In this document: positions 1-64,000 of the stretch, piece after piece | Layout of the letters: every line of letters begins with the position of its first letter | Numbering within the stretch: position 1 is the first letter of the stretch | Origin: a bacterium | GTDB taxonomy: Bacteria; JAGOBX01 | Assembly (NCBI GenBank): GCA_029551925.1 | Contig: JAKPEO010000131.1 | Span: forward strand, 1-64,000 | Length of the DNA: 64,000 nt | Reading direction: 5' to 3' | The notes under the pieces: model-generated | What the model was told of the DNA's origin: nothing | The model's database searches: none | Seen by the model: only the letters and a program-made list of their open reading frames with translations | Translations under genes and position numbers: made by a program

Positions 1-425
1 GGATTAGAACCGGGTGAGACTTATTATGTGAAGATGGTATCATTTGATATGTCGATGAACATATTGAATGTAACAAATGAAATGTGGGGAGTAGCGAAAG
101 CAGGAACCGGCGGACCTATACCAGGCTCAGTATTTGATTTAATAAGCGTAACCCCAGGCGCAAATGTTGGCGATTTATATGTTCAGTGGACAAGCGATAC
201 AACACCTGAATTGTATCAGTATAAAATCTATTATGATACAATGCCTGGCGTAAATAAAATGAACGCAATGTATTACTATGTAATGGACACAATGCAGACG
301 CAGATAACAATAAATGGATTAGAACCGGGTGAGACTTATTATGTGAAGATGGTATCATTTGATATGTCGATGAACATATTGAATGTGACAAATGAAATGT
401 GGGGAGTAGCGAAAGCAGGAACCGG
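1..425 (+). repeat. Near-identical 110-bp direct repeats at 315-bp period inside FN3 gene
   Basis: Bases 1-110 match bases 316-425 except for one silent change (72 versus 387). The offset of 315 bases is exactly 105 codons, one FN3 unit. The next unit (436-750) is homologous only at protein level. The near identity indicates recent duplication or gene conversion of whole domains, and more copies probably lie upstream of the window. Confidence 0.9.
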
Positions 426-3400
426 TGGCGTGCCATCATCATCGGAATTTTCAATATATGATATTTTCCCAGGAATAGAAGCAGGTTCTATTGTTGTAAA
501 ATGGAATCCTGATACTTCTGTTGGAGTATCATCATATAGAATTTATTACGATACAACATCAGTAAATGTAGGGCAATCACAATATAGCACACCGATGTAT
601 GCCGAAGATTTTACTGTTATATTAAATAACTTGGAACCTGGAGTTAATTACAAAGTAAGAGTAGTATCTCTTGATAATGCGAATCAAGTAATTAGAATGA
701 CAGCAGAAGAAAATTGCAATGCCGCTGATGGCGTGGTTGATTATAATGCTCCTGTATGGCTTGGTTCTCCGGGTGTATTAAGTGCAGAAGTTATTAGTAA
801 ATATAAAATTAGACTATCTACAAGCGATGTTGATGACAGTAGTTTTCCGGTATTCTTTAAGGTTTATGTTTCAGAAAATGATTATATTAATTCAAATGAT
901 TTACCTGTTAGAATTGTTAAATCTGCAAATGGTTATGGTTTGAATAATTATGAAGTTTCTGGTTTGAATTTATTGCAGAATAAGGATTATTTTGTATTTG
1001 TTAGAGTGACTGATGCTGTTAATAATAGTGAATATAATAATTCTTATCAAATTATAAACTTAGCGAATAGCAATGACACCACTGCTCCTATTTTTAATAT
1101 GGGTAATTTTGTAGTGGCTAATAATACTGGAACAGTAGATTTAAATTGGTCGCAAGCAACAGATAATTTCTCATTAGATACGCAGATAGTATATCATATT
1201 TATAAGTCTGGCGATACTTTGCCAATATTTACGACAATGGCAGATTCTACACCAGTATTTTTATTCAAATTCGGCGATACAGTTGGCAGAGACTTGTTTA
1301 TTCTTGCAGAAGATGAAGCAGGCAATATGAGTTCAGATTCGATTTCTATTTGGGTACAAACATCAGATAATGTTTCGCCGACAGTTCCGCAAAATTTACA
1401 GTGGATTAATATTGGCGATAATCAAGTTGCATTAAAATGGGATAGCAGTTCTGATAATAGTATGGATCCGATAAAATATATTGTATTTTTAAGCGAAAAT
1501 ATGGGACCATTTAATCCTGTTGCTAAAACTTATGCTAATAGGTATATTCATAAATTTACTTATATGCCGAATACTCCGAAATTTAAAGTAGCAGCAGTGG
1601 ATTTTGTCGGGAATCAATCGATGTTATCAAATGAAGTAGCAGTAACACTGGCTGATACTAATATTATTGTGGATTCCACACCGCCATTATTTACTGGTAT
1701 TCAAACTATTATTAGTGGTTCACAAAATAATAGCGTGATAATTTCATTGCCAAAACCAGCAGATACAAATACAGTATATTTAGATGTTTTTATTTCTAAT
1801 CCCAATATGCCGCTGACATATTCAGATTCTGTTTATTTGACAACAATTATGTATAATCCAAATAATGATACAGATTTACAAAATAATAATATTGTTTATC
1901 AACTGACAGGAATAAGTGGGTATGATAATGATTATGAAATATTAGTAACTGCGCGTGATCAATACGGTAATAAAGAAGATAACTTTGAAAAATCGAGAAT
2001 TGTGGTATCTGACTCAGCGGAAATTATTCAGAATTTTGCAATTGAATCTTTCTATGATTTATCTGCATTACCAATAGGTAGAGATATTAATTTTACAATT
2101 AAAGCGCGAAATTCTGCTAACGAATTAGTAACTGGTTTTTCTGGTAGTGTAATGGTTGAAATACAAGAAAATGGCGGTATGATATTTAATAGTTGGACAT
2201 CTAATAAATTTGAAACTAATAAGGGCTCGAAAGGATTTACTGTTAAAATAGTTGATGGTATAGGCTATTTTACATTGAATAATTCAGAGCGCGAACAACT
2301 TGTTGCTAAAGTAATAATGGATAATATTCAAAATATTTATAATTTTAATTTTGTTCCGAATAATGCCGGTTCGACAAGCACTGCGCAATTTGCATTATTT
2401 GCCGATAAATACGAATTTAATGAACAACAAAACGTGAATATTACTGTTTATGCTCTTGATTTGCAAGGTAGAATAAATACTGATTATAGTCAATCGAATG
2501 TTCAGGTTGAATTTAAAATTAAAGAAATTTCAGCGCATCCTGATTATTCTGTAAAAATAGATAATCAACCGATGGCTGCCGGAAAAGTTATTGCCGATTT
2601 GAATTTTGTTAATGGCGAAGCGTGCGTAATGCTTACTAATAAATTAAAAATTAATGAATATTTTGAAGAACTCGAAATTAGCGCGACAGCAGCGGGAGTC
2701 ACAGGACAATCTAATCTTTTGAAAATAATTACAGTGAAAAACATAATTAATTCTGTGATCGTGAGCGGCGCTGAAAATGTGGGGACCGCTATTAATGCTA
2801 CAAGTTATGGTTCTCGTATAAGATTAAAATTAATGCTTGCTTATGATGACGGAAATAATAAAACTCCGCTGTCGTTCTATAATGGTTATATAATTGCCGA
2901 AATAACAGAAGATCCTAATAACAATAATAGCGCGCGTATAGTGAATCGCGAAGTGAAGATATTCAACGGTCTGGGCGAATTGATAGTAGATAATTTAGAT
3001 AAAGAAACTATTAGAATTACATTAACAAAGCAAGATGCCCCTCTGGTGAATTTAAATGAAAATATTTATGTGACATTTGCACCGATGGACAATGTTTCGC
3101 CGAGATTGGTTTCTGCGTATGCTGAAAATCCATATTTGATACATTTAGTATTTAGCGAAGCACTTGATCCAGTGAATGTATTTAAAGTTTCTAATTACAG
3201 TGGCATAGGTCCAAGAATTCATACTGTTTGCTATTATGAAGATCATGTGACTTTACATCTTGCTACTCCGTTGCAATTAGGTAGTAAAGTGACTTTGAGT
3301 ATCAATAGAGTGGCGCCAGATGGCTTGAAAGATAGAGCTGGTAATTATTTAGAACTTGGATATACGACAAAAGAATTTATAGTGCCAGGTATAGATTTTG

Positions 3401-3753
3401 TTGGTAGTCGCGCAGCTGATGAACATTTCTCATTAGAATTGCCGGTATCAGTTCAAGCGCACAGCGGGCAAGCCACTACATTTAGAGTCGTGGTAAAACA
3501 TATGAACGCTTGCGGTTTCTTAACAGGTAGAAATGCGTTAAATGCTAAACATAAAGTATCGAATGCTAATGTTACTATCACTGGCACAGCAGGAGCGACA
3601 GGACCATCGACTATACAATTTGTTGATGGCAGAGCGGAATTTTATGTGACTGTGCCTAGCGGTTTGAGTGGCGGCGAATCTATAATTATTAAAGTAGATG
3701 ACGGAGTAATTCGCGGTGGCAAAGAAACAAGTATAGGTACTGTGCTTCCGTAA
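1..3753 (+). CDS. Large fibronectin type III repeat protein, 5' end outside window
   Basis: The reading frame is open from base 1, so the start and any signal peptide lie upstream; the GTG at 28 is an internal codon. At least three FN3-like units of about 105 residues open it, each with a YKIYYDT-like strand and a GLEPG-x-x-Y turn. More divergent FN3 or Ig-like domains follow (for example the unit starting DNVSPTVPQNL). Near the C-terminus a segment beginning DNVSPRLVSAYAENPYL looks like the SbsA-type Ig domain of surface proteins. No LPXTG, PEP-CTERM or Por-type sorting tail is visible at the end. A secreted or cell-surface structural or adhesive role is inferred. No enzyme domain was seen in the part present. 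The gene is followed by its own terminator. Confidence 0.8.
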   Translation, partial: GLEPGETYYVKMVSFDMSMNILNVTNEMWGVAKAGTGGPIPGSVFDLISVTPGANVGDLYVQWTSDTTPELYQYKIYYDTMPGVNKMNAMYYYVMDTMQTQITINGLEPGETYYVKMVSFDMSMNILNVTNEMWGVAKAGTGGVPSSSEFSIYDIFPGIEAGSIVVKWNPDTSVGVSSYRIYYDTTSVNVGQSQYSTPMYAEDFTVILNNLEPGVNYKVRVVSLDNANQVIRMTAEENCNAADGVVDYNAPVWLGSPGVLSAEVISKYKIRLSTSDVDDSSFPVFFKVYVSENDYINSNDLPVRIVKSANGYGLNNYEVSGLNLLQNKDYFVFVRVTDAVNNSEYNNSYQIINLANSNDTTAPIFNMGNFVVANNTGTVDLNWSQATDNFSLDTQIVYHIYKSGDTLPIFTTMADSTPVFLFKFGDTVGRDLFILAEDEAGNMSSDSISIWVQTSDNVSPTVPQNLQWINIGDNQVALKWDSSSDNSMDPIKYIVFLSENMGPFNPVAKTYANRYIHKFTYMPNTPKFKVAAVDFVGNQSMLSNEVAVTLADTNIIVDSTPPLFTGIQTIISGSQNNSVIISLPKPADTNTVYLDVFISNPNMPLTYSDSVYLTTIMYNPNNDTDLQNNNIVYQLTGISGYDNDYEILVTARDQYGNKEDNFEKSRIVVSDSAEIIQNFAIESFYDLSALPIGRDINFTIKARNSANELVTGFSGSVMVEIQENGGMIFNSWTSNKFETNKGSKGFTVKIVDGIGYFTLNNSEREQLVAKVIMDNIQNIYNFNFVPNNAGSTSTAQFALFADKYEFNEQQNVNITVYALDLQGRINTDYSQSNVQVEFKIKEISAHPDYSVKIDNQPMAAGKVIADLNFVNGEACVMLTNKLKINEYFEELEISATAAGVTGQSNLLKIITVKNIINSVIVSGAENVGTAINATSYGSRIRLKLMLAYDDGNNKTPLSFYNGYIIAEITEDPNNNNSARIVNREVKIFNGLGELIVDNLDKETIRITLTKQDAPLVNLNENIYVTFAPMDNVSPRLVSAYAENPYLIHLVFSEALDPVNVFKVSNYSGIGPRIHTVCYYEDHVTLHLATPLQLGSKVTLSINRVAPDGLKDRAGNYLELGYTTKEFIVPGIDFVGSRAADEHFSLELPVSVQAHSGQATTFRVVVKHMNACGFLTGRNALNAKHKVSNANVTITGTAGATGPSTIQFVDGRAEFYVTVPSGLSGGESIIIKVDDGVIRGGKETSIGTVLP

Positions 3754-3797
3754 AAAAATTGAAGTAGATAATTTTTAGAATTTGCTTTTATTTCGAT

Positions 3798-3837
3798 GTG
3801 GCTCGGCGATTAAAAAAATCGCCGAGCCATTTTTTTT
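3798..3837 (+). terminator. Strong intrinsic terminator after FN3 gene
   Basis: An 11-bp perfect stem, 3800-3810 pairing with 3818-3828 (GGCTCGGCGAT against its complement), has a 7-base A-rich loop and is extended by a T-A and a G-T pair. Seven T follow at 3831-3837. It ends transcription of the FN3 gene. Confidence 0.92.
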
Positions 3838-3932
3838 AACATAAAAATACAAAGCAAAACATATCAAAATACAAAGAAGAAAAAATAAAAAATCACTTTT
3901 ATTCATATTATTCGTTTGTTTTTAAAAATAAT

Positions 3933-3964
3933 TCACCGCAGAGACGCAGAGGACGCAAAGAAAA
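3933..3964. repeat. GCAGAGACGCAGAG-type intergenic motif
   Basis: A short stretch, far richer in G and C than its surroundings, contains ACCGCAGAGACGCAGAGG followed by ACGCAAAG. It is internally repetitive, with the pattern (G/A)CGCA(G/A)AG recurring about every 10 bases. I recall closely similar CACCGCAGAGACGCAGAG elements scattered between genes in many unrelated bacterial genomes. It has no coding potential and its function is unknown. Confidence 0.55.
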
Positions 3965-4040
3965 TAGGGGCGAAGGTAGAAGGGTTGAATATTAGAAAAT
4001 TAGAAAGATAGTGCCTTATTGTAGTCGCCGATTTTAATTC

Positions 4041-4127
4041 GTGTAAAATAAAAATGACACAAATGTAAAATTTGCGATTAAAATGTCCGGTGTAAAATAC
4101 AAACCGCAAATATAAAATTTGCGATTA
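4041..4127. repeat. Pair of imperfect ~40-bp direct repeats in the 3754-4260 gap
   Basis: 4041-4080 and 4090-4127 both begin GTGTAAAATA and end TAAAATTTGCGATTA, with a variable middle. They sit in the 507-base gap between the FN3 gene and the operon starting at 4261. The rest of that gap holds the terminator (3798), the GCAGAG motif (3933) and the promoter (4194). I see no open frame there. Confidence 0.6.
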
Positions 4128-4193
4128 ATATTCAACGCAATTTATTTGGAACAATTTTTGACTGCACTTTTTTTTGTTTTTTTGAAAAAGTAA

Positions 4194-4222
4194 TTGAAAA
4201 AAATATTTTATAGTAGTATAAT
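4194..4222 (+). promoter_or_regulatory. Sigma-70-type promoter of the sensory/PNPase-like operon
   Basis: A TTGAAA -35 at 4194-4199 and a perfect TATAAT -10 at 4217-4222 are separated by 17 bases. They lie 38 bases upstream of the ATG at 4261, and an AGGCGG ribosome-binding site precedes that ATG. This is the only clear promoter before the five-gene run 4261-12765. Confidence 0.75.
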
Positions 4223-4260
4223 AAAATTTGTAATTAAATATTATAAAAAAAGGCGGTATT

Positions 4261-5199
4261 ATGAAAAAAAAATTTTTTTTGGTATTATTGATTTTTTTTG
4301 TGATGACATTTATCGGGTGTTCAAAAAGCAGCGAAGATAAACAAGAATTGTCAACTGAAATAAAATCGGAGCAGACGCTTCAAAAATCAGAAAATGATAC
4401 TAAAGTTGCAACATTAGACAGATTGACATTTGCAATTGTACCGTCCAGCAATCCGGTGAATTTTTATGAAAAAATTAAGCCATTAGTAACTTATTTAGAA
4501 AAAAAAATCGAACGAAAAATAATTGTGAAATTTGAAGTAAATTATGAAAATATAGCAAAGAGTTTGGGAGAAGATTATGATTTTGCGATGATGGGCGCAT
4601 ATTCATATATCGAAGCAAATAAATTGAACGGAGCAGAAGCAATTGTTAAATCTATAAGACAGGGCAAGCCGCACTATAATGCTTTGATAGTAGCGCATAT
4701 GTCAAGCGGCTTAAAAAATATAAAAGATTTAAAAAATTATAATAATTTAAAGTATGGATTTACTGATAAATTTGCGAGTGCCGGTTTTTTATTTCCTGCT
4801 GCTGAATTAATTAAAGCTGGCGTAGATTTTTCAAAAGCAAATTATAAATTTATTAAGGGCTATGATAATGTCTTAAAATCCTTAATTTTAAAATCAATAG
4901 ATATAGGCGTATGCTATTCTGGCGCGATTGAACAATATTTAACGCAAGACGAAATAAAAAATATAGTGGTTTTAAAAACAACTGATGCAATACCAGCCGA
5001 TCCTATTGTAATAAGTAAAAAAGTTGCTGAAGACAAAGAACTGAAATCTAAATTAACTGCCGCATTTTTAGATTTAAAAGATACTAATATCTTATCTGCG
5101 CTCGCCGCTGGACTTGACGGTTATGCTGCAGCATCAGATAAAGACTATAATGTTCTCCGCGAAAAAATAAACATAGTCAATAAGCATTTTAAATTTTAA
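4261..5199 (+). CDS. PhnD-like substrate-binding lipoprotein (phosphate/phosphonate-binding family)
   Basis: 312 residues. The signal peptide ends in a lipobox, I-G-C with the lipidated Cys at 20, followed by a charged low-complexity linker to about residue 55. The rest is a periplasmic-binding fold of the PhnD/DUF3359 type: LTFAIVPSSNP start, YDFAMMGAYSYIEA, an LKNIKDLK segment and SASAGFLFPA-like ligand loop (here FASAGFLFPAAEL). In this family the ligand is phosphonate, phosphate or phosphite, but several members act as sensory inputs instead of transporters. No ABC permease or ATPase is nearby. The stop is only 5 bases before a histidine kinase, so a sensing role is inferred. The ligand is unknown. 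Confidence 0.85.
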   Translation: MKKKFFLVLLIFFVMTFIGCSKSSEDKQELSTEIKSEQTLQKSENDTKVATLDRLTFAIVPSSNPVNFYEKIKPLVTYLEKKIERKIIVKFEVNYENIAKSLGEDYDFAMMGAYSYIEANKLNGAEAIVKSIRQGKPHYNALIVAHMSSGLKNIKDLKNYNNLKYGFTDKFASAGFLFPAAELIKAGVDFSKANYKFIKGYDNVLKSLILKSIDIGVCYSGAIEQYLTQDEIKNIVVLKTTDAIPADPIVISKKVAEDKELKSKLTAAFLDLKDTNILSALAAGLDGYAAASDKDYNVLREKINIVNKHFKF

Positions 5200-5204
5200 A
5201 TAGT

Positions 5205-7289
5205 ATGGCATTTCTCTCATTAAAAAATAAATTTAATTTTAATCGCGAGTTAAGCGGATTATTTATTTTTTTGTTTTTATTTATACTTGTTTTAATTTTA
5301 TTTATTTTTCTTTCAATATACACAAATTTACCTAATCATTATTTTTATGTGTTTTTTATAATAGCGCTGCTCTTTTTTATTATAGATCCTTTTATAAAAT
5401 CGCATCTTCCATCATTTAAAGCGAATTTGTTATTACTTGAAATTTATATTTTTTTTGTGCATTTTGCAATAGTCTTGTCAGGCGAGAGCAATTCAATATT
5501 TTTCTTTTTGTATGTAATTCCAATTATTTCAGCTGCGATGACTTTTGGGATCCGCGGCAGCGTGTTGACTACGATATTTATATTTATAATTTATAATTTG
5601 AATGAGACCTATACGAGCACGAGTCGCGCATTTTTTGGTCCGCAGATGCAGGAAGATCTGCCGAAATTTATTGCTTTGTTGATTATCGGTATAATGCTTG
5701 GTTTTTCAAGCGAAGAAAATCGCAAAGCTGAATTTAGAGCATTTGAGCGCGTATCGAAAATCTTGACATTAAATGAAATAAGAAATAGTTTGACATTAGA
5801 AACCAATGCGGTAAGTTTGATAAAACTAATTTCTAATTCAATTATGAAATTATTGAATTGCGATGCGGTATGCAGCGTTTTATTAAATATTAAAGAAAAT
5901 TTGGTTAGCGAAAAATTTGAAAATAATTTGCAATTATCTTTTTTTACAAATGATGCGCTGCAATTTGAAGACCAGCCGCGATTAATATCTAAAAAAGACA
6001 GGCATTTAATTCATAATGCTAATAGTTTAAAATTTTTCAATGTTATAAAATTATCTTTGAAAGTAGATTACGACAAATATTTAATTATTTTTTTAACAAG
6101 AAAAAAAGAACGAGTTTTATTATCGCCGAGCGATTTGGAACTCACAAAATCATTGAAAATATATCTTGATTTATTATTAAAAAATCAAATGCTTTACAAA
6201 CAGATACAGCAAATCAAAGATGATTTATTTTTAACATTTAAAAATTTGCCGATAGGTATAATAATACTTAATAATGAAATGTTTATTAAATCTGTGAATA
6301 CTCAAGCATTATTGTTATTGAAATATAATGACGAAAAAGAATTAATAGGCAAGCAATTAGGCGGCGCAATCTATATTTTTCCTGATTTGAAGATTTATGA
6401 AAAGATACGAAAAGGCGAATATTTACTATTTCATAAAACGCAATTATCGTCAAAAACATTAGAAATAAAACAAATAGAGTTGACTATTACACCGCTGAAA
6501 GACGAATATAATAATGTAATTGGAAGAATATTATCTTTTAATGATATAACTGAATTGAAAGAATTAGAAGAAGAATTGCAGCGGCGCGATAAATTAGCGG
6601 CATTAGGGCAAATGACTGCCGGATTAGCGCATGAATTCCGTAATCCATTAGCTATCATAGAAGGATTTGCGTCATTATTGCAAAAAGATTTAGCAACAGA
6701 CCCGGAAAAATATAAACTTGCTTCAAAACTTGTAGAAGGCGTGAACGATTTGAATCGTATAGTATCAGAATTTTTGAATTTTACGAATAAAATACAACTT
6801 GCGCCAGAAGCCAGAAATATCATAGATACAATTGATAGATCATTGTTATTTATTCGTAAAATGATAGAAGATAATAAGATCGAACTCATTAAAAATTATA
6901 ATAATTTTACAAAAGTAATAATTGAATATGATGAAAACAAAATAAAGCAAGTATTACTTAATATTTTATTAAATGCGATTGATGCATTATCGGAAATTAC
7001 TGCTCCGCAAATTGTTATAAGTTTGCGGCTGAAAGATGATTACCTTGCGAATACTTCGCTATTTTGCATAGATATTTTTAATAACGGCGGAAATATAGAT
7101 GAAACCATAAAAAATAATATATTCAATCCATTTTTTACTACCAAACCGAGCGGTATTGGCTTGGGTTTGACTATTTCACAAAAGATAGTCAATGAACACA
7201 ATGGCAAATTATATTTTAAAAATGAAAAAAATGGTGTAAAGTTTACTATCGAACTGCCAGTCGATAAGAGGTTTGTTTATAAATCATAA
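5205..7289 (+). CDS. Membrane sensor histidine kinase with PAS domain
   Basis: 694 residues. An N-terminal block of about six hydrophobic helices (to residue ~170) is followed by a GAF-like region, a PAS-like domain (LKNLPIGIIILNNEM) and a complete kinase core. The H-box is GLAHEFRNP with phospho-acceptor H476, the N-box contains N590 (LLNAID), and an FFTTKPSGIGLGL segment carries the G2 box at 650-655. All catalytic motifs are intact. The gene follows the PhnD-like lipoprotein by 5 bases, the usual arrangement for a binding protein feeding a membrane kinase. No response regulator is encoded next to it, so the phosphate acceptor is unknown. It is the second gene of the 4261-12765 unit. Confidence 0.92.
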   Translation: MAFLSLKNKFNFNRELSGLFIFLFLFILVLILFIFLSIYTNLPNHYFYVFFIIALLFFIIDPFIKSHLPSFKANLLLLEIYIFFVHFAIVLSGESNSIFFFLYVIPIISAAMTFGIRGSVLTTIFIFIIYNLNETYTSTSRAFFGPQMQEDLPKFIALLIIGIMLGFSSEENRKAEFRAFERVSKILTLNEIRNSLTLETNAVSLIKLISNSIMKLLNCDAVCSVLLNIKENLVSEKFENNLQLSFFTNDALQFEDQPRLISKKDRHLIHNANSLKFFNVIKLSLKVDYDKYLIIFLTRKKERVLLSPSDLELTKSLKIYLDLLLKNQMLYKQIQQIKDDLFLTFKNLPIGIIILNNEMFIKSVNTQALLLLKYNDEKELIGKQLGGAIYIFPDLKIYEKIRKGEYLLFHKTQLSSKTLEIKQIELTITPLKDEYNNVIGRILSFNDITELKELEEELQRRDKLAALGQMTAGLAHEFRNPLAIIEGFASLLQKDLATDPEKYKLASKLVEGVNDLNRIVSEFLNFTNKIQLAPEARNIIDTIDRSLLFIRKMIEDNKIELIKNYNNFTKVIIEYDENKIKQVLLNILLNAIDALSEITAPQIVISLRLKDDYLANTSLFCIDIFNNGGNIDETIKNNIFNPFFTTKPSGIGLGLTISQKIVNEHNGKLYFKNEKNGVKFTIELPVDKRFVYKS

Positions 7290-7320
7290 ATTTAATTAAA
7301 TATCATTTAGGTTGATTGCG

Positions 7321-8802
7321 ATGGGCTGTAAAAAGATTTTTGAAGATAGAAATATTTTTTCTGATAAACTTGAAATAGAAATATTTGATGAACTATTGAC
7401 GGAATTAGGAATAATGTTAAAATGCGGAAAAACTGTGGTTTTGGCATTTATAAATTTTGTAAAACTAACAAATCAAGATTATAATATTATCTATAAAGAG
7501 CGTTATTCTGCGGCAGGTATAATGCCAGTGCAATTTGCGATTCAAGACGATTATTCAAAACAGAAAAACGAGTATCTTGCCGAAATTATAAAAATGCAGT
7601 TAAAACCATTTTTAATTTTTAATCATCAAACATTTGAAATAACTATATTAGTGGAATCCATTTCTGCAGATTTTCCTGCGTCGATACTTGCAATGAATGC
7701 CGCTGCGATATTGTGCTATATCTGCGAATTGATGAAAGATTGTTATATAGCCTTTAATATTCATATACTTGACGAGCAGCCCGCACGATTGAATAATAAA
7801 TTTGATATGTTAGCGCAAGCGCAAATAAATTTGTGCGTCGGAATGGATAATAAAATTTCATTTTTGAAATTGCGAAAATTAAAAAAAATAAAAAGATTAT
7901 CCGATATGATTTTTCAAAGTTTCGATAATAAATTTTGCGAATATTTTAAAATGCTGGAAGAATTGAAAAATCATATTAGCAGATATTGGTCATTAAGAGG
8001 AAAATATCTGCATTCTGATAAATTCGAAAAACAAAGAAAAATAAAAATATGCTCGTACAAAAAGTTAGATATATCTAACAATTTAGAACTGATAAAAAAT
8101 GATAATGTTATAGTATGCAAATATATTGATTGTTATTCTGATGCTATTACAAGTATTACTGAGATTCCGTCGCCTTTAATTGAAGCACCGCGCAGCGAGC
8201 ATCATTATAAATTATCATCAAAAATTTCATATACTAAAACTCTTGAAAAATATTACAAACAGATAGTATCGCCGTCTGGCGTGCGCAATTTGAAAATATA
8301 TGCAATTATAAATACATTGCAAAATGACGATAAAAATATTATAGCGTCAAATAGTTTTTGCGAGCAGATAGTAGAGGATATAATTTCTACTATTGTCAGT
8401 GAAAAAATAAATGAATTTAATATTGTATTGAGAATAACCGCTGAATATTTTGGTTCTACAAATAACCTGATAATTTGCGCAATAATAAATTTTTTGAATA
8501 TATTAAGAGCGTATAAATTATCAGAAAAATTTGCCAAACTATTTGAAAATGATTTTTGGTGTCGCGAATATTATTATAATGCAGATTGCGGCATTACAGA
8601 AAAGACAGAAGAAAGCAGTTATTATTCGCTGTCGTGCGTTTCAAAAAAAAATTTGAATTTTTGTATTTTAACTGCGCTTACAGACCAGAGAATAGACATT
8701 AACGGATTGCAGAAAATTTTTGAAAATACAATAGACGATTTGATTAATGAAAAAAAGGATATTTATGAACAAATCAAAAATTCAAAATTGATATTTGATT
8801 AA
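7321..8802 (+). CDS. Highly divergent PNPase-like protein lacking KH and S1 domains (paralogue A)
   Basis: 493 residues from the ATG at 7321, which follows an AGG at 7309-7311; an in-frame TTG at 7312 is the alternative start. At first sight the protein is unknown, but its layout follows polynucleotide phosphorylase. GKTVVLAF (36-43), YKERYSAAGIMPVQF (58-72) and an FPASILAMNAAAIL stretch match the first RNase PH domain. EYFGS (375-379) followed by a hydrophobic helix matches the ESNGSSS phosphate-binding region of the second. No KH or S1 follows; the protein ends about where the PH core of PNPase ends. The segment that should carry the Asp/Lys metal ligands reads ILTALTDQRIDINGLQ and lacks the expected spacing. 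An inactive or structural role, perhaps pairing with the next protein, is inference. Confidence 0.6.
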   Translation: MGCKKIFEDRNIFSDKLEIEIFDELLTELGIMLKCGKTVVLAFINFVKLTNQDYNIIYKERYSAAGIMPVQFAIQDDYSKQKNEYLAEIIKMQLKPFLIFNHQTFEITILVESISADFPASILAMNAAAILCYICELMKDCYIAFNIHILDEQPARLNNKFDMLAQAQINLCVGMDNKISFLKLRKLKKIKRLSDMIFQSFDNKFCEYFKMLEELKNHISRYWSLRGKYLHSDKFEKQRKIKICSYKKLDISNNLELIKNDNVIVCKYIDCYSDAITSITEIPSPLIEAPRSEHHYKLSSKISYTKTLEKYYKQIVSPSGVRNLKIYAIINTLQNDDKNIIASNSFCEQIVEDIISTIVSEKINEFNIVLRITAEYFGSTNNLIICAIINFLNILRAYKLSEKFAKLFENDFWCREYYYNADCGITEKTEESSYYSLSCVSKKNLNFCILTALTDQRIDINGLQKIFENTIDDLINEKKDIYEQIKNSKLIFD

Positions 8803-8823
8803 TTTTTTTGGGAGAGCAGAGCA

Positions 8824-11004
8824 ATGGAAAATATTTTGGGATTATCTCGGAAAATAGACAATAAAAGTTTGGATATCATATTTTCTACAAAAAATTCCGC
8901 GACTGATTATTCAATAGAAGCGCGTTTCGGCAAGACAATAGTATGCTGCAATATGGTAATCGGTAAAACATTGGAATTGAGTTCAGTTAATACTAAGCCA
9001 ATGATAAGCGTGTATTATGCGGAACGTTATTATTCATTTGGAGTGATACCGACTAATTATTTTAAGCGCGAAGACAATAAATCGGCGCGCGAGATAAGAT
9101 TGAATGTTTTTTTTAATGATTGCGTAAACGCGGTATTTAGATATTTAATAAAAAATAATGTGTTTATTTCATTGATAGTGACCGCAGTAGAAGATGGCTA
9201 TTCGCCGGAATTTCCAGCGTCTATCGGCTTATCGCTGATGCTTGCGCTGCTGTCTAATTTTCAATCTCAACCATTTGCCGCTATTCGCATAGTTGATATA
9301 GAAGGCAAATATTTCAAAAATCCTGATTTTGACGCGATAAAATTCAGCAGATTAGATTTATTAGTCGCGGCTACTGAAAACGAACTCATTAATATAAATT
9401 CTTCGGCAGACGATGTATCAATTGTTTATTTATTAGGCGCGATAGGATATACTAAAACTTTTTTAGACGAGACGATAAAATTTCAAAAAGAATTTATCGA
9501 GTATTTAAAAGAAAATTTTAATATGGAGAACACTAATAAAAAAATAGAATTTATTTACAATGACGATAAAGCGATTGCAAAATTTAATGATAAATACAGC
9601 GCTGAAATAATAAAATTAGTAGAAACATTTGAAAACAACGCTATTTTTTCATTGGAAATAAATTCATTGGTAAAAAGAATAATAAATGAAAATATGGCTG
9701 ACAGCAAAAACATATTTCAGCCATTGCAGATAACATTTTTATTTTATGAATTAATGACAAAAATTTTAAAAGAGATTTTGATATGTCAACATAAACGACT
9801 TGACATCAGGCAATTTAATGAATTTCGAGAAATTACTTGCGAATTCGGGAAATTGCCGTCTGCGCACGGTTCGGGAATTTTTAGAATTGGCCACACTGCT
9901 GTAATGTCTGTAATAACTTTGTGTCCGCTGAATCAATCGTATTGGAATTTGAGCATAGAGGGTTTTCAGCGCCAGACGCTAATAAATAATATGTTTTTTC
10001 ATTATTTTAGCACTGGCGGTGTTAGTGCGAGCAGATTGGAAAAATTTGAAGAATATGCCAATATAGTATTAGATAAAATTATTCAGAGACCATTGCCGCC
10101 ACTTTCAACTTTGCCGTATGTTAAAAGAATAATCCACGAAATTTTATCAACTGAGGGCTCGACTTTGTCCGCGACTATCAATGCCGCGCATTTAGCATTG
10201 AAAGATGCTGGCGTGAAATTAAAATATGATTTTGCCGCAGCAGAAGGCGCAATATATTTTAATAATTCGGACGATTTTATTTTGCTTGCAGATATGACTG
10301 GCACTGAAAAATTATGCGCTGACGCTTTGATTAATTTAGTGGCGTCAGAAGACGGTATAATTGCGTTTAATTTCAAAGCGCAGAAATGCGGAGTAAAATT
10401 CGAGACATTAAACAAGATTATCGACCAGCAGCATAGTAATGTTTTGTATATAAAAAACAAAATAAATTCTGTAATTGCCAAACCGCGCGAGTCAATGCAT
10501 CCTAATGTTCAAGAAACAATGATATTTCATTTGAATCCTAATAAAATATACAATGTAGTAGGTCAAAACTCTGAATATCTTAATCAGATAAAACATAAGA
10601 CAAATTGCGATATTTTTATAGAAAACGATGGATTCGTAATTATTGTAAAGCGCGATAATTTTAGTAATTTAGCAGAAGCGAAAAGTTTACTTGTTGCGCG
10701 GGCAGTAGCGGCCGAAGCAACTTGTGATAGCGATATTTGTAAAGTTGATGCATCAAAAACTGAATATTCCGAAGGCGATATAGTTTCAGCGAGAGTAGTA
10801 AAACTTCTGCCGTTTGGAATATATGTAGAAACGGAATTTGGTGCGAAAGGACCGGTTTATTTATCAGAATTAGCAGACGGCAATCTTACGAAGCCGGAAG
10901 AATTTGTGAAATTAGGAGATATTATTAATGTCGTTATAACCGAGATAGATGGATTTAATTATAAATTCAGCCATCGAAAATTTTTGGAACAAAGTAATAA
11001 ATAA
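8824..11004 (+). CDS. PNPase-like protein with RNase PH x2, KH and S1; predicted catalytically dead (paralogue B)
   Basis: 726 residues, close to normal PNPase length. The first PH domain carries YYSFGVIPTNYFKRED (69-84), then an SRLDLLVAATE segment and the helical linker. The second PH domain begins near LPSAHGSGIFRIG and has STEGSTLS at 442-449 where PNPase has ESNGSSS. The metal site is gone: by eye, E. coli D486, D492 and K494 align with Lys, Leu and Asn in the stretch at 489-508. The KRREIGHG stretch is also replaced. A KH domain follows, with its GxxG loop degraded to GQNS at 580-583, then an S1 domain from about 647 (GDIVSARVVKLLPFGIYV). RNA binding through S1 is plausible, but phosphorolysis is not expected. 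It lies between paralogue A (21-base gap) and a diguanylate cyclase (3-base gap). Confidence 0.75.
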   Translation: MENILGLSRKIDNKSLDIIFSTKNSATDYSIEARFGKTIVCCNMVIGKTLELSSVNTKPMISVYYAERYYSFGVIPTNYFKREDNKSAREIRLNVFFNDCVNAVFRYLIKNNVFISLIVTAVEDGYSPEFPASIGLSLMLALLSNFQSQPFAAIRIVDIEGKYFKNPDFDAIKFSRLDLLVAATENELININSSADDVSIVYLLGAIGYTKTFLDETIKFQKEFIEYLKENFNMENTNKKIEFIYNDDKAIAKFNDKYSAEIIKLVETFENNAIFSLEINSLVKRIINENMADSKNIFQPLQITFLFYELMTKILKEILICQHKRLDIRQFNEFREITCEFGKLPSAHGSGIFRIGHTAVMSVITLCPLNQSYWNLSIEGFQRQTLINNMFFHYFSTGGVSASRLEKFEEYANIVLDKIIQRPLPPLSTLPYVKRIIHEILSTEGSTLSATINAAHLALKDAGVKLKYDFAAAEGAIYFNNSDDFILLADMTGTEKLCADALINLVASEDGIIAFNFKAQKCGVKFETLNKIIDQQHSNVLYIKNKINSVIAKPRESMHPNVQETMIFHLNPNKIYNVVGQNSEYLNQIKHKTNCDIFIENDGFVIIVKRDNFSNLAEAKSLLVARAVAAEATCDSDICKVDASKTEYSEGDIVSARVVKLLPFGIYVETEFGAKGPVYLSELADGNLTKPEEFVKLGDIINVVITEIDGFNYKFSHRKFLEQSNK

Positions 11005-11007
11005 CAA

Positions 11008-12765
11008 ATGAAAAAAATATTATCTAACAAAATACAAAAGAGCAGAAAACTTTATAAAAAAATATTATATTTTGTGATTTTTTTGTTTGGCTTTATTTTA
11101 TTTATTTTTTCAAGCGTAATATATATTCGCAATTTAGAGAGCGAAAATAATTATAAAAATAAATTATTAGAAAAAGACCGAACAATATTTGAATTTTATT
11201 TTAATGAATTTTTTAAAAATCTAAAATCCAAGAAAATAGAGCATTTTATAAACGATATATTTAAACGAAGCGAATATTTACATCATTTGATATATTATGA
11301 TATTGATTTTGCTGTTTTAAAATATTTTTCAAAAGATAATTTAAAAATAGATGATTTGCCAAAAGCGTCAAAAAGTCAAAAAAATTTTGATACTTATGTT
11401 AATACTATATTAGTATCAGTATATGTATTTCCAGTATATTTTGAAGATAAATTAATTGGTTATATACAGATAGGATATAATGCCGAATATTTTAAAAATA
11501 TTACAATAGATAATGTTAAGACGATTATTGTAGCAGTGCTGCTGACTTTGCTTTTTTTGATATTGTTAATTTCGCGTATGACGAATAAGATAATAGCGCC
11601 AATCAGGCAGATTGTTGATTCTGCCGAACAAGTTCGAAATGCCAAAAATATTCAAAAAATCGAAGAGATAAAAACAAATGACGAGATAGAAGAATTAGTG
11701 AAATCATTTAATTTTATCACAACAAATCTACAAGATAGAATTAGGGATTTGTCGGTTATTCAATCATTAGCATTAGAGATAAATTCGGAATTGGAAAAAG
11801 ATAGATTGCTGAATAAAATTGCAAAAATATTTGCAGATATAGGCAACTGCGAGTATTCTGCGGTATTGCTTTTAAATGAAAAAAAAAATGCACTGTCATT
11901 GGCTGCAGGATTGAATTTAATAAATCATAATTATAATGTTAAATTGAATGAAGGAGTTGCTGGCGCTGCGATATTTACTGGAAATTATAAATTGGTTAAT
12001 AATATTGCCCGCTATCCTGATTATTTGATGTTTTATCATCCTGACGAATTGAAAAAAAGCAAAGACAAAGAATTATTGGCTTTGCCATTAGCGGTAAAAG
12101 ATGAAGTTATAGGCGCTGTATGTCTTGCTGCGCGAAAGCAAAATAAAAAAATTGAAAATTATGAAATAATATTTTTTCAAACTATCGCTAATTCTGCTGC
12201 GATAGCAATTGAAAATGCAAATTTATATGAGTTAGCAATAACTGATGGTTTGACAAAACTGTATATACATCGCTATTTTCAGATGAAATTAGACGAAGAA
12301 ATAAATTATCTTACAGCAGAAGAAAAATCGTTGTGTTTGATAATGCTTGATATTGATTATTTTAAAAAGTTGAATGATACTTATGGTCATCAGCAAGGCG
12401 ATATTGTTTTGAAAAAAGTCGCAGAATTATTAAAAAAATCAGTAAGAATAGCAGATGTCCATAAAATTATGCGTCGCGCAGATACAGTCGCGCGTTACGG
12501 CGGTGAAGAATTTGCGATTATTTTACCCGACACTAATTATAAAGGAGCAGCTATTGTAGCAGAACGGATTAGACATATAATTCAAGAATATGAATTTCCG
12601 AGCGCAGATAAACCGCTGCGAATTACAGTGAGTTTAGGTATAGCCGAATACGACCAAAAAATGACAAAAAGCGAATTTATTGAGGCGGCAGATAAAGCAT
12701 TGTATTATTCTAAAAAAACCGGGCGTAATAAAATTACGCTTTATAAGGATATTGTATCAAAATAA
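11008..12765 (+). CDS. Membrane diguanylate cyclase (TM sensor, HAMP, GAF, GGDEF)
   Basis: 585 residues. Transmembrane helices near 18-38 and 165-190 flank an extracytoplasmic sensor of about 125 residues. A HAMP-like segment, a GAF domain (VIQSLALEINSELE onward) and a GGDEF domain follow. The active site is GGEEF at 498-502, and the metal-binding DIDYFKKLNDTYGH motif is intact. An RxxD inhibitory site (R489 to D492) lies five residues before it, so product inhibition by c-di-GMP is expected. No EAL or HD-GYP partner is present. It starts 3 bases after the PNPase-like gene, so the two are surely co-transcribed. E. coli PNPase is known to respond to c-di-GMP, which makes the pairing notable. 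Confidence 0.9.
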   Translation: MKKILSNKIQKSRKLYKKILYFVIFLFGFILFIFSSVIYIRNLESENNYKNKLLEKDRTIFEFYFNEFFKNLKSKKIEHFINDIFKRSEYLHHLIYYDIDFAVLKYFSKDNLKIDDLPKASKSQKNFDTYVNTILVSVYVFPVYFEDKLIGYIQIGYNAEYFKNITIDNVKTIIVAVLLTLLFLILLISRMTNKIIAPIRQIVDSAEQVRNAKNIQKIEEIKTNDEIEELVKSFNFITTNLQDRIRDLSVIQSLALEINSELEKDRLLNKIAKIFADIGNCEYSAVLLLNEKKNALSLAAGLNLINHNYNVKLNEGVAGAAIFTGNYKLVNNIARYPDYLMFYHPDELKKSKDKELLALPLAVKDEVIGAVCLAARKQNKKIENYEIIFFQTIANSAAIAIENANLYELAITDGLTKLYIHRYFQMKLDEEINYLTAEEKSLCLIMLDIDYFKKLNDTYGHQQGDIVLKKVAELLKKSVRIADVHKIMRRADTVARYGGEEFAIILPDTNYKGAAIVAERIRHIIQEYEFPSADKPLRITVSLGIAEYDQKMTKSEFIEAADKALYYSKKTGRNKITLYKDIVSK

Positions 12766-12870
12766 AAAAATTGCGTTTTATATGCAAATAATTATGGTGA
12801 AATAAAAATTAATTTTTATTTTTATAGGTTCGCGTTGCGCTTTTTTTCAGATAATTATTTTAGAATACTA

Positions 12871-12899
12871 TTGACAATAAAAAGTATTTTAATTAAAAT
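12871..12899 (+). promoter_or_regulatory. Promoter for the GYF-type lipoprotein gene
   Basis: TTGACA at 12871-12876 and TAAAAT at 12894-12899 are separated by 17 bases, about 45 bases before the ATG at 12944. An AAGGGGG ribosome-binding site follows. The 178-base gap before the gene shows nothing else except an AT-only inverted repeat near 12802-12822. Confidence 0.7.
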
Positions 12900-12943
12900 A
12901 ATAAAAATAATTTTGTTGATTATTTTTTTAAGGGGGATTTTTT

Positions 12944-13696
12944 ATGAAAAAAGCTTTTATGTTTGTGGTAGCGGCAGTATTAATAATTTCTTGTTCTACG
13001 ACAAATGTATTAAAAAAATCGGCTACATATTCGTTTAAGTCAGAGCCGATAAATGTGAAGTATAATGTTACATTAGGCAAGGAAATAAGAGGCGAAGCGA
13101 CAATCAGTAGATTTTTATTAATTACTGTGCCGTTCACTCGAACAGTAGCAGATAATATATTTTATGCAGAGCAGGAAAACAACAATAGTTTAAATATGAT
13201 ATTAAAGCCATTTAAGGATTTATTAGGCGCGGGCGGTATAGCGGAATTAGCAAAAGCGACAGCGGCTTATAATGCTTGCAAAGACGGAAATTTCGATGTT
13301 ATTATTGCGCCTGTATATGAAGTGACAGTATCTGATTATTTTGTATTTAAGACAGTTACTGCGAAAGTTCGCGGCCGCGGTGCGTATTTAACAGATATAT
13401 TAGTAGAAAATCAGATTCCCACTCGTGAATTAAATTTAATGAATATTCCACAGCAGCAGCCATCATCATCGGCGCCGACAGCGATTATACCATCGCTTGC
13501 GCCAGTAAAACCTACTGTTGCGCCTTCAAAAAAACCCGATAGAAACAAATCATATTTTTTAATGCTTAACAATCAAAAATATGGTCCTGTATCAGTTAAA
13601 CAAATAGAAGATTTGAAGAGTATGGGATATTGCAATAATGATTCAATAATAATAGATCCTGATACAAATGCAAATTACAAAGTCGGCGATTTATAA
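12944..13696 (+). CDS. Lipoprotein with C-terminal GYF_2-like domain
   Basis: 250 residues. The signal peptide ends I-I-S-C with Cys17 as the lipid site. The central domain (about 30-160) contains two AxxGGIAELAKATAAYNA-type hydrophobic segments and is not a family I can name. A Pro/Ser/Ala-rich linker (about 165-195) leads to a C-terminal stretch starting YFLMLNNQKYGPVSVKQI. That matches the GYF_2 (DUF4339) pattern of a short YxxxNGxxxGP start followed by a helix and a xxGx(I/L)xxxxxV element. GYF_2 domains usually bind proline-rich peptides and are common at the C-termini of envelope proteins. The gene has its own promoter and terminator. Its role is unknown. Confidence 0.65.
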   Translation: MKKAFMFVVAAVLIISCSTTNVLKKSATYSFKSEPINVKYNVTLGKEIRGEATISRFLLITVPFTRTVADNIFYAEQENNNSLNMILKPFKDLLGAGGIAELAKATAAYNACKDGNFDVIIAPVYEVTVSDYFVFKTVTAKVRGRGAYLTDILVENQIPTRELNLMNIPQQQPSSSAPTAIIPSLAPVKPTVAPSKKPDRNKSYFLMLNNQKYGPVSVKQIEDLKSMGYCNNDSIIIDPDTNANYKVGDL

Positions 13697-13710
13697 TAAA
13701 ATAAAATTAA

Positions 13711-13750
13711 AGTTGAGCAGTTAAAAAAATAAAAAACTGCTCAACTTTTT
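13711..13750 (+). terminator. Intrinsic terminator, immediately before the next start codon
   Basis: An 11-bp perfect stem, AGTTGAGCAGT (13711-13721) with its complement at 13736-13746, has a 14-base A-rich loop and is followed by a run of T to 13750. The next gene starts 9 bases later (13759), which leaves no room for a separate promoter. Confidence 0.85.
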
Positions 13751-13758
13751 CCGAATGA

Positions 13759-14502
13759 ATGAAATATTGTTTTATAGCAGATGTCCATTCTAATTTACCT
13801 GCATTAGAAGAAATAATAAGCGCTTCGCGCAAATTTTTAATTGATAAATATATATGTTTAGGCGATATGGTTGGATATGGCCCGTATCCTAATGAAACTG
13901 TAGATTTAATAAAAACTCTGGTATTTACAAGTTGCGGTGGAAATCACGATTTTGCCGCGATTGGCAGATTAGAAAAAGATGATTTTAATAAACTTGCGAG
14001 GCAAGCGATAGAATGGACTGAAAGTGTTTTGACTGATACTTCAATAAAATATCTAAATACATTAGAACCATCAAAAAAAATCGAAGATAAATTTGAAATA
14101 GTGCACGGTGCATTAACTAATCCACTGACTGACTATATTATAAATAAATGGATTGCTGTTTCAAATTTTAAATTAATGACCACTCGAATCTGTTTTTTCG
14201 GGCATACGCATATTCCTCGAATTTTTGCATTAAATGAACATAATAATTCTCCAGAAATAATAGATATAAAAATAAATGAAAAAATAAAATTGAATATTGA
14301 TAATTTTAGATATTTAATAAATCCGGGGAGCGCAGGACAGCCGCGCGACGGTAATCCTGATGCCGCTTACTGTGTGTTTGATACTGATGATTGTTCTATA
14401 ATTTTTTTGCGAGCGGAATACTCAGTCCACCAAATACAGCAAGAAATGCAAAGATTAAAATTTCCTGAATATTTAACTACAAGATTAAGTTTGGGAGTAT
14501 AA
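13759..14502 (+). CDS. YfcE/MJ0936-type metallophosphoesterase
   Basis: 247 residues of the calcineurin-like phosphoesterase superfamily. The metal-binding motifs occur in order: IADVHSN at the N-terminus (D-x-H), LGDMVGYGP (GD), GGNHDF (GNHD) and FGHTHIP (GHTH), closing with an NPGSAGQPRDG motif typical of this subgroup. Substrates in the subgroup are varied, including phosphodiesters, nucleotides and protein phosphate, and cannot be assigned here. It begins 9 bases after a terminator tail with no clear ribosome-binding site, so it may be translated leaderless or from read-through RNA. rsfS follows 20 bases downstream. Confidence 0.88.
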   Translation: MKYCFIADVHSNLPALEEIISASRKFLIDKYICLGDMVGYGPYPNETVDLIKTLVFTSCGGNHDFAAIGRLEKDDFNKLARQAIEWTESVLTDTSIKYLNTLEPSKKIEDKFEIVHGALTNPLTDYIINKWIAVSNFKLMTTRICFFGHTHIPRIFALNEHNNSPEIIDIKINEKIKLNIDNFRYLINPGSAGQPRDGNPDAAYCVFDTDDCSIIFLRAEYSVHQIQQEMQRLKFPEYLTTRLSLGV

Positions 14503-14522
14503 TAAAGGAGGGTATTGAAATT

Positions 14523-14870
14523 TTGGAAGTGACAGAATTAAAAAAAATAATTTTGACTGCTATTGAAGATAAAAAGGGATTTGACACAGAAGAAATTGAA
14601 GTAGGTCATCTTACATCAATCGCCGATTGGTTTATAATAACAGAAGGCAATTCTAGTCGTCATCTTAAAGCAATAGCAGACGAGATAATCAGCATCGCTA
14701 AAAGAAACAAATATGAAATTTTGTCAGTGGAAGGCAGAGACGATTTAGAAACCGGCTGGATTTTAATTGATTTGGGAAATATAATAGTTCATATATTTAC
14801 AGAAGAAAAGCGCAGACGCTTTAATTTGGAAGAATTTTGGAAGACCGAATTAAAAAAACTTAAACGATAA
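14523..14870 (+). CDS. rsfS: Ribosomal silencing factor RsfS (Iojap)
   Basis: 115 residues, the usual length. The Iojap core is visible: an EVGHLTSIADWFIITEG segment, NSSRHLKAIADEI, then GWILIDLGNIIVHIF and an RRFNLEEFW tail. RsfS binds L14 and blocks joining of the ribosomal subunits when nutrients are short. The start is TTG at 14523, chosen because AGGAGG at 14507-14512 lies 10 bases before it; the in-frame GTG at 14529 is too far away. Many bacteria pair rsfS with nadD, but here it follows a metallophosphoesterase. Confidence 0.92.
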   Translation: MEVTELKKIILTAIEDKKGFDTEEIEVGHLTSIADWFIITEGNSSRHLKAIADEIISIAKRNKYEILSVEGRDDLETGWILIDLGNIIVHIFTEEKRRRFNLEEFWKTELKKLKR

Positions 14871-14886
14871 AAAAAATAAAAAAAAG

Positions 14887-14915
14887 TTGAAAAATTAATA
14901 ATATATTTTTAGAAT
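14887..14915 (+). promoter_or_regulatory. Promoter for the lipoprotein/TPR gene run
   Basis: TTGAAA (14887-14892) and TAGAAT (14910-14915) are spaced by 17 bases, 42 bases before the ATG at 14958. An AAGGGGG ribosome-binding site precedes the ATG. It probably drives 14958 to 18956. Confidence 0.6.
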
Positions 14916-14957
14916 ATTATAGATTATAGCATTTTGTTTTGAAGGGGGAAATTTTTT

Positions 14958-15716
14958 ATGAAAAAGATAGTGTTATTATTAATTGCAGTATTTTCCATTT
15001 TAATTTTTAGCTGTTCTACGCGAATGGTTGATAAAGCACAGAAATTGGAATTAGGGATAAAAGAATCTAATGCTGAAATAATAGAATTAGCTGCGCGTGA
15101 CGCGGCAACGCAAATAGTGACTGTGCCGCTGTTGAAGATAGATAAAAAATATGTAGTAATGTCTGCTGAACAAGTAGAAAAAACAGATGCACCTTTAAAT
15201 TCGCTGATAGAAGATTGTATTATAAGTTCATTAGCAAAAGGCGGATTTTCAGTGTATGAACGAGATAAAGATATTTTAGTGAGATTAGCGTATCAAGAAG
15301 GCGCAGATAAATTAAAGTCATTTACTCTACCGCCGTCAAGTTCTACAAATATTAGTGAATTGCCAAAATACGATATAGACTACGGTCAGAAAGCGCAAAT
15401 AGTGCCGTCAAAAGTAACAGAAAAGTTAGGCACAGACGGATTAGATGCTGCTGATTGTGTGATAAGTTATAGAGTTTTAGAATCAGGTGTAAAATATTAT
15501 AAAATCAATGAAAATGATGAAGCAGGTTATACTCAAGTAAAAAGAATAGCGCTTGTTAAATTGCATATAAGAATAATTGACAGCAAGAGCGGAAAGATAA
15601 TTTGGGCTGATACATTATCAGGCGTCGCAGAAGATTTAGTGTCAAGACAACTGGTAAAATATTTAGAAAAAACCGGCTATAAATTTTATCCGCACACATT
15701 GCCGCTGCAGAAATAA
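14958..15716 (+). CDS. Outer-membrane lipoprotein, FlgO/CsgG-like
   Basis: 252 residues. The signal peptide ends I-F-S-C with Cys19 as the lipid site. The body has the layout of FlgO or CsgG-type lipoproteins: a short segment asking for paired subunits (LNSLIEDCIISSLAKGGF), then a central ADCVISYRVLESG strand and a C-terminal IRIIDSKSGKIIWADTLSG strand pair. That last pattern recurs in lipoproteins that assemble in the outer membrane. The assignment is by pattern only. The gene heads a run of envelope genes, followed 19 bases later by a TPR protein, so a structural or assembly role in the envelope is inferred. Confidence 0.5.
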   Translation: MKKIVLLLIAVFSILIFSCSTRMVDKAQKLELGIKESNAEIIELAARDAATQIVTVPLLKIDKKYVVMSAEQVEKTDAPLNSLIEDCIISSLAKGGFSVYERDKDILVRLAYQEGADKLKSFTLPPSSSTNISELPKYDIDYGQKAQIVPSKVTEKLGTDGLDAADCVISYRVLESGVKYYKINENDEAGYTQVKRIALVKLHIRIIDSKSGKIIWADTLSGVAEDLVSRQLVKYLEKTGYKFYPHTLPLQK

Positions 15717-15735
15717 AAAATCCCGGAGGCGAAAT

Positions 15736-16638
15736 ATGTATAAAAATATTAAATTGAAAACAATAATATGTTTTTTAGGGTGCCTATTAGCATTTGGCAA
15801 ATATGATATTTATGCAGCATCAGCAACTGTTCAGGATAATTATCTTTATGCTATTAGATTAATGAATTCTGAAAGATATCAAGCGGCGATTGTAGAATTG
15901 AAAAATATATTGACGCAAACCAATAATCCGGTATGGGTGTCTTCAACATTATATTTATTAGGTAAATGTTATTACGAACTTCAAGATTATACAGAAGCGC
16001 GGCAGTATTTGACAAGAGTCCAGAAAAATTATCCGAAATCAAAATTTATAAATTTTGTTAAGGAATTGTTAAATGAACTCGATAAAAAAACGGCAGCGCT
16101 GCAGCTTGAAACTTCGGATAAAGAACAAATAACTGAAAAAATAATGGAATTCAGCGGGCAGCAGAACCCGCCGCGTGTCGAACAAAAAATTGTAATAGAT
16201 GAAAATAGAAAAAATATTACAATCGAAGAGCGCAGACAAGTTAATTTAACAGAAGAAGATTTAGAGCGAGTCAAGAGATTAGAAAGATATGTAAAAGAAG
16301 GCAATGATTATTTTGCATTAAATAAATTTGAGCAAGCGTTAGATGCATATCAACGAGCGTATGCGATAGATAGAGATAATAGCGTAGTAAAATATAATTT
16401 AGCGGTTACTCATTTGCGTCTTGAAAATTTTGCAGATGCAAATTATTTTTTTGAAGATGTGTATAAACGCAATCCGGAAGACAGAGAAGCTTTAAAATAT
16501 GTAGCGTTTACTTATATGAAATTAAATAAGCCGGCATTGGCTTATGCTTATTGGGTAAGATTATTAAGATTAGATCCTAATAATCAAATAGCACAAAGAT
16601 ATGTTAAAGAGTTAGAAAAAATGGTTAAACAGCGATAG
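15736..16638 (+). CDS. Exported TPR protein
   Basis: 300 residues. A signal peptide (about 1-28, ending near IYAAS) is followed by one block of TPR-like repeats (about 37-115, including LYLLGKCYYELQDYTEARQY). A charged linker then leads to a second block of three TPRs (about 190-295, starting GNDYFALNKFEQALDAYQ). TPRs bind other proteins, so a periplasmic scaffold role is inferred. A GGAGG ribosome-binding site lies 7 bases before the ATG. It sits between the FlgO-like lipoprotein and the barrel/zinc-ribbon/TPR protein, which suggests the three work together. Confidence 0.75.
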   Translation: MYKNIKLKTIICFLGCLLAFGKYDIYAASATVQDNYLYAIRLMNSERYQAAIVELKNILTQTNNPVWVSSTLYLLGKCYYELQDYTEARQYLTRVQKNYPKSKFINFVKELLNELDKKTAALQLETSDKEQITEKIMEFSGQQNPPRVEQKIVIDENRKNITIEERRQVNLTEEDLERVKRLERYVKEGNDYFALNKFEQALDAYQRAYAIDRDNSVVKYNLAVTHLRLENFADANYFFEDVYKRNPEDREALKYVAFTYMKLNKPALAYAYWVRLLRLDPNNQIAQRYVKELEKMVKQR

Positions 16639-16659
16639 AAAAAAAGGGAGAAAAAAATA

Positions 16660-18204
16660 ATGAAAATTAGAATAATGATTTTAGCTGTAATTTGCATATT
16701 AATTTTGAAACATCAAAATTTTGCTTTTGTCAGAGCAGATGGTTATAAAGTAGAAACTTCACAGACATTGAAAAACGGCGATGTTTTGATAAAAGGCGGA
16801 TTATTAATAAATCAAAAAATCAAGCCGCATCAAGATTTAGAGTTGAAGAGTTTATCAATTCCGTTATCTATAAATTTGGGCTTGACTAAAAATCGAGAAG
16901 CTGGGTTTTTCTTGCAGTTAGATGACCAAAAAGCAGATACCATTTCCAACCAATACGGGACTCGGACATTGTCAAAAATAGGGCTTACAGCGAAAGCAAA
17001 GATTTTTAAAGATTTATCAGCTAAAATGACACTCGGTTATTCGATAAATGGCAAATCGTATTATTCTGCTGACGGAATATTTGTTATTCCTGAATTAATG
17101 TATGATTTTCCTTTGCAGGTTGGTGTATTATTTTCTAATATAGGATACGAATATGTAGATGGTAAATATAATTTTTTAGTCGAAGAAAATAAAATAAATA
17201 TGAGTAAGCGATTTATTTATGGCATAGGTTATTTTTATCCTGCTACTCAAAATTTAGGATTTAATTTAGAATATACCGGCAGCCAAAAATACGCAGAAAA
17301 TTTTAAGAATTTAGGTGCGATAAATTTTACTTCAAAATATCGGATGGATCCTGATATAATTTTGGTGACTGCATTGTCTTTTGGTATGAGTGACGGTTCT
17401 CCAAAAAATTCGGTGTATATTGGTTTTGAAAAATATTTCGGATTATTTGAAAAACAAAATGATTATTTGAATTATCGTTGGAAATCGTATGATAAAACCG
17501 AAGTTGCGGCATCTACGATTAAAACAAAAAAAATTAGTCAGAAACGCGGCGAAGGTACAAAAGTTAAATATTGCAATACTTGTGGATATACCACAACAGG
17601 CGAAGAAAGATTTTGTCCAGAAGATGGGACTCGCTTAATAGAAGAACTGCAAATTGAAGAAAATAAATGTGGTGTGTGCGGTAATGAAATACCAGAAGAT
17701 GCTAATTTTTGTCCGTTTTGCGGTGCGAAAGCGCGTAAGGTTATTAATTTAGATAAAGACGCGGTAAAAAAACCAGAAGTAGGAACTACGCCGATTAATG
17801 AATTAGAAGATGAACCGATTGCTAGTAAATCATCAGAAATTGCTGATTTATCAAAAGTAGAAATTTTATTAGATGACGCTAAAAAATTTTTTGACAAAGA
17901 AAATTACGATAAAGCAATAGATGTATATTTGGCGGCTGCAAAAATTGATCCAACAAATCATAAAATTTGGTATAATTTAGGCGTGACATATTATTTCAAT
18001 AAACAATATGCTGATGCGAAAAATGCTTTTGAACGCGCTATTAAAATAAAATCAAAAGATGTTGATACGCTTTTGTATTTAGGAGCAGTGCAGGGATTAT
18101 TAAGGCAGAAAAATGATGCTGTCCGCACATTCAAGAGAGTATTAGAAATAGAACCGAATAATGATATAGCGCGCAGAAATTTACAAAAAATGGGCTATTA
18201 TTAA
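16660..18204 (+). CDS. Outer-membrane-barrel-like domain fused to two zinc ribbons and TPRs
   Basis: 514 residues. A signal peptide (about 1-25) is followed by a region of alternating hydrophobic and polar strands to about residue 270 (SINLGLTKNREAGFFLQL, LSAKMTLGYSINGKSYY), which looks like a small outer-membrane beta-barrel. Two adjacent zinc ribbons come next, CNTC...CPEDG and CGVC...CPFCG, with four Cys each. After an acidic linker, a C-terminal block of about three TPRs runs to the end. Zinc ribbons are normally cytoplasmic, so their place behind a signal peptide and barrel is odd. Whether the protein is really outer-membrane is uncertain. Confidence 0.55.
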   Translation: MKIRIMILAVICILILKHQNFAFVRADGYKVETSQTLKNGDVLIKGGLLINQKIKPHQDLELKSLSIPLSINLGLTKNREAGFFLQLDDQKADTISNQYGTRTLSKIGLTAKAKIFKDLSAKMTLGYSINGKSYYSADGIFVIPELMYDFPLQVGVLFSNIGYEYVDGKYNFLVEENKINMSKRFIYGIGYFYPATQNLGFNLEYTGSQKYAENFKNLGAINFTSKYRMDPDIILVTALSFGMSDGSPKNSVYIGFEKYFGLFEKQNDYLNYRWKSYDKTEVAASTIKTKKISQKRGEGTKVKYCNTCGYTTTGEERFCPEDGTRLIEELQIEENKCGVCGNEIPEDANFCPFCGAKARKVINLDKDAVKKPEVGTTPINELEDEPIASKSSEIADLSKVEILLDDAKKFFDKENYDKAIDVYLAAAKIDPTNHKIWYNLGVTYYFNKQYADAKNAFERAIKIKSKDVDTLLYLGAVQGLLRQKNDAVRTFKRVLEIEPNNDIARRNLQKMGYY

Positions 18205-18233
18205 AATTTAAAATAAAATTTTTATAAGGGATT

Positions 18234-18956
18234 ATGTTGAGAAAAATTTTATTTTTACAAATTATTTTTATAGTCAGTTTAGCATACAATTTATGCGCAG
18301 CGATATTTATTTATGAAAGCAGCGATAATAAAGTAAAATTAACTAACAAAATTCAAGATGATGCAACTAATAAGTTTATTGAAAATTTCGATAAATACAA
18401 ATTGATTTACGGGACAAATGAAGAATTAGCAGAATTAAAAAATATATACAGCATATTTTATCAAGAGCAGTTAGATAATATCGAATTGAAATTCGACAGA
18501 GAATTTGCATTAGCGTCAAAAGAATCCCAGATAGATTTTTATTTATTGAAATCAATAGCAAAAGTAATATCGCAATTTAATCAAGATTATGTTGACAGCG
18601 ATAGAATCGGATTAATGGGCGTAAAAAAAAATTGGGCTGATACTGTTCAACAACAATTGACTAATCCTGAAATTAATATAAAGATCGCGGCAAAACACTT
18701 ATCTTTTTTATTAAATAAATTTGATTATGATTTAAGATTAGCGCTTGCGGCATATTATCTTTCTGAAAAAGATGTAATTGATGAATATAATAAAACCGGC
18801 GATTTTCCGAGAAGCCGCAGATGCCGCGATTTTTTTAATAATGTAATTGAAGTATATAAACAATACAGAGAGCAAGCCGGTTTAACTACCAAAATAAATC
18901 GCAAAGTTCAAAAAGACGGTAAAATTATTCTGCATAATAAATCTGTTGTAGATTGA
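18234..18956 (+). CDS. SLT-like exported protein lacking the catalytic glutamate
   Basis: 240 residues with a signal peptide (about 1-22). From about residue 100 the sequence follows the lytic transglycosylase (SLT) fold: FYLLKSIAKVISQFNQ, then GLMGVKKNWADTV, NPEINIKIAAKHLSFLL and LRLALAAYYLSEKDV. In active enzymes the first motif reads K-x-E-S-x-F with a catalytic Glu, but here that position is Ile112. The YNAG motif is changed to YYLSE. The fold is therefore probably kept for binding, perhaps of glycan strands, with no cleavage. It is the last gene of the envelope run that starts at 14958. Confidence 0.6.
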   Translation: MLRKILFLQIIFIVSLAYNLCAAIFIYESSDNKVKLTNKIQDDATNKFIENFDKYKLIYGTNEELAELKNIYSIFYQEQLDNIELKFDREFALASKESQIDFYLLKSIAKVISQFNQDYVDSDRIGLMGVKKNWADTVQQQLTNPEINIKIAAKHLSFLLNKFDYDLRLALAAYYLSEKDVIDEYNKTGDFPRSRRCRDFFNNVIEVYKQYREQAGLTTKINRKVQKDGKIILHNKSVVD

Positions 18957-18995
18957 AAATATAATTTGTTTTTGAAATTAATTCTGTTTTGATTA

Positions 18996-19682
18996 ATGAA
19001 ATTAATATCTTCATTTTTTAGAATTCCTGTTATTGATAATTTTATCAGATTGAAATTAATACCTTATTTTATTTGGCTGTATCTTCATATAGTCCATAAA
19101 ACTTCAAAAGTGATTTATTTTAATAAAAAATATTACGATGATTTAGCAAATGAAAATATTCGTCATACATTTGCCGTTTGGCATGGCAGACAATTCACGA
19201 GTTTGTATCTTCATCGGAATAAAGGAATTATAGTATTAGTTAGCCCGTCGCGCGACGGCAATGTCCAGGCGGCATTTTTAGAATTATTCGGATTTGGCGT
19301 GGTGCGTGGTTCGTCTGACAAACAGCCGGTTAAGAGTTTGTTAGAATTGATACGAATCTCAAAAAAAAAGCAGGTAGATGTTGCTTTTGCAGTTGACGGT
19401 CCAAAAGGTCCGATTTATAAAGTTAAGCCGGGTATAGCGACTTTTGCCGCTAAAACCAATTATAAAATTTTGCCGATTACAGTCGACGCCAAATATAAAA
19501 TACATTTAAAGACTTGGGATAATGCGCTTATTCCGCTGCCGTTTAATAAAATAATTTGCGGGTATTCCGCGCCGATAGGCGTTTCAAAAGATAATAATTA
19601 TGATGAGATAGCGAATATAGTAGAAGAAAAATTACTGGAATTGCAAAATCAAATTGCAGATGAACTTTCATCCACCAAATAA
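18996..19682 (+). CDS. DUF374 family acyltransferase-like protein (LPLAT superfamily)
   Basis: 228 residues. The family pattern is clear: TFAVWHGRQFTSLYL, with His in place of the HxxxxD motif of classical acyltransferases, then VSPSRDGNVQAAFLELFGF, VRGSS, a VAFAVDGPKGPIYKVKPG motif and GYSAPIGV near the end. DUF374 proteins belong to the lysophospholipid acyltransferase superfamily and are linked to lipid A or phospholipid acylation at the inner membrane. The substrate is not known. The N-terminal hydrophobic segment (about 10-30) fits membrane association. It stands alone between the envelope run and rpmB. Confidence 0.75.
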   Translation: MKLISSFFRIPVIDNFIRLKLIPYFIWLYLHIVHKTSKVIYFNKKYYDDLANENIRHTFAVWHGRQFTSLYLHRNKGIIVLVSPSRDGNVQAAFLELFGFGVVRGSSDKQPVKSLLELIRISKKKQVDVAFAVDGPKGPIYKVKPGIATFAAKTNYKILPITVDAKYKIHLKTWDNALIPLPFNKIICGYSAPIGVSKDNNYDEIANIVEEKLLELQNQIADELSSTK

Positions 19683-19740
19683 ACTAAAAAAATATAGATA
19701 TTTGCTGAAATTAAAGAACTAAAAAAAATCAAGAAAAAAC

Positions 19741-19769
19741 TTGTTTTTTTTAATTATGCAAGTTATAAT
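19741..19769 (+). promoter_or_regulatory. Promoter for rpmB
   Basis: TTGTTT (19741-19746) and a perfect TATAAT (19764-19769) are spaced by 17 bases. The -35 overlaps the right arm of a short CAAG/CTTG hairpin (19730-19743) followed by T, which may end transcription from the upstream acyltransferase gene. Confidence 0.6.
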
Positions 19770-19829
19770 AAAAATTTTAAATGAAAAAAATACAAATATT
19801 TTCTATAAAAAAAAGGAGATTGATGGGAA

Positions 19830-20024
19830 ATGAGCACAAAATGTGAAATTTGCGGAAAGACCATAGGTCGCGGTAATATTGTTAGTCATGCTAATAATAA
19901 AACAAAAAGAGAATGGAAGCCAAATATTCAGAAAGTGCGAGCAAAAATCAATGGCGCAACTAAAAAAATATATGCTTGTGCGCGCTGTATAAAATCAGGA
20001 AAAGTCGAAAAAGTAGTTTCTTAA
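19830..20024 (+). CDS. rpmB: 50S ribosomal protein L28, zinc-binding form
   Basis: 64 residues, usual length. It starts MSTKCEICGKTIGRGN, contains the VSHANNKTKREWKPN core and ends in YACARCIKSGKV. Two CxxC pairs (CEIC near the start, CARC near the end) make this the zinc-binding version of L28. The ATG at 19830 is chosen because GGAG lies upstream; an ATG at 19823 is out of frame. No rpmG or other ribosomal gene is next to it. Confidence 0.97.
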   Translation: MSTKCEICGKTIGRGNIVSHANNKTKREWKPNIQKVRAKINGATKKIYACARCIKSGKVEKVVS

Positions 20025-20076
20025 AAAACGCAATTTTATTTTTCATTTTTAAAAAAATAATTTTAAGGACAAAAAA

Positions 20077-21660
20077 ATGAAAACAATCATCGAAAACCAG
20101 AAAAAAATCGAAGAATTGAAAAAGAAAATTTTAATATTAGAAAATGAGATTGATGATTGTGAAAACGCCGAAAAATTAGTTAAAGAAAATGAAGATAAAA
20201 TTGTAGATTTGCAGAAGCTGCTAATAGACCAACTTGAAAATAAAATTGAAGTATTGACGCAAAAGCTCGAAAAATTAAAAAACGCTGAATCCTCGAAACA
20301 TTTATTAAAGCAGCGAGCGATAATTTCAGAATTGACATTATTGCTTGATATGTTAAATAAAGGACAGAAAATTTCGAGTATTGCCGAAGAAATCGTTTAT
20401 GACATAAATCAAACAGAAAGCGAAGGCATACCTGTTTCGTTAAAAGACGATAATGTCATAAAATTAAAAAAAAGTAAAATTGAACAAGATTTCGAAGCGC
20501 GTATAGATGATTTAGAGCCGACAATAGAAAAAATGGAATTGCAGGCAATAGCAGAAGCAAGCGATGTATTAGATGAAGTAAAATCTTCAATATCAGAAGA
20601 AATGATAGATAATCTTGATATTTTAAATGAAGATATAAAAAGCACAGATGAAAAAATCGAAGATGTAGAAAAAGAACAGGAATTAGAAAATTTAGATGAA
20701 ATAGAGAAAAATTTGATTGAAGAAGATATTGAATTATCAATCAAAAATGATGCTATTGATAATGTTTTGAAAGAAGCACATGATTTAGAAATTAATTTAG
20801 ATGCTGAATTAAAATCCGAAGATACCTTAAAAGAAGAAGATGTTGTTGAAGATAAAATTTTAATAGAAGAAGAAACTTCAAAGTTCGAGGAAAATTTCGA
20901 CGATGCGATAAATTCAGAAAAAACCGATGATTTAAAAATAGCAAATAAATCTGAAGATTTAATTACCGCTAATGCAACAGATGATATATCAGGCGAATCT
21001 GTTGAATTGCTGTCATTCGATAAACCTGCTGATATTTTTTCTGAAGAGGCAAATAATATAGATAAACAAATTGACAATTTTGATGAGATAAAAGAAGATT
21101 TAAAAATTGACGAAAATCAGCAATCAATAGAGCAATTGGAAAATTTAGTAAATTTAGACGATTTAGAAAAATTAGAAGATGATATTAATTTAGATGCCGA
21201 CGAGAAAATAGAAGTTTCAGAAGCTGAAAAAGAAATCGATATTTTAAAAGATGAGTTGAATGAGGAGTTAGAAAAAGATATAGATAATATTTCAGAATTA
21301 GATAATATAAATTTATCAGAAGTAGAAAAAGAATTGCAAGATGTAGATTTGGATAAAGAGATGAACAATTTTATTAATGACGAATTAAAAGAATTAGAAA
21401 ATATAGCGGATACTACTCTTTCGGAGTTTTCTTCTTCAATGCGGCAAGATGAAGAAAAATATAAAGATTTGACGCCCGAAGAAAAACAGAGTAAATTAAC
21501 TGAATTAGCAAAAAACGCTAAGGAATATGAAGTGTTAAATAATTATGAAGATGCGATAAAAATCTATAAAGAAATAGTAATTTTAGCAGAAGATTTAGCA
21601 TTAGAAGTTTTAAAAGAAAAAATCCAAAATAAAATCAGCGAATTAGAATTAAAATTGTAA
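20077..21660 (+). CDS. Acidic coiled-coil protein with C-terminal TPR-like segment
   Basis: 527 residues, not a family I recognise. The composition is dominated by Glu, Asp, Lys, Leu and Ile. Residues about 1-75 have a heptad pattern typical of a coiled coil. The middle (about 130-450) is low-complexity acidic sequence made of loosely repeated LDEIEKDL-like words. The C-terminal 60 residues, starting LTPEEKQSKLTELAKNAKE, resemble one or two TPR helices (NNYEDAIKIYKEIV). There is no signal peptide, so it should be cytoplasmic. The A-rich strand gives long antisense frames that are artefacts of composition. It lies between rpmB and rplC. No function is assigned. Confidence 0.7.
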   Translation: MKTIIENQKKIEELKKKILILENEIDDCENAEKLVKENEDKIVDLQKLLIDQLENKIEVLTQKLEKLKNAESSKHLLKQRAIISELTLLLDMLNKGQKISSIAEEIVYDINQTESEGIPVSLKDDNVIKLKKSKIEQDFEARIDDLEPTIEKMELQAIAEASDVLDEVKSSISEEMIDNLDILNEDIKSTDEKIEDVEKEQELENLDEIEKNLIEEDIELSIKNDAIDNVLKEAHDLEINLDAELKSEDTLKEEDVVEDKILIEEETSKFEENFDDAINSEKTDDLKIANKSEDLITANATDDISGESVELLSFDKPADIFSEEANNIDKQIDNFDEIKEDLKIDENQQSIEQLENLVNLDDLEKLEDDINLDADEKIEVSEAEKEIDILKDELNEELEKDIDNISELDNINLSEVEKELQDVDLDKEMNNFINDELKELENIADTTLSEFSSSMRQDEEKYKDLTPEEKQSKLTELAKNAKEYEVLNNYEDAIKIYKEIVILAEDLALEVLKEKIQNKISELELKL

Positions 21661-21669
21661 AAAATATAC

Positions 21670-21697
21670 TTGACATATAATTTTTTTTGAATATAAT
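21670..21697 (+). promoter_or_regulatory. Strong promoter for rplC
   Basis: Consensus TTGACA (21670-21675) and consensus TATAAT (21692-21697) are spaced by 16 bases. The leader to the ATG at 21760 is about 55 bases and holds no obvious hairpin. Confidence 0.85.
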
Positions 21698-21759
21698 AAC
21701 ACTCTTATTTTTTTGATTAATTTTTTATAGATTGATATAAATTTTGGAAGGTGTATAAG

Positions 21760-22404
21760 ATGAGTTTAGGAATTTTAGGAAAAAAGGTTGGAATAACGCA
21801 AGTGTTTACAGAAGACGGATTAGCACTGCCAGTGACAGTGATAGAAGCTGGGCCTTGTGTTGTTTTACAAAAAAAACTAACAGCGACAGATAAATATTCC
21901 GCTATTCAAGTTGGTTTTGGCGAATGTAAATCTAAAAATGTTCCCAAGCCGTTATTAAAACATTTTGAAAAAGTCGGAAGCGCGGCAGTAAGTTTTGTTA
22001 AAGAAATGCGTTTAGCAGATGACAATGAAGTAAATAAATTTGAAGTAGGTCAAAAAATCACTTGCGATTTATTTAAAAAAGGCGATAAGGTTGATGTGAC
22101 TGGCACAAGTAAAGGTAAGGGTTATGCCGGTGTTATGAAACTTCATAATTTTGGTGGAGCAAAAGGCAGTCACGGAACGCACGAATTTAAAAGACACGGC
22201 GGAGCAATTGGTCAGCATACAGACCCGGCAAGAGTATTCAAAGGCAAGAAAATGCCCGGCAGAATGGGCAATGAAAAAGTTACAATAGTTAATTTAGAAG
22301 TTGTTGATGTTCAGCCGGAAAAAAATCTGATATTAGTCAAAGGTGCAGTGCCCGGCAAAAAATCAAGTTTTGTTGTTATTAAACCATCGAAACACAGCAA
22401 ATAA
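21760..22404 (+). CDS. rplC: 50S ribosomal protein L3, isolated gene
   Basis: 214 residues from the ATG at 21760, set by GGAAGG at 21746-21751 eight bases upstream; the in-frame GTG at 21751 overlaps that site. L3 features are clear: MSLGILGKKVGITQVF at the start, DVTGTSKGKGYAGVMKLH and the HGTHEFKRHGGAIGQ loop that reaches the peptidyl-transferase centre, then MPGRMGNEKVT. In most bacteria rplC follows rpsJ and precedes rplD in the S10 operon. Here it has a private promoter and a strong terminator and no ribosomal neighbour. Confidence 0.97.
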   Translation: MSLGILGKKVGITQVFTEDGLALPVTVIEAGPCVVLQKKLTATDKYSAIQVGFGECKSKNVPKPLLKHFEKVGSAAVSFVKEMRLADDNEVNKFEVGQKITCDLFKKGDKVDVTGTSKGKGYAGVMKLHNFGGAKGSHGTHEFKRHGGAIGQHTDPARVFKGKKMPGRMGNEKVTIVNLEVVDVQPEKNLILVKGAVPGKKSSFVVIKPSKHSK

Positions 22405-22440
22405 TAATTTTTGTAAAATTAGAATAGAAACCAAATAAAA

Positions 22441-22480
22441 ACGCCGTTTTGCATAGTAAAATAAGCAAAACGGCGTTTTT
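22441..22480 (+). terminator. Strong intrinsic terminator after rplC
   Basis: A 12-bp perfect stem, ACGCCGTTTTGC (22441-22452) with 22465-22476, has a 12-base AT loop and is followed by T to 22480 and beyond. Only 15 bases separate it from the next start codon. Confidence 0.93.
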
Positions 22481-22495
22481 ATTTTATGCGATTTT

Positions 22496-23485
22496 ATGAT
22501 GATAAATAAAACTTACTATATTCCAAATTGTCAATTGAATATTCAAACAAGTGATACATTTATTTATAATTCTATCAACTACTATTTTTCGATTTATAAC
22601 AATATAAAGTTTCGTTCGTCTAAAAAATTTGGTACAATAAATTTAAAGATAAATTCAAATGACGAAAATAATGAACTAACAAATCTTTTGAAAATTGTTA
22701 AACTACAAAATACGCCTAATTTTTTTGTTAATAGTCGCTTTGAAATTTATAGATTGTCGGATTTTGAATATTTAATAACATTTTATAAAGATACTTGTAT
22801 TGCAAAAATAAATTTACTGAATAAAAATATAGAATGTTATTTTGATGAACCTACAAAATTCGGTATTGATTTTATTCCGAATTTTATTGTTATTGCTTTA
22901 ATAGAAATATTATTCAAATTTGAAAATAGATTTTTTATTCATTCTTCTGCGATAGAAAAAAACAAAAAGGCAGTGATAATCGCTGGACATTCAGGCAGCG
23001 GCAAAACTACATTAGCGTTTTATTTAATGCTTAATAAATATAAATTACTAACTGATGACAAAGCATTCGTATGGCGGCAGAATAATAAAATAAAAATCAG
23101 CGGATTATTGCAGCCGACTGATATAATAAAAAGTAAAGATAAATTTTTGATTAATACAAATATAATTGAAAATATCGCTGATAAAATGACCGAAGACGCA
23201 AAGCGATTTATAATCACTTCATTTCAATCAAAAAAAATTAGCGATACAGCAGAACCGCATATTTTATTATTTCCCCAAGTATCGACAAAATTTAAAATTG
23301 AAGAACTACCTAAAAAACAAGCGCTGCTCAAATTAATTTCAACAAGTATTACTCCAAATTTTAATATACATCTGAAAGAACATTTTGATATTTTGAATAA
23401 AATAGTTGAAAATTCTTACGCTTATAATATTCTATTAGATAAAAACTTGGATAATGTATTGAAATTTTTGGATAATATAAACTGA
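22496..23485 (+). CDS. HprK-like P-loop kinase
   Basis: 329 residues. The N-terminal half (1-150) is unassigned beta-rich sequence. From about 150 it matches the HPr-kinase/PEP-carboxykinase-like fold: FFIHSSAIEKN, Walker A GHSGSGKTT (164-172) and LLTDD (184-188), the Asp pair that positions metal in this family. Stand-alone HprK-like proteins of this layout are often found with peptide- or glycan-modification genes and do not act on HPr. No HPr or PTS gene is in the window. It starts 15 bases after the rplC terminator without a clear ribosome-binding site. A methyltransferase follows 4 bases later. Confidence 0.65.
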   Translation: MMINKTYYIPNCQLNIQTSDTFIYNSINYYFSIYNNIKFRSSKKFGTINLKINSNDENNELTNLLKIVKLQNTPNFFVNSRFEIYRLSDFEYLITFYKDTCIAKINLLNKNIECYFDEPTKFGIDFIPNFIVIALIEILFKFENRFFIHSSAIEKNKKAVIIAGHSGSGKTTLAFYLMLNKYKLLTDDKAFVWRQNNKIKISGLLQPTDIIKSKDKFLINTNIIENIADKMTEDAKRFIITSFQSKKISDTAEPHILLFPQVSTKFKIEELPKKQALLKLISTSITPNFNIHLKEHFDILNKIVENSYAYNILLDKNLDNVLKFLDNIN

Positions 23486-23489
23486 TAAA

Positions 23490-24143
23490 ATGGAAATGCA
23501 AGATAACACATTTAAATTTTTTGAATTATTAAAAGGCATAATAAAAACATCTAAATTTATATTAGATATTGGTTCGTCAGAAGGCAGTATTCCAAAAGAT
23601 TATTTTAGCGTCAAAAATAAATTAGTTTCATTAGATATAGATAAAAAATTATTAGTTAAAAATCCGAATAAAAAAAAAATTATTGCTAATGCGTATTTAC
23701 TGCCGTTTCGCGATGAGCATTTTGATTTTGTGATTTTAAAATATGTATTAGAACATTTAGATCAGCCGGAGTTAGTAGTTTCTCAATTGAGAGCAATTTT
23801 AAAACGCAATCAATTCGTATATGTAGTAGTTCCGAAATACTATGCTTTTCAAGATACCATTTACAGAATATTAGGAAAAACAGCGGAATTATTGCGTTTA
23901 GGCAAACAGGCGCATATCGCAAAATTTACATTCGGCACGCTGTGCAAACTTTTTTATGATAATGGTTTTATAATGATAGATTTTTACGAAGCAGATGCCG
24001 GTTTATCATTTTTAGATAAAACATCAGCGCGAAGGAATTTAAAAAAAATTATTTTATTGTTTATTTATCTAATAAAAAAAATTACAGGTAAGAATTTATT
24101 AGAGCGTAATGAGATGCATTTTTTATTTTGTAAATTTGAATGA
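23490..24143 (+). CDS. Class I SAM-dependent methyltransferase
   Basis: 217 residues. Motif I, ILDIGSSEGSIP, lies near the N-terminus. The acidic end of strand 2 is SLDIDKKLL, and motifs II/III follow as ANAYLLPFRDEHFDFVIL and VLEHLDQPELVV, the Methyltransf_11 layout. A hydrophobic segment near the C-terminus (KKIILLFIYLIKK) suggests weak membrane contact. The substrate is unknown. It forms a two-gene unit with the HprK-like kinase, so both may modify the same molecule (inference). Confidence 0.8.
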   Translation: MEMQDNTFKFFELLKGIIKTSKFILDIGSSEGSIPKDYFSVKNKLVSLDIDKKLLVKNPNKKKIIANAYLLPFRDEHFDFVILKYVLEHLDQPELVVSQLRAILKRNQFVYVVVPKYYAFQDTIYRILGKTAELLRLGKQAHIAKFTFGTLCKLFYDNGFIMIDFYEADAGLSFLDKTSARRNLKKIILLFIYLIKKITGKNLLERNEMHFLFCKFE

Positions 24144-24165
24144 TAGGTTGTAAAGTTTATGCAAA

Positions 24166-24190
24166 GGCGAATAAAAAAAAATTATTCGCC
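24166..24190. other. Hairpin between convergent genes
   Basis: GGCGAATA (24166-24173) pairs with 24183-24190 around a 9-base A-rich loop. It spans the stop codon of the minus-strand yjbQ-type gene and lies between two convergent transcripts. Neither strand has a T run after the stem, so it is not a classical terminator. Confidence 0.4.
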
Positions 24191-24598
24191 GATAATTTTG
24201 ACTAATACTCTTTTTCTTCGTCTGCCGTCGAATTCAGCGTAAAATATTTGTTCCCACGGGCCAAAATCCAATTTGCCATTTGTTATTGCCACTACTACTT
24301 CTCTGCCCATTAATGTGCGTTTTATATGAGCGTCGCCGTTGTCTTCGCCGGTCATATTATGTCTGTATAATTTCGGATTATGCGGAACAATCTTTTCTAA
24401 AAAATCGTCAAAGTCATTTATCAATCCATTTTCATCGTCGTTTATATGCACGCTTGCAGTGATATGCATTGCATTTACAAGACACATACCTTCTTTAATA
24501 CCTGATTTTCGTACTGCTTCTTCGACCTGCGGAGTAATATTAATATATCCGCGTCTATTAGGAATATTAAACCATAATTCTTCACGATATGATTTCAT
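24182..24598 (-). CDS. YjbQ (UPF0047) family protein
   Basis: 138 residues, the normal length. The family marks are visible: [35 protein letters not shown] with the conserved His and Asn, HNPKLYRHN, then [15 protein letters not shown] and a LGxWQ-like element (here [20 protein letters not shown]). The E. coli member can form thiamine phosphate as a side reaction, but the true role of the family is unsettled. It lies 25 bases after fabG on the same strand and is probably co-transcribed with it. Confidence 0.93.
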
Positions 24599-24623
24599 AA
24601 AAAAATCATCCTTTTATTTTAAA

Positions 24624-25367
24624 TTACATTACCATTCCACCGTCAACAATTAATACCTGCCCTGTAATATAACTCGCTTCTTCTGACGCTAAAAAACCGA
24701 CGGCATTAGCAATATCTTCCGGCTCGCCTAATCTTTTTAACGGGATAAGATTTTCTAATTTTTGTTTTTCGGTTTCAGGTAATTTATCTGTCATCGCTGT
24801 TTTTATGAAGCCCGGCGCAATAGCATTGCAAGTAATATTACGCGCTGCTAATTCTTTTGCTGTTGATTTTGTCATACCGATAATTCCAGCTTTTGACGCC
24901 GCGTAATTTAATTGTCCGGCATTGCCCATTACTCCGATTACAGATGAAATATTTATTATTCTACCCCAGCGATTTTTCATTAGCGGTCTCGTCGCTGCTT
25001 TGGTGCAATTAAATACTCCTTTTAAATTTATTGCTATGACTTTGTCCCATTCTTCTTCTGACATTTTTATAATTAGATTATCGCGCGTTATTCCGGCATT
25101 ATTAACTACAATCTCGATTTTGCCAAAATCATCATTTATTTTTTTGAATAATTCCTGCACCGCTGAATAATCTGAAACATCACATTGATATGGTTTGGCT
25201 GAGATGCCTAATTCAGATAATTCTGCCGCGGTTTTTTCCGTGTCTTCCGCTAAGACATCAACCACGGCGATATTGCATTTTAATTCTGCTAATTTTTTGC
25301 AAATCGCTTTGCCTATGCCTCGCGCCGCGCCTGTAACTACTGCTGTTTTGCCAGCGATACTACTCAT
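24624..25367 (-). CDS. fabG: 3-oxoacyl-[acyl-carrier-protein] reductase FabG
   Basis: 247 residues. The TGAARGIGK nucleotide-binding loop (12-20), NNAG (89-92), catalytic Ser142, Tyr155 and Lys159 in the Y-x-x-x-K arrangement, and the PGFIKTAMT segment are all present, with a VDGG C-terminus. These make it a complete short-chain reductase of the FabG branch, which reduces 3-oxoacyl-ACP in fatty-acid elongation. An AAGGAG site precedes the ATG. No other fab gene is adjacent, so it is separate from the usual fab cluster, and a paralogue with another substrate cannot be excluded. Confidence 0.9.
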   Translation of the reverse strand: MSSIAGKTAVVTGAARGIGKAICKKLAELKCNIAVVDVLAEDTEKTAAELSELGISAKPYQCDVSDYSAVQELFKKINDDFGKIEIVVNNAGITRDNLIIKMSEEEWDKVIAINLKGVFNCTKAATRPLMKNRWGRIINISSVIGVMGNAGQLNYAASKAGIIGMTKSTAKELAARNITCNAIAPGFIKTAMTDKLPETEKQKLENLIPLKRLGEPEDIANAVGFLASEEASYITGQVLIVDGGMVM

Positions 25368-25408
25368 ATTTTTTCACTCCTTAATAAAAGCAAATACTAA
25401 TAAAAGAT

Positions 25409-25435
25409 ATTATATAATTTTTTTGAAAAAAACAA
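25409..25435 (-). promoter_or_regulatory. Promoter of the fabG-yjbQ unit
   Basis: On the minus strand TTGTTT (25435-25430) and TATAAT (25414-25409) are spaced by 15 bases, slightly short. The site is divergent from the promoter at 25445-25472, leaving about 10 bases between the two -35 elements. Confidence 0.5.
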
Positions 25436-25444
25436 TTTATTTCA

Positions 25445-25472
25445 TTGACTTTTTACAATTAAATTATATAGT
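25445..25472 (+). promoter_or_regulatory. Promoter of the PLP-enzyme gene
   Basis: TTGACT (25445-25450) and TATAGT (25467-25472) are spaced by 16 bases. An AGGAGG ribosome-binding site lies just before the ATG at 25505. Confidence 0.65.
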
Positions 25473-25504
25473 ATAGCGAAAAAAATATTTTAGGAGGCAT
25501 TATA

Positions 25505-26989
25505 ATGGGAAAATACGATAAGTATTTTAAATTAAAAGTAAATGAAAAGGTTTTAAAGAAAACAGTAGAACGTTGTAAAGAGCGTGGAATAATATTACCG
25601 ACATTTGCAGAACAAAAAAATCCGAAATTAATTCCGCAGAAAATCAAAGATAAATTAAAAAGTGTTGGACTTTGGGATATTAATCCTGCGAATTTATTTC
25701 GTATTACTTGGAAAAATGAACCAAAACAAAAAGGTGGACAGTTCGGCAGTGTGAATTATTTAGAAATACCGCGTGAATTAACAGGCGTTAAAGCGCGTAT
25801 TATTGGATTAGTAGGAAAATTTTTTCCGACCGGCGCGCATAAAGTTGGCGCAGCTTACGGTTGTCTTGCTCCGCGATTGGTAACAGGCGAATTTGACCCG
25901 ACCACTCAAAAAGCAGTCTGGCCTTCTACTGGTAATTATTGTCGCGGCGGTGCTTTTGACTGCGCATTACTCGCTTGCACAGCGGTTGCTATTTTGCCAG
26001 AAGAGATGAGCAAAGAGCGTTTTGATTGGCTAAAAGAAATAGGCGCAGAAGTTATTGCTACACCTGGCTGCGAAAGTAATGTTAAAGAAATTTACGATAA
26101 ATGTTGGGAGATCCGTAAGACTCGTAAAGATTGCGTGATATTTAATCAATTTGATGAATTTGGCAATGCAATGTGGCATTATAATATTACAGGTTCTGCT
26201 CTTGAAGAAGTATTCAATTGCGAAAAAACAGCAAATTCAAATTTATTAGCGTATATATCTGCTACTGGCTCTGCGGGCACATTATCAGCAGGCGATTATT
26301 TAAAAAATAAATTTCCAGTTATAAAAATTTTTGCGTCAGAAGCATTGCAGTGCCCGACATTATTATTAAATGGCTGGGGCGGTCATAGAATAGAAGGTAT
26401 CGGTGATAAGCATGTTCCATGGATTCATAATACTCGTAATACAGACGGTGTTGTGGCGATAGACGACGAAAATACAATGAGTTTATTGAGATTATTTAAT
26501 GAACCTAATGGTCATAGTTTTTTAATAAAAGAACTTGGTCTGAAAAAAGAATTAGTTGAAAAATTGCCGCTGCTCGGAATTTCAAGTATTTGCAATTTGG
26601 TATCGTCTATTAAAGTTGCAAAATATTATGAAGCATCTGAAAATGACATTATATTTACAGTGTTTACTGATTCCGCTGAAATGTATAAATCGCGTTTAGA
26701 AGAATTGACTCAAAAAGAAGGTAAATATACAGAAAAAGCGGCGCTCGCTGATTACTCTGAATATATCAAGGGCTTGGGCATTGATTATATGGCTGAATTA
26801 AATTATTACGATAGAAAAAAATTGCATAATTTAAAATATTATACTTGGTGCGAACAGCAAGGCAAGACAAGCGAAGAATTGACAATGCTCTGGGATCCTG
26901 AGTTTTGGAATACAATGCAGCACTGCGTAGATGAGTGGGATAAATATATTAAAGAATTTAATAAACGCACAGGATTATTGAAAAAATAA
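25505..26989 (+). CDS. PLP-dependent cysteine-synthase-like enzyme
   Basis: 494 residues of the fold-type II (tryptophan synthase beta) superfamily. The PLP lysine is K113 in FPTGAHKVGAAYG, a change from the usual SxKxR. A CRGGAFDCALLA segment and an ISATGSAGTLSAGDYL phosphate-binding loop follow. The C-terminal region, about 150 residues longer than in ordinary cysteine synthases, is Trp- and Tyr-rich (NLKYYTWCEQQGKTSEE). It resembles a stand-alone family annotated only as a PLP-dependent beta subunit. The exact reaction is not known. It has its own promoter and terminator. Confidence 0.8.
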   Translation: MGKYDKYFKLKVNEKVLKKTVERCKERGIILPTFAEQKNPKLIPQKIKDKLKSVGLWDINPANLFRITWKNEPKQKGGQFGSVNYLEIPRELTGVKARIIGLVGKFFPTGAHKVGAAYGCLAPRLVTGEFDPTTQKAVWPSTGNYCRGGAFDCALLACTAVAILPEEMSKERFDWLKEIGAEVIATPGCESNVKEIYDKCWEIRKTRKDCVIFNQFDEFGNAMWHYNITGSALEEVFNCEKTANSNLLAYISATGSAGTLSAGDYLKNKFPVIKIFASEALQCPTLLLNGWGGHRIEGIGDKHVPWIHNTRNTDGVVAIDDENTMSLLRLFNEPNGHSFLIKELGLKKELVEKLPLLGISSICNLVSSIKVAKYYEASENDIIFTVFTDSAEMYKSRLEELTQKEGKYTEKAALADYSEYIKGLGIDYMAELNYYDRKKLHNLKYYTWCEQQGKTSEELTMLWDPEFWNTMQHCVDEWDKYIKEFNKRTGLLKK

Positions 26990-27040
26990 TTTGTTAAAAA
27001 TTTGGATTATTAATCGCTTAATTAATTTATTGCAAAAAAT

Positions 27041-27109
27041 GCGGCGGTTATTTATAAATGCGCAAATAACTTATATTCGCGCGATTATAAATAATCGCCG
27101 CTTTTTTTT
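27041..27109 (+). terminator. Long intrinsic terminator after the PLP-enzyme gene
   Basis: A 17-bp stem, 27041-27057 with 27085-27101 (GCGGCG...TTATTTATAA, one G-T pair), encloses a 27-base loop with an inner GCGC/GCGC pair and is followed by eight T (27102-27109). Its right arm overlaps the end of the minus-strand remnant described next. Confidence 0.88.
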
Positions 27110-27468
27110 ATATTGTCTATTTTTTTTATTAATTTATCGGTTTCTATTAACATTATAATTATTTTTTGATAATGTGTAATATCAGAATATGATAATTCTA
27201 ATCTTTTACGATCTTTCAGCCATTTTTGTTTATTATCATAATATATCCATCTTTTATCAAACGAGTGATAATCAATCTTTATAAACTTTTCATCAGATAT
27301 TTTGATTTACTTTTTGTTTTCAATATTCAATATAATCCATTTGGCGTAATTTTTACATAAATTATATTTTTGCGTTAAATATTTTTCAGAAACATCATTT
27401 TTTAAAAACTCTTTAAGCCGCTGTTTTGAAATCTCTTTTTTATCGGCAATAATAAAAGTATCATTCAT
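27085..27468 (-). pseudogene. Remnant resembling the C-terminal part of a type ISP restriction-modification enzyme
   Basis: The 26990-27499 gap is not empty. On the minus strand one frame runs from an ATG at 27468 to a stop at 27087-27085, broken only by a TAA at 27309-27307. Before the break it reads ADKKEISKQRLKEFLKNDVS followed by EKYLTQKYNL...NYAKWII. After it, KIDYHSFDKRWIYYDNKQ and KDRKRLEL. This follows the pattern ...DEEI-x-EKY-x-L...W...I-x-YRPFD-x-RWIYYD...R-x-R seen in type ISP and related restriction-methylase proteins before their specificity region. No methylase or helicase part remains, so it is a decayed 3' fragment. Confidence 0.5.
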
Positions 27469-27499
27469 AGTAACAATATAATTATGCTTGTTAATTTTT

Positions 27500-29383
27500 T
27501 TATTTGCATTTGCGTTGATTTTTTTTAAAATAAATCGAGAGCACTGCTATATCGCCAGCGCGCACGCCGATTATTCTGCTTGCTTGTCCTAATGTTTGCG
27601 GTTTGATTTTATTGAGTTTTTCCGCCGCTTCATAAGACAGCGCTTTGATAGTATGATAATCAAAATCGCTCGGCAGTTTCATTTTTTCCATTTTTTTGAA
27701 CTGCTGAATTTCGCGCAGCTGTTTGTCAATATAGCCTGCGTATTTTATGTCATATACTAATGTTTCAATTTGGTGATAATTTAATTCTTTTAATTCCGGC
27801 ATTTGTTCAATTGCGAAATCAACAGATATTTCCGGGCGTTTGATTAATTCTTTTAAATTTAGAGAATGTGTTAATTTTGCAGTTTTATCTATGTATTGTG
27901 ATTTTGAAAATTTTTCAGGAGTAATTTTTACATCGGACATTGCCATTGTTAATTTTTCGATTTTATCGTATTTTTGGAGCATCCGCTGATATTCAATTTC
28001 TGATTGCATACCAATATTATAAGCGAGCGCAGTTAATCGTTTGTCAGCATTATCCATTCTTAATAATAATCTATATTCAGCGCGTGAAGTGAACATTCTA
28101 TATGGTTCATCTACGCCTTTTGTAACTAAATCATCTATCATTACGCCGATATACGCTTGACTGCGCGATAAAATAAATGGCTTCATTCTTTTGATTTTTA
28201 ATGCTGCGTTTATCCCGGCAATCAAACCTTGTGCCGCGGCTTCTTCATAGCCGGTCGTGCCATTTATTTGTCCCGCTAAAAATAATCCGCTGATTTTTTT
28301 TGTTTCTAATGTTAATTTTAATTGTGTCGGCTGGACAAAATCATATTCAATAGCATACGCGCAGCGAATAATTTTAGCGTTTTCTAAACCGTTAATCGAA
28401 TGCAGCATTTCATATTGCGCTGATTCAGGTAAACTTGTTGACAGACCGTTTACATATACTTCGTTAGTTAAATAGCCTTCGCGCTCTAAAAATAATTGAT
28501 GTCTTTCTTTTTCGCCAAATTTTATAATTTTATCCTCGATAGATGGACAATATCTTACGCCAGTGCCTGTTATATTTTTTACTTCGCCATACATCGGCGA
28601 ATATTTTAAATTTTTTTTGATTATATTATGAGTTTTTTGATTTGTGTAAGTAATATAACAAGGAATTTGCGGATTTGTAATTTTATCTGTCGAATATGAA
28701 AATGGTATTGGTTCATTGTCCGGCTGTTGTTCTATTAGTTTGTTGAAATCAATTGAATTGTAATTAATACGCACAGGCGTGCCGGTTTTTAATCTGGCTA
28801 TTTCTAATCCTGTATTTTTCAATGATTCAGCTAATTTTGTAGATGAAAATTCGCCGTATCTGCCAGCAGGAAAATTTATTCTGCCGATATGAATGACAGC
28901 GTTTAAAAATGTGCCGGTAGCGATAATTAGGCATTTACATTTGTAAATAGCTCCGCGCTGCGTCTGGATGCCGATAATTTTGTTGTTTTTAATAATTAGT
29001 TCATCTACTGTATCCTGAATAATATCTAAATTTTTTGTATTTTCTAAAATATACTTCATTGTGATATGATAATTTTTTTTGTCAGCTTGCGCGCGCGGCG
29101 AAAATACTGCAGCGCCTTTTTTGCGGTTTAGTATTTTGAAATGAATGCCTGTTTTATCTATGATTTTTGCCATTAATCCGCCTAATGCGTCTATTTCACA
29201 GACCATTTGACCTTTTGCGATGCCGCCAATCGCTGGATTACAAGACATCTGCGCAATATTATCAACAGTCATTGTTAGCAATGCGGTGTTAACTCCTAAT
29301 CGCGCAGCGGCATTGGCTGCTTCGCAACCCGAATGACCAGCGCCTATAACAATCACATCATAATGAAATTTTTTTGCAGTCAT
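27500..29383 (-). CDS. mnmG: tRNA uridine 5-carboxymethylaminomethyl modification enzyme MnmG (GidA)
   Basis: 627 residues, the full length. The FAD-binding start ([20 protein letters not shown]), the [14 protein letters not shown] signature and the [26 protein letters not shown] and [18 protein letters not shown] motifs are all present. With MnmE it adds the carboxymethylaminomethyl group to U34 of several tRNAs. mnmE is not in the window; it is often adjacent to mnmG elsewhere. It is the last gene of the minus-strand block 33583-27500, and a 69-base AT-rich gap separates it from the gene before. Confidence 0.97.
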
Positions 29384-29452
29384 TTTTTTAATTTTTTATT
29401 TTTTTTGCTATCTAATAATATATAAAAACTTTTCAAAGTCAAGTTTAGAATT

Positions 29453-31102
29453 TTAGAAATTTCTAAAATAGTTATTCTTCAAAGTATTTATGCAAGCGCA
29501 GCATTTTTTTATAAATGCTTTTATTTGCTGTTCTAATATTTTGGTATTTGTTTTTGTTGATGACAAGGTCATTTCAAATAATTGTTTTTGAAATGGGAAA
29601 GACAGCAATTCATTAAATTTTGCAAATTCGTCGCTATTCAACAAATTTTCAATATTTAATAATTTTGCGAAGTCATTGTTTAGTTTTTTAATTAAATTTT
29701 GAAAATTATTATCTGAAATTAATTTTTGTTCATTTTCTAAAAGAATATGTTTAGAAATTTTTTTCGAGCATATTTCAGAGCAGACTTTTTCAAAGTCAAT
29801 AATTTCAATATTATTTTTTAGAATGCCTGCGCCGCTTGCATTTATATAGCGGCAATTGTATCCGGGATTTGTAAATTCTAATTCAAACCAGCGACAGAAA
29901 TCTAATAATGATTTTGATGTAAAAACTCGTTTTCCGAAAATATCAGTTTCATAAATTTGTCCGATATTTTCGTTGAAAAATAAAGTTTCAAATGTTGTAA
30001 ATTTATTGAGCGATTTGTAAATATTTAGAAATTTGTTAGATAATTTTGTATGAGTGTATAGATTGGTAAAAGATAAATCTTGACCAATAAATATTATTGG
30101 ATTGCAATAAATTTCGCGGACTATCGAAAATAACGAAGTTGCGACAGAGCCGCCAGATTTTACAAAATTAGCAGAATATCCAAATTTTTCAAGCAGCGAG
30201 TCAACAGGTTGTTTAGTATTAAAATAAAATTGCGTATTGAATTTTTTGGGGATATTAGGATTTACAATTAGCGTTGTAATCAAATAGATATTAGGATTCT
30301 CGATATTTTCTAATAATTTATAATTTTCTATTTGCGAATCAATTGCGCAGATAAAATCCGGAATAATATTATTTGAGATAAGAGCGTTTGCGGCAGTATC
30401 AACACAAAATACAAAAAAATTGTCTTTGAATTTTTTTAGCAGTTGAATATTTTTTTCAAGTGACGGACCTGCTGATACAATTAATGCAGGCTTGTCAGCG
30501 CAGTATTTTTTTAAAATCGGAAAATTATAATTGTCTTTATAATATCGTAAATTTTCAAATGAATTAAGTATCCATTCTTCTCCGAATTTTGAAGTAGTCA
30601 ATAGATTAGATTGAGTAAATTCCAAATATTTTTGCAGAGATTTTAAAACAAAATGATAAAAATTTATATCTAATTTCATTAAATTATGATTTTCAATAAT
30701 TTTTATTTTGAAGAAATTTTTGAAATTAATGTATTGCGAAAATACGGTCATCAATTCGTGTTCATTTGGATTTATCAATATTTCAAAATCGCAATTATTT
30801 TGCCTAAAAATTTTATCTTTATGCTGTAAAAAAAGATTGTAGATTTCTGCAAATTTTTCAATTACGATAATTTTTTTATTTTGCAATTTTTTTTTTGATA
30901 ATGCCGCTAAATAATAGCCCAAACCGAGTCCTAAAATAATGATTATCTCTTTGTCGGAAAAATCAACATTATTAATTATTCGTTCTGCTTCTCTGTCAGG
31001 CGAATATGCGCTTTGTATAGCAATAGTTTCATTATTGATTTCAAATGGCTCGATTATTGGCAAATTATTTTTTGACAGACCAATTTTAAAATTTATGTTC
31101 AT
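29453..31102 (-). CDS. DUF115/Maf-like protein (6-hydroxymethylpterin diphosphokinase MptE-like fold)
   Basis: 549 residues. The N-terminal part has a Rossmann-like ILGLGLGYYLAALSKK motif. The central DUF115 domain carries ALIVSAGPSLEKNIQLL with the characteristic GPSL, FVFCVDTAANALISNNIIPDF, and a SGGSVATSLFSI / IIFIGQDLSFT pair. Members are either archaeal pterin kinases or bacterial Maf proteins, which transfer nonulosonic sugars to flagellin. No flagellar or sialic/pseudaminic acid genes are in view, so the sugar and target are unknown. Its start overlaps the stop of the ABC ATPase gene by 4 bases. Confidence 0.8.
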   Translation of the reverse strand: MNINFKIGLSKNNLPIIEPFEINNETIAIQSAYSPDREAERIINNVDFSDKEIIIILGLGLGYYLAALSKKKLQNKKIIVIEKFAEIYNLFLQHKDKIFRQNNCDFEILINPNEHELMTVFSQYINFKNFFKIKIIENHNLMKLDINFYHFVLKSLQKYLEFTQSNLLTTSKFGEEWILNSFENLRYYKDNYNFPILKKYCADKPALIVSAGPSLEKNIQLLKKFKDNFFVFCVDTAANALISNNIIPDFICAIDSQIENYKLLENIENPNIYLITTLIVNPNIPKKFNTQFYFNTKQPVDSLLEKFGYSANFVKSGGSVATSLFSIVREIYCNPIIFIGQDLSFTNLYTHTKLSNKFLNIYKSLNKFTTFETLFFNENIGQIYETDIFGKRVFTSKSLLDFCRWFELEFTNPGYNCRYINASGAGILKNNIEIIDFEKVCSEICSKKISKHILLENEQKLISDNNFQNLIKKLNNDFAKLLNIENLLNSDEFAKFNELLSFPFQKQLFEMTLSSTKTNTKILEQQIKAFIKKCCACINTLKNNYFRNF

Positions 31103-31887
31103 TTATGTTTGTTGCTATTATTGTTATTCAAATTAGCGGTAGAAACATTAACAAATTCATTAATGTATTCATCGGATTTTACAATATTTTCAAATTCTGA
31201 TTTAGTTCCGTAAAAATGTGTTTTTCCGTCTTTGAGCATTAATAATTTATCAGCAAGAAATAAAGCGCTGTTCATATCGTGAGTAATAACAACCATCGAA
31301 ATTTTAAAGGCGTCGCGTATTCGTAAAATCAATTTATTTATGTCAGAAGTAACAATTGGGTCAAGTCCGGAATGCGGCTCGTCGAAAAATAAAATTTTTG
31401 GATCTAAAATGATTGCGCGCACTAATGCTACGCGTTTTTTCATCCCGCCTGATAATTCTGATGGCATTAGATTTTTTGCGTGTGCTAATCCTACCCATTT
31501 TAATTTTAGATTTATCATTATATCTTTTAACGGCTCTGATAGATGCGTGTTTTCATCAAGCGGTAATTTGAGATTTTCGTAAATACTTAGAGAATTAAGC
31601 AAAGCGCCTGATTGAAATAATACTCCGATTTTATGATAATATCTTTTTAATTTTTTTTTTGACGATGGCTCTAAAACTTCATTTTCAATATAGATTTTGC
31701 CTTTCTGCGGTTTCAATAGTCCTAATAAATTTTTGAACAGCGTTGTCTTGCCGCAGCCGCTTTGCCCTAATATCACAAGTATTTCACTGCGATTTAATGA
31801 AAAAGATATTTTTTCTAAAATATAATCATTTGATTTATTGTATGAAAAATAAAGGTTTTCAACTTTTAATATATTATCAGAAATCAT
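31099..31887 (-). CDS. ABC transporter ATPase, MlaF-like
   Basis: 262 residues. Walker A GQSGCGKTT (41-49), signature LSGGM, Walker B ILFFDEP and H-loop ITHDM are intact. The spacing and the IGVLFQSGALLNSLSIYENLKLPL segment are typical of the MlaF/Ttg2A branch, which powers phospholipid traffic between the membranes together with MlaE, MlaD and others. None of those partners is next to it; the neighbours are a DUF115 protein (4-base overlap) and IorB. Branch assignment is by pattern. Confidence 0.75.
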   Translation of the reverse strand: MISDNILKVENLYFSYNKSNDYILEKISFSLNRSEILVILGQSGCGKTTLFKNLLGLLKPQKGKIYIENEVLEPSSKKKLKRYYHKIGVLFQSGALLNSLSIYENLKLPLDENTHLSEPLKDIMINLKLKWVGLAHAKNLMPSELSGGMKKRVALVRAIILDPKILFFDEPHSGLDPIVTSDINKLILRIRDAFKISMVVITHDMNSALFLADKLLMLKDGKTHFYGTKSEFENIVKSDEYINEFVNVSTANLNNNNSNKHK

Positions 31888-31898
31888 TTAATAAAGAG

Positions 31899-32492
31899 TT
31901 AGGCGACCAAACAATTTTTACCTTTTGCAAATGCCGATAAATTCAACTCCAAAATTTTTGTCGGCAGAATATTTTTTAAAGTATCAGTAATAATATTTTC
32001 AGAAATAGGTAAAAAATTGGATAATACTCCGAACATAACAGTATTAACAGCGCGAATATCTCCTAATTTTAAAGCAATTTCAGCGGCGTTTATCACATAA
32101 TTTTTAAATTCGTATTTATCTAAAATTTCAGTGATATTTTCTGGATAATGGTATTTTCCAGTATTAACAGAATTCGGGCGTAGTTCCGTATCAGCTATCA
32201 AAAATTTTGTGTCTTTATTAGCGTAATCTAAATATCGCAGAGTTTCCATTTTTTCAAATGATAAAATGAAATCAGCGGATTGCTTTGAAATTATAGGCGA
32301 AAAAATTTTTTTGCCGAATCTGATAAAACTTACCACGCTTCCGCCGCGTTGGCTCATTCCGTGCACTTCGCTTTGTTTGATATCAAATCCAGCAGAAAGC
32401 GCAGATTCTGCTAATAATTTACTCGCTAAAATTATTCCTTGTCCGCCTACTCCGCAAATTAAAATATTGTATGTTGTTTTTAAATTTTTCAT
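31899..32492 (-). CDS. iorB: Indolepyruvate ferredoxin oxidoreductase beta subunit-like, orphan
   Basis: 197 residues, the normal length. The 2-oxoacid oxidoreductase gamma-type domain is clear: LICGVGGQGIILASKLLAESA, SEVHGMSQRGGSVVSFIR, and INAAEIALKLGDIRAVNTV. In the usual enzyme this subunit partners IorA, which holds the thiamine diphosphate and iron-sulfur sites, to oxidise arylpyruvates. No iorA is present next to it or anywhere in the window. It therefore relies on a partner gene elsewhere or serves another 2-oxoacid oxidoreductase. Confidence 0.85.
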   Translation of the reverse strand: MKNLKTTYNILICGVGGQGIILASKLLAESALSAGFDIKQSEVHGMSQRGGSVVSFIRFGKKIFSPIISKQSADFILSFEKMETLRYLDYANKDTKFLIADTELRPNSVNTGKYHYPENITEILDKYEFKNYVINAAEIALKLGDIRAVNTVMFGVLSNFLPISENIITDTLKNILPTKILELNLSAFAKGKNCLVA

Positions 32493-32521
32493 AAATCACA
32501 TCTAACTCCTTCAAAAAATTA

Positions 32522-33583
32522 TCAATCGACAAATAAATATGGTTTTATAGCATCTATTACATTTGGATTGATTAATGGCACTTCATATAATTCATCTAAT
32601 GAAGTGAAGCCCTTTTCTGTTTGAGAATATAAGTAAGAGCGATATTTTACGATTAATTCTGCATTAAGGTCATCGCAGCCCGGCAAACTTTTCAGTTGTT
32701 CATAAGAAATGGCATTAATATTGAAATATTGATTAGGATTTGAATTTTTTGCAAGCATCATAGGCGGCTCTGGAATTGTTTCAATAGATGTTGGCTGTTT
32801 ATCAGTTGGAAATTTTTTGAATAATTCTTCTATTGGCAATGCATCTGTATTAGTTTTGGGTTTTGTAAAATATTTATAAGTATAGTAGCCAGCGGTAGTG
32901 ATTGCCGCCGCACCGATAGCATAGTATATTGTTTTTTTTATTGCACCTATAATTTTTTCCCGTTTTAAATGTTCGTAATATTTATAGCCGGCATAAGTTG
33001 TCGCTGTTAATAACGCTGCGCCTGTGAATGTATAAGCGGTAAGTTTATATATTTTTTTTTCTAAATTTTTTGATTCTGCTGATATAGTTTGAGAAATTTC
33101 AGATTTTGAAATTTCCTGTTTTTGATTTGGGGTTACTTTTTGTATATCTGGCATTTGCGCAGATTGCGCTTTTGTTTCTACTGGTTGTTGAACTGCCCCC
33201 GCCGTGAAAATTGTTTCTTGTTTTGCTTCAATTTGAGTTTCGTTTTTGAGTGGCGCTGCTGCGGATTCTTGCGGTTTGGCAATTGAAATCGGCACAAGCG
33301 GTAAAGATGATGCTGGTGAAGTGCTGATTTTGCTTTGCTCTTCTAATTTTGCGAGATTTTCTTTATCTCCTAATTCTTGATAAATTTTTTTTAGGTCTTG
33401 AAGCGCTTCTTGATATGTCGGCTGAAGTTCAAGTGCTTTTTTTAAAAAATTAATTTTTAATTCTACGGAATTCATTTGCTTGCTTAAATCATAAAAATAT
33501 TTGTGCATTTCATTAGCGTGTGTATTTGATTGAATAATAGTTAGGCAAAATATAATAACCAAAGTTAAAATTATTTTTTTCAT
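32522..33583 (-). CDS. Exported TPR and helix-hairpin-helix protein (ComEA-like C-terminus)
   Basis: 353 residues. A signal peptide (1-23) is followed by a TPR-like segment (to about 85) and a Pro/Gln/Ser-rich linker. Two hydrophobic Gly/Ala-rich stretches around 175-240 (LTATTYAGYKYYEH and AIGAAAITTAGYYTYKYF) follow. The C-terminal domain reads FNINAISYEQLKSLPGC, then a GFTSLDELYEVPLINPNVI stretch, the paired helix-hairpin-helix of ComEA and type II secretion GspK-like proteins. Such domains bind DNA in competence proteins but also occur in proteins that do not. Its place first in a mixed operon gives no hint of role. Confidence 0.65.
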   Translation of the reverse strand: MKKIILTLVIIFCLTIIQSNTHANEMHKYFYDLSKQMNSVELKINFLKKALELQPTYQEALQDLKKIYQELGDKENLAKLEEQSKISTSPASSLPLVPISIAKPQESAAAPLKNETQIEAKQETIFTAGAVQQPVETKAQSAQMPDIQKVTPNQKQEISKSEISQTISAESKNLEKKIYKLTAYTFTGAALLTATTYAGYKYYEHLKREKIIGAIKKTIYYAIGAAAITTAGYYTYKYFTKPKTNTDALPIEELFKKFPTDKQPTSIETIPEPPMMLAKNSNPNQYFNINAISYEQLKSLPGCDDLNAELIVKYRSYLYSQTEKGFTSLDELYEVPLINPNVIDAIKPYLFVD

Positions 33584-33634
33584 AGTAATTATGACCTCCT
33601 GAATTTTTTATGAAAAATAATTTTAAGAATTTTA

Positions 33635-33662
33635 ATTATATATCTGGTTTTTCAAAAGTCAA
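33635..33662 (-). promoter_or_regulatory. Promoter of the minus-strand block 33583-27500
   Basis: On the minus strand TTGACT (33662-33657) and perfect TATAAT (33640-33635) are spaced by 16 bases. AGGAGG precedes the ATG at 33583. It diverges from the mraZ promoter, with the two -35 elements about 37 bases apart. Confidence 0.72.
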
Positions 33663-33699
33663 GCAGTTTAATAAAAATTTCAAAAATAAAAAAAATATA

Positions 33700-33727
33700 T
33701 TGACAAAACCTATAAAATATTTAAACT
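33700..33727 (+). promoter_or_regulatory. Promoter of the dcw cluster
   Basis: Consensus TTGACA at 33700-33705 has its best -10 match as TAAACT at 33722-33727 (16-base spacer), which is weak. It ends just before the MraZ repeats, so bound MraZ would block the polymerase. Confidence 0.5.
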
Positions 33728-33728
33728 T

Positions 33729-33762
33729 GTGGAATAATGTGGTATATGGTGGAGTATTGTGG
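33729..33762 (+). promoter_or_regulatory. MraZ operator: four GTGG repeats at 10-base period
   Basis: GTGG occurs at 33729, 33739, 33749 and 33759, each followed by one base (A or T) and a 5-base spacer, a strict 10-base period. MraZ is known to bind TGGGN repeats with 5-base spacers upstream of its own operon, so this is almost certainly its target. The last repeat overlaps the GTG that may start mraZ. Confidence 0.85.
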
Positions 33763-34226
33763 AAAAAATGAAAGAAGATTATAAGAAGCAAAATTTTTCT
33801 GATGAATTTTTAGGGACATACGAAGTAGCGCTTGACGACAAGAACAGATTTAGTTTTCCGGCCGAATACAGGAGCGTTCTTTTTGGTAAGACATTAGTAA
33901 TAACAAAAGGAATGGACGGCTGTTTATATGTTTTTACAGAAGAGCGATACAGAAAATTTTGCGAAACGCAGTTGAGTTCTAATGACGGGATTGAAAAAAA
34001 AGCAATAAGGAAATTAAAGCGAGTGTTGACATCGTCCGCTGTAAAGAAATCAATAGACAATCAAGGCAGATTATTATTACCGCAAAATTTATTGAGGTTA
34101 GTAGATATAGAAAAAGAATTAGTAGTAGTAGGCACTGGCGATAGAATAGAATTGTGGAACAAGAGCAAGTGGGAAGAAGAAGTATCAACATTCGATGATA
34201 TAGAAGATTTATTAGAAGAATTATAA
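33759..34226 (+). CDS. mraZ: Transcriptional regulator MraZ
   Basis: 155 residues from GTG 33759 or 152 from ATG 33768; no ribosome-binding site decides. Both SpoVT/AbrB-type halves are visible: LGTYEVALDDKNRFSFP near the N-terminus and SIDNQGRLLLPQNL in the second half, each with the DxxGR-like core. It represses its own dcw operon. The GTGG repeats overlap its start, which supports autoregulation. An N-terminal extension of about 15 residues precedes the usual family start. Confidence 0.95.
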   Translation: MEKMKEDYKKQNFSDEFLGTYEVALDDKNRFSFPAEYRSVLFGKTLVITKGMDGCLYVFTEERYRKFCETQLSSNDGIEKKAIRKLKRVLTSSAVKKSIDNQGRLLLPQNLLRLVDIEKELVVVGTGDRIELWNKSKWEEEVSTFDDIEDLLEEL

Positions 34227-34257
34227 TTTTGAGTTGGTAAAAAAATAAATATATATA

Positions 34258-35181
34258 ATGGGACATATACCTGTATTGCTGTCGGCAATATTAGAATATG
34301 CAGTGCTTGATGATAATAGCATCGTATTTGATGCTACAATCGGCGCGGCTGGTCATTGTATTGCGATATTAGAAAAGTATAAAGACAAAAGAATAAAGTA
34401 TTATGGATTAGATAGAGATTTTGAAATGTTGGAATTAAGCAAAAATAAATTGTCTGGTTATGAAAATGTTGTGTTAATTCATAATAAATATGAAAATATC
34501 GGCGAAGAAATAGAAAAACGCAATTTAGAAGAAAAAATAGATTTTTGTTTATTTGATTTAGGAGTAAGTTCAGTGCATTTAGACACAGCGGAACGCGGAT
34601 TCAGTTTTAGATTTGATGCGCCGTTAGATATGCGTTTGGATAGGAGCGAGAATTTGACTGCCGCAAATATTGTAAATAATTATTCAGCTGAGGAATTAGC
34701 GGATATTTTTTATCAATTTGGCGAAGAGCGTTTGAGCAGGTGCATAGCACGAAAAATTATAGAATATAGAAAAACTAAAAAAATAGAGAGCACACAGGAA
34801 TTGGCGGATATAGTAAAGGCTGTATATCCGATAAGTAGAAATAATCAAGAGCGTCGAATACATCCGGCTACACGAGTATTTCAAGCATTGAGAATAGCAG
34901 TAAATGGCGAATTAATAAAATTAGCGCAGAGTTTAAAAACAGCAGCCGCATCTTTGAAAAAAAACGGAAGATTAGCGGTGATTAGTTTTCATTCATTAGA
35001 AGATAGAATTGTAAAGAATACATTTAAAAAATTAGCGGAAAATAAGATTGCGAATAATGAAAAAGAAAAATGCGAATTTAAAATATTAACTAAAAAACCG
35101 ATATGCGCAAAAGATGAAGAGATAGAGATAAATAATCGAGCTCGCAGCGCAAAATTGCGAGTATTAGAGAAAATCGGGTGA
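34258..35181 (+). CDS. rsmH: 16S rRNA C1402 N4-methyltransferase RsmH
   Basis: 307 residues, normal length. It has the HIPVLLSAILEYA start, the DATIGAAGHCIAIL SAM-binding loop (commonly GGGGH, here GAAGH), an LDRD segment, FDLGVSSVHLDTAERGFSF, and the C-terminal SFHSLEDRIVKNTF motif. It methylates C1402 in the decoding site. mraZ ends 31 bases earlier and ftsL begins 10 bases later. Confidence 0.96.
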   Translation: MGHIPVLLSAILEYAVLDDNSIVFDATIGAAGHCIAILEKYKDKRIKYYGLDRDFEMLELSKNKLSGYENVVLIHNKYENIGEEIEKRNLEEKIDFCLFDLGVSSVHLDTAERGFSFRFDAPLDMRLDRSENLTAANIVNNYSAEELADIFYQFGEERLSRCIARKIIEYRKTKKIESTQELADIVKAVYPISRNNQERRIHPATRVFQALRIAVNGELIKLAQSLKTAAASLKKNGRLAVISFHSLEDRIVKNTFKKLAENKIANNEKEKCEFKILTKKPICAKDEEIEINNRARSAKLRVLEKIG

Positions 35182-35191
35182 AGATTGTTTT

Positions 35192-35569
35192 ATGAAGGAT
35201 ATTTATAAATTTGGTAATAAAGTGCGCATAGAGAAGAGTGAAAAAAAAGAAATATTAAAAAAATTAATAATGAATGTTCTGCATAGTTGGAAGATATTTT
35301 CTGGATTTGTAGTCGGTGCGTTATTTTTCTGGCTGCTATTGACCGCTATGACAATACAACAAGAAAGTTATACGAATCTTCGCGCAAAGATTAGGAAATT
35401 GCAGCAGCAAAAAATAGAATTAGATAATGAAAAGAAAATGGTATTACTCGAGAAAATTGAACTTGAAAATGCCGATAGGATAAAAAGTATTGCTGCGCAG
35501 AAATTAGGATTAGTCGAAGATATAAATAAAAAAGTAGTGATTATAAAAGTTGAAAAAGGCGTAAAATGA
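35192..35569 (+). CDS. ftsL: FtsL-like division protein
   Basis: 125 residues. A basic cytoplasmic tail (1-30) and a single transmembrane helix (about 34-52) are followed by a periplasmic coiled coil (NLRAKIRKLQQQKIEL onward) and the RIKSIAAQKLGLVE segment typical of FtsL and DivIC. Sequence identity within the family is low; position between rsmH and murE is the main support. Its stop overlaps the start of murE by 4 bases, so the usual ftsI gene is absent here. Confidence 0.85.
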   Translation: MKDIYKFGNKVRIEKSEKKEILKKLIMNVLHSWKIFSGFVVGALFFWLLLTAMTIQQESYTNLRAKIRKLQQQKIELDNEKKMVLLEKIELENADRIKSIAAQKLGLVEDINKKVVIIKVEKGVK

Positions 35570-37035
35570 AATTAACGAAATTGTTAAAAGATATTGAGTT
35601 AGCAGAACGGATAAATTTTTCCGATATAGAAATTAAAGGGATCACAGATAATACAAAAGAATTAAAGAATGGTTTTGTATTTATAGCCAAGCAAGGCGCG
35701 GTATTTGATTCTCATAGTTTAATAGATGAAGCGATAGAATTAGGCGCGCGCGTTATAATTCATAAAAAAGTTATAGAGCCGCGAAAAAACGCGATATATT
35801 TGCGATTATCCGAAAAGACAGACACAAATAAAGCGATTATTCAACTTTGTAAAAACTATTATAATAATCCGTCTAAAAAGTTAACTATAATTGGCATAAC
35901 AGGTACGAACGGCAAGACCACTACGAGTTTGTTAATACGGAATATTTTAAAAGCTGCGGGTTATAAATCATTATTGATAGGGACAATATGTGCATATTTA
36001 GCTGACAAAAAGATAAAAATAGAAAACACTACGCCCGGCGCATTTGTATTATATAAATTGTTTAATCTTGCTGTTCAAAAAAATATAAAATATGTTGTAA
36101 TGGAAGTATCATCGCATTCGATATCTCAAAATAGATTTGATTTATCAGAAGTAGATTTTGCTATTTATACGAATTTAACACAAGACCATTTAGATTATCA
36201 TCAAACAATGGAAAATTATGCTGAAGCGAAAGCCGGATTATTTAGACAAATGAATAATTGCGGCGTGGCAATAATCAACACAGATGATAATTACAGTGTT
36301 AAGATGCTTGAAGCAAGTGTCAATAAAAAAATATTGACATACGGATTAAATGAAAAAGCGGATATTAGATTTAGCAATATAGATTGCACTATTTCAAAGA
36401 CGAATTTTGAAATTATTGCTAAAAATAAAAAACTAAAAGTGTCGTCGAATTTAATAGGTTTGCATAATGTGTATAATATCGTTGCTGCTTATTGCGTTAG
36501 TCATTTATTAAAAATTTCAGATGCACAGTTTTTGAAAGGCATTAAGAATTCAAAAAAAATAGACGGCAGATTGGATAAAGTGAGCAACAGATTAAAACTG
36601 AATATATTTGTAGATTATGCGCATACGCCTGACGCACTGCATAATGTTTTGAATGCTTTAAATAATTTAAAAAAAGATGGGACGCGCTTGATTACAGTTT
36701 TTGGCTGCGGCGGCAATCGCGATAAATTAAAAAGACCGCTGATGGGTAGAATAGTGGTAGAGAAAAGCGATGTGGCGATAATTACATCAGACAATCCGCG
36801 TAAAGAAGAACCTCGCGCAATAATAGATGATATATTAAAGGGCTGCGCCGGCGCTGAAAATTATATTGTTGAAGTTGACAGACGAAAAGGAATCAGCAAA
36901 GCCCTGGAAATAGCACGGGCTGGCGATATAATATTAATTGCGGGCAAAGGACACGAGACTTATCAGATAATCGGCGATAGGATTTTAAATTTTGACGATA
37001 GAAAAGTAGTGAAGGAGTTATTAAAAAAATTTTAA
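35566..37035 (+). CDS. murE: UDP-MurNAc-L-Ala-D-Glu:meso-diaminopimelate ligase MurE
   Basis: 489 residues. It has the P-loop GITGTNGKTTTS, the carbamate-lysine region, and the DNPR motif at 409-412, which marks enzymes that add meso-diaminopimelate and not lysine. KGHETYQIIGD lies near the end. It adds the third residue of the peptidoglycan stem, so the wall should contain meso-DAP. It overlaps ftsL by 4 bases. Confidence 0.95.
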   Translation: MKLTKLLKDIELAERINFSDIEIKGITDNTKELKNGFVFIAKQGAVFDSHSLIDEAIELGARVIIHKKVIEPRKNAIYLRLSEKTDTNKAIIQLCKNYYNNPSKKLTIIGITGTNGKTTTSLLIRNILKAAGYKSLLIGTICAYLADKKIKIENTTPGAFVLYKLFNLAVQKNIKYVVMEVSSHSISQNRFDLSEVDFAIYTNLTQDHLDYHQTMENYAEAKAGLFRQMNNCGVAIINTDDNYSVKMLEASVNKKILTYGLNEKADIRFSNIDCTISKTNFEIIAKNKKLKVSSNLIGLHNVYNIVAAYCVSHLLKISDAQFLKGIKNSKKIDGRLDKVSNRLKLNIFVDYAHTPDALHNVLNALNNLKKDGTRLITVFGCGGNRDKLKRPLMGRIVVEKSDVAIITSDNPRKEEPRAIIDDILKGCAGAENYIVEVDRRKGISKALEIARAGDIILIAGKGHETYQIIGDRILNFDDRKVVKELLKKF

Positions 37036-37064
37036 TTTTTAAGATATAAAGGTGTGATTAAAAT

Positions 37065-38411
37065 ATGATGGATTTGAAAATCGAAGAGATTGTGAAATTA
37101 GCGGAAAGCAGCGAAAATATAAATAATAAATTATTAAAAAGTCGCGTTCGCAATATTAAAACAGATTCGCGAAAAATAGAAAAAGGCGATGTGTTTATTG
37201 CATTAAAAGGCGATACTTTTGACGGTCATGATTTTGCGAAACAAACGATAGAAACAGGTGCAATTGCCGCAATAGTGCATAAAAAGATAGAAACTGAGAT
37301 TCCGCAAATAATAGTTAAAGATACAACAATTTTTTTAGGAGAACTTGCAAAATATTACAGGAGCAAGTTTAAAGTAAAGACAATAGCAGTGACCGGCAGT
37401 TGCGGTAAAACCACAACAAAAGATATGATTTATCGAGTATTAAAGACAAAATATAAAGTAGTGGCAAATACCGGAAGTTTAAATAATCATATTGGCGTGC
37501 CGATGACTGTATTTAATTTAAAGAAAGATACGCAGATATTATTGACTGAAGTAGGAATGAATCATTTAGGCGAGATAGATTATTTATGCAAGATTGTCAA
37601 GCCTGAAATAGGAGTAATAACTAATATTGAGCCGGTGCATTTAGAAGGCTTGAAAACAATGGATAACATAGCGAAAGCGAAATTTGAATTAATAGAAAAT
37701 CTTCCGCGTTTAGGTTTAGCATTTTTGAATTGGGATAATGAATATATTCGCGGCCGTTCAAAGTATTTTAAGATCCGTAAGATAAAATATGGTTTTTCAA
37801 AAGGCGTAGATTTTACATTTGACGATTATTCAAGTATTAATGCTAATTATACATTCACATATAAAGGATTAAAAATCAAATGTCCATTATTAGGTTTCCA
37901 CAATGTGTATAATATGTTAATAACCTGCGCAATCGCTGAATATTTTTTAATGAAACCAGAAGAGATAAAGAAAGCGATAGAACAATTTAAACCGACCGGT
38001 CGGCGTTTGAAAATAGTAAAAAGTAAAGACGGGTATACTGTAATTGACGATTGTTATAATGCAAATCCGACAGCGGTAAAAAATGCGATACAGGTACTAA
38101 AAGATTTAAAGATTAAAGGCAAAAAATATTTTGTGTTTGGCGATATGGGAGAATTAGGAGTATATAGCAAATACTATCACAAACTCATAGGCGAATATAT
38201 TTTAGATTCTGATATTGCAGAAGTATTTTTAAAAGGCGATAATATCAAGCATACATATTCCTTTATAAAGAAAAAGATACCGGCGAAAATATACGATGAT
38301 TTTGATAGTCTGACAAATGAACTAAAAAACAAATTACAAAAAGGGGATTGTGTGTTAGTAAAGGCATCGCGTTTTATGAAATTTGAGAATATAAGTTCAA
38401 AATTATATTAA
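37065..38411 (+). CDS. murF: UDP-MurNAc-tripeptide:D-Ala-D-Ala ligase MurF
   Basis: 448 residues. It has the KTDSRKIEKGDVFIALKG N-terminal domain, P-loop VTGSCGKTTTKD, TEVGMNHLGEID, and the C-terminal VIDDCYNANPTAV and VFGDMGELG motifs. It attaches D-Ala-D-Ala to finish the cytoplasmic pentapeptide. It follows murE by 29 bases; GGTG upstream acts as a weak ribosome-binding site. Confidence 0.95.
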   Translation: MMDLKIEEIVKLAESSENINNKLLKSRVRNIKTDSRKIEKGDVFIALKGDTFDGHDFAKQTIETGAIAAIVHKKIETEIPQIIVKDTTIFLGELAKYYRSKFKVKTIAVTGSCGKTTTKDMIYRVLKTKYKVVANTGSLNNHIGVPMTVFNLKKDTQILLTEVGMNHLGEIDYLCKIVKPEIGVITNIEPVHLEGLKTMDNIAKAKFELIENLPRLGLAFLNWDNEYIRGRSKYFKIRKIKYGFSKGVDFTFDDYSSINANYTFTYKGLKIKCPLLGFHNVYNMLITCAIAEYFLMKPEEIKKAIEQFKPTGRRLKIVKSKDGYTVIDDCYNANPTAVKNAIQVLKDLKIKGKKYFVFGDMGELGVYSKYYHKLIGEYILDSDIAEVFLKGDNIKHTYSFIKKKIPAKIYDDFDSLTNELKNKLQKGDCVLVKASRFMKFENISSKLY

Positions 38412-38429
38412 AAAAAATCGGAGTAAAAG

Positions 38430-39581
38430 ATGTTTTATTTTGTGTATGAATGGTTATTTGATAGTTATTCATATATGCGCGTGTTTTCGTATATTACTGT
38501 TCGCGCGGGTTTTGCGTTAATTACAGCTATTTTATTATCTATAATTTTCGGTAATAAATTTATAAAGAAATTAATAGAAATGAAAATGGGGCAGCCGATA
38601 CGCGAAGACCATTTTCATAAATTAAATCAGACAAAAGCAAATACTCCGACAATGGGCGGAATATTAATGATATTTTCGATAGTAATATCCACATTAATAT
38701 GGGGTAATCTTTATAACCGTTATGTTATATTGTGTCTGATAACATTTGTTGCGCTTGCGGCTGTTGGATTTATTGACGATTATCTAAAATTAAAATATAA
38801 AAATTCCAAAGGTGTATCGGGTAAAATGAAGTTATTCTTACAATGTTTAATAGCGTTCAGCATTGGTTGGTATTTATATAAAACAGATATAAACGCCGCA
38901 AAATTATGGGGACAAACATTGGAAATAACAAGAGACAGTTATAAAAATTTCTTAACAAACGAATATTCTACGGCATTGACTATTCCGTTTTTTAAAAATG
39001 TATTTATTAATTTGGGTTGGTTATTTATACCGTTTGTAATTTTAGTAATAGTAGGTTCGTCTAACGCTGTAAATTTAACAGATGGATTAGATGGATTAGC
39101 GAGCGGCACTGTGTTATTTACAATGGTAACTTATACAGTGCTTGCGTATATTTGCGGCAACTGGCAAATTTCAAGATATTTGCAGATTTTGTTTATTGAA
39201 GGCAGCGGCGAAATCACTGTATTTTGCGCGGCAATGATTGGCGGAATAATGGGATTTTTGTGGTTTAATTGTTATCCTGCGCAAGTATTTATGGGGGACA
39301 TTGGCTCGCTCGCACTCGGCGGGATTGTCGGGTTATTAGCAATATTAACAAAGCATGAAATATTGTTATTAATAAGCGGAGCGATATTTGTTGTTGAAGC
39401 GTTGTCTGTGATATTGCAAGTTTTGTCATTTAAACTTCGCGGAAAACGAATATTTAAGATGGCACCGATACATCATCATTTTGAAATGTTAGGATTAAGC
39501 GAGTCAAAGATAATTATTAGATTTTGGATTGTTTCAATAATGTTAATGTTATTTAGTTTAAGCACATTAAAGATACGATGA
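38430..39581 (+). CDS. mraY: Phospho-N-acetylmuramoyl-pentapeptide transferase MraY
   Basis: 383 residues with about ten membrane helices. The family motifs TPTMGGILMI, GFIDDYLKL (Asp pair), NLTDGLDGLASG, and MGDIGSLALGG are present, and MAPIHHHFEMLG carries the histidine triad. It moves phospho-MurNAc-pentapeptide onto undecaprenyl phosphate to make lipid I. It overlaps murD by 4 bases. Confidence 0.97.
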   Translation: MFYFVYEWLFDSYSYMRVFSYITVRAGFALITAILLSIIFGNKFIKKLIEMKMGQPIREDHFHKLNQTKANTPTMGGILMIFSIVISTLIWGNLYNRYVILCLITFVALAAVGFIDDYLKLKYKNSKGVSGKMKLFLQCLIAFSIGWYLYKTDINAAKLWGQTLEITRDSYKNFLTNEYSTALTIPFFKNVFINLGWLFIPFVILVIVGSSNAVNLTDGLDGLASGTVLFTMVTYTVLAYICGNWQISRYLQILFIEGSGEITVFCAAMIGGIMGFLWFNCYPAQVFMGDIGSLALGGIVGLLAILTKHEILLLISGAIFVVEALSVILQVLSFKLRGKRIFKMAPIHHHFEMLGLSESKIIIRFWIVSIMLMLFSLSTLKIR

Positions 39582-40915
39582 AAAATAAAAAAATTAGTGT
39601 GTTAGGAATTTGTCGTTCTGGCGTCTATGCCGCGATATTATTAAAAAATAAAGGAAATGAAATATATTTAAGCGATATATCTACAAAAGAATCTGAAGAG
39701 TTTATAAAGTTGCTAAATGCTCATAAAATTAATTATGAATACGGCTGTCATAATTATGAAAAATTATTAGAGAGCGAAATAATAGTGACGAGTCCTGGTA
39801 TTCCCGAAAGTTCTGATATTTTGAAATTTTTGAGAAAGCATAATAAATATGTAATTAGCGAGATAGAAGCGGCATATAGATTTATAGATAAACCTATAAT
39901 AGCGATTACCGGCTCAAACGGCAAGACTACAGTTACTACATTAATAGGTAAAATATTGAATGATGCTGGATATATTGCGCCTATATGTGGAAATATAGGA
40001 TTTTCATTATCGCGTGCACTTTTAGAAATTGAAAAATATGATTGCATAGTTTTAGAAGTCAGCAGTTTTCAATTGGATACAATAGATAAATTTCGACCTA
40101 ATGTTAGCGTATTGACAAATATTACGCCGAATCATTTAGATAGATATGCGAATTTTGATGAATATAAATTAAGCAAAAAGCGAATATTCAAAAATCAGAC
40201 TGCGGCAGATTTTGCCGTGATAAATGCAGCTGATGATAATTCAATGTCTATATGTAAATACATAAAACCGCAGAAAGTGTATTTCAATGTTTGCGAAGGC
40301 AGCGGATTATTTTACAAAGATAAATGGATATGCAAGCGAGAAAATAATAGTATCGAAAAATATATAGATGTTAGCAGATTAAAAATATTCGGCGAACATA
40401 ATTATGAAAATATTATGTCTGCTGTTTTAGCGGTAAAATCAATATTTGACATAGACGATGATTCTATAATTAGCAGCGTAGAAAAATTTGAAGGCGTAGA
40501 GCACAGAATAGAATTTGTCGCGGAAATAAATAAAGTCAAATATTATAATGATTCAAAAGCTACGACTGTTGACGCATTGCAAAAATCGCTTAAAGCATTT
40601 GACAAACCTGTAATTTTAATAGCTGGCGGTCGCGATAAAAATGCGGATTTTACAGTATTGCGCAATTTGATAAAAGATAAAGTAAAAAAACTAATATTAA
40701 CAGGCGAAGCATCTGAAAAAATGAATCAGCAAATTAATTTAGAAGAATTGACAATACTCGAAAAAGATTTTGATGCGGCTGTGAAATTGTCAAAGAATTT
40801 AGCAAATATCGGCGATATTGTGCTGTTATCGCCAGCGTGCGCGAGTTATGATAAATTCAATAATTTTGAAGAGCGCGGCAGGTATTTTAAAAAATTGGTG
40901 TTGGAAAAATTATGA
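39578..40915 (+). CDS. murD: UDP-MurNAc-L-Ala:D-Glu ligase MurD
   Basis: 445 residues. An N-terminal Rossmann-like domain (SVLGICRSGVYAAILLK) binds the UDP part, with an Arg where the family often has GxG. P-loop ITGSNGKTTVTT, VLEVSSFQLDTI, and NDSKATTVDAL plus LSPACASYDKFNNFEERG toward the end complete the signature. It adds D-glutamate, the second stem residue. It overlaps both mraY and ftsW by 4 bases. Confidence 0.96.
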   Translation: MKNKKISVLGICRSGVYAAILLKNKGNEIYLSDISTKESEEFIKLLNAHKINYEYGCHNYEKLLESEIIVTSPGIPESSDILKFLRKHNKYVISEIEAAYRFIDKPIIAITGSNGKTTVTTLIGKILNDAGYIAPICGNIGFSLSRALLEIEKYDCIVLEVSSFQLDTIDKFRPNVSVLTNITPNHLDRYANFDEYKLSKKRIFKNQTAADFAVINAADDNSMSICKYIKPQKVYFNVCEGSGLFYKDKWICKRENNSIEKYIDVSRLKIFGEHNYENIMSAVLAVKSIFDIDDDSIISSVEKFEGVEHRIEFVAEINKVKYYNDSKATTVDALQKSLKAFDKPVILIAGGRDKNADFTVLRNLIKDKVKKLILTGEASEKMNQQINLEELTILEKDFDAAVKLSKNLANIGDIVLLSPACASYDKFNNFEERGRYFKKLVLEKL

Positions 40916-42021
40916 TTAAAGGAAAATTATTTGACCAGATAATTTTTATGCTGCTGATATTTTTCTTTTTATTTGGCGTAATAATGATATACAGCGCAAG
41001 CGGTTATCAAGCGTATAAATTGCATAATCTTTATCCACATTATTATGCGGTGCGACAATTAATGTTTGGAATAATAGGGTTGCTTATAGTTTTTTTTATT
41101 AATTCTATTAATTTAGACGGTTCACGCGATTATGTTAAATATTTTGTATTAATAACTTTAATATTATTAATCGCTGTTTTGATTCCGGGTATTGGCAATA
41201 AAGTATCAGGCGCGCGGCGCTGGATAAAATTTTTTGCATTTAAGATACAGCCGTCAGAATTTGCAAAATTAGCGATAATAATGTTTTTAGCGAATTTTAT
41301 TGACAAGCGCAGAAACAAGATGGATTCATTTTTAGAGGGATTTTTACCGCCGATGATAATTGTTGGGATTTTTATGGTGTTGATAGTTTTAGAGCCAGAT
41401 TTCAGCACAGCAATGTTGATTGGTTTAATAGCTGTAATAGTTTTATTTATCGGCGGAATAAATTTTAAATATTTAGTAGGATTATTTGTAGTTGGTATTA
41501 TATTTGGCGGATTTTTGATAATCCATTCGCCGTATAGAATAAATCGCATTAAGGGTTGGGTGTTGGGTGAGACTGATCCGTTGAATAAAGGTTATCATAT
41601 AACTCGTTCGAAATTAGCGTTGGCGACCGGCGGATTTTTAGGCAAGGGTTTGACGCACAGCGAAGTGAAGATTGCAGGATTGCCGGAAGCGCATACTGAT
41701 TTTATTTTTGCAGTGTTAGGCGAAGAGATTGGTTTTTTAGGAGCCATATTTATTATTTTTTTCTATTTATTATTACTTTATCGCGGCTTGAAAATAGCGC
41801 GCGATACGCAGAATGTATATTTTAAATTTTTAGCGTTAGGAATAAGCGTAATGATAGCGGTTCATACATTTATAAATATTGCGGTAGTATCGGGTGCGCT
41901 TCCGCCGACTGGTGTGACTCTGCCGTTTTTGAGTTATGGTGGTTCGTCGTTATTAGTATTTATGGCAAGCATAGGGATACTTATGAATATTTCAAACACA
42001 ATAATTAAAGGGGAAAAATAA
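40912..42021 (+). CDS. ftsW: Septal glycosyltransferase FtsW (SEDS family)
   Basis: 369 residues and about ten membrane helices. SEDS motifs include MIYSASGYQAYK near the N-terminus, GARRWIKFFAFKIQPSEFAKLAI, LEPDFSTAMLI, LPEAHTDFIFAVLGEEIG and LPPTGVTLPFLSYGGSS. It polymerises lipid II glycan at the septum and needs a partner class B penicillin-binding protein (FtsI), which is not encoded in this cluster. The next gene is murC, so murG is missing here. Confidence 0.95.
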   Translation: MIKGKLFDQIIFMLLIFFFLFGVIMIYSASGYQAYKLHNLYPHYYAVRQLMFGIIGLLIVFFINSINLDGSRDYVKYFVLITLILLIAVLIPGIGNKVSGARRWIKFFAFKIQPSEFAKLAIIMFLANFIDKRRNKMDSFLEGFLPPMIIVGIFMVLIVLEPDFSTAMLIGLIAVIVLFIGGINFKYLVGLFVVGIIFGGFLIIHSPYRINRIKGWVLGETDPLNKGYHITRSKLALATGGFLGKGLTHSEVKIAGLPEAHTDFIFAVLGEEIGFLGAIFIIFFYLLLLYRGLKIARDTQNVYFKFLALGISVMIAVHTFINIAVVSGALPPTGVTLPFLSYGGSSLLVFMASIGILMNISNTIIKGEK

Positions 42022-42023
42022 TA

Positions 42024-43424
42024 TTGAAACACACAATGTTTGGTAAATTCAAAAAAATACATTTTATCGGTATCGGCGGTGTGGGAATGAGCGGTATTGC
42101 CGAAGTGCTGTTAAATTTAGGATTTGAAGTGTCCGGTTCAGATGTAGCGAAATCTGATTATACTCGGACATTAGAAAAATTAGGAGCGCAGATATTTATC
42201 GGGCATCGTAGAGAAAACATAACAAATACCGACGTAGTAGTTTGGTCGAGTGCGATAACGCGTGATAATCCGGAAATATTAGAAGCGCTTTCGCGAAAGA
42301 TACCGACAATTAGACGCGCTGAAATGTTGGCTGAATTAATGCGTTTAAAAAAAGGAATTGCAGTTGCCGGCACGCACGGTAAAACAACGACCACATCGAT
42401 GGTCTCGCTAATTTTGACAAATGCCGGATTAGATCCCACAATTGTTATCGGCGGAAAATTGAATAATATTGGCAGCGGCGCAAAATTAGGTGCAGGCGAA
42501 TATTTAGTAGCTGAAGCAGATGAAAGCGACGGGTCTTTTATGAAATTATTTCCGCAATACAGCATAGTTACTAATATTGATACTGACCATTTAGACCATT
42601 ACGGCACATTAGAAAATATTAAACAGACATTTTTGAAATTTATTGATAAATTACCGTTTTATGGTTTGTGTGTTCTTTGTATAGATGATGATAATATAAA
42701 GAGTATATTGCCTGAAATACGGAGAAGATATATAACCTACGGTTTTTTAGATGATGCGGATATTACTATTGCAAATTATAAAATAAAGTGGCCCGGCGCA
42801 ATATTTGATGTAATGTTGAAAAAAGAAAAATTAGGCGTTATCGAATTATCTGTGCCTGGCAGACATAATGTATTGAATTCATTAGCGGCAATCGGAATAG
42901 CGACAGAATTAGAAATACCATTTGATATAATTAGAGATACGCTAAAGAATTATCGCGGCGTGCAGCGCCGTTTTCAGATAAAGTGCAATATAAATAATAT
43001 TTTGGTAGTTGACGATTACGGGCATCATCCGAGCGAATTGCAGGCAACATTAAGCGCAGCGCGCTCAAATTCCAATAAGCGAGTAATAGCGGTGTTTCAG
43101 CCACATAGATATACTCGCACAAAATTATTATTTGATGATTTTGGAAAATCATTTAACGACGCTGATATTGTTATTATAACTGATATTTATGCCGCATCAG
43201 AGCAAAAAATCGAAGGAGTTACAAGCGAGTTGATTATTAATTCTCTAAAAAAATACGGAAAAGAAAATGTGATATATTTCGACGAATTTTCAAAGATAGT
43301 AGATTATCTATTGGAAACAGCGCAATCCGGCGATATTATCCTTACATTAGGCGCAGGTGATATTTGGAAAGTATCGGAAGAACTTTCAAAAAAATTAATA
43401 AAAAAATTTGCTGAAAGGAAATAA
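42024..43424 (+). CDS. murC: UDP-N-acetylmuramate:L-alanine ligase MurC
   Basis: 466 residues from the TTG at 42024, chosen because AAGGGG (42007-42013) lies 10 bases upstream; the first ATG at 42036 is 22 bases from it. It has HFIGIGGVGMSGIAEVL, VAGTHGKTTTTS, EADESDGSF, DDYGHHPSEL and FQPHRYTRT. It adds L-alanine, the first stem residue. It begins 2 bases after the ftsW stop. Confidence 0.96.
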   Translation: MKHTMFGKFKKIHFIGIGGVGMSGIAEVLLNLGFEVSGSDVAKSDYTRTLEKLGAQIFIGHRRENITNTDVVVWSSAITRDNPEILEALSRKIPTIRRAEMLAELMRLKKGIAVAGTHGKTTTTSMVSLILTNAGLDPTIVIGGKLNNIGSGAKLGAGEYLVAEADESDGSFMKLFPQYSIVTNIDTDHLDHYGTLENIKQTFLKFIDKLPFYGLCVLCIDDDNIKSILPEIRRRYITYGFLDDADITIANYKIKWPGAIFDVMLKKEKLGVIELSVPGRHNVLNSLAAIGIATELEIPFDIIRDTLKNYRGVQRRFQIKCNINNILVVDDYGHHPSELQATLSAARSNSNKRVIAVFQPHRYTRTKLLFDDFGKSFNDADIVIITDIYAASEQKIEGVTSELIINSLKKYGKENVIYFDEFSKIVDYLLETAQSGDIILTLGAGDIWKVSEELSKKLIKKFAERK

Positions 43425-43426
43425 AA

Positions 43427-44347
43427 ATGTTAAAGCCAATATTTTCTAAATTGAGCGAACAGTTTAAAGAAAGTATTATAAATTATGATTTTTATATGAA
43501 GGATTATTCGTCAATGCGCGTAGGCGGCAGGCCAGTTGCATTAATAAAAATAGATAATTTTTATGATTTGCTTTTGACACTGGAATATTTTAATCAAGAG
43601 CGCAAAGAATTGAGTCCGCTGATCATCGGCAAAAGCACGAATTTAATTTTCAGCGATAATATTAGAAATTATGTTGTAATTATATTAGGCGAGAATTTCA
43701 ATAAAATAATACAAAAAGATAATCAATTACTTTGCAGCGCGGCAACGCCTTTACAGCAAGTAGTGCGTAAAAGCGCGGAATTAGGATTGTCTGGATTAGA
43801 ATGGGCTATTGGCATTCCGGGCGCTATTAGCGGCGCTATTGTTAATAATTGCGGTAGCAAAGAAAATGATATTTCAGAGTTAATCAGCGAAATAACTGTA
43901 ATTGATTATGCTGGTAAAAAACGGAAATTACAAGCCGCTGATTTAAAGCCGCGATATAGAAATACGATAATTAAAGAAACGAAAAAATATATTATTATCG
44001 AAGCGCTGTTGAATTTTGAAAAAAAGGACAGAATAGAAATTTTGGAGACATTAAATAAAAATTTCTATGAAAAGCAGAATAATCAGCCATTGAACGAATG
44101 CAGCGCCGGATGCATATTTAAAAATCCGAGCGGTTATTCCGCAGGAAAATTGATTGACGATTGCGGATTAAAGGGCTATTCAATTGGCGGCGCGAAAATA
44201 TCTGAAAAACACGCGAATTTTATTGTGAATTATAATAACGCGCAATTTAAAGATATTATGAATTTGATTGATTATGCGCGCGAACAAGTTTTAAAAAAAT
44301 TTAATATACAATTGGAATTAGAAGTTGAAATAATAGGAGGAATATAA
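43427..44347 (+). CDS. murB: UDP-N-acetylenolpyruvoylglucosamine reductase MurB, catalytic Cys variant
   Basis: 306 residues. The FAD-binding YSSMRVGG, ILGENF and GLEWAIGIPGAISGAI segments and the SAGCIFKNPSGYSAGKLID motif fix the family. The residue that protonates the intermediate is usually Ser (S229 in E. coli); here it is Cys229 by direct count. It reduces the enolpyruvyl group to make UDP-MurNAc. It starts 2 bases after murC. Confidence 0.96.
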   Translation: MLKPIFSKLSEQFKESIINYDFYMKDYSSMRVGGRPVALIKIDNFYDLLLTLEYFNQERKELSPLIIGKSTNLIFSDNIRNYVVIILGENFNKIIQKDNQLLCSAATPLQQVVRKSAELGLSGLEWAIGIPGAISGAIVNNCGSKENDISELISEITVIDYAGKKRKLQAADLKPRYRNTIIKETKKYIIIEALLNFEKKDRIEILETLNKNFYEKQNNQPLNECSAGCIFKNPSGYSAGKLIDDCGLKGYSIGGAKISEKHANFIVNYNNAQFKDIMNLIDYAREQVLKKFNIQLELEVEIIGGI

Positions 44348-44350
44348 ATT

Positions 44351-45262
44351 ATGGAAAATTTAACAGTAATAGTTATTTATTGCGGAATATCGTCTGAAAA
44401 AGAAGTTTCAGAACGTACAGGCACAGCAGTGATAAATGCGCTACGCAAAAAAAATATAAATGTAATACCTTTTAAATTAACGCGCGAAAATATTAAAGAA
44501 TTAGCGGAATTAAAATACGATATAGCTTTTATTGCATTGCACGGCAAATATGGCGAAGACGGAACAGTTCAAGGATTATTAGAATTATTAGGCAAAAAAT
44601 ATTGCGGGTCCGGCGTATTGTCAAGTGCGCTGTGCATAAACAAATATTTCACGAAAATGATATTATTGCAAAACGGAATAAGAACGCCGAAATTTGAAAT
44701 TTATAATTCAATAGCGAAAGTCGATTTAGAAAAGATAAATGTCCCGATAGTAATCAAACCAATAAACGAAGGTTCAAGTATTGGATTAAGCGTAGTAAAA
44801 GATCGAAAATTATTGAAATCTGCGGTAGAGACAGCGTTCAAATACGATAATACAGTAATGTTTGAAGAATATATAAGCGGCAGAGAAGTTACAATTGCAG
44901 TAATTGAAAACAGCGGTAAAATTCAGACTCTGCCGATTATAGAAATAAAAAGTAAACATGATTTTTTTGATTATGAATCAAAATATACAAAAGGCGGATA
45001 TGATTATGTTATTCCTGCGGAATTAGCAAAGGAATTAGAAGAAGAAATAAAAGAATTGAGTATAAAAAGTTTCAGAGCGCTTAATTGCAAGGATTTTGCG
45101 CGGTTAGATGTGATGATAGATTCAAAAACTAATAAGCCGTATATAATAGAAATAAATACGATACCGGGAATGACGGAAACAAGTTTACTGCCGAAAGCCG
45201 CAGCTGCTGCCGGCATAGCGTTTGAAGATTTGATTTATAATTTTATTAAAAACAATTTATAA
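44351..45262 (+). CDS. ddl: D-alanine:D-alanine ligase
   Basis: 303 residues, normal for Ddl. It has the ATP-grasp pattern of the family: ALHGKYGEDGTVQGLLE, YCGSGVLSSALCINKYFTK, VIKPINEGSSIGLSVV, EEYISGREVTIAV and EINTIPGMTETSL. It makes the dipeptide used by MurF. GGAGG lies 10 bases upstream, inside the end of murB. A second, diverged Ddl-like ATP-grasp protein is encoded at 52794. Confidence 0.96.
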   Translation: MENLTVIVIYCGISSEKEVSERTGTAVINALRKKNINVIPFKLTRENIKELAELKYDIAFIALHGKYGEDGTVQGLLELLGKKYCGSGVLSSALCINKYFTKMILLQNGIRTPKFEIYNSIAKVDLEKINVPIVIKPINEGSSIGLSVVKDRKLLKSAVETAFKYDNTVMFEEYISGREVTIAVIENSGKIQTLPIIEIKSKHDFFDYESKYTKGGYDYVIPAELAKELEEEIKELSIKSFRALNCKDFARLDVMIDSKTNKPYIIEINTIPGMTETSLLPKAAAAAGIAFEDLIYNFIKNNL

Positions 45263-45284
45263 AATTTTTGCGGGGCTATAAGCA

Positions 45285-46277
45285 ATGTATATATTCGACA
45301 AACAGTCGAAGTCATTATTAAAGAATCAGTCGGTTATCATAAAAGAAAAACCACGTAAAAAAAATGAAAAACCAAAATTTTCATTTAAGGATTTTATCGC
45401 TAAAATTACAAATATATTAGCGTTCGAGAAAAAACAGCAAAAAATAAAAATTAATAAATCGGAATTATTAGTTGCCCAAGAGACTGTTGAAATTAAAAAT
45501 GACAGTATTTTAAAATTTTTGATACGAGTCTTCAAATTAAGCATAGTCGTATTTGTTTTTATTTTGATATGGCTTGGTTTTGAAAAAACAAAGAATTATG
45601 TGTTAAAATCTGAAAGATTTTTAATAAAGAAAGTTAATATAACCGGCTGCGATATTATATCTGAATCAAATATACGAAAATTATATCTTGAATATTGTAA
45701 CAGCAAGGGGTTATCGCAGCAGAGTAATATTTTTGTGTTTAATATAAATGAATTGCATCAATTTATTTTGGAACGCTGCAATGCGATAGAGACAATGTAT
45801 ATTAGTAAAAACTTTGATTATAGTTTAGGAATAAATATTATAGAAAAGAAACCAATTGGAATGATTTATAACGATAAAGAAAAAAAACTTCAATTGATAG
45901 ATAATAAACTTAATCTTTTCGATATACAAGATCAAAAAATTCCGAATTATATAATATTGTCAGATTCGGTAAATGAATTGATTACAAGCGCCGGCATAAA
46001 TAAAAATTTAGTAAAATTAGTAAAGATTGTAAATTCTATAAATCGTAAGACAAAGCAAGAGATTTCTGAAATTGAATATGTAAATGACGACGATGTATTT
46101 TTGATTTATCTTAATAACGGCGTAAAGTTATTATGTCATTTAGAAAATTATATTTCAAAGCTTGAAAAGATAGAATTAATTTTATCGAGTTTTCAAGATA
46201 AAAAAATAGAATATATTGATTTAAGATTTAAACATATTTATTTGAAAGAAAAAAAAACGGAGGGGAAAAATGCTTGA
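45285..46277 (+). CDS. ftsQ: FtsQ-like division protein with POTRA domain
   Basis: 330 residues. A long basic cytoplasmic part (1-80) and one transmembrane helix (about 83-105) are followed by a POTRA segment (FLIKKVNITGCDIISESNI) and an FtsQ-type beta domain (LGINIIEKKPIGMIYND and YIDLRFKHIYLKEK near the end). FtsQ links the early and late divisome parts in the periplasm. The identification rests on the layout and its place between ddl and ftsA. Its last 8 bases overlap ftsA. Confidence 0.88.
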   Translation: MYIFDKQSKSLLKNQSVIIKEKPRKKNEKPKFSFKDFIAKITNILAFEKKQQKIKINKSELLVAQETVEIKNDSILKFLIRVFKLSIVVFVFILIWLGFEKTKNYVLKSERFLIKKVNITGCDIISESNIRKLYLEYCNSKGLSQQSNIFVFNINELHQFILERCNAIETMYISKNFDYSLGINIIEKKPIGMIYNDKEKKLQLIDNKLNLFDIQDQKIPNYIILSDSVNELITSAGINKNLVKLVKIVNSINRKTKQEISEIEYVNDDDVFLIYLNNGVKLLCHLENYISKLEKIELILSSFQDKKIEYIDLRFKHIYLKEKKTEGKNA

Positions 46278-47496
46278 AGATTATAAGACAGCGATAGATA
46301 TTGGATCTAATAAAATTGTAGCTGTGATAAGCGAATACGATAGTGTTGTTAAAGATTTGAGAATCTGCGGATATTCAGAAGTAGAATCGGACGGCGTGAG
46401 AAACGGAATAGTAGTTAATATAGATGTGTTGAGCAATAAGATAGCGAAAGCAATAGAAGAAGTGGAAAAGATGGCGGGCCGCGAAGTCAGGAATATAATT
46501 ATAAACGCTTCCGGCAAACACATAAATGTAATACAAAGCGAAGGTATTCACGCCGTAGAAAATCAAGGATATGAAATTACATATAATGATATTTGCAAAG
46601 TTTTAGAGACCGCCAAAGCAGTGAAGATGAATCCAGATAGTTCGATATTAAATATTTTTCCAATAGAATACAAAATTGACGGACAAGGCGGAATAATAAT
46701 GCCGTTAAATATGGTTGGGGTAAGGTTAGAAGTCAAAGTAAATATAATAACAGGTGATAATCGCGCTATGCATAATTTAATAAAAAGCATTAATTCATTA
46801 AATTTGCAAGTTGACGATTATATTTTTTCTGGTATCGCTTCTGCTAATGCGGTATTAACCGAAGAAGAAAAAGAACACGGCGTGTTATTAATGGATATTG
46901 GCGCTGGCACAATCGATGTGATAGGTTATGAAAATAATTCTGTATTTTGTGTCGACTCATTTGATAAAGGCGGTGAAGATGTAAATATTGAAATAGCAAA
47001 AAATTTCAATACAAGTTTGAAAGAAGCAGATAGATTAAAAAAGGAATATGGTTATGCTTTATTGAATTTATGCAATGCAGATGAGACTATTCAAATAAAC
47101 ATTTTAGGAAATGCAAAAAAAGTGATAATAAAACGCTGTGAACTTGTATTAGTAATAGAAAACACATTGAGGAAGATATTTAAAGAGGTATTGAAAAAAA
47201 TAGAAAATCACGATTTAAAAAATCGCTGTGTTGCTGGAATAGTGTTGACTGGCGGCAGCGCAGAATTAAAAGGAATAGCGGAGTTATTAGAAGAAATTAC
47301 AGAACTGCCGGTTCGTATAGGTTATCCAATATTGAAGAATAATAATAAGATTATGCGTCAGTCAAAATATGCGACAAGCATAGGATTATTGCGATATATA
47401 TTTGAAAATGAAGAATTGAAATATTTAGAATATTCGCCGCGTCGTTATGATAATTTTATGGGATGGGTTAAAGATTTAGTAGCGCAAATTTTTTAG
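46270..47496 (+). CDS. ftsA: Cell division protein FtsA
   Basis: 408 residues of the actin fold. TAIDIGSNKIVAVISE (phosphate 1), the 1C subdomain (NASGKHINVIQSEG), LMDIGAGTIDVIGYE (phosphate 2) and the IVLTGGSAELKGI adenosine motif are visible. The C-terminal MGWVKDLVAQIF is the amphipathic helix that ties FtsA, and through it FtsZ, to the membrane. A GGAGGGG ribosome-binding site lies inside ftsQ. Confidence 0.96.
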   Translation: MLEDYKTAIDIGSNKIVAVISEYDSVVKDLRICGYSEVESDGVRNGIVVNIDVLSNKIAKAIEEVEKMAGREVRNIIINASGKHINVIQSEGIHAVENQGYEITYNDICKVLETAKAVKMNPDSSILNIFPIEYKIDGQGGIIMPLNMVGVRLEVKVNIITGDNRAMHNLIKSINSLNLQVDDYIFSGIASANAVLTEEEKEHGVLLMDIGAGTIDVIGYENNSVFCVDSFDKGGEDVNIEIAKNFNTSLKEADRLKKEYGYALLNLCNADETIQINILGNAKKVIIKRCELVLVIENTLRKIFKEVLKKIENHDLKNRCVAGIVLTGGSAELKGIAELLEEITELPVRIGYPILKNNNKIMRQSKYATSIGLLRYIFENEELKYLEYSPRRYDNFMGWVKDLVAQIF

Positions 47497-47541
47497 AAAA
47501 AAAATAGAAAAAAATTATTAAAAAAAAATAAAAAAAATTAA

Positions 47542-47569
47542 TTGACTTTATAAATAGAGTATATAAAAT
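47542..47569 (+). promoter_or_regulatory. Separate promoter for ftsZ
   Basis: TTGACT (47542-47547) and TAAAAT (47564-47569) are spaced by 16 bases in the 147-base gap after ftsA. The leader is about 70 bases, and AAGGAG precedes the ATG at 47644. Confidence 0.65.
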
Positions 47570-47643
47570 GAAAACGAAAAAACATTTAAGTTTTGGGTTG
47601 GTATAATCAAACAAAAAAATAAAAAAATTTAAGGAGTTAAATT

Positions 47644-48831
47644 ATGATTGGAAAAGACATTTTCAATTTACAAAAAGAGCAAATATTGAGTTTTAAAGAA
47701 CCAGATACAAATGTTACTAAAATAAAAGTTTTAGGCGTCGGCGGCGGCGGCGGTAATGCTGTTTATAGAATGATGATGAAGCAGATGAAGGGCGCAGAAT
47801 TTTTTGTAATAAATACTGATTTGCAAGTTTTGAAGTTAATGTCTTCTGATAAACTTTATAAAATACAGATAGGGTCAAAAATAACAAAAGGATTGGGAGC
47901 CGGCGCAAATCCGGAAAAAGGCAGAAAAGCCGCACTGGAAGATAAAGATAAAATAGTTGAAATACTACAAAATACAGATATGGTATTTGTTACTGCTGGA
48001 ATGGGGGGCGGCACAGGAACAGGCGCAGCTCCGGTAATTGCTGCGATAGCAAAAGATATGGGAATATTGACAATTGGAGTAGTAACCAAACCATTTTCAT
48101 TTGAGGGCTCGCATAGAATGCGTCAAGCAGAAGAAGGCATAAAAGAATTGAAAAATAATGTTGATTCATTAATAGTCATTTCGAATCAAAATTTATTGAA
48201 TGTTATAGATAAAAATACGCGATTGATAGATGCTTTTGTAACTGTTGACGAAGTATTAAGACAGGGCGTTCAAGGTATATCAGATTTAATCGTATCGCCT
48301 GGCATAGTTAATCGCGATTTTAATGATGTAAAAACAATAATGAAAGATAAAGGCGATGCAATTATGGGAATAGGTTATGGCAAAGGCGATAAACGTGCTG
48401 CAGATGCGGCTTATCGCGCTATACAAAATCATTTATTAGAAATAAAAATAACAGGCGCTAAAAATATACTTGTAAATATTACAGGTAGTTCTGATATGAA
48501 ACTTTATGAAATAAACGAAGCTGTTTCAATAATTGAACAGCAAGCTGGCAGCGATGAAAATATATTGTTCGGCACAAGTATAGACGAAGATTTAAAAGAT
48601 GTTATAAAAGTAACAGTTGTAGCGACTGGTTTTGATGAAAATACTATTACAACTGAACGAATTAAAGTAGCTGAAACAGCAATGCCGGCCGCGCGCGCAG
48701 CAGTATCTGTGGCCGCCGGTCAGCCAAGAATAGCAGTAAATGCTGGTCAGCGTTCGCCTTTCGGCGATTACCAGCCGATGACACAACCGCGTAGACAGGA
48801 AGATTTATATAAAGCGCCGACGATAAAATAA
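47644..48831 (+). CDS. ftsZ: Cell division GTPase FtsZ
   Basis: 395 residues. The tubulin signature GGGTGTG is at 121-127. [16 protein letters not shown], the T7 synergy-loop region ([14 protein letters not shown]), and [16 protein letters not shown] mark the GTPase and C-terminal domains. The linker is short and the tail ends DLYKAPTIK, which lacks the IPAFLR-type peptide through which most FtsZ bind FtsA or ZipA. It has its own promoter and terminator. Confidence 0.98.
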
Positions 48832-48867
48832 AAACAAAGTGTAAAAAAAATAAATATAAAAAAAATT

Positions 48868-48911
48868 AATGCTCCGGTTGTTAAATTACAATAATCGGAG
48901 CATTTTTTTTT
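48868..48911 (+). terminator. Intrinsic terminator closing the dcw cluster
   Basis: The stem AATGCTCCG (48868-48876) with 48896-48904 is extended by G-T and A-T pairs and followed by T to 48911. It separates ftsZ from the aminotransferase gene. Confidence 0.9.
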
Positions 48912-48948
48912 ATGTAAAACAAGAAAAAATAATTTTAGAGGTGGAAAA

Positions 48949-50172
48949 ATGTTAGAATTGTCAAAAAGAGTAATTGATATGCCAGCATCGGCAATTAGAA
49001 AATTACACGATTATTCTGTTGCCGCAAAAAATAAAGGCATAAAAGTTTATCATATTAATATTGGGCAGCCGGATATCAAGACGCCTGAAAAGATGCGGCG
49101 CGCAGTAGCTGAATGCAAAGCGGAAATTATACCATACACTCCTTCTCAGGGTTTGGACTCGTATATAAAGAAAATGGCTAAATATTATCAAGCGCATTCT
49201 ATAGATGTAAAAGAAGAAGACATTATAATTACAGTTGGCGGCAGCGAAGCGATAATTTTTGCGCTTATGGCTGTTGCTGATCCGGGCGATGATATAATTG
49301 TGCCTGAACCGTTTTATACTAATTATAATGGTTTTGCTCATATGGCTGGCGTTAATATAATTCCAATTACAACATATATAGAAAATGGTTTTAAGCTGCC
49401 GGGCATCGAAGCGTTTGAAAAAGTAAAAACTCCGCGCACAAAAGCAGTGTTATTTAGTAATCCGAGCAATCCGACAGGCACTGTATATACTCGCGAGCAG
49501 CTTGTAGATCTGTGTAAATTTTGCTATGATAATGATTTGTATATTATATCGGACGAAGCGTATTATGAAATTACGCAGCGCGATAAAATCATTACTTTGC
49601 TTAATTTAGAAGGGTTAGATTTTGATATAAGAAATCATACGATAGTAATAGATAGTATTTCAAAACGGTTCAGCGCGTGCGGCGCGCGTGTCGGTGCAAT
49701 AATATCGAAAAACAATAATTTTATGAAACAAGTTTTAAAATTTTGTCAAGCGCGATTATGTGCTCCGTATTATGGTCAAGTTATGGGCGAAGCGGCATTA
49801 GATTTTGCAGATGAATATTTAGTGGAGTTATCGCAGGAATATCAAAAACGCATAGACGCTACTTGCGAAGAATTATCGAAAAATTTAAAAATAAAATATC
49901 ATCATTCAGAAGGCGCATTTTATATTATGGTGAAATTGCCGATAAAAGATTCTGATGATTTTGCGGTATTTTTACTTAAAGATTTTTATTCAATTAATCC
50001 GCAGACAAAAGAAAAAGAAACTATTATGGTAGCGCCTGCGCGCGGATTTTATAAGACACATAATTTAGGTAGTGATGAAATCAGAATCGCTTGCGTGCTT
50101 GAAGCTGAAAAAATGCGCAGGTCTGTTCAAATTTTGAACGAAGGATTAGATGTTTATCTTTCAAAAAAATAG
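48949..50172 (+). CDS. Class I/II PLP-dependent aminotransferase
   Basis: 407 residues. NIGQPDIKTPEKM, the NPSNPTGTVYTREQL substrate/PLP segment, ISDEAYYEI, and the Schiff-base lysine K239 in SISKRFSACGARVG are intact. The overall pattern resembles aspartate or aromatic aminotransferases of the alpha family; the exact amino acid cannot be read from the sequence. An AGAGGTGG ribosome-binding site precedes the ATG. The next gene begins 13 bases after the stop. Confidence 0.88.
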   Translation: MLELSKRVIDMPASAIRKLHDYSVAAKNKGIKVYHINIGQPDIKTPEKMRRAVAECKAEIIPYTPSQGLDSYIKKMAKYYQAHSIDVKEEDIIITVGGSEAIIFALMAVADPGDDIIVPEPFYTNYNGFAHMAGVNIIPITTYIENGFKLPGIEAFEKVKTPRTKAVLFSNPSNPTGTVYTREQLVDLCKFCYDNDLYIISDEAYYEITQRDKIITLLNLEGLDFDIRNHTIVIDSISKRFSACGARVGAIISKNNNFMKQVLKFCQARLCAPYYGQVMGEAALDFADEYLVELSQEYQKRIDATCEELSKNLKIKYHHSEGAFYIMVKLPIKDSDDFAVFLLKDFYSINPQTKEKETIMVAPARGFYKTHNLGSDEIRIACVLEAEKMRRSVQILNEGLDVYLSKK

Positions 50173-50185
50173 GGCTGAATATTTG

Positions 50186-52789
50186 ATGATTGAACACAGC
50201 ACTGGACTCGCTTCATTAGATGAAGTATTAAACGGTATAATTGCCGGCGATAATATTGTCTGGCAATTAAATGAAATTGATGATTTTTTTCCGTTTGTTG
50301 AAGCGTATTGCAGATTTGCAATTCAGCGCAATAAGCGTTTGATATATTTTAGATTTGCCAGACATCGCGAATTGATACCGAAAGATTATAATATCGAAAC
50401 TTATTATCTCAATCCGGAAGATGGATTTGAGCAGTTTATTACGAATATTCATAAAGTAATACAAAGCGCCGGCGACGGCGCATATTATATATTCGACTGC
50501 TATTCCGAATTGACGATGGATTGCTATAGCGATAGAATGCTCGGCAATTTTTTTTTGTTAACTTGTCCGGAATTATATAAGTTAAAGACAATAACATATT
50601 TTGCAATTTTACGAACGCAGCATTCTTATCATGCGGTTAATCCGATAAAAGAAACAACTCAAATAATGCTCGATGTATATAAATATAAAAATGATTTTTA
50701 TATTCATCCTTTAAAAGTAAGCGACCGCTATTCTGACACTATGTTTTTAGTTCATAAATGGCAGCGCGATAAAAATGAATTTATTCCGATCAAAGAAAGC
50801 GGCTATATAGCGCATATTTTGAATTCGTCTGTTTGGCCCGGCTTGCAGTCCGCTTCTTATCGTTTGATTGGTCCATGGGATAAACGATTTATGCGCGCCG
50901 AAGAGTTATTAGAATCTTATAAACGCGGCGAATGTACGAAAGAATTATTAGATAAAGTTTTTTATTCGCTTTTGCCTTTAATATTTACGCGCGAGCAAGA
51001 AATACTAGAAATGATAAAAAAATATTTTTCATTTGAAGAAATTATTTACATTTGGAAACGAATGATAGGCACTGGAATGATTGGCGGCAAAACAATAGGT
51101 ATGCTTTTAGCGCGCGCGATATTAAGGAATCATAATAAACGCTGGATAGATATTTTAGAATGGCATGATTCTTTTTTTATTGGGTCTGATGTTTATTATT
51201 CGTTTCTTGTTAATAATGACTGCTGGCTGCTGCGTCAAAAACAAAAAGATCCTGAAACTTTTTTAGACGATATTGAAGAAGCGCAGCATAGAATATTAAA
51301 CGGAAAATTTCCGGATTATATAATTAGGCGATTTTCGGATATGCTTGATTATTACGGTCAATCGCCGATAATTGTGCGGTCAAGTAGTTTATTAGAAGAT
51401 AATTTTGGCAATGCGTTTGCCGGCAAATATGAAAGTATATTCTGTTCAAATCAAGGAACGCACAGTGAAAGATTAGAGCAATTTTTAAATGCTGTACGCG
51501 CTGTTTACGCGAGTTCGATGAGTCGCGAAGCTTTGGAATATCGCGCAAAACGCGGAGTTTTGGATAAAGACGAGCAGATGGCGTTATTAGTGCAGCGCGT
51601 ATCCGGTGCGCCGAACGGCAAATATTTTTTTCCGCATTTAGCGGGTGTGGGTTTTTCATATAATCCTTATGTTTGGAGCGAAGAAATAGATCCGGCTGCC
51701 GGAATGATAAGATTAGTGTTCGGTTTGGGCACTCGCGCAGTTGACCGTTCTGACGATGATTATACTCGCGTAGTAGCTTTAAATGCTCCGTATAAATGTC
51801 CGGCTGGCAATATCGAAGAATTGAAAAAATATTCGCAGAGAAAAATGCATCTGCTCGACATATCGGAAAATGTTCATAAAGAAAAATATTTTGTAGATGT
51901 TGTTAAGGAATGCCCGGAATTTGAAGTCGAGAGATTTGCGGAATTAGACGAAAGCATAGAATTTGATTATTTCAATGATAATATAGCAAAACCGTGGCTT
52001 TTGAATTTTTCAAAATTATTCAGAGAAACAAATATTATTGCGGATATTCGCGAGATGTTAAAAACATTAAAAGAAGAATATCGCAGAAATGTCGATATAG
52101 AATTTACAATAAACTTTTCCAAAGAATTTGGCTATAAAATAAATCTACTGCAATGCAGACCGCTGCAAGTAAAATTAGATAATCAATTCAATGGCGAATC
52201 TTTGCAAAAGTTAGATGAGTCTAACATTCAAGATATTATTATAAAAACACATGGCGGAGTGATAGGGATAAATAAAATAATACATATTGATTATATTGTT
52301 TTTGTAGTTCCGGAAAAATACGGATTATTGCCTGAACAGCAACGTTATACTGTTGCGCGAATGCTCGGAAAAGTATTGCATCATAAACAATTGCAAAACA
52401 AAAAAATATTATTGATAGGTCCCGGCAGATGGGGCACAAGTATGCCGGCGCTTGGGATACCGGTATCTTTTTATGAAATTAATACTGTTTCGGCGCTTTG
52501 CGAAGTGGATATTATGCACGACGGATTGGTGCCGGATTTATCGTTGGGCACGCATTTTTTTCACGAAATGGTCGAAATGGATATAGCATATTTTGCATAT
52601 TTTAAAATGAAAAAAGAGAATATTTTTAATTTTGATTTTTTTATGAATTGCGAAAATAAATTTAATGAATTATTTAATGATTTTTTTGAATATTCTGATA
52701 TGATAAAAATTGTCTTTGAAAAAAATAATAATTTGATTTTAAATATTAATTCACAGCAACAGACTGCAATATTATATAAAAGGAAGTGA
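50186..52789 (+). CDS. KaiC-like domain fused to PEP-synthase N-terminal (PPDK_N) domain
   Basis: 867 residues from the ATG at 50186; an in-frame TTG at 50183 fits the AGGG site equally well. A frame-open ATG at 50150 would overlap the previous gene and lacks a site. Residues about 1-200 resemble KaiC (TGLASLDEVLNGIIAGD) without a Walker A. From about 330 the ATP-grasp-like PPDK_N domain follows: GMIGGKTIGMLLAR, VRSSSLLEDNFGNAFAGKY, ALLVQRVSG. There is no phosphohistidine swivelling domain and no PEP-utilising C-terminal domain, so this is not a complete PEP synthase. Uncharacterised proteins of the same layout exist in other bacteria. Confidence 0.75.
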   Translation: MIEHSTGLASLDEVLNGIIAGDNIVWQLNEIDDFFPFVEAYCRFAIQRNKRLIYFRFARHRELIPKDYNIETYYLNPEDGFEQFITNIHKVIQSAGDGAYYIFDCYSELTMDCYSDRMLGNFFLLTCPELYKLKTITYFAILRTQHSYHAVNPIKETTQIMLDVYKYKNDFYIHPLKVSDRYSDTMFLVHKWQRDKNEFIPIKESGYIAHILNSSVWPGLQSASYRLIGPWDKRFMRAEELLESYKRGECTKELLDKVFYSLLPLIFTREQEILEMIKKYFSFEEIIYIWKRMIGTGMIGGKTIGMLLARAILRNHNKRWIDILEWHDSFFIGSDVYYSFLVNNDCWLLRQKQKDPETFLDDIEEAQHRILNGKFPDYIIRRFSDMLDYYGQSPIIVRSSSLLEDNFGNAFAGKYESIFCSNQGTHSERLEQFLNAVRAVYASSMSREALEYRAKRGVLDKDEQMALLVQRVSGAPNGKYFFPHLAGVGFSYNPYVWSEEIDPAAGMIRLVFGLGTRAVDRSDDDYTRVVALNAPYKCPAGNIEELKKYSQRKMHLLDISENVHKEKYFVDVVKECPEFEVERFAELDESIEFDYFNDNIAKPWLLNFSKLFRETNIIADIREMLKTLKEEYRRNVDIEFTINFSKEFGYKINLLQCRPLQVKLDNQFNGESLQKLDESNIQDIIIKTHGGVIGINKIIHIDYIVFVVPEKYGLLPEQQRYTVARMLGKVLHHKQLQNKKILLIGPGRWGTSMPALGIPVSFYEINTVSALCEVDIMHDGLVPDLSLGTHFFHEMVEMDIAYFAYFKMKKENIFNFDFFMNCENKFNELFNDFFEYSDMIKIVFEKNNNLILNINSQQQTAILYKRK

Positions 52790-52793
52790 GCGC

Positions 52794-53822
52794 GTGACTG
52801 AAAAAGAAAAAAACGCGAAAAAAAAAATATTGATAATTTATGATATTGACGATAATTGGTGGGAAACTGAAAAGCGCGAAGTTTATGACAGCGTGAAATC
52901 ATTAAAAACAGCGCTGTTAAAAAAAAAATTTGAAGTTGAAGATATTGAAATAAACCGCAAAGAAGATTTAACTATTAAACTTAAAAAATATTCTAATAAC
53001 AATGTTTTAATTTTTAATTGGTGCGAGAGTATTCCGGGCTTGCCGCAAAGCGAATGGAAAGTGCCAGATGCACTCGAAAAGTTGGGTTTTGCTTATACTG
53101 GTTCGTCAGCAGATGTTTTAAAATTAAGTTATGATAAATATCGGACAATTGAAATTTTGAAAAAAAATAATATCGATATTCCCTTTTCAAAAGTTTATGA
53201 ACATACTCATAATTTGGATTGGAATATTTATCCAGCGATTGTTAAATCTGCTGTTGACCATTGCAGTTTGGGGATATCGCCGAAATCTGTGGTTTTTAAT
53301 AACGATGAATTAAAGGAACGAATAGATTATTATTTGAAGAATTATAATCAGCCGGCGTTAGTAGAAGTTTTTATTGACGGGCGTGAATTCCATGTATCAG
53401 TTTTAGGGAATGAAATTATTGAAGTGCTGCCTATCGCTGAAATGGATTACTCTAAATTCGAGGATATACACGACCGCCTATGCACATATGAATCGAAATT
53501 TGTGCCGGGCTCCAAACATTATTCTGGTATTGAAACTTTACTGCCCGCGCCGCTCACAAATGATGAGTTTAGAAAAATAATTGAAGTTTCAAAATTGAGT
53601 TTTAAGATTTTAGGCTGTCGCGATTATGCGCGGATAGATATTAGAATGCTTGACAATAAAATTTATGTTTTAGATGTTAATCCCAACCCAGACATCAGCG
53701 CAGACGCAAGTATGGCGTGCGCGGCAGAATTTTTAGGAATGGATTATTCTGATTTTATCGAAAAATTAGTTAATATAACGATTGACAGATACAGCGCCGC
53801 ATCAGCAAAACTCAAAAAATAA
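52794..53822 (+). CDS. Ddl-like ATP-grasp ligase of unknown substrate
   Basis: 342 residues from the GTG at 52794, set by AAGGAAG upstream. The ATP-grasp core follows D-Ala-D-Ala ligase: AYTGSSADVLKLSYDKYRT, VKSAVDHCSLGISPKS in the place of the Ddl Gly-rich loop, EVFIDGREFHVSVLG, CRDYARIDIRM and LDVNPNPDIS. The last element reads NPNPDIS where Ddl has NTxPGMT, so the substrate pocket differs. It follows the PPDK_N-type gene by 4 bases, suggesting a joint function. A second, ordinary ddl is in the dcw cluster. Confidence 0.8.
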   Translation: MTEKEKNAKKKILIIYDIDDNWWETEKREVYDSVKSLKTALLKKKFEVEDIEINRKEDLTIKLKKYSNNNVLIFNWCESIPGLPQSEWKVPDALEKLGFAYTGSSADVLKLSYDKYRTIEILKKNNIDIPFSKVYEHTHNLDWNIYPAIVKSAVDHCSLGISPKSVVFNNDELKERIDYYLKNYNQPALVEVFIDGREFHVSVLGNEIIEVLPIAEMDYSKFEDIHDRLCTYESKFVPGSKHYSGIETLLPAPLTNDEFRKIIEVSKLSFKILGCRDYARIDIRMLDNKIYVLDVNPNPDISADASMACAAEFLGMDYSDFIEKLVNITIDRYSAASAKLKK

Positions 53823-53837
53823 AAATAATTTTTTGAG

Positions 53838-53865
53838 TTGAAAAATTTTTAAAATAAAATATTAT
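53838..53865 (+). promoter_or_regulatory. Possible promoter for the aspartokinase gene
   Basis: TTGAAA (53838-53843) and TATTAT (53860-53865) are spaced by 16 bases; GGAGG lies before the ATG at 53906. Confidence 0.5.
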
Positions 53866-53905
53866 TGCGAGAAAATTTTTAAAAAGTATTGGAGGAAGTA
53901 TAACA

Positions 53906-55687
53906 ATGAAATTAGCGAAATTCGGCGGTAGTTCAGTCGCTTCTGCTGAACGAATAAAACACATATTTGAAAATATTATTTTAAAAGATAAAAAATTGAA
54001 GTATATTGTATTATCAACATTCGGTAAAAAAGATTCTAATGATATAAAAATAACAGACCAATTAGAAAAAATTGCGGCGATATCTTATTATCAAAATGTT
54101 TATCCGAAAGAAAATATAGATAAAATAAAAAATAAATATTATACAGAAACCAAAGCGCTCGGATTGAATACAAAATTTTTAGACTCGATATTTGAAGAAT
54201 TTGAAGAAATTGTAAATCGCAAATTTGATAATTTCGATAGATATTATGCTGCGTTAGTTTCGCAAGGCGAACGAATGTTTGTTAGCATTCCTGTAGAATA
54301 TTTAAAAAGCAAAGGAATAAATGCAATTGCTGTATACCCAGAAAAATGCGGATTAATAACCGATTCAAATTATCGTAATGCTGGATTATTGCCCGGCAGT
54401 TTAGAGAATGTAAAAAAATATGTAGATTCTCATCCGGCGGATATTTATATATTTCCTGGATTTTATGCAGTTGATAAAAATGGCGATTTTACGACATTTA
54501 GACGCGGCGGCTCTGATTATACAGGCGCGATAATCAGCGCTGCGCTTGATGTAGAGTTATATGAAAACTGGACTGATGTCAACGGGATATTAAGAGTTGA
54601 TCCCACGCTATTTAAAGATGAAAATATAACAGTTGAAACAATAAAAATAATTTCTTATCGTGAAGTAAGAGAATTAGCATACGGCGGCGCAAAAGTATTG
54701 CATAGCGGCACGCTCAAACCGTTGCGCGAAAAAAAAATACCTTTGCAAATACGCAATACTTTTGATATTAATAATGAAGGCACTCTTGTAGTTGCTAAAA
54801 AAGAAAAAACTTACGAAGTAGTGAAAGGTATTGCCTGCCGCGAAAATATTTATTTTTTGAATATTACAAAAGAAGATATGGATAATGAAATCGGCGCGGC
54901 ATATAATATCGAAAAAATTTTATCTGACCATAAAATTTCGTTTTCGCAAATTACTTCAAGTATTGATTCATTGTCATACGCAATACCTGAACCTGAATTT
55001 TCTAATGATGAAGAGCGCAAAAAATTTAAAGATAATTTAGAAGAAGCGATAAACCTTATAAAAACTTCGCCTGAAATAGTGCCGGAAGAAATAAATTTAT
55101 TGTATCCTTTTAGTTTAGTTTATATTGTCGGCGAAGGTATGTATAATACAATTGGATTATTAGCAAAATTTACTAAAATACTATCGTCAAATAAAATTAA
55201 TATCTATACTACTTATCAAGTGCCGGAACAAGTAAATGTTATTTTTGGAGTAAAGCAATCTGACGGCAAAAAAGCAGTGAAAGAATTGTATCGCGCTTTG
55301 TTTATAAATAAAATCAATACTGAATATTCATTAGAAAAAGAAAATATAATTGTTTCATTAATCTCGATTGCAAAAAATTATTGTGCTACTTCTCTTAATG
55401 AAATAGCCGCGGAAGTAAATGTTCAAATAAACGGAAAAACTGTGATCATAGAATTTTCAAATATTTTTTCCGAAGCGGAAAAAAGATATATGGAGAATCT
55501 GCAAGAATTAGAAAAATTTGTAAAAATGAAAGACGGCATTGTAGCGCAGACAAAACAAATATTCAAAGAAAAATTGGAAAACGCATTTAACAATAAAATT
55601 AGGAAAATTTATTTTGAAACCAATTATGAACAAAACGAACGAATTTTTTTTATAACATTCGAAAAGGAATTAAAATATCCAATTTAA
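53906..55687 (+). CDS. lysC: Aspartate kinase with long C-terminal extension
   Basis: 593 residues; aspartokinases are usually 400-470. The catalytic domain has LAKFGGSSVASAERI, ALVSQGERM, FRRGGSDYTGAII, YENWTDVNGILRVDP and LAYGGAKVLHSGTL. Regulatory ACT-like domains begin near 305, but the part from about 450 to the end goes beyond the usual ACT pair and is not recognised. The enzyme commits aspartate to the lysine/DAP, threonine and methionine routes, which fits the meso-DAP wall. No homoserine dehydrogenase domain is fused. Confidence 0.9.
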   Translation: MKLAKFGGSSVASAERIKHIFENIILKDKKLKYIVLSTFGKKDSNDIKITDQLEKIAAISYYQNVYPKENIDKIKNKYYTETKALGLNTKFLDSIFEEFEEIVNRKFDNFDRYYAALVSQGERMFVSIPVEYLKSKGINAIAVYPEKCGLITDSNYRNAGLLPGSLENVKKYVDSHPADIYIFPGFYAVDKNGDFTTFRRGGSDYTGAIISAALDVELYENWTDVNGILRVDPTLFKDENITVETIKIISYREVRELAYGGAKVLHSGTLKPLREKKIPLQIRNTFDINNEGTLVVAKKEKTYEVVKGIACRENIYFLNITKEDMDNEIGAAYNIEKILSDHKISFSQITSSIDSLSYAIPEPEFSNDEERKKFKDNLEEAINLIKTSPEIVPEEINLLYPFSLVYIVGEGMYNTIGLLAKFTKILSSNKINIYTTYQVPEQVNVIFGVKQSDGKKAVKELYRALFINKINTEYSLEKENIIVSLISIAKNYCATSLNEIAAEVNVQINGKTVIIEFSNIFSEAEKRYMENLQELEKFVKMKDGIVAQTKQIFKEKLENAFNNKIRKIYFETNYEQNERIFFITFEKELKYPI

Positions 55688-55708
55688 AAAGCGCATTTGA
55701 TTTTTTTT

Positions 55709-57004
55709 ATGACACAAAAAAAAATAATAATATTAGGCGGTGGTTTGTCTGGATTGGCTGCTGCTTATTTTTGCGAACAACAGAAACAGGATTATGCGCT
55801 TTTTGAAAAAGAAGAAAAAATTGGCGGATTATGTAAAAGTCATTACATTGACGGTTTTACTTTTGACTACACAGGGCATTTGCTTCATTTTACTAATGAC
55901 TTTGCTAAAAAAATTGTATTTGATTTATTAGCAGAAGAATTAACTGAAAAGACAAGAAACTCTTATATTTTTTATAAAAAGAAATTTATACCATTTCCAT
56001 TTCAACAGCATTTAGGATATTTATCAGAAAACGAAAAAATCCAGTGTTTTATTGATTTTTTAGATAGTTATTTTACTAAAAAAAATAATTATAAAAATTT
56101 CGAAGATTGGGCGCTCACATTTTACGGCGCAGGTATAGCAAAAAAATTTATGCTGCCGTATAATTTGAAATTGTATAAATATGATTTAAAAAAAATAACT
56201 ACTGATTGGTTTGGCGCTTATATGCCGCAATTGAAATTATATGAAATGCTAAAATCACTTACAATTCAAAAAAATCAATATTGTGGCTATAATTCTATTT
56301 TTTATTATCCGCGGCAATGCGGAATAAATCAATTAATAACCGCAGTTTCTAAACATTTAAAGAATATAAATTGTAGAGCAGTTGTATATTCTGTGAATAT
56401 TCAAAAAAAATATATAGAAGTTGATAATCAAAAAATTTTTTATGATTATTTGATAAATACTATTCCGCTTCCTGAATTTTTAAAATTGCTCATTCCTAAA
56501 ATTAAAAATTTGAGCGCAGCGCTCGATAAATTAGAATATACTTCTGTCTATAATATAAATTACGGAATAGAAACAAATACGGCAAATAAGCTGCACTGGC
56601 TTTATTTTCCTGAAAATAAATTTCAATTTTATCGCTGCGGATTTTATCATAATTTTTCTAAAAATATGACGCCGTATAGAAATCAGCATTCTGCATATAT
56701 TGAAATAAGTTATAGAAAAATTTTACAAAATATTAATGACTTACACAGGGCGATTAAAAACCAATTTTTTGATTTTGGCGTATATAACAAAAAAAATTCA
56801 AAGATTATATTAGAATTTCCGCTTGATATTAAATACGCTTATGTTATTTACAATAAACATCGAAAAAAAATAATTGAATATTTGTCGGATTATTTTTTTA
56901 AAAATTCGATAATATCCATCGGGAGATACGCTGAGTGGAATTATTCGTCGATGCAGGATTCTATTGTCACAGCATATAATAAAATAATAAACTTGAATAA
57001 ATAA
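55709..57004 (+). CDS. FAD-dependent protoporphyrinogen-oxidase/UGM-like oxidoreductase
   Basis: 431 residues from the ATG at 55709; a TTG at 55697 is the alternative and no ribosome-binding site decides. The FAD-binding start IIILGGGLSGLAAAYFCEQ and the KEEKIGGLCKSHYIDGFTFDYTGHLLHF segment are typical of the amine-oxidase/UDP-galactopyranose-mutase branch. This subtype (HxxFxFPFQ-like IPFPFQQHLG element, FYGAGIAKKFMLPYN) is often annotated as protoporphyrinogen oxidase yet found with glycan genes. No heme gene is nearby, so the reaction is left open. It converges with the gene at 57008, only 3 bases away. Confidence 0.75.
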   Translation: MTQKKIIILGGGLSGLAAAYFCEQQKQDYALFEKEEKIGGLCKSHYIDGFTFDYTGHLLHFTNDFAKKIVFDLLAEELTEKTRNSYIFYKKKFIPFPFQQHLGYLSENEKIQCFIDFLDSYFTKKNNYKNFEDWALTFYGAGIAKKFMLPYNLKLYKYDLKKITTDWFGAYMPQLKLYEMLKSLTIQKNQYCGYNSIFYYPRQCGINQLITAVSKHLKNINCRAVVYSVNIQKKYIEVDNQKIFYDYLINTIPLPEFLKLLIPKIKNLSAALDKLEYTSVYNINYGIETNTANKLHWLYFPENKFQFYRCGFYHNFSKNMTPYRNQHSAYIEISYRKILQNINDLHRAIKNQFFDFGVYNKKNSKIILEFPLDIKYAYVIYNKHRKKIIEYLSDYFFKNSIISIGRYAEWNYSSMQDSIVTAYNKIINLNK

Positions 57005-57007
57005 AAA

Positions 57008-57982
57008 TCACCAAGCGCAGCGAAATCCGATAGTTTCGTCTTTGTACTCTTTTGGTTGGAAATAACGAAAGTTATTTCGGCATTCGTCTTTATTACTTCG
57101 CCAGCAGCCGCCTTTTAGAATTTTATATTTATAATTGTAATCATCTGATGAAATATAATTGCCAGGATAAGGCAAATACCAATCTTCGCACCATTCCCAG
57201 ACAAGACCTGTAAGATGATATATCCCAAAGATATTACAAGGCGCTTGCTCGCTTAATCTATAATTAAACCACTCGCTATTTTTATTGGCTATTGCATTGT
57301 CTAAATTTTTGCCTGTCGCGTAAATATTTTTTTCTAATCCTTGAGCTGCGTAAATCCATTCTTTTTCTGTTGGCAATCGTTTGCCAATACGTCTGGCATA
57401 AGTATTAGCCATATTCCAATTTATATTTCTGACCGGCTCGTCTAAAAATTTATATTTTGCGATTTCGTCTTTATATTCAGGACAGACCAATAAAAAAGAT
57501 TTGACTGATACAGGCATAATATCTAAATAAAATTCTGCAATTTCTTCTTCGAATACAGGGCGCTCGTTTAAATGATGAAAATTGCTGCCGATAAAAATTT
57601 TGCCGCTCGGTATTAATGCCATATTTTGCAATCTGATTTTTTTGATATAATCGCGCAGTTCAAAAAATTTATTTTTTATTTCCTCGCCGATAATTAAAAG
57701 TTTATCTGTGCTTTTACTTTCAGATTTTGAGCGGTTTTCAATTAAATCAAGACATTCTTCCGCTAACATAGAGTCATTAATATTGAAATCGCTGCGATAA
57801 ATGTAATATTCTAATTCTTTTAACTGCTTTTCTAAATCATCTGCTGTTATTTTAGGATTGAGATTGAATTGCAGTTTATGTTTGAATATTATAAGATTAT
57901 TTTCGTAATTTTTATATGTATTGTTATTATCAGTATTTTCTTTTAGTTTTGATAGTTCGGCGCTTGTCTGTTCTTTTTTCAT
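57008..57982 (-). CDS. Formylglycine-generating-enzyme-like (FGE-sulfatase domain) protein
   Basis: 324 residues. About 115 N-terminal residues are helical and not recognised. The C-terminal two-thirds form the FGE/SUMF1 fold: MALIPSGKIFIGSNFHHLNERP, FYLDIMPVSVKSF, NINWNMANTYARRIGKRLPTEKEWIYAA, GLVWEWCEDWY and ILKGGCWRSNKDECRN with IGFRCAW at the end. Members either make formylglycine on sulfatases or serve as binding or other-oxidase domains; the substrate here is unknown. No signal peptide is seen. It overlaps the membrane protein gene by 4 bases. Confidence 0.88.
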   Translation of the reverse strand: MKKEQTSAELSKLKENTDNNNTYKNYENNLIIFKHKLQFNLNPKITADDLEKQLKELEYYIYRSDFNINDSMLAEECLDLIENRSKSESKSTDKLLIIGEEIKNKFFELRDYIKKIRLQNMALIPSGKIFIGSNFHHLNERPVFEEEIAEFYLDIMPVSVKSFLLVCPEYKDEIAKYKFLDEPVRNINWNMANTYARRIGKRLPTEKEWIYAAQGLEKNIYATGKNLDNAIANKNSEWFNYRLSEQAPCNIFGIYHLTGLVWEWCEDWYLPYPGNYISSDDYNYKYKILKGGCWRSNKDECRNNFRYFQPKEYKDETIGFRCAW

Positions 57983-58911
57983 TTTACAATATTAATATTA
58001 TAAGAATTAAAAATTTGCAATAGAATATTTGAAAAAATTAAATAAACGGATAAAATTATAATGAATGTTATTATCGGCAGCAAATCTAATTTAGCAATGC
58101 GAATAGAAAAAATATCGCGTAATGGTTTAATAAATTTTTCTGCGATAGTGAAAATAAAATTTTTTAATTCTTCAGACAGCGGTATTTTCGAATTTTCTAT
58201 GATGATGGCAGAAACCAAAAAAAACATAATTATTTCGATAATATCAATACAATTATAAAAAGCAGCAAGTATAACATTGATAAACTGATGAAAATTATAA
58301 TCTATTCTGATAGTAAAAACAACAATAATAAAAATTATTATTAAAAAAATTGTAGCGGCAAGATTGTCGTCTTCTAATAAATTAAATATTTTTGATTTGT
58401 AAGTTAAATCTTTTAGCGGCGCGGTAAATTCTTCAAATGCTGCGGAAATACTGAAAGATTCAGTTAAAATTTTTCTATTAAGCATAAACAAAATAAAAAT
58501 ATAAACTTTCAATAGTATAGATAAAAAAGAAACTATTGCTAATTGTATTGCTTTTATAATATTTGGCGGCCAGATATTCAATGCCATAGATGTTTCGGTT
58601 GTATCGAGCATTATAGTTAAATAATTTATATTTCTATTTAATTCATTTTTTGTCATTGTTGTCATAAACAAAAAAAATTTAAATAAGAATATTATAAAAA
58701 AACCGAAAAAAATAATTTTAATGTTATTATGAATTTTTAATATTTTTTTTATTGCAAGTAAGATATTATTGATTTTTGAATTTATCTGATTGATTATAAC
58801 TGAATTTGCAGATATTATTTTTAATTCGATAATCAATTTTAAAAAATACATTACAAAAATAAAATTTAAAAAAGTATGTATAATAGAAAAAATGAAATAC
58901 CTTAAATTCAC
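57979..58911 (-). CDS. Polytopic membrane protein with YggT-like C-terminus
   Basis: 310 residues, about six hydrophobic helices. The last part reads SEELKNFIFTIAEKFIKPLRD, then IAKLDLLPIITFIIILS, a match to the YggT pattern of Pro-x-x-Pro-x-R followed by GLDLSP-x-hydrophobic. A similar but weaker copy occurs in the middle (FEEFTAPLKDL), so the protein may be a double YggT. YggT proteins are small membrane proteins linked to osmotic stress or protein-translocation balance. The pairing with an FGE-like protein is unexplained. Confidence 0.5.
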   Translation of the reverse strand: MNLRYFIFSIIHTFLNFIFVMYFLKLIIELKIISANSVIINQINSKINNILLAIKKILKIHNNIKIIFFGFFIIFLFKFFLFMTTMTKNELNRNINYLTIMLDTTETSMALNIWPPNIIKAIQLAIVSFLSILLKVYIFILFMLNRKILTESFSISAAFEEFTAPLKDLTYKSKIFNLLEDDNLAATIFLIIIFIIVVFTIRIDYNFHQFINVILAAFYNCIDIIEIIMFFLVSAIIIENSKIPLSEELKNFIFTIAEKFIKPLRDIFSIRIAKLDLLPIITFIIILSVYLIFSNILLQIFNSYNINIVK

Positions 58912-59005
58912 GATTTTAAACCTTTTGCAATAAATAAAACTAACTTATTAAAAATATCTAAATTAAACAATTTTTTAAAAAAATATGCAATATTTATTTT
59001 TTATA

Positions 59006-59034
59006 TTGTTTTTTTAAACATTGTATTATAGAAT
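59006..59034 (+). promoter_or_regulatory. Possible promoter of the ilvBN unit
   Basis: TTGTTT (59006-59011) and TAGAAT (59029-59034) are spaced by 17 bases, 60 bases before the ilvB ATG. No leader-peptide attenuator or T-box was seen in the 182-base gap. Confidence 0.45.
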
Positions 59035-59093
59035 AAAATGCTAATTTTTTTTGAAAAAAGTAAAAAACATAAAAAAATAATTTGGAGAAGAAA

Positions 59094-60782
59094 ATGACAA
59101 AATTAACAGGAGCGCAAATTCTAATAAAGGTATTAAAGCAAGAAGGAGTAGAGTTAGTATTTGGTTATCCTGGCGGCGTGCTTATTCCAATATATGACGC
59201 TTTATACGATGCGGATATTAGACATATTTTACCGCGTCACGAACAGGGCGGTGCCCATGCTGCTGATGGCTATGCAAGAGCGACTGGTAAAGTAGGAGTA
59301 TGTATTGGGACATCCGGTCCTGGTGCGACAAATTTAGTGACCGGTATAGCTACCGCATATATGGATTCTGTGCCGCTTGTTGCGATTACTGGACAAGTGC
59401 AGACTTCGTTAATTGGCGGCGATGCTTTTCAAGAAGTGGATATTACAGGTATTACAAGACCTATAACAAAGCACAATTATTTAGTGAAAGATGTAAATGA
59501 TTTGCAAAGAATATTAAAAGAAGCTTTTCATATAGCGCGCACAGGCAGACCCGGTCCTGTATTAGTTGATATCCCAAAAGATGTATCTGTTGCTGTTGGC
59601 ATATATAATTCAAAATTATCAGATAATATAGAGATTCGCGGCTACAAACCAAATTATAAAGGGCATATAGGTCAAATAAAAAAAGCTGTAGAATTGATTA
59701 ATAAAGCCAAACAGCCGATTATCTATGCTGGCGGCGGAGTAAAAATTTCAGGTGCTACCAAAGAATTATATGAATTAGCAAAAACAATCAATGCGCCAGT
59801 TGCATTGACATTAATGGCGTTGGGGTCATTTCCGCCAGATGATAAATTGTATTTGGGAATGTTGGGGATGCACGGAACATATTATGCAAATATGTCTATA
59901 AATCATTCTGATTTGATTATTGCGATCGGCGCGAGATTCGACGATAGAGTAACAGGAAAACTTGAAGAATTTGCGCCGAACGCGCAGATTATTCATATTG
60001 ATATAGATCCTGCAGCTATTAGTAAAAATGTGAAAGTTGACATACCAATAGTCGGCGATGTTAAAACTGTTTTGACAGATATGCTCAACTATGTAAAAGA
60101 AAAAGAACATAAGGAATGGTTAAAACAAATAGATGTTTGGAAAAAACAGCAGCCGTTAACTTATAATCAAACAGAAAGCGGGCCATTAAAACCGCAGTAT
60201 ATAATTGAAGAAATATATAATTTAACAAAAGGCGAGGCAATAATTGCAACGGAAGTCGGGCAGCATCAGATGTGGACTGCGCAGTATTATAAATTTACTA
60301 ATCCGCGTCATTTTATTAGTTCCGGCGGTTTAGGCACAATGGGTTTCGGCTTGCCTGCTTCGATGGGCGCGCAATTAGGTTGTCCAGATAAACGAGTTAT
60401 TTGTATTGCCGGCGACGGAAGTTTGCAAATGAATATTCAAGAATTAGCGACAATTCGCGAGCATAATATTCCTGTAATAATTGCATTGTTAAACAATAGT
60501 TATTTGGGAATGGTTAGACAATGGCAAGAATTATTTTTTAAGAAGCGATATATGGCGACTGATTTAGTGAAGAATCCAAATTTCACAAAAATTGCGAACG
60601 CTTATGATATTAAAGCATTGAAAATAACGAAAAAATCAGAAGTTGTTCCTGCAATAAAAGAAGCGTTAAAAAATAAAGAGCCGTATTTATTAGATTTTAT
60701 AATTAATCGCGAAGAAAATGTGTTTCCTATGGTGCCTGCTGGCGCTGCGGTAAGCAATATGATTTTAGGAGGCGAGAATTAA
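59094..60782 (+). CDS. ilvB: Acetolactate synthase, large (catalytic) subunit
   Basis: 562 residues from the ATG at 59094; GGAG at 59084-59087 sets this start, and a TTG at 59082 overlaps that site. [16 protein letters not shown] with the Glu-containing [17 protein letters not shown] that activates thiamine diphosphate, [14 protein letters not shown], and the ThDP motif [10 protein letters not shown]...LLNNSYLGM are intact. It joins two pyruvates, or pyruvate and 2-oxobutyrate, in branched-chain amino acid synthesis. Confidence 0.96.
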
Positions 60783-60783
60783 T

Positions 60784-61257
60784 ATGCATCATATAATATC
60801 TGTTACAGTTGAAAATAAATTTGGAGTATTGTCAAGGATCGCAGGATTATTTGCAGGACGCGGATATAATATTGGTTCGCTTGCTGTTGGTCCGACTGAA
60901 AAGGAAGATATATCCACGATTGTATTAACTGTTAGCGGCGATGATAAAATTATCGAGCAGGTGATAAAGCAGTTAAATAGATTGATTGATGTAATAAAAG
61001 TTGTAGATTTAACAGAAAAAGAAATAGTGAAACGCGAGCTGCTGTTAATTAAAATAAGCGCTGAGCACACTACAAAAAGGTCTGAATTATTTCAAATTTG
61101 TGAAGTGTTCAAATCTAAAATTGTTGGGATAACAAATAAAAATGTGATAATTGAATTATCCGGCGCGCCTGCGAAAATAGATGCATTTATCAATATAATG
61201 AGACCGTATGGTATTTTAGAAGTTTCGCGCACTGGATTAATAGCATTAGCAAGATAA
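60784..61257 (+). CDS. ilvN: Acetolactate synthase, small (regulatory) subunit
   Basis: 157 residues with an N-terminal ACT domain (HHIISVTVENKFGVLSRIAGLFAGRGYNI) and a C-terminal small-subunit domain ending GILEVSRTGLIALAR, the full ilvN/ilvH form. It gives valine feedback to IlvB. It begins 1 base after the ilvB stop; GGAGGCG lies in the end of ilvB. ilvC is not next to it. Confidence 0.96.
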   Translation: MHHIISVTVENKFGVLSRIAGLFAGRGYNIGSLAVGPTEKEDISTIVLTVSGDDKIIEQVIKQLNRLIDVIKVVDLTEKEIVKRELLLIKISAEHTTKRSELFQICEVFKSKIVGITNKNVIIELSGAPAKIDAFINIMRPYGILEVSRTGLIALAR

Positions 61258-61259
61258 TA

Positions 61260-62027
61260 ATGGCTTTGAATATAGGTATATTACAATTCGATATAATCTG
61301 GGAAAATAAAGACGCAAATAAAAAAAAAATCAAAGAATATTTAGATGCGGCATTAACAAATTCCGATAAAAAAATAGACTGGCTGATTCTGCCTGAATAT
61401 TCGCTGACCGGCTTTTCTTTTGATAAAAACAAAACAGAATTAACGCAAAGCGATTACGATTTTTTTGCGGAGTTAGCGCAAAAATATTCAGTGTATATTT
61501 CTTATTCTGGAATAATTAATAATGCGAATAATTTAATAACTATCAATGCTAATGGAAATGTAATTTCTAATTATTCCAAAATTCATTTATTTAGTTATGC
61601 CGGAGAAGACAAGATTTATAATGCAGGTGCACAGCCAGAAATTTTTGAAATAGAAAATTTCAAAATTTTACCGGCAATATGTTATGATTTGCGATTTTCG
61701 TATTTGTTTTGGGACAATGCCGAGAATACCGATATAATTTTAATAGCGGCAAATTGGCCAGATATTAGAAGTCATCACTGGAAAATATTAGCGCAGAGTC
61801 GCGCAATAGAAAATCAATGTTTTGTCTGCGCTGTTAATAGAATTGGCGCAGACCCGAAAAATAAATATTGCGGTGATTCGATGATAATAGCGCCGAACGG
61901 CGATATTATTTTAAATTCTGAAAATGCTGATGGGCTATTTACCGCAACAATTAATAAAAATGATATTATTTTTACTCGCGAAAAGTTTCCTGTATTAAAA
62001 GACCGCAAAAAAATAAAATATAAATAA
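61260..62027 (+). CDS. Carbon-nitrogen hydrolase (nitrilase superfamily)
   Basis: 255 residues. The catalytic triad is complete: E46 in ILPEYSLTGF, K107 in SKIHLF and C141 in PAICYDLRF. A second signature, WPDIRSHHWKILAQSRAIENQ, follows. The RFSYLF segment places it near omega-amidase (YafV/NIT2-like) members, which hydrolyse 2-oxo-acid amides. It begins 2 bases after ilvN, so a link to 2-oxo-acid housekeeping is plausible but unproven. Confidence 0.88.
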   Translation: MALNIGILQFDIIWENKDANKKKIKEYLDAALTNSDKKIDWLILPEYSLTGFSFDKNKTELTQSDYDFFAELAQKYSVYISYSGIINNANNLITINANGNVISNYSKIHLFSYAGEDKIYNAGAQPEIFEIENFKILPAICYDLRFSYLFWDNAENTDIILIAANWPDIRSHHWKILAQSRAIENQCFVCAVNRIGADPKNKYCGDSMIIAPNGDIILNSENADGLFTATINKNDIIFTREKFPVLKDRKKIKYK

Positions 62028-62069
62028 TAAAAATTGACTTTTAAAATTTTTTAGTGTATTTTATTTGGC

Positions 62070-63548
62070 GTGGTTATTAACGATATTTTAACTATATACA
62101 ATCATAAATTTTTTTATACTTTTCTTTCAATCCTCAATATTATTTTTCTGATAATTGTAATCTATAAAATATTAACTTCCCGCCGTGATCCGGTTGGCGC
62201 TGTTGTTTGGTTGTTTATTGTTATATTTATTCCTGTAGTTGGAATATTATTGTATTTTTTGTTTGGCTGGACAAGGTTCCATACAAAAATAAAAAAACTC
62301 GCTAAAAAAAGCGGGCATATTCAGCAATTGCGCATTGCTCATTTAAGAGAAACAGATAAAATCAAAGCTGCGGAAATTATTGAAACTTACAAAAAATCTG
62401 TTAAATCTAATACTTTGCTTTTAAACGCTTTTGAAGAACAGCATCCGCCGTCTTACGGCAATAGAATAGAAATGTTAATTTCAGGAAACGAAGCGTATCC
62501 TGAAATGCTTGAGGCGATTGATAGCGCTGAAAAAAATATATGCCTGCAATCTTATATATTTACTGATGATAATATCGGTTATGAATTTGCCGAGCGATTA
62601 ATAAAAAAATCTGAGAGTGGCATCGCTGTCAGAGTTATATACGATCCTATCGGCTCAATTAAAACCAAAAAGCGATTTTGGAAAATGTTAAGCAAACACG
62701 GAATAAAAGTAGAGTCGTTCGGTTCGTTAAATTTTTTAAAGCGCAAATTAAGATTGAATTTTAGAAATCACCGCAAAAATTTAATAGTAGATGGCAAAAT
62801 TGTATTTTGCGGCGGCTTGAATATTTACGATGATAATTACTCTAAATATTGTCAAAATTCCGAATGTTTTATTCGCGATTATCATTTCAAAATACAAGGC
62901 CGCGGCGCAGGTTATTTTCAAGCTGTATTTGCTAGCGATTGGTTTTTTTTAACTGGCGAAAATATTAATGGCTTAGATTATTTTCCAGCGCTGCATAATG
63001 AGACCGGCGATTCGATAATTAGAGTGATTGACAGCAATCCGATAACTAATTATAAAGTTTATTCATTGACATTATTAGGCGCTATTATGCACGCTGAAAA
63101 AAATATAAAAATTATTACTCCCTATTTTTATCCTGAACCGGAAATATTATTAGCGCTCAAATATGCGGGGTTATCAGGCGTAGAGGTAGAGATTATTTTA
63201 CCGGAAAAAAACGAGCATAAAATAATTGAATACGCTTCACAAAGTTTGTATAAAGAATTATTAGAATGCAATATAAATATTTATCATCGCAAATTGCCGT
63301 TTATACATTCAAAAGCGATGATTATCGATGATACTTGGGCTATTTTAGGTTCGGCGAATTTTGATTACATTTCAATGCGTTTAAATTTTGAATTATGTTT
63401 TGAAGCGATTGGAAAAGATATTATTGATAGATTAAATAAAATTTTTGAATATGAAAAATCTCAATCTGAAAAAGTTTTTGAGTTTGACCACAATCCGCTC
63501 AAAGTTTTACGCAATAATTTTTGTTCGCTTTTTGCGCCGGTTTTATAA
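62070..63548 (+). CDS. cls: Cardiolipin synthase
   Basis: 492 residues from the GTG at 62070. Two N-terminal membrane helices (about 12-32 and 45-65, with RDPVGAVVWLFIVIFIP) match the PLDc_N leader. Two HKD motifs follow: H234-x-K in FRNHRKNLIVDGK, then H413-x-K in FIHSKAMIIDD, each with the trailing GGLN or GSAN. It joins two phosphatidylglycerol molecules or related lipids to cardiolipin at the inner membrane. It may be read with the ilvBN unit, 42 bases upstream. Confidence 0.93.
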   Translation: MVINDILTIYNHKFFYTFLSILNIIFLIIVIYKILTSRRDPVGAVVWLFIVIFIPVVGILLYFLFGWTRFHTKIKKLAKKSGHIQQLRIAHLRETDKIKAAEIIETYKKSVKSNTLLLNAFEEQHPPSYGNRIEMLISGNEAYPEMLEAIDSAEKNICLQSYIFTDDNIGYEFAERLIKKSESGIAVRVIYDPIGSIKTKKRFWKMLSKHGIKVESFGSLNFLKRKLRLNFRNHRKNLIVDGKIVFCGGLNIYDDNYSKYCQNSECFIRDYHFKIQGRGAGYFQAVFASDWFFLTGENINGLDYFPALHNETGDSIIRVIDSNPITNYKVYSLTLLGAIMHAEKNIKIITPYFYPEPEILLALKYAGLSGVEVEIILPEKNEHKIIEYASQSLYKELLECNINIYHRKLPFIHSKAMIIDDTWAILGSANFDYISMRLNFELCFEAIGKDIIDRLNKIFEYEKSQSEKVFEFDHNPLKVLRNNFCSLFAPVL

Positions 63549-63616
63549 AAAAATATAGAATAAATTAATTTTAAACTCGTCAAATAAAAAAAATGATTTT
63601 CAAGGAGAATTATTGA

Positions 63617-64000
63617 ATGATCAGCAAGAAAAAAATTTTTGTGTTTATTTTGATTATTTGCATTGGCGTCGCCGCGTATTATTTTTTTAATAGAAAAAAA
63701 GAAGAAAAGTTGAATATTACAAAAGAAAAAATAGTAGAATTGAAGCGCGGCGATATTTTTGTTTATGTTAATGCAACAGGAATAATAGAGCCGAATTTCA
63801 TAGTTGAGATAAAATCCAAAGCCAGCGGCGAGATAATAAAAATGCCGTTTGATGTGGGCGATAGAGTAAAAAAAGGCGAGTTGTTGATTGAATTAGATCC
63901 GACAGATGAAAATAGAAATGTGATGCGCGCGGAAGCTGATTTAAAACGCGCGGAAGCGGATTTGCAGATAGCCAAAAGTAATTTGGTAATGGAACAAAAT
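63617..64000 (+). CDS. HlyD/MacA-type membrane fusion protein, 3' end outside window
   Basis: At least 128 residues, running off the window end. The ATG at 63617 follows AAGGAG (63602-63607) by 9 bases. One N-terminal membrane helix (about 7-23) is followed by NATGIIEPNFIVEIKSKASG, FDVGDRVKKGELLIELDP, and the start of the coiled-coil hairpin (RAEADLKRAEADLQIAK). This is the lipoyl/barrel-sandwich start of periplasmic adaptors that work with MacB-type ABC or RND pumps. The partner pump and outer-membrane channel would lie downstream. Confidence 0.85.
   Translation, partial: MISKKKIFVFILIICIGVAAYYFFNRKKEEKLNITKEKIVELKRGDIFVYVNATGIIEPNFIVEIKSKASGEIIKMPFDVGDRVKKGELLIELDPTDENRNVMRAEADLKRAEADLQIAKSNLVMEQN

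Follow-up and report, generated by a model that had tools for sequence, protein, structure and literature searches.

A five-gene unit of a lipoprotein, a PilS-like sensor kinase, two diverged PNPase relatives and a diguanylate cyclase in two bacterial genomes

Gene content and conservation of the unit

Five open reading frames, all on the + strand, occupy positions 4261-12765 of the window (the whole 64,000-nucleotide stretch of DNA that was analysed). The genes, here called P1, HK, A, B and DGC, and the features that precede them are:

3798-3830, + strand: intrinsic terminator of the preceding gene, a 14-pair stem with a T run; upstream boundary of the unit
4194-4222, + strand: promoter-like site TTGAAA-17-TATAAT, with 11 of 12 consensus matches
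4261-5199, + strand: P1, PhnD-like binding lipoprotein with a FIGC lipobox, 312 aa
5205-7289, + strand: HK, multi-TM sensor kinase with a PilS-like sensor region, 694 aa
7321 (ATG)-8802, + strand: A, degenerate RNase PH protein without KH and S1 domains, 493 aa; the listed open reading frame starts at TTG 7312
8824-11004, + strand: B, full-length PNPase homologue, predicted to be catalytically dead by residue loss, 726 aa
11008-12765, + strand: DGC, diguanylate cyclase, 585 aa

The gaps of 5, 31, 21 and 3 bases originally reported between these same-strand genes are reproduced if A begins at ATG 7321. The bases just 5' of this codon overlap the end of HK, where the two copies of the unit encode the same amino acids. 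ATG 7321 is the likelier start, as this overlap probably explains the apparent upstream conservation. The promoter-like site matches the consensus well, but the “one clear promoter” first claimed is better called suggestive, since promoter-like matches are common by chance in this AT-rich region (113 found versus ~71 expected). Some 70-130 bases 5' of the site, at 4066-4130, there is a repeat of TAAAATTTGCGATTAA with inverted CGCAAAT/ATTTGCG, possibly a regulator site or an old repeat. Neither the window nor the second copy contains a match to any Rfam family, known c-di-GMP riboswitches included; a riboswitch of this kind in the leader was rejected on that basis.

The window belongs to a 2.96 Mb genome that is 86% complete (G000), and one relative in the phylum (G001) was compared. 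From kinship assignment and a name match, we infer membership in GTDB phylum JAGOBX01, ‘Candidatus Honifiota’, for which one genome, from wastewater, has been listed (3.83 Mb, 30.2% GC; PMC11382960). All five genes recur in G001 with order and strand unchanged (L040, 486-9304); there, the ends of P1 and HK and of B and DGC overlap. Identities between the two copies are 47% for P1, 59% for HK, 30-32% for A, 44% for B and 43-44% for DGC, compared with 73% for the canonical PNPases of the same genomes.

Downstream of the G001 unit are thiE-like, DivIVA-like, DUF167-like, PP2C-like and aroA-like genes (named by eye), none of which has a match anywhere in the window. Upstream, comparison is limited to the 485 bases between P1 and the end of the G001 contig. 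Because the downstream flanks differ, the linkage of the five genes has outlived the gene order downstream of it, and an arrangement kept in content, order and strand under these circumstances is more than chance. The gene order thus proved to be conserved, in two genomes of one family. As first described, the unit has no response regulator, and this is true of both copies. Neither a phosphodiesterase nor an RNase E-like scaffold is encoded in the five genes.

Two PNPase relatives, one of them stripped of its catalytic residues

B matches the PNPase model with E 1.9e-91 over residues 13-710 and PNPase structures with E 6e-60, and aligns end to end with PNPases. Its domain order (two RNase PH domains, a helical domain, KH and S1) is that of PNPase. 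The regions most informative about its function are:

9058-9069, + strand: channel-aperture loop, retained as YFKR (FHKR in G001), equivalent to FFRR of E. coli
10306-10335, + strand: decayed metal site, EKLCADALIN for canonical EDHLGDMDFK (D486 replaced by K, D492 by L, K494 by N; D490 kept)
10501-10713, + strand: KH domain with its GXXG loop lost, GQNS (window) and GRNF (G001) for GPGG
10759-11001, + strand: S1 domain (PF00575, E 1.5e-6)

Both B copies have lost seven residues that are invariant in 33 canonical PNPases: R398, R399, H403, S439, D486, D492 and K494 (E. coli numbering). In the phosphate-site SSS, S437 is lost in one copy and S438 is Thr in both, as in 3 of the 33 canonical PNPases. 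D490 is retained in both copies. Also missing is the DRPLRPLFP motif, which holds further RNA-binding arginines. In E. coli PNPase, D486, D492 and K494 hold the metal, D492G abolishes activity, and the FFRR aperture loop contacts RNA (PMC2723993); the remaining catalytic and phosphate sites are listed in PMC5416783. By loss of catalytic residues, B appears incapable of phosphorolysis. The two B proteins keep open frames and 44% identity over 731 aa and, judging from these sequences, B is under constraint though inactive. S1 is its most conserved domain, with 69% identity between the copies versus 28-45% for the other domains. Even so, the usual His of LVHISEL is Tyr in B, and the GR near the end of S1 is changed. 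Structure prediction for B from two alignment rows was uninformative (pLDDT 33). Origin of B by recent duplication of a canonical PNPase is not supported; B forms a very long branch that is separate from every other sequence, in a placement that is unsure.

A is more decayed than B and has no recognisable active site. It matches the RNase_PH family weakly (E 0.019) and the PNPase model with E 1.7e-6, and a profile of the A pair matches PDB PNPase with E 8.8e-9. Profile-profile comparison (hhalign) relates A to PNPases with a probability of 98.2%. In a low-confidence model (pLDDT 38), residues 2-230 superpose on PNPase domain 1 with Z 13.7 and an rmsd of 4.8 Å over 190 residues, a match that is not independent because the underlying alignment contained B rows. 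The model is too poor to show a second RNase PH domain; G001 A aligns weakly with window B along its full length (20.5% identity over 566 aa, E 3e-5). The protein ends where the PNPase core ends, so that KH and S1 are absent, and it retains no basic residues of the aperture loop. A is probably without activity. It is neither an artefact nor a fragment split from B, as A and B are separate open genes in both genomes.

Kinship of both proteins with RNase PH and PNPase, as originally proposed, is borne out, for B by the PNPase model and for A by the hhalign and PDB profile matches. The RNase PH fold is likewise found in both, for A in the first RNase PH domain. The further description of the pair as catalytically silent RNA binders fares unevenly. 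Silence holds for B, with residues lost in both copies, and is probable for A; RNA binding is a weaker case than was claimed, as B's KH loop is lost in both genomes, but S1 and the aperture loop remain.

Both genomes encode four PNPase relatives: A, B, a normal PNPase and a third, KH/S1-less PNPase with an intact catalytic site. The presence of the normal enzyme in each genome excludes A or B as the sole PNPase, and the two are thus not replacing the housekeeping enzyme. B is 22-24% identical to either active copy. The third copy (L036, 8746-10383, - strand; L037, 3615-4742, - strand) consists of two RNase PH domains whose catalytic residues are intact, and is followed in both genomes by a small gene of 116-120 aa with one apparent membrane helix.

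The 386 bacterial genomes searched outside the phylum yielded no A-B pair among the matches listed for the A profile; all the listed matches cover the first domain of PNPase-length frames. Outside the phylum, B-profile matches above E 1e-72 are three ordinary-length PNPases, which score 244-259 bits versus 1431-1485 for B and have the canonical catalytic motif. A low-sensitivity scan of genome_contigs detected neither the five-gene set nor an A-B pair elsewhere, and viral_contigs, scanned for further PNPases to add to the alignment, yielded none. Second PNPase-like genes are few in other genomes, and several are probably split genes, in a tally that scored two candidates per genome and is not a census. 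We found no account in the open literature of a PNPase pseudoenzyme in a histidine kinase operon. The claim that no described system has this gene set is thus sustained for the set as a whole across the 386 genomes and genome_contigs, but not for its lipoprotein-kinase pair, which is not peculiar to these genomes.

The sensor pair and the cyclase

P1 is a PhnD-like protein (PF12974, E 3.5e-45) that groups with PtxB, ArrX and PhnD; PtxB (E 4e-16) and ArrX (E 1e-14) are its PDB relatives. AioX, a PhnD-like protein in co-receptor use, has Cys106 and an oxyanion pocket of Y88, Y131, S161, S163 and H192 (PMC5908839). By alignment reading, the Cys106 position is Gly in both P1 copies. G001 P1 keeps all five pocket residues; window P1 keeps both Tyr, and has A, A and Y in place of S161, S163 and H192. 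As window P1 is without the pocket Ser, Ser and His, the ligand may differ between the two genomes. Other PhnD-like proteins of G000 and G001 are encoded next to chemoreceptors, an HPt protein and another HK, and a co-receptor role for P1 fits these associations. In both Honifiota genomes a PhnD-like protein is encoded directly beside a methyl-accepting chemotaxis protein (L080, 4328-7785; L081, 398-3813), and in both a PhnD-like protein, an ABC-type binding protein and a TonB-type receptor occur in a row (L082, 4185-8433; L083, 439-4680). At L078, a PhnD-like protein stands beside a HAMP-HPt protein.

HK consists of a multi-TM sensor (residues 12-170), PAS, HisKA and HATPase_c. A profile of its TM/GAF-like region finds matching kinases in five genomes of other phyla (E 1e-17 to 6e-36), two of which (G069 and G210) belong to one phylum. 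A pilC gene, an NtrC-type regulator or both are adjacent in all five, and a PhnD-like lipoprotein is adjacent in three. Neighbours were typed by Pfam for the proteins of L101, L103 and L104, and by sequence reading for the others:

L100: pilC, HK
L101: pilC, HK, NtrC-type regulator
L102: PhnD-like lipoprotein, HK, NtrC-type regulator (short contig)
L103 and L104: pilC, PhnD-like lipoprotein, HK, NtrC-type regulator

The row of PhnD-like lipoprotein, PilS-like HK and NtrC-type regulator (L102, 125-4414; L103, 6190-12342; L104, 3588-9726) may represent a pilus regulatory system assisted by a binding protein; it occurs in three genomes from two small phyla. We found no description of this row in open papers. 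The Honifiota genomes have pilB-pilB-pilT-pilC on other contigs (G000:C93 and G001:C46), without the PhnD-HK pair.

HK keeps its phospho-accepting His, and the ATP-binding G1 box in its HATPase_c part reads FNNGGN for DNGxG (HK at 5205-7289 of the window; L040, 1424-3511). The related kinases of other phyla keep the G1-box Asp that both Honifiota copies lack, so that HK is best regarded as a putative kinase. The simplest history may be that a PhnD and PilS-like pair left its regulator and joined A, B and DGC. The lipoprotein-kinase sensor originally proposed is thus supported as to its two protein families, but is not special to this unit, as homologous kinases stand beside pilC or NtrC genes and three of the five have a PhnD-like neighbour. 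The sensor half appears to be of a known kind, and novelty seems confined to A, B and DGC standing where a response regulator would be.

The last gene encodes the membrane GGDEF enzyme that had been predicted, with TM segments and an intact GGEEF motif at residue 498 (PF00990, E 2.6e-45). Its architecture is TM-periplasmic-TM-HAMP-GAF-GGDEF, the RxxD inhibitory site is RRAD, and active- and I-site motifs are present in both copies. A c-di-GMP link to A and B is plausible from adjacency and by analogy with E. coli, where a cyclase works in complex with c-di-GMP-binding PNPase (PMC5635695, PMC8846402), a precedent that does not carry over by itself.

What the unit may do

We suggest that the five genes form an envelope-to-cytoplasm signalling unit in which a sensor and c-di-GMP control an A-B ring that holds RNA without degrading it, and give this reading a probability of roughly 0.4. 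P1 and the PilS-like membrane kinase, assigned by homology, would form the sensor, and the diverged pair and the cyclase would occupy the place of the NtrC-type regulator. Homology, adjacency and co-conservation suggest that A and B join in a PNPase-like ring or mixed trimer, which may grip RNA through the S1 domain and aperture loop of B, with no degradation. DGC, its motifs intact, would make c-di-GMP beside the ring, and the ligand state at P1 and HK, together with DGC's own periplasmic domain, would set RNA holding by the ring. The whole would be a riboregulator comparable to the DosC/DosP-PNPase complex of E. coli, except that its PNPase would be dead. The non-cutting, RNA-holding function is suggested by the lost catalytic residues of B, its basic aperture loop and the conservation of S1. 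It is weakened by the lost GXXG loop of B, the missing aperture basics of A, and the His to Tyr and GR changes in S1. Also counting against the main reading are the lack of a phosphodiesterase and an RNase E-like scaffold among the five genes, the poor structure models of A and B and, as the chief limit, the narrow base of two genomes from a single family. The proposal that a dead exosome-like PNPase ring has replaced the regulator, so that ligand and c-di-GMP directly control RNA capture with neither transcriptional output nor cleavage, is rather doubtful.

The same losses from B could mean that A and B have no RNA role, and are pure protein scaffolds or small-molecule receptors tethering the kinase and the cyclase. 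Disappearance of the KH loop and the active-site arginines, and the very degenerate state of A, would fit such a function, which we consider unlikely given that the best conserved domain of B is S1 and that the aperture loop is kept. We think it similarly improbable that B, together with A, enters mixed trimers with the canonical or the KH/S1-less PNPase, where it would act as a dominant-negative or modulating subunit and tune RNA decay in line with the signal. Two catalytically intact PNPases are available for this in each genome, and the archaeal exosome mixes active and inactive RNase PH subunits (Rrp41 is active and Rrp42 inactive). However, the low identity of B to the active copies makes shared interfaces doubtful, and its adjacency to A points to A as its partner.

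A different kind of account treats the genes as co-transcribed but with independent outputs: HK would signal to an NtrC-type regulator elsewhere, in the manner of PilS-PilR, the cyclase would raise c-di-GMP, and A-B would act separately. The homologous kinases that pair with adjacent NtrC regulators argue for this, as do 7 and 13 NtrC-type regulator matches elsewhere in the two genomes. We hold it to be quite unlikely, as neither copy of the unit is accompanied by a regulator and the G1 box of HK is altered in both.

Several known systems resemble parts of the unit. The E. coli oxydegradosome (DosC/DosP, or DgcO/PdeO, with PNPase and RNase E) also links a cyclase with a PNPase-family protein. 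That protein, however, is the active housekeeping PNPase, in a complex that senses through a haem globin and also includes a phosphodiesterase and RNase E; the present unit has two dedicated PNPase relatives, one plainly dead by its residues, in a cyclase operon with a lipoprotein and a kinase. PilS-PilR of type IV pilus loci has the homologous multi-TM sensor, PAS, HisKA and HATPase_c, and in three of the five loci above the PhnD-like lipoprotein is directly upstream. Unlike these, the unit has no adjacent NtrC-type regulator or pil genes, the latter being elsewhere in the genomes, and A, B and DGC come next. The arsenic sensors AioXSR and ArrXSR similarly place a PhnD-like protein beside a kinase as the first signalling component, but the AioX-specific Cys106 is Gly here, there is no regulator, and the remaining genes have no counterpart. 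Non-catalytic RNase PH subunits and paired unequal subunits are also features of the archaeal and eukaryotic exosome ring (Rrp41/Rrp42; inactive Exo9), whereas the unit is bacterial, has PNPase-type fused double domains, lies in a signalling operon, and is only predicted to form a ring.

As far as we know, a single E. coli complex is essentially the only described case in which c-di-GMP controls RNA handling through PNPase. The unit would offer a way for an external ligand to act on RNA by means of c-di-GMP, and in it a PilS-like sensor stands apart from its regulator. A dead PNPase pair would give bacteria a counterpart of the eukaryotic exosome with its inactive RNase PH ring, and an operon with a PNPase relative shorn of catalysis, S1 kept, would separate the RNA-binding from the RNA-degrading roles of PNPase in nature.
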